Positions 1 through 11,910 of a stretch of 11,910 bases of DNA are shown here, one piece after another; within the stretch, counting starts at the first letter, position 1, and each line of letters starts with the position of its first letter. The notes under the pieces were generated by a model. The model was not told where the DNA came from and made no database searches. It saw nothing but the letters and a program-made list of their open reading frames with translations. The stretch comes from an uncultured Elusimicrobia bacterium (GTDB taxonomy: Bacteria > Elusimicrobiota > Elusimicrobia > Elusimicrobiales > Elusimicrobiaceae). The stretch covers positions 1-11,910 of the forward strand of contig CALYRQ010000010.1 of NCBI GenBank assembly GCA_945483375.1, given 5' to 3'. The position numbers were made by a program, and so were the translations under genes.

Positions 1-35
1 TACAAGCGTACGCGACCGCTTTGAGGGGGATTTAA
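1..35 (+). CDS. possible 3' end of an upstream gene (gcvPA expected)
   Basis: The window opens only 36 bases before gcvPB, so just a tail could be present. One plus-strand frame (codons from base 3) runs to a TAA at 33-35, one base before the gcvPB start; another frame stops at TGA 22-24. The partner subunit gene gcvPA commonly sits directly upstream of gcvPB, so a gcvPA end is the natural guess. About ten residues are too few to recognise a protein, and the frame cannot be decided from this window. Confidence 0.25.
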   Translation, partial: QAYATALRGI

Positions 36-36
36 T

Positions 37-1485
37 ATGGAAGAAATTTTGAAACATAACGAGCTGTCTATTGAAAAATCCCGCCCCGGCCGCCGCGGCG
101 TGCAATTTGTCAAAACGCAGAAAACGGCGGCGGATTATCTGCCCGCTTCTTACCTGCGTAAGGACGAACCGCGTTTGCCGGAAATGAGCGAGTTCGACAC
201 GGTGCGCCACTTTACGCGTTTGTCACAGCTTAACTATTGTTTAGACGGCGAGTTTTATCCGCTCGGCTCCTGCACGATGAAGTACAATCCCAAAGCATAC
301 GATACGCTGTCCGCCTTGGAACCGTTTGCCGCGGCTCACCCGTTCGCGCCGGAAGAAGCGGTGCAGGGGACGCTTCACGCAATGTACGAAATGCAGGAAC
401 TCCTAAAAAAAGTAACGGGGCTTGCGGCGTTTACGCTTCAGCCCGCCGCAGGCGCGCACGGGGAGCTGACGGGCATTTTGACCGTCCGCGCATATCACGA
501 CGCAAAAAAAGATTTCGCCCGCACCGAAGTAATCGTGCCCGATACGGCGCACGGCACCAATCCGGCTACGGCCAACATGGCGGGTTACACGGTGGTGAAC
601 ATTAAGTCCGCCGCCGACGGCTGTGTGGATAAAGAGACGCTTCAAAACGCGCTGTCCGAACGTACCGCCGCCGTCATGCTGACGGTGCCCAACACGGTGG
701 GGCTTTTTGAAAAAGACATCCGCGAAATTGCGGACATGGTTCACAAGGCCGGGGCTCTTTTGTATATGGACGGAGCCAATTTTAACGCGCTTATCGGCCT
801 GGCCAAGCCGGCGGACTTTGGCGTGGACGTGATGCACCTTAACTTGCACAAAACGTTCGCCGCTCCGCACGGCGGCGGCGGACCCGGTTCCGGCCCGGTG
901 GGGGCGGCCGCGCACGTTGCTCCGTTCCTGCCCAAACCGATGGCGGAACTGAAAGACGGCAAGTATACTTTGTCCGGTGAAATGCCCCAAAGTTTGGGCA
1001 AAATGAAAGCGTTTTACGGCAATATGGCTGTAGTGCTTCGCGGGTACTGCTATTTGCGCCAGTTTGACGGGGAAACGTTAAAACGCATCGCCGAAAACGC
1101 GGTGCTCAACGCCAACTACGTCCGCGCTTGCTTAAAAGGCAAATTTAACGCGTTTTTCGACCGCGTGTGTATGCACGAATGTGTGGTAAACATGGACCCG
1201 CACCAGATGAACGGCGTTCATACGTCCGACGTGGCCAAACGGCTGTTGGATTACGGTTTCTATGCGCCGACCATTTACTTCCCGCTTATCGTGCCCGAAG
1301 CCATGATGATTGAGCCGACGGAAACCGAAAGCAAGCAAAGTTTGGACGCGTTTATTTCCGCGCTGGAAGCCATTTACAACGAAATCCAGACGGAGCCGGA
1401 CACGGTGAAAGGCGCGCCTCACGGGCAGTGTGTGGGGAGGATTGATGAGGTGTCGGCCGCACGTCAACCGAACTTAAAATGGTGA
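37..1485 (+). CDS. gcvPB: glycine dehydrogenase (decarboxylating) subunit 2, P-protein beta half
   Basis: This is the PLP-binding half of the two-subunit P protein of the glycine cleavage system. With GcvPA it decarboxylates glycine and passes the aminomethyl group to the lipoyl arm of H protein. The 482 residues match the usual length of the family. Visible family motifs are PLGSCTMKYNPK (about 75-86), QPAAGAHGELTG (about 135-146), PDTAHGTNPA (about 168-177) and the PLP site NLHKTF followed by PHGGGGPG, with the Schiff-base lysine at K272. The C-terminal RIDEVSAARQPNLKW is also typical. A GAGGGGGA ribosome site at 23-30 supports the ATG at 37. The stop is TGA, with an in-frame TAA two codons later. 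gcvT, gcvH and gcvPA would be expected upstream, outside the window. Confidence 0.97.
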   Translation: MEEILKHNELSIEKSRPGRRGVQFVKTQKTAADYLPASYLRKDEPRLPEMSEFDTVRHFTRLSQLNYCLDGEFYPLGSCTMKYNPKAYDTLSALEPFAAAHPFAPEEAVQGTLHAMYEMQELLKKVTGLAAFTLQPAAGAHGELTGILTVRAYHDAKKDFARTEVIVPDTAHGTNPATANMAGYTVVNIKSAADGCVDKETLQNALSERTAAVMLTVPNTVGLFEKDIREIADMVHKAGALLYMDGANFNALIGLAKPADFGVDVMHLNLHKTFAAPHGGGGPGSGPVGAAAHVAPFLPKPMAELKDGKYTLSGEMPQSLGKMKAFYGNMAVVLRGYCYLRQFDGETLKRIAENAVLNANYVRACLKGKFNAFFDRVCMHECVVNMDPHQMNGVHTSDVAKRLLDYGFYAPTIYFPLIVPEAMMIEPTETESKQSLDAFISALEAIYNEIQTEPDTVKGAPHGQCVGRIDEVSAARQPNLKW

Positions 1486-1530
1486 GAATAACGGCGTTTT
1501 TTCGTAAGCCGTGAATTTTGACGGGCAACT

Positions 1531-1632
1531 ATTTCCCAAATTTGGCCTATTTTGCACCGACTTTGACCTTACATAATTGTCATTATGCTGCGGTCAAACT
1601 TATGGTGTAAACTAGGCTCAAATTTGGGAAAT
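1531..1632. repeat. 102-base long imperfect hairpin element (MITE-like or structured RNA)
   Basis: The whole stretch folds on itself in four stacked helices. 1531-1544 pairs with 1619-1632 (14 bp), 1545-1549 with 1613-1617 (5 bp, after one bulged T), 1551-1558 with 1604-1611 (8 bp, one G-T pair), 1562-1568 with 1592-1598 (7 bp) and 1572-1577 with 1582-1587 (6 bp, loop TGTC). That is 40 pairs in 102 bases. There is no T-tract after it, so it does not look like a simple terminator, and I see no clear target-site duplication. It lies between gcvPB and the lipoate ligase gene. It could be a small non-autonomous transposable element or an RNA processing/stability element. Confidence 0.7.
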
Positions 1633-1667
1633 CAGCCAATATACCGCAAGGTTAGCCTGTTTGTTGC

Positions 1668-1704
1668 GGCGTCATTTCATAGGGCTGTAGTACGGAATCT
1701 CGCC
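1668..1704. repeat. short REP-like palindromic repeat, copy 1
   Basis: The ends GGCG (1668-1671) and CGCC (1701-1704) are complementary, and inside them ATTTC faces GGAAT. The pattern GTCATTTC, about 15 bases, then GGAATCTC recurs at 11798-11830. This looks like a degenerate intergenic palindromic repeat. Copy 1 sits 30 bases before the lipoate ligase start. Its function is unknown. Confidence 0.4.
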
Positions 1705-1733
1705 ACATTAAAATAGATTTTTCCGCTAAAAAT

Positions 1734-2432
1734 ATGAATTTGCTTGTTTCCACTCCGCCTTTGAACGTGTTTGAACACATGGCGTTTGACGAACAAACCG
1801 TCCGCCTGCGCCCGTCCGCCGTTACCCTGCGGTTTTACCGCTGGACGGACGGCTCCGCCGTCACGTTCGGTTACGCCCAGTTTTTAAGCGAAGTGGACCG
1901 CGCGCTTGCGGCGCAGCATTTCGTTGGTCCGTGCGTGCGCCGCCCGACGGGCGGAGGCCTTGTCTTTCATACGGACGATTTAACTTTTTCGCTTGTGTTC
2001 CCGTCCGCAGGCCGTCCGGCCGATATTTACAAACGGTTTCACGCTTGTATTTTGGGCGAACTGGCCCGTGCAGGCGAAAAGGGCCGCACGTTTGATAAAA
2101 CGCTCCCCGCTTCCGCCTATGCGCCCAGCGTAAACCACACGGCCAGCGCGTGTTTTGTAAACCCGGTGGAAAACGATTTACTGGCCGAAGACGGACACAA
2201 AATTTTGGGGGGAGCCTTGCGGCGTTTCGGTTCGTGCGTGTTGTACCAGGGTTCTTTGCAGTTGCCCGGCGCGCGGACGAATCCCGCTTATAAAAACGCC
2301 GTTACGGAAGCGGTGCGCTCGTTTTTGGCGGTGGATTTGCGGCCTTCCCGCGCGGCTGCGGACTGGCTTCAAAAAGCGCGGGAACTGTCCTCGTCCCAAT
2401 ACGAAACCTCGGCCTGGACGGAAAAATTTTGA
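1734..2432 (+). CDS. lplA: lipoate-protein ligase A family protein
   Basis: This belongs to the biotin/lipoate ligase (BPL_LplA_LipB) fold and would attach lipoate or octanoate to carrier proteins such as GcvH. Diagnostic features are RRPTGGGLVFH (about 69-79), DDLTFSLVFP after it, ACFVNPVENDLL (about 139-150) and the catalytic-lysine motif GHKILGGALRR with K156. The N-terminal HMAFDEQ matches the usual NMALDE element, which supports starting at the ATG at 1734, although no clear ribosome site precedes it. At 232 residues it lacks the extra C-terminal accessory domain of E. coli LplA, so it may be a transferase-type relative (LipM/LipL-like) or need a partner. The gene ends TGATGA, overlapping the next start. 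Proximity to gcvPB suggests H-protein lipoylation, which is inference. Confidence 0.85.
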   Translation: MNLLVSTPPLNVFEHMAFDEQTVRLRPSAVTLRFYRWTDGSAVTFGYAQFLSEVDRALAAQHFVGPCVRRPTGGGLVFHTDDLTFSLVFPSAGRPADIYKRFHACILGELARAGEKGRTFDKTLPASAYAPSVNHTASACFVNPVENDLLAEDGHKILGGALRRFGSCVLYQGSLQLPGARTNPAYKNAVTEAVRSFLAVDLRPSRAAADWLQKARELSSSQYETSAWTEKF

Positions 2433-3115
2433 TGAAATTCTTTAAATTTCTTTTTGCGCTAGTGCTGCTCCCCACTTTGTTTTTTACGCTGGCGGAAACG
2501 GGGCGCATTTTGCTGGCCGTATTGGGGCATGTCAGTGCGGCCGTCAGTTTTATTACGGGCGCGCTTATTTACGCCGGGATTCATTACGGGTATTATAATT
2601 TTTCCCGCCCGTACGTCTTTATGCACGAAATGACGCACGCCGTGGCCGCGCTTTTATGCGGGTGCCGGATTAAAGACGTGTCCGTAGGCGAAGAAAGCGG
2701 TTACGTAAAAATGGACCGTTGTAACGCGTTTGTGGTATTGGCGCCGTATTTTGTGCCGGGATACGTGATTTTGACGGTGCTTACGTACGTCATCGGCGAT
2801 TTGTTTATAGATTTAACGCCGTACCGCCAGATTTTTTTATTTTTAACGGGTTTTTTTACTTCCTTCCACTTTATCCAAACGTTCAAAACGCTTTTTGAAG
2901 CCGACCAGCCCGATTTAAAACTGGCGGGCGGGAAGGTGTTTTCCGTCATTATGATTGTGCTTTGCAACTTAATTGTGCTGGCGCTTTTACTCAAAGGGCT
3001 GTTCCCGGAAACGGTGGCCCTCGGGGCGGCCGCCCGCCGCGTGTTTTGGGGGACCGTCAACGTATGGCGAATTTTAGTAAACTATATAGTAGACCACATA
3101 GTAAACGCGGCGTAA
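2432..3115 (+). CDS. membrane HExxH metallopeptidase, M50-like
   Basis: This 227-residue hydrophobic protein has about five or six predicted membrane segments (roughly 5-22, 26-52, 99-124, 132-152 and 168-190). A zinc-binding HEMTH motif lies at 65-69, directly after a membrane segment, as in site-2-protease-like M50 enzymes. A candidate third metal ligand is an aspartate in EADQPD (157-161), but the classical NxxPxxxxDG motif is not seen, so the assignment is to an M50-like group rather than to RseP or SpoIVFB. The ATG at 2432 shares its A with the TGA of the preceding gene, which implies translational coupling; a TTG one codon upstream is less likely. The next gene begins three bases after its stop. 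The substrate is unknown. Confidence 0.7.
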   Translation: MKFFKFLFALVLLPTLFFTLAETGRILLAVLGHVSAAVSFITGALIYAGIHYGYYNFSRPYVFMHEMTHAVAALLCGCRIKDVSVGEESGYVKMDRCNAFVVLAPYFVPGYVILTVLTYVIGDLFIDLTPYRQIFLFLTGFFTSFHFIQTFKTLFEADQPDLKLAGGKVFSVIMIVLCNLIVLALLLKGLFPETVALGAAARRVFWGTVNVWRILVNYIVDHIVNAA

Positions 3116-3118
3116 ATT

Positions 3119-5419
3119 ATGGCAAAGAAAAATAAGAAAAAGAGAAGTTTCCTCTGGTGGGTGTGGCGGTTTATCAAATCGTGCTTTTTTTTGACGCTTC
3201 GCACGGTGCTGTTTACCGTCATGCTGCTGCTTCTTATTTGTTCGGCCCTGTGGCTGGTGTTTCTAAAAACATTCAACGCCCAGCATATCAGCGAACTTAT
3301 TACGGACGAACTGCAAAAACGGCTGGACCGTCCCGTCGCTATTTCCTCTTTGGACCTTAAATTTATCAATACGGTGGAGCTGAAAGGTTTTACCGTGGTG
3401 GATACCGAGGGCGCGCCCGGCCAGGCGCTTCTGGCGGCGGACTCGGTGACGCTGCGTTTTAAGCTCCTGCCTCTGTTGGAACAAAAATTGGTGATTGACG
3501 AGGTTTCCTTAAACGCGCCGCGCTTTAGCGTGGTGCGCGCCACGGACGGGACGTATAACATCCCGCAGATTAAAACCGCCAAGGAGCGGTCCGTTTACGT
3601 CAGCGAATTGACGGGAAAAACGTTTGCCGTCAGCGTGGAAGACTGGACGCTTAAAGACGGCGTCATCAGCTATAAAGACCTTGCCTCCGGCGTGACGCAT
3701 GCCATCTATAAATTAAATTTGCATTTCGAACGGCTGCGTTTTGACGAGTTATCCCGCTTTACGGCCGATATGGTGCTGCGCAATAAGTGGGACGGTAACA
3801 TTTCCGACATGGAAATTAAAGGTTCCGGCCATGTGAACTTTGCGGGTTTTAACTGGAACGAATTTGCCGTCCGCAGTTTGCGCGCGCAGGTGTTTTTGTT
3901 CCAAAAGCCGCTTTCTGTTTTGCTTGATTTGGATAACTTGCGCACGCCGTATTTTAACGCGCGGATTTCCGTGCCGGCGTTTGAATCGAAAGATTTGTCG
4001 CTGTTCAAAACGGAAGGGTTAGACTTTTCCGTGCCCAAGGCCGAAGTGACGGCCAAAGGGATGCTGGATAAAAATTACCGCTTGGTGCGTTTGAACCAGG
4101 CGGGCGTTTCGGCGGCCGATGTGAAGCTGGACGCGCGCGGCACGCTGGATTTTTCGTCCCCCGCTTATACGGCGGATTTAAAAATTTCGTCCAACTTCTT
4201 TAATCTGGAAGGCAAAAACCGGTATTACGCTCCCATCGGCAAATACAAACTGACGGGCCAGGCGTCCGTAGACGGCCAGGTAATGCGTGCGGACGGCAAA
4301 TACGCGCTTACGCTGTTTACCGCGCAAGTGAAAGACGTTTCCGGCGATATTTACGGTTTTAAGGCTTCCGGCGTAACGGGCGAGTTCCGGGCCAAAAAAG
4401 ATTTTTCCGACTTGTACGCCGCCACCACGACCGGGAAAGTGACAGTGTCGGACTCCGTTTTCGATAAACTGAATTTAAGCGCCAGCTGGCGCAAAGGCAA
4501 TCTGTATGCGTATATTGCGTCTACGGATTTGAACGGGATTCCGTTTAAAATGAGCTTGTCCGTAAACAATTTAAAAAGCCCGCGTCGCCGTATCCGCACC
4601 GCCATTTATTTAAAACACTTGGACCCGATGGCTTTTATCGGCGTGGTGCGCGATTTTGTGGACGTCATCGTTCCGCTTATTCCGCGCGGCGTAAAATTTA
4701 AAGCGCCCGTAGAAGGAGATCTCGCCTGGTTGCGTAATTTTAGGGACCGCCTGCCCGGATTCATGCCCAATTTTGCGGGCAGCTTGTCGGCCGATACGTT
4801 TTCCAGCCAGGTGCTTTCCGGCAACCGCTTTAACGCCGAGTTTGATTTTACGGGTCTGCGCGCCGGTATGAAAAATCTGACGGGCACGCTGGAAGCCCGC
4901 TTGGAAGGCGGCGTGATTCACCAAATGGAAAAACTGGCCGAAGAACAGCGCGCCTTAAACGTAACGTTCCAGCCGTTTATCATTATGCACCGTATGGAAC
5001 GCGCCGGAAGTTTTAAAGTGGGACAGGTGCTTAAAGACGTGCCGTTTACCGAAATGGCCGCCTCGGGCCATTTTGCCAGCGGCCGCATGCAGATTAATAA
5101 CGCCTATGTGGTGGGCCCGACGATTTCCGCCGTTGTCAGTGGCTGGACTGACTGGGTAAGCGAAAATTTTGATATTATAATAGGGACGATGTTTTCCAAC
5201 ACGTCGCGCTCCGGCGCGCTGGCGGAGAACTTGACGGACGAGTCGGGGAACCCGGCGCTGTCGTTTCGGGTATCGTCTTCGATGTTAAAGCCCAAGCTCG
5301 AAATGCTGCGCGCCAAAAAAACGGGCGCAACCGTACGCGCCGCCCAAGATAAAGGGTTAGAAACGGATTTTAAGACGGGACAGGAATTTATTCAAGGAGA
5401 TTTTCATGCCAAGAAATAA
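3119..5419 (+). CDS. AsmA-like envelope protein
   Basis: This 766-residue protein has a lysine-rich N-terminus, one membrane anchor (about 23-49) and a long extracytoplasmic part rich in beta-strand-like alternation. Just after the anchor it carries the AsmA-type pattern: helix plus LQKRLDRPVAISSLDL (about 65-80), then VELKGFTV, the DSVTLRF strand and LDEVSLNAPRFSV-like text, followed by TDGTYNIP. AsmA-family proteins are inner-membrane-anchored periplasmic proteins tied to outer-membrane assembly and lipid transport. The long C-terminal region matches the repeat-strand architecture of larger members, but I cannot name a subfamily. The start at 3119 lies three bases after the upstream stop with no obvious ribosome site, again suggesting coupling. 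Its last 14 bases overlap pyrE. Confidence 0.8.
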   Translation: MAKKNKKKRSFLWWVWRFIKSCFFLTLRTVLFTVMLLLLICSALWLVFLKTFNAQHISELITDELQKRLDRPVAISSLDLKFINTVELKGFTVVDTEGAPGQALLAADSVTLRFKLLPLLEQKLVIDEVSLNAPRFSVVRATDGTYNIPQIKTAKERSVYVSELTGKTFAVSVEDWTLKDGVISYKDLASGVTHAIYKLNLHFERLRFDELSRFTADMVLRNKWDGNISDMEIKGSGHVNFAGFNWNEFAVRSLRAQVFLFQKPLSVLLDLDNLRTPYFNARISVPAFESKDLSLFKTEGLDFSVPKAEVTAKGMLDKNYRLVRLNQAGVSAADVKLDARGTLDFSSPAYTADLKISSNFFNLEGKNRYYAPIGKYKLTGQASVDGQVMRADGKYALTLFTAQVKDVSGDIYGFKASGVTGEFRAKKDFSDLYAATTTGKVTVSDSVFDKLNLSASWRKGNLYAYIASTDLNGIPFKMSLSVNNLKSPRRRIRTAIYLKHLDPMAFIGVVRDFVDVIVPLIPRGVKFKAPVEGDLAWLRNFRDRLPGFMPNFAGSLSADTFSSQVLSGNRFNAEFDFTGLRAGMKNLTGTLEARLEGGVIHQMEKLAEEQRALNVTFQPFIIMHRMERAGSFKVGQVLKDVPFTEMAASGHFASGRMQINNAYVVGPTISAVVSGWTDWVSENFDIIIGTMFSNTSRSGALAENLTDESGNPALSFRVSSSMLKPKLEMLRAKKTGATVRAAQDKGLETDFKTGQEFIQGDFHAKK

Positions 5420-5984
5420 TATGGACGTGCTGTGCCTCCTGCAAGAACACGGGGCTATTTTGGAAGGACATTTTGTAATGCCGTCGGGCTTTCACAGCCA
5501 GACGTATATTCAAACTTCACTCTTAATGCAGCACCCCAATTTGGCCCAAAAGATTGCGAGCGCGCTGTCGGAAAAGTTCGCCAAGCCGGTCGATGTGGTG
5601 ATGGCGCTTACGCCGTCCGATTCCATTTTGGCGCAGGAAGTGGCCCGCGTGCGCGGCGTGCGCGCCATTTTCGCCTCCAAAGACGATAACGGCCAAATGA
5701 TTTTAAAACACAGCTTTAACATTAAAGAAGGCGAAAACGTCCTGATAGTGGACGACGTCGCCGTTTCCGGCCGCAAGATTAACAAAGCCATCGAACTTGT
5801 GGGCAAACTGGGCGGGAACGTTATCGGCGTGGGCGTAATTGTGGACCGTTCCATGGGTTATCTCCCGTTAACCGTGCCGCTTCGCGCGCTGCTGTCATAC
5901 CCGATGCAGACTTTTTCCTCCAAGGAATGCCCGCTCTGCGCGGCCAAAATTCCGTTCACGGAAGTGGAAGAATTGAACAAATAA
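5406..5984 (+). CDS. pyrE: orotate phosphoribosyltransferase, Thermus-type, with divergent motifs
   Basis: This enzyme would join orotate to PRPP to give OMP in pyrimidine synthesis. The family is indicated by ILEGHFVMPSGFHSQTYIQ (about 18-36), the PRPP loop VLIVDDVAVSGRK (about 112-124) and the C-terminal CPLCAAKIPF (175-184), a cysteine pair typical of the Thermus-type PyrE group. The length of 192 residues is normal. Several usual residues are replaced: the GPAxGG segment reads ALTPSDS (67-73), and the basic LRRGF segment reads LKHSF (100-104). Activity on orotate is therefore likely but not certain. AAGGAG at 5394-5399, six bases before the ATG at 5406, fixes the start inside the preceding gene; an in-frame ATG at 5421 is less well placed. 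The next gene follows five bases after its stop. Confidence 0.8.
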   Translation: MPRNNMDVLCLLQEHGAILEGHFVMPSGFHSQTYIQTSLLMQHPNLAQKIASALSEKFAKPVDVVMALTPSDSILAQEVARVRGVRAIFASKDDNGQMILKHSFNIKEGENVLIVDDVAVSGRKINKAIELVGKLGGNVIGVGVIVDRSMGYLPLTVPLRALLSYPMQTFSSKECPLCAAKIPFTEVEELNK

Positions 5985-5989
5985 ATTTT

Positions 5990-7162
5990 ATGACGGAAAT
6001 TAAATTAAAAGCTAAAGAAGAAAGACGTTTACAGGCGGGGCACTGGTGGGTGTTTTCCAACGAAATCGACGGACTTGACACCTCCATTGAACCCGGAACC
6101 CTGGTGCGCGTGGTAAACCACGAAGGCAAACAGGTTGGCATTGGCTGCTTCAATCCGCGTAGCTTAATCGCCGTGCGCCTTATTTGAAAAGGCGAGGGCG
6201 ATCTGCCGGAAGATTTTGTGTTCGAAAATTTGGATGAAGCCTACACCCGCCGCAAAGAAATCGGCGTGCGCAAATACGGCCGCATGTGCTACGGTGAAGC
6301 CGACCATATGCCGGGCCTGGTGATTGACCGCTACGGCGACGTGCTTGTTATCGACGTGCTGACCGCGGGCATGGAAAAATTAAAACCCGAAATTACCAAA
6401 GCCGTTCAAAAGATTTTTAAGCCCAAAGGCATTTATTATAAAAACGACAGTGCGTTCCGCGCGCTGGAAGGGCTGACCAGCACGCCCGAAATCATCGGCG
6501 ATGTGCCGGATGAAGTGGAAATCGAAGAAAACGGCGTAAAATACCTGGTCCCCCTGCGCGGCGGCCAAAAAACCGGCTTCTATTTCGACCAGCGCGAAAA
6601 CCGCGAATTTTTAAAACCCTACTTCAAAGAAAAACTGGTGCTTGATTTGTATTCTTACATCGGTTCTTTCGGCCTGACCGCCGCTTTGGCGGGAGCGAGC
6701 CAGGTGTGGGGCTGCGATTCTTCCGCCGCGGCGGTGGAGTATGCTAAGAGAAATGCGGAACTTAACGGCGTGGCCGACGTGGCCGTCTTTCACCGCGACG
6801 ATGCGGAACGCCTCTTGTCCGCCATGAAAAAAGGCGAATTGCCCGACCAGCCCGATATCGTTCTGTTGGACCCGCCCGCTTTTGTCAAAAGCCGCAAGGC
6901 GCTGCCGCAGGCGGTGGGGCTGTATGTAAAGCTCGTCAAAATGGCCTTGGAAGGCTTGAAATCCGGTGGGTACTTGGCGTTTTCCACCTGTTCGCACCAT
7001 GTGTCGCGCGAACTGTTTGTGGATATTATCCGCCAGGGCGTCAGCAAAGCCGGGCGCGAAGCCGTGCTCGTAGAACTGCGCGGCCAGGCCAAAGACCACC
7101 CGGTGCTGATTGGCATGCCGGAAACGGAGTATTTGCACTTTGCTTTGGTGCAGGTGCGATAA
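5990..7162 (+). pseudogene. rlmI: RlmI-type 23S rRNA m5C methyltransferase split by an in-frame TGA
   Basis: Read through, this is a full-length (390-codon) class I rRNA large-subunit methyltransferase, close in length to E. coli RlmI, which makes m5C1962 in 23S rRNA. Codons 1-65 form the N-terminal PUA-like domain, including HWWVFSNEI and GCFNPRSLIAVRLI. Codon 66 (6185-6187) is TGA. The same frame then continues intact with EADHMPGLVIDRYGD, KTGFYFDQRENR (about 194-205), the SAM-binding LDLYSYIGSFG (about 218-228) and DPPAF (294-298). So one base, not a frameshift, breaks the gene. A GTG at 6218 with GGAAG at 6208-6212 might restart translation and give a catalytic part without the PUA domain. 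Alternatives are a fresh point mutation (for example TCA to TGA), a sequencing error, or stop read-through. The product family is certain; expression is not. Confidence 0.85.
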
Positions 7163-7192
7163 ATAAAGACGGCTTGCAACGGACGTTTTACT

Positions 7193-7232
7193 CATAAAGA
7201 ACGTAAAGCATTTGTCCGTTCTTTATGTTTTT
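7193..7232 (+). terminator. Rho-independent terminator after the lplA-rlmI run
   Basis: CATAAAGAACG (7193-7203) pairs perfectly with CGTTCTTTATG (7217-7227), and five Ts follow at 7228-7232. It ends the upstream gene run 30 bases after the methyltransferase stop. An overlapping alternative helix (7178-7184 with 7214-7220) could compete with it. Confidence 0.85.
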
Positions 7233-7233
7233 G

Positions 7234-7266
7234 TTGATTTTTTTGTAAACGGGTATATACTATAAT
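7234..7266 (+). promoter_or_regulatory. sigma-70-like promoter for the exported-protein gene
   Basis: TTGATT (7234-7239) lies 16 bases before TATACT (7256-7261), and a perfect TATAAT overlaps at 7261-7266. The segment sits between a terminator and the ribosome site of the next gene, where a promoter is expected. Which of the two -10 hexamers is used cannot be told. Confidence 0.6.
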
Positions 7267-7298
7267 TATCAGGTATACTTGTACACAGGAGAAATACT

Positions 7299-8282
7299 AT
7301 GAAAAAGGTAATTGTTTCATTAGCCGCTTTTATCTTGATTAGTGTTCCGTCATTTGCGCAAACCGGGAAGATGATAGTGAAGGGCGTTGCTAAAACTAAA
7401 GTTCCGGTACGTATTAAGCCTCCAAAAATTTCCGTTCCGGGGCACGCTGTTGCCGCGCGTGTAACGGTTCCGGTCTCCGGTTTTAAGGTTCCTCAACAAG
7501 TGGCCCAATCTTTATTCAACGGAAAGATTCCTACTATTAGCGAGATCAAAATGTTAGACGCGGCCAATTTGCAGAAGCCGACTTGGGCGGAGTTCCAGAA
7601 GCAGACGCATGAACATGGCGTGGTTTTACGGGAGGTTAAACTTCCTACCGGAGGGGAGGACCGTGTCTTTTCGGAAGACGGAGAACATTGGTTGTACTCA
7701 AAGGAGGCGTTGGAAGCTATTGATTCCGGATTCCGCGTTTATGTTTTGGAAGAGGATCGTTTGGCATTTTCTGTTGACGGAGAAGCGCCCTTTTTTGATT
7801 TCTATGACGGCCTTGTTCTTGACCAGGTAAAAAAACTGAAGGAATTAGGTTTTGTTTTGAATTCGAGCGGGCGCTACTTTATGGTTCATTTTCCGCAGAC
7901 TCCTGTTTCCGAAACGCCCGTGTTTTTGGATCAGACGGCTACAACGCCGATTCTGTTGAAAGATGCTCCTGTCGGCGCTGTTTTGTCTAAACACACTTTC
8001 CTGCCCGGTGCGAAAGACACGCCTTATCCGGATTTGTATGTGGCGTGTCAGGCAGAAGCAAAACCGAAAGATGCAGAGTGGGATTTGTGGACCAACCACT
8101 TGATGGGTTATATGCAAGACGCCGCCAAAGCGTATCAAGGGCTGGAGAATACTGTCAACACATTGGGTTCTGCTAAAAACTCTGTGGATATTGTATGGAA
8201 CGGCTATTCTTGGAGTGTACGCGATGTAAACGGGAAAATGTATCAGTCTGCAAAAGACTTCATGGCTGAAAATGCCCATTAA
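7299..8282 (+). CDS. exported protein of unknown function
   Basis: I do not recognise this 327-residue protein. It begins with a clear signal peptide, MKKVIVSLAAFILISVPSFA, with likely cleavage after A20 (SFA/QT). No lipobox cysteine is present, and the only cysteine of the mature protein lies in VACQAEAKP near residue 250. The mature N-terminus is basic and rich in valine, proline and lysine (about 25-66), followed by a mixed region with many aromatic residues and no visible catalytic motif. The C-terminal part (about 255-327) is tryptophan- and tyrosine-rich (WDLWTNH, WNGYSWSVRD). AGGAG at 7287-7291 supports the ATG at 7299. The gene has its own promoter and terminator, and its codon use looks more AT-leaning than its neighbours, so it may be lineage-specific or acquired. 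Confidence 0.85.
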   Translation: MKKVIVSLAAFILISVPSFAQTGKMIVKGVAKTKVPVRIKPPKISVPGHAVAARVTVPVSGFKVPQQVAQSLFNGKIPTISEIKMLDAANLQKPTWAEFQKQTHEHGVVLREVKLPTGGEDRVFSEDGEHWLYSKEALEAIDSGFRVYVLEEDRLAFSVDGEAPFFDFYDGLVLDQVKKLKELGFVLNSSGRYFMVHFPQTPVSETPVFLDQTATTPILLKDAPVGAVLSKHTFLPGAKDTPYPDLYVACQAEAKPKDAEWDLWTNHLMGYMQDAAKAYQGLENTVNTLGSAKNSVDIVWNGYSWSVRDVNGKMYQSAKDFMAENAH

Positions 8283-8311
8283 GATGGCTGTTTCAAAGAG
8301 AGTATTTTAAA

Positions 8312-8344
8312 ACGCCCCGGGATTTTGCTCCCGGGGTGTTTTTC
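8312..8344 (+). terminator. Rho-independent terminator, probably bidirectional
   Basis: ACGCCCCGGGA (8312-8322) pairs with TCCCGGGGTGT (8329-8339) with one G-T pair and a TTTTGC loop, followed by TTTTT at 8339-8343. On the other strand the stem is followed by a short T run, so it can also stop the convergent tRNA-Phe transcript. Confidence 0.9.
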
Positions 8345-8368
8345 TCTTGTAAAAAAGGCAAAACGAAA

Positions 8369-8440
8369 TGCCGAGGGACAGGATCGAACTGTCGACACCT
8401 GGTTTTTCAGACCAGTGCTCTACCACTGAGCTACCTCGGC
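8369..8440 (-). tRNA. tRNA-Phe (anticodon GAA)
   Basis: Read on the minus strand, this folds as a complete 72-base cloverleaf. The acceptor stem is GCCGAGG/CCTCGGC with discriminator A, the D arm GCTC-AGTGGTA-GAGC, the anticodon arm CTGGT-CTGAAAA-ACCAG with anticodon GAA, and the T arm GACAG-TTCGATC-CTGTC. The 3' CCA is not encoded (TTT follows), so a CCA-adding enzyme is needed. Confidence 0.97.
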
Positions 8441-8451
8441 ATTACCTACAT

Positions 8452-8480
8452 ATAATATCAAATTTATTTCATGCGGGCAA
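8452..8480 (-). promoter_or_regulatory. promoter for tRNA-Phe
   Basis: On the minus strand, TTGCCC (8480-8475) precedes TATTAT (8457-8452) with a 17-base spacer. The -10 box ends 11 bases before the first tRNA base, as expected for a tRNA promoter. Confidence 0.6.
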
Positions 8481-8530
8481 CAAAATTTTTTTGCGTTTGT
8501 TCCCGCCGGAGCGGTATGTACTATTTTTTA

Positions 8531-8560
8531 TTGCGTACCCGCCCGCAAAAGACATATACT
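8531..8560 (+). promoter_or_regulatory. promoter for the 2-oxoacid:ferredoxin oxidoreductase operon
   Basis: TTGCGT (8531-8536), an 18-base spacer and TATACT (8555-8560) make a good sigma-70-like promoter about 48 bases before the ferredoxin start. It is divergent from the tRNA-Phe promoter, 50 bases away. Confidence 0.65.
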
Positions 8561-8608
8561 TTATGTATGGGTTTACCGGTTTTTGTCCCCGGACCCGATA
8601 GGAGAATT

Positions 8609-8815
8609 ATGCCAAGAATTGAAGTAGACGCCAACAGATGCAAGGCTTGCTATTTGTGCGTCAGCGCATGCCCGAAGAAATGCCTGGGCAAATCCAAAAC
8701 CATCAGCAAAAAAGGATATTTCCCCGCTGTAATGGAACACCCCGAAAACTGTATCGGCTGCACCATGTGCTACATGATGTGCCCCGACGTCGCCATCACG
8801 GTGATTAAAGAATAA
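8609..8815 (+). CDS. 2-oxoacid:ferredoxin oxidoreductase delta subunit (2[4Fe-4S] ferredoxin)
   Basis: This 68-residue ferredoxin-like subunit has two CxxCxxCxxxCP clusters, C11-C14-C17-C21 and C48-C51-C54-C58, each ligating a [4Fe-4S] centre. Such delta subunits carry electrons from the TPP-bearing subunit to free ferredoxin in VOR/KOR-type enzymes. AGGAG at 8600-8604 sets the start at 8609; the same frame is open back to an ATG at 8471, but that would place the promoter inside the gene and add an unrelated sequence. It is the first gene of a four-gene operon, and the alpha gene follows after 21 bases. Confidence 0.93.
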   Translation: MPRIEVDANRCKACYLCVSACPKKCLGKSKTISKKGYFPAVMEHPENCIGCTMCYMMCPDVAITVIKE

Positions 8816-8836
8816 CGATTTTAAGGATTTTTATAT

Positions 8837-10000
8837 ATGACCGAAAAAACATTAAGAAAAGGCAACGAAGCTCTGGCCGAAGGTGCCATCCGCGCCGGGG
8901 CCCGTTTTTTTGCCGGTTATCCCATCACGCCGCAGAACGAAGTGCCGGAATATATGTCCGCCTATATGGCCGACAACGGGGGCGCGTTTGTGCAGGCTGA
9001 AAGCGAAGTGGCCGCCATCAACATGGTTTACGGCGCCGCGTCCACCGGTACGCGCAGTATGACTTCGTCCTCCTCCCCGGGTATCAGCTTAAAGCAGGAA
9101 GGTATCACCTATTTGGCCAGTGCGGATTTGCCGTGTTTAATCGTTAACGTCATGCGCGGCGGACCCGGCCTTGGCAGTATTGCGGGCGCGCAGGGCGATT
9201 ATTTTCAGGCCACGCGCGGCGGCGGCAACGGGGACTATCACGTCATCGTGCTGGCGCCGAACTCGGTGGAAGAGCTGGGCAATTTCCCCAAACTCGGTTT
9301 TGAACTGGCCGAAAAGTACCGCATGCCCTGTATGATTTTGGCCGACGGCATTTTGGGCCAGATGATGGAAAGCATGTCTTTTAATTTCGACCCGATTGAC
9401 CCCAACAAACTGGGTAAATTCGACTGGGCTGTGGATATCCATAAAAACGGCCGCGCCAAAAGCAAAGTGTTTTCCTACAAGGGCGACAATTTAATCGCCG
9501 ACGTGGTGGAACGCTCCAAACGCTACGGTTTAATCGAAAAGACCGAAGCCCGTTGGGAAGAGCGCAACGCCGAAGACTGCGACGTCCTTTTGGTGGCGTA
9601 CGGGTTGTCCTCCCGCGCGTGCTTGGAGGCCGTCAACAAAGCCAAAGAAGAAGGCTTGAAAGTCGGTTTGTTCCGCCCGATTACGCTGTGGCCGTTTCCG
9701 TCCAAACGTTTGGAAGAACTGGCTTCCAAAGCCAAAGCCGTGCTGTGCGTAGAGCAGAGCCTCGGCCAGCTGGTGCAGGATGTAAAACTGGCGGTCAACG
9801 GTAAAACGCCCGTCTGTTTGAACGCCTACCCCGCCGGTGGCCAGCCGGACGGAAACACAATTCTCACCGCCGTGCGCTCTTGTTTGAACGGCGGCAAAGA
9901 AGGCCTGTTCGATATCCAGGAACACGCCGAAGGATTCTCCTACGACTGCAAGCGCGATACGTCTATCGGCATGCAGGGCGACCTGAAAGGAGGCAACTAA
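8837..10000 (+). CDS. vorB: 2-oxoacid:ferredoxin oxidoreductase alpha subunit (VorB-like)
   Basis: This 387-residue subunit holds the pyrimidine-binding and transketolase C-terminal-type domains of the enzyme that oxidatively decarboxylates 2-oxoacids to acyl-CoA with ferredoxin as acceptor. The N-terminal GNEALAEGAIRAGARFFAGY (about 9-28) and YPITPQNEVPEYMS (28-41) are close to the pattern of 3-methyl-2-oxobutanoate (branched-chain) oxidoreductase subunit VorB. TSSSSPGISLKQEG (about 76-89) and GGPGLGSIAGAQGDY (about 108-122) are family motifs. The C-terminal half carries VEQSLGQLVQDV. Substrate choice between branched-chain 2-oxoacids and 2-oxoglutarate cannot be fixed from sequence by eye; the VorB-like N-terminus favours the first. 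AAGGA at 8823-8827 precedes the ATG. The beta gene starts three bases after its stop. Confidence 0.9.
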   Translation: MTEKTLRKGNEALAEGAIRAGARFFAGYPITPQNEVPEYMSAYMADNGGAFVQAESEVAAINMVYGAASTGTRSMTSSSSPGISLKQEGITYLASADLPCLIVNVMRGGPGLGSIAGAQGDYFQATRGGGNGDYHVIVLAPNSVEELGNFPKLGFELAEKYRMPCMILADGILGQMMESMSFNFDPIDPNKLGKFDWAVDIHKNGRAKSKVFSYKGDNLIADVVERSKRYGLIEKTEARWEERNAEDCDVLLVAYGLSSRACLEAVNKAKEEGLKVGLFRPITLWPFPSKRLEELASKAKAVLCVEQSLGQLVQDVKLAVNGKTPVCLNAYPAGGQPDGNTILTAVRSCLNGGKEGLFDIQEHAEGFSYDCKRDTSIGMQGDLKGGN

Positions 10001-10003
10001 TTT

Positions 10004-10747
10004 ATGACTATTCTCGCTAAAAAACCGCAGAGCATGACCGATAAGCCCATGCACTACTGCCCTGGTTGCGGCCATGGGATTGTGCACCGCTTAATGGGCG
10101 AAGCGTTTGACGAACTGAACATCGCGGACCGCGTTATCGGCGTGGCCCCGGTGGGTTGTGCGGTATTCGCCGATGATTACTTTACCTGCGATACGGTGCA
10201 GGGCGCGCACGGCCGCGGCCCGGCCATCGCCACGGGCATTAAACGTTGCAAACCCAGCGCCATCGTGTTTTCGTACCAGGGCGACGGCGATTTGGCTTCC
10301 ATCGGTATGGCTGAAATCGTACACGCCGCCGTCCGCAGCGAAAACATCACCGTCATTTTTATCAATAACGCCATTTACGGGATGACCGGCGGCCAAATGG
10401 CCCCGACCACGCTCGTCGGCCAGGTGGCTACCACCGCCCCCAAAGGGCGCGACCCGAAACTGCAGGGCTGGCCGATTAACATGTGCGAAATGCTCGCGCA
10501 GATTACCGGTTCGAAATACTTGGAACGCGTGGCTGTAGATACGCCCCAAAACGTAATGAAAGCCAAAAAAGCCATTAAAAAAGCGTTTGAAAACCAGGTA
10601 AAAGGCGTAGGGTTTTCCATGGTGGAAGTTTTATCTCAATGCCCGACCAACTGGCACGCCAGCGTGCCCCAGGCCCTGGAATTTGTACGCACCAAAATGA
10701 TGCCGCAATATCCGCTGGGTGTATTTAAAGACGAGGGGGCCAACTAA
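10004..10747 (+). CDS. 2-oxoacid:ferredoxin oxidoreductase beta subunit (TPP-binding)
   Basis: This 247-residue subunit binds thiamine diphosphate and an iron-sulfur cluster. CPGCGHG (19-25) opens the fold, and the TPP motif runs from GDGD (93-96) to NNAIYGMTGGQ (121-131). Cysteines C19, C22, C52 and C213 (in QCPTNWH) are placed as in cluster-binding beta subunits of this class. A strong AAAGGAGG at 9986-9993, inside the end of the alpha gene, supports the ATG at 10004 over the in-frame ATG at 10034. It would be called KorB or VorA depending on substrate. Its TAA shares its last base with the gamma start (TAATG), so the two are translationally coupled. Confidence 0.93.
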   Translation: MTILAKKPQSMTDKPMHYCPGCGHGIVHRLMGEAFDELNIADRVIGVAPVGCAVFADDYFTCDTVQGAHGRGPAIATGIKRCKPSAIVFSYQGDGDLASIGMAEIVHAAVRSENITVIFINNAIYGMTGGQMAPTTLVGQVATTAPKGRDPKLQGWPINMCEMLAQITGSKYLERVAVDTPQNVMKAKKAIKKAFENQVKGVGFSMVEVLSQCPTNWHASVPQALEFVRTKMMPQYPLGVFKDEGAN

Positions 10748-11283
10748 TGTACCAAGGTATCAGAATCGCCGGTTTCGGCGGACAGGGTGTTATTTCCGCG
10801 GGTATTTTGCTCGCGCAGGCGGGCGTGGAAGATAAAAAGAACGCCAGCTGGCTTCCTTCCTACGGCCCCGAAATGCGCGGCGGTACGGCCAACTGCTCGG
10901 TAGTGGTAACGGACGGCGAAGTATATACGCCGATAGTGTCTTCTCCTGATACGGTGATCATTATGAACGAACCGTCGCTGCCTAAATTTGAGCCGCTCCT
11001 CAAAAAAGGCGGCCTGATGATTATTAACAGTTCGCTGATTAATTCCCGCCCGACGCGTACGGATATTAAGGTCGTGTGCGTGCCGTGCAACCAAATTGCC
11101 GAAGGGCTGGGGATGGACCGCATTGCCAACTTGGTGGCTTTGGGTGCGTTTATTAAGCTGACGGGCGCGGTGACGTTAGAGAGCGTGGCCGACGCCATGA
11201 AGAAAGTGTATAAACGCGCGAAACCTGAGATGTTGGAGCTGAACAAAAAAGCGCTCCAAGCGGGCTTTGACGCAGTGAAATAA
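10747..11283 (+). CDS. 2-oxoacid:ferredoxin oxidoreductase gamma subunit
   Basis: This 178-residue protein starts with IRIAGFGGQGVISAGILLAQ (about 5-24), the glycine-rich signature of the gamma domain, followed by SYGPEMRGGTANCSVVV (about 38-54). It completes the four-part enzyme and is the last gene of the operon, overlapping the beta stop by one base. The order delta-alpha-beta-gamma is the same as in the epsilonproteobacterial oorDABC type. A 33-base inverted repeat lies 27 bases after its stop. Confidence 0.93.
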   Translation: MYQGIRIAGFGGQGVISAGILLAQAGVEDKKNASWLPSYGPEMRGGTANCSVVVTDGEVYTPIVSSPDTVIIMNEPSLPKFEPLLKKGGLMIINSSLINSRPTRTDIKVVCVPCNQIAEGLGMDRIANLVALGAFIKLTGAVTLESVADAMKKVYKRAKPEMLELNKKALQAGFDAVK

Positions 11284-11310
11284 CGGCTGTTGTTAACTTT
11301 TGTAATACGC

Positions 11311-11343
11311 ACGAAACGCAAAGAAATTTTCTTTGCGTTTCGT
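11311..11343 (+). terminator. likely terminator of the oxidoreductase operon
   Basis: ACGAAACGCAAAGAAA (11311-11326) and TTTCTTTGCGTTTCGT (11328-11343) are perfect inverted copies around one base, so the hairpin has a stem of about 14 pairs with a small loop. Only a weak T-rich tail (TTGCTTATT) follows, so termination could be partial. The symmetry would serve either strand. Confidence 0.65.
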
Positions 11344-11376
11344 TGCTTATTAGGGCCAACAATTTGCTAAATTCTA

Positions 11377-11395
11377 AGCCGTGCCAACCCCTTAT
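11377..11395 (+). repeat. left arm of a perfect 19-bp inverted repeat
   Basis: AGCCGTGCCAACCCCTTAT is exactly reverse-complementary to 11628-11646. The arm ends inside a TATAAT hexamer (11393-11398). Confidence 0.95.
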
Positions 11396-11627
11396 AATGC
11401 TCCGTGCGTTTGTGTTTGCCAGCCACACAGACAAGGCGTAAAAACGCAGGCGGTGTAACCACCGTCAAGTTTTTATAACACCGTTCTGGGTGGCTGGAAA
11501 GCCAAACCCAGCGGGCCGCTGATCCTTTGGGCTAATGTTTTATTTTTTTGCTTGTGCTTGCGATAGCAAACCCTGCGCAAAAGAAATAAAACCTCGCCTG
11601 CAAAGGTCAAAGCGGCGCACAGGCAAG

Positions 11628-11646
11628 ATAAGGGGTTGGCACGGCT
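11628..11646 (+). repeat. right arm of the 19-bp inverted repeat
   Basis: ATAAGGGGTTGGCACGGCT, the exact reverse complement of 11377-11395, 232 bases away. No convincing target-site duplication flanks the pair. Confidence 0.95.
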
Positions 11647-11910
11647 ACTTGTGTGTCTCTCGGCCTTGACGTGGCTACAGCCACGCCGAGTGGCGGCCCG
11701 CAGGGTGCTGACTAGCCTGCATAATCTAAGGCGAGTTTAACAAATCAGGCAATCTGCTACAGTGTTATTCTGCTTTGTACGGCATTTTCTATTTGCCGTC
11801 ATTTCCGGGAGTAGCAGCCGGGAATCTCCCGCTTATTTGTCTTTGTTGTTTGGCCAGGCCTTAACCCGTCTACAAAATCCGTTCCGCAGCGGACAAGCGC
11901 GATATCTGTC
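11647..11910. other. non-coding tail with further hairpins; no gene seen
   Basis: No plausible start with an open frame is present. Hairpins continue: CTCGG/CCGAG (11659-11663 with 11686-11690) enclosing CGTGGC/GCCACG (11670-11675 with 11680-11685, loop TACA, one-sided bulge 11664-11669); GCAGG/CCTGC (11700-11704 with 11716-11720); and ACGGCA/TGCCGT (11779-11784 with 11794-11799). The first two may belong to the same RNA as the 11377-11646 structure. The last 80 bases show nothing I can assign. Confidence 0.5.
11798..11830. repeat. short REP-like palindromic repeat, copy 2
   Basis: GTCATTTCCGGG (11798-11809) and CCGGGAATCTCCC (11818-11830) form an imperfect palindrome and share the GTCATTTC...GGAATCTC frame with 1671-1702. 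This copy is more symmetrical (TTCCGGG facing CCGGGAA), so it is probably nearer the parent form. Confidence 0.45.

Follow-up and report, generated by a model that had tools for sequence, protein, structure and literature searches.

A four-armed palindromic repeat behind a porG-like gene of an uncultured Elusimicrobia bacterium, probably a non-autonomous mobile element of the MITE kind

The locus

The window (the whole stretch of DNA analysed, 11,910 nucleotides) corresponds to the entire contig C10 from an incomplete Elusimicrobiaceae genome (1.10 Mb in 201 contigs, 76% complete). Its last gene, 10747..11283 on the plus strand, encodes a pyruvate ferredoxin/flavodoxin oxidoreductase domain (PF01558) and is the gene we take to be porG. 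Downstream lies a 270-nt four-arm palindromic element (11377..11646, plus strand), which is separated from the contig end by 264 bases and has a homologous fold in the related locus L003. An earlier note on this DNA described these 270 bases as gene-free, and indeed the stretch 11284-11910 contains no likely gene; two mechanical ORFs on the minus strand (153 and 93 aa) extend into the left part of the element. At its boundaries, the element has TA at 11375..11376 on the left and at 11646..11647 on the right, where the T is shared with the last base of the closing helix; the empty-site case described below is comparable.

By DNA similarity, the element is single-copy in its own genome, where it interrupts a second, abundant repeat. 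The 5' part of this outer repeat (11281..11374, plus strand) starts at the porG stop codon and includes, by eye, a terminator-like hairpin at 11311-11344; the 3' part, split off by the element, is 11648..11787 (plus strand). Uninterrupted, element-free copies of the outer repeat are present in the same genome and continue after four or five bases. A comparison of 11284-11910 with the genome of the window yields 43 matches on 21 contigs, including the match of the window to its own sequence and multiple hits to the palindromic terminator, and the outer repeat is matched in 4 of the 6 genomes searched. Generally, its copies start at gene stop codons, followed by a variable terminator hairpin and then by a long hairpin whose variants appear to be compensated.

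The fold of the window copy

The earlier note proposed a perfect 19-bp closing helix, and this helix (P1, 11377..11395 paired with 11628..11646, plus strand), which forms the terminal inverted repeat, is present. No other perfect inverted repeat in the window with arm starts within 300 nt is as long; in 20 mononucleotide shuffles, such repeats reach at most 14 bp. The plus strand of 11377-11646 has a minimum free energy (MFE) of -136.8 kcal/mol (z -9.22), which was equalled by none of 200 shuffles.

Comparison with homologs, discussed below, gives the interior as a helix, a long arm, a mini-hairpin and a second long arm, all on the plus strand. P2, from a two-sequence consensus, pairs 11398..11407 with 11617..11625; the P3 arm, with an inner hairpin at 11435-11479, spans 11408..11507; a conserved mini-hairpin of the form CCC-nnn-GGG (11507..11515) occupies the P3/P4 junction; and the P4 arm (11515..11616) has the base GCCGC/GCGGC and an A/T-rich top at 11537-11592. 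The helix 11537-11592 had been identified correctly in the earlier note. The hairpin placed there at 11593-11627 is not part of the consensus structure: its summed internal pairing probability is 0.0 bases, and 22.0 of the 35 bases are paired elsewhere, their partners being located in the 5' strands of P4 and P2, so that the claimed end-to-end arrangement of the inner helices and the closing helix does not hold.

An Rfam search of the window detects only a tRNA elsewhere, and the element matches no Rfam family; at E values up to 10, there are five weak hits, all far under their cut-offs. A search of 12 further element loci with the Rfam covariance models gives none at the gathering score.

Distribution and conservation of the element

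A DNA search of 101 genomes identifies matches in three, namely the window's own genome, G042 and G026. In G042, the element is interrupted by the ends of three contigs (two on the 5' side, one on the 3' side), which implies at least two copies. The G026 copy (L003) folds alike (z -8.31), with a 19-bp closing helix of different sequence; in the two-sequence alignment with the window copy, both sides have changed in 25 of the 79 consensus pairs. A model of the P4 arm (R1) detects the element in 17 of 90 genomes of the family, in three of six genera. A second P4-arm model (R2), built from 29 copies and with 10 candidates scored per genome, extends the range within the phylum to 37 of 340 genomes, representing 11 of 100 genera and two families (f1 and f21; these and the genus labels used here are assigned by software). 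In eight of the 37 genomes (G036, G042, G045, G118, G122, G124, G129 and G298), the best E value is only 8e-6 to 2e-4, and two of the 11 genera (g16 and g77) depend on such weak hits; one of the eight, G042, contains the near-identical pieces at the DNA level. The copies are dispersed, with 13 places in G116 (several of them at contig ends, so that one copy may count twice), five in G011 and 10 in G293 (10 candidates scored).

The earlier note proposed a multi-branch fold, to be tested for compensatory changes, and the comparison supports a genuine, conserved fold with such changes. In the alignment of 29 copies (A4), 91.6% of the cells are paired, and 109 cells are changed on both sides, compared to 35.7 for shuffles and 10-23 for slid partners; this alignment was fitted to the structure of the model and is accordingly biased in favour of that structure. 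From end to end, 56 copies from 23 genomes could be delimited, and these keep the fold while the sequence of the closing helix varies. Most are 266-276 nt long (the automatically assigned ends give up to 308 nt where flanks are paired by chance); a shorter class, 185-205 nt in length, is missing most of P3, and a single copy measures 233 nt. Together, P1 and P2 form a helix that reaches about 30 bp. The sequence of P1 varies freely while its pairing is kept: the 56 copies contain 51 distinct arm pairs, and each of the 19 positions shows 4-6 pair types and is paired in 42-51 of the 51. The arms of G004, G296 and G297 appear poorly paired in this count due to misplaced automatic ends (G296 was read separately). 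Among the 45 hits submitted to delimitation, seven had too little upstream sequence. The set of 56 leaves out G036, G121, G114:C7 and G262, for which the ends were not found, the contig-cut copies G293:C29, G295:C70 and G295:C58, and a second reading of G106:C75. Both strands of the latter copy fit the model (with 44.0 and 38.8 bits), so that it appears to be almost identical to its own reverse complement.

The window copy has no match in phage and plasmid records; among viral contigs, 16 stretches contain a 17-base pattern, none of them convincing in R2 (best 20.6 bits, E 0.016). The published literature on repeats, MITEs and structured RNAs of the phylum, as far as a weak, open-access search covers it, does not describe the element; the part of PMC11257099 seen deals with Endomicrobia genomes and annotates IS and CRISPR.

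Insertion sites and remnants

A copy in G293 lies between two genes, and the same junction is empty in G295 (201/222 bases, 82% identity). The empty site reads GTTTAGGTTAAAAT, and the filled site reads GTTTA-element-TAGAGGTTATAT. The TA of the stop codon of the upstream gene occurs once in the empty site and twice in the filled site, where the first G of the element restores TAG; 460 open codons end there. The simplest reading of these sequences, from this single orthologous empty site, is an insertion with duplication of TA or TAG, next to a 2-base length difference beside the junction. According to the earlier note, many copies with target-site duplications would point to a transposable element; the many copies are indeed found in relatives, and the one place compared with an empty site fits a duplication. 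Taken together, the dispersed copies, the preserved length and fold, and the filled and empty versions of one orthologous place make the element look mobile.

In genera g75/76, TA is found at both ends in 14 of the 15 assessed copies (the exception is G293:C51), whereas the boundary rule is irregular in f1 (genera g1, g12 and g15). A stop codon coincides exactly with the boundary TA in five of 26 copies of f21 and g12. Searching 66 porG loci of relatives (seven with less than 400 bases after porG) gives no R1 match above 14 bits. L036, which is among the closest relatives, retains, by eye, the start of the outer repeat and a terminator after porG.

G293 contains 28 occurrences of the end pattern TAGRGYGTGTYNACA and G295 contains 39, while the reversed control is absent from both genomes. 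Among these sites, there are eight head-to-head end pairs, each a 22-bp palindrome, as well as remnants of 56, 56, 58 and 91 bp. Such short remnants are to be expected if a palindrome loses its inside. The palindromes at L234, L235, L247 and L248 (e.g., TAGGGTGTGTCGACACACCCTA) are apparently element ends joined head to head. An older event seems to be represented by G106:C112 and G108:C1, both of the short form, which have both flanking genes in common (86.4% and 85.5% amino-acid identity). Of their 58 shared pairs, 39 are identical, one shows a one-sided change and 18 show two-sided changes. The two look like a single old shared insertion, the alternative being independent insertions at the same place.

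Structured RNA or mobile DNA

The conserved arms could also be explained by a functional structured RNA, located in a 3'-UTR, between cistrons or as a free small RNA, that spreads as well but is under selection at the level of the transcript, as has been suggested for some repeats in the Bacillus cereus group. Both the internal arms and the CCC/GGG mini-hairpin are conserved, which is compatible with this explanation, and so is gene orientation: among copies outside g12 with a called 5' gene, 33 of 39 run in the direction of that gene, a strand bias not required of an element that acts at the DNA level alone, although in g12, 9 of 11 copies run antisense to it. These counts take plain ORFs of at least 90 codons within 800 bases as genes (six of the 56 copies have no called 5' gene) and include copies nested in outer repeats, which are not independent insertions. 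The plus-strand RNA gene favoured in the earlier note nevertheless finds no support so far. Its argument from wobble pairs, for which the three named positions are indeed G and T, has been dropped as evidence for RNA because it fails to discriminate even for RNase P RNA: G-T and A-C appositions inside helices number 96:84 distinct contexts in the element (p 0.41) and 92:78 in the RNase P control (p 0.32). A comparison of the MFE of the two strands does discriminate, with the plus strand of RNase P more stable in 25 of 30 cases, and here the element scores only 28 of 56 (g82/84, 5/5; g15, 8/12; g75/76, 9/15; g1, 4/13; g12, 2/11), or 33 of 56 in favour of the gene strand once the g12 copies are turned to the strand of the flanking gene. 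The g82/84 copies, all five of which follow a codirectional gene and fold better on the plus strand, are in line with RNA; the model matches of G106:C75 on both strands and the remnants, which retain little beyond P1, are not. When pair changes are counted, the one-sided/two-sided ratio is 0.28 for 17 hand-picked element pairs and close to the 0.34 of 30 random RNase P pairs, a similarity that would fit an RNA but helps neither side; after this control, the scarcity of one-sided changes was abandoned as an argument. On balance, the RNA explanation appears rather unlikely, albeit one to be reckoned with.

Other possibilities invoke specific enzymes. The earlier note saw a resemblance to a retron msr-msd, with a closing a1/a2 helix, short hairpins and a long hairpin, the reverse transcriptase being lost or located off the contig. 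The order of the helices and the end of the contig 264 bases downstream would fit such a unit. The RVT_1 domain, however, is present in 14 of 90 genomes and in only three of 17 R1 carriers (in one of the three below the cut-off), being absent from the window's genome (76% complete), from the 99%-complete G116 and G011, and from G114; with no RVT_1 in 14 of 17 carriers, the retron was rejected as hardly credible. An element of the IS200/IS605 or REP/RAYT kind, single-stranded hairpin DNA moved by a Y1 transposase, would account for hairpin-rich, gene-less and mostly intergenic copies. Nonetheless, Y1 is found in 23 of 90 genomes but in only five of 17 R1 carriers and is missing from G116, G011, G114 and G000, without correlation with the carriers, and the long inverted repeats at the termini, together with TA on either side, agree better with a TIR element, so that mobilisation by Y1 is very improbable. 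Enzymes of the IS630 and IS4/5 types were considered as well and rejected, with DDE_3 in none and DDE_Tnp_1 in one of 25 carrier genomes. No gene-bearing copy was detected between end repeats of G293/G295 in the 20 stretches looked at.

These observations are best compatible with the segment being one copy of a non-autonomous, mobile, MITE-like palindromic DNA element, with a four-arm fold conserved across the phylum, and we consider this reading probable. The element has the hallmarks of MITEs, i.e., terminal inverted repeats, no coding capacity and multiple dispersed copies. Counting against this reading, no transposase has been found among the Y1, DDE_3 and DDE_Tnp_1 families searched that tracks the element, the TA rule is irregular in three genera, and the internal arms are more conserved than one would expect of an ordinary MITE. 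A bolder version, which we regard as unlikely, is a mobile class specific to the phylum that consists of the conserved four-arm fold alone, inserts at TA, now and then within stop codons or other folded repeats, and is moved without a known kind of transposase, by host replication or repair or by an enzyme that reads the fold.

As to the mechanism of the MITE-like element, a trans-acting enzyme would recognise the long terminal inverted repeat P1, along with, perhaps, an extruded hairpin or cruciform, cut at TA and leave a TA duplication. Because the element begins with G or A after TA, insertion in TAG or TAA would restore the stop and presumably do little harm. The window copy may have inserted into an abundant repeat that was already present behind porG. 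The arms might be kept paired by self-correction of hairpins during replication, by selection on the fold, or by both.

Relationship to known repeats

Several known systems show partial resemblance to the element. TA-targeting transposons with MITEs include IS630/Tc1-mariner and the IS5/IS427 group. Their MITEs share with the element terminal inverted repeats, the lack of a gene and TA on both sides (for the element, with one empty-site case); the element differs in the conservation of its internal arms, in the near absence of the DDE_3 and DDE_Tnp_1 domains from its carriers, and in that the G293/G295 sites looked at include no gene-bearing copy. Palindromes of the ERIC/REP/RUP type are extragenic and often located near gene ends, as are copies of the element, which is longer and four-armed; the comparison of sequences covers Rfam and the phage and plasmid records only. 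The usual view of mobile palindromes is that each derives from a single transposon in a single species and is short-lived. Here, a single architecture of about 270 nt persists over two families, and insertions, nested insertions and remnants can be seen; most of the genomes concerned lack the four enzyme families that were searched (RVT_1, Y1, DDE_3 and DDE_Tnp_1). Two questions can thereby be put to the test: by what means an element without a gene is moved, and whether its pairing is kept by correction of DNA or by selection.

Another parallel is offered by the interspersed repeats bcr1-bcr18 of the Bacillus cereus group. According to the part of PMC3446304 seen, bcr1-3 are called MITE-like, about half of the copies are transcribed, and bcr10 and bcr18, with conserved structure, are proposed as RNA elements; bcr1 is also treated in PMC2267715, likewise seen in part. 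As far as these excerpts describe them, the bcr repeats resemble the element in being repeated and intergenic; they differ in phylum and sequence, whereas the element is one four-arm fold of about 270 nt over two families.

Neighbouring repeats and other loci

Some further loci show the element, or similar hairpins, next to other repeats. In G011:C15 and in both G026 copies, the element is located, by eye, within related outer repeats but in different segments of them, which are expected to be unpaired. At L117, L126 and L130, A/T-rich hairpins similar to P4 give weak model hits and are possibly unrelated terminators; those at L117 and L126 follow, by eye, an ABC-transporter-like gene. In several g1 and g15 genomes, the element lies beside tRNA genes, with the 3' end of the tRNA recurring on the far side; L104, L108, L109, L110 and L112 combine the element and other hairpin repeats adjoining tRNA genes (by eye). 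At these sites, the break falls in the T-loop, as in integrase attachment sites, the recurrence at L110 being only partial (by eye). In g82/84 (L222-L226), the element is contained within a larger conserved unit, in five of five cases behind a codirectional gene.
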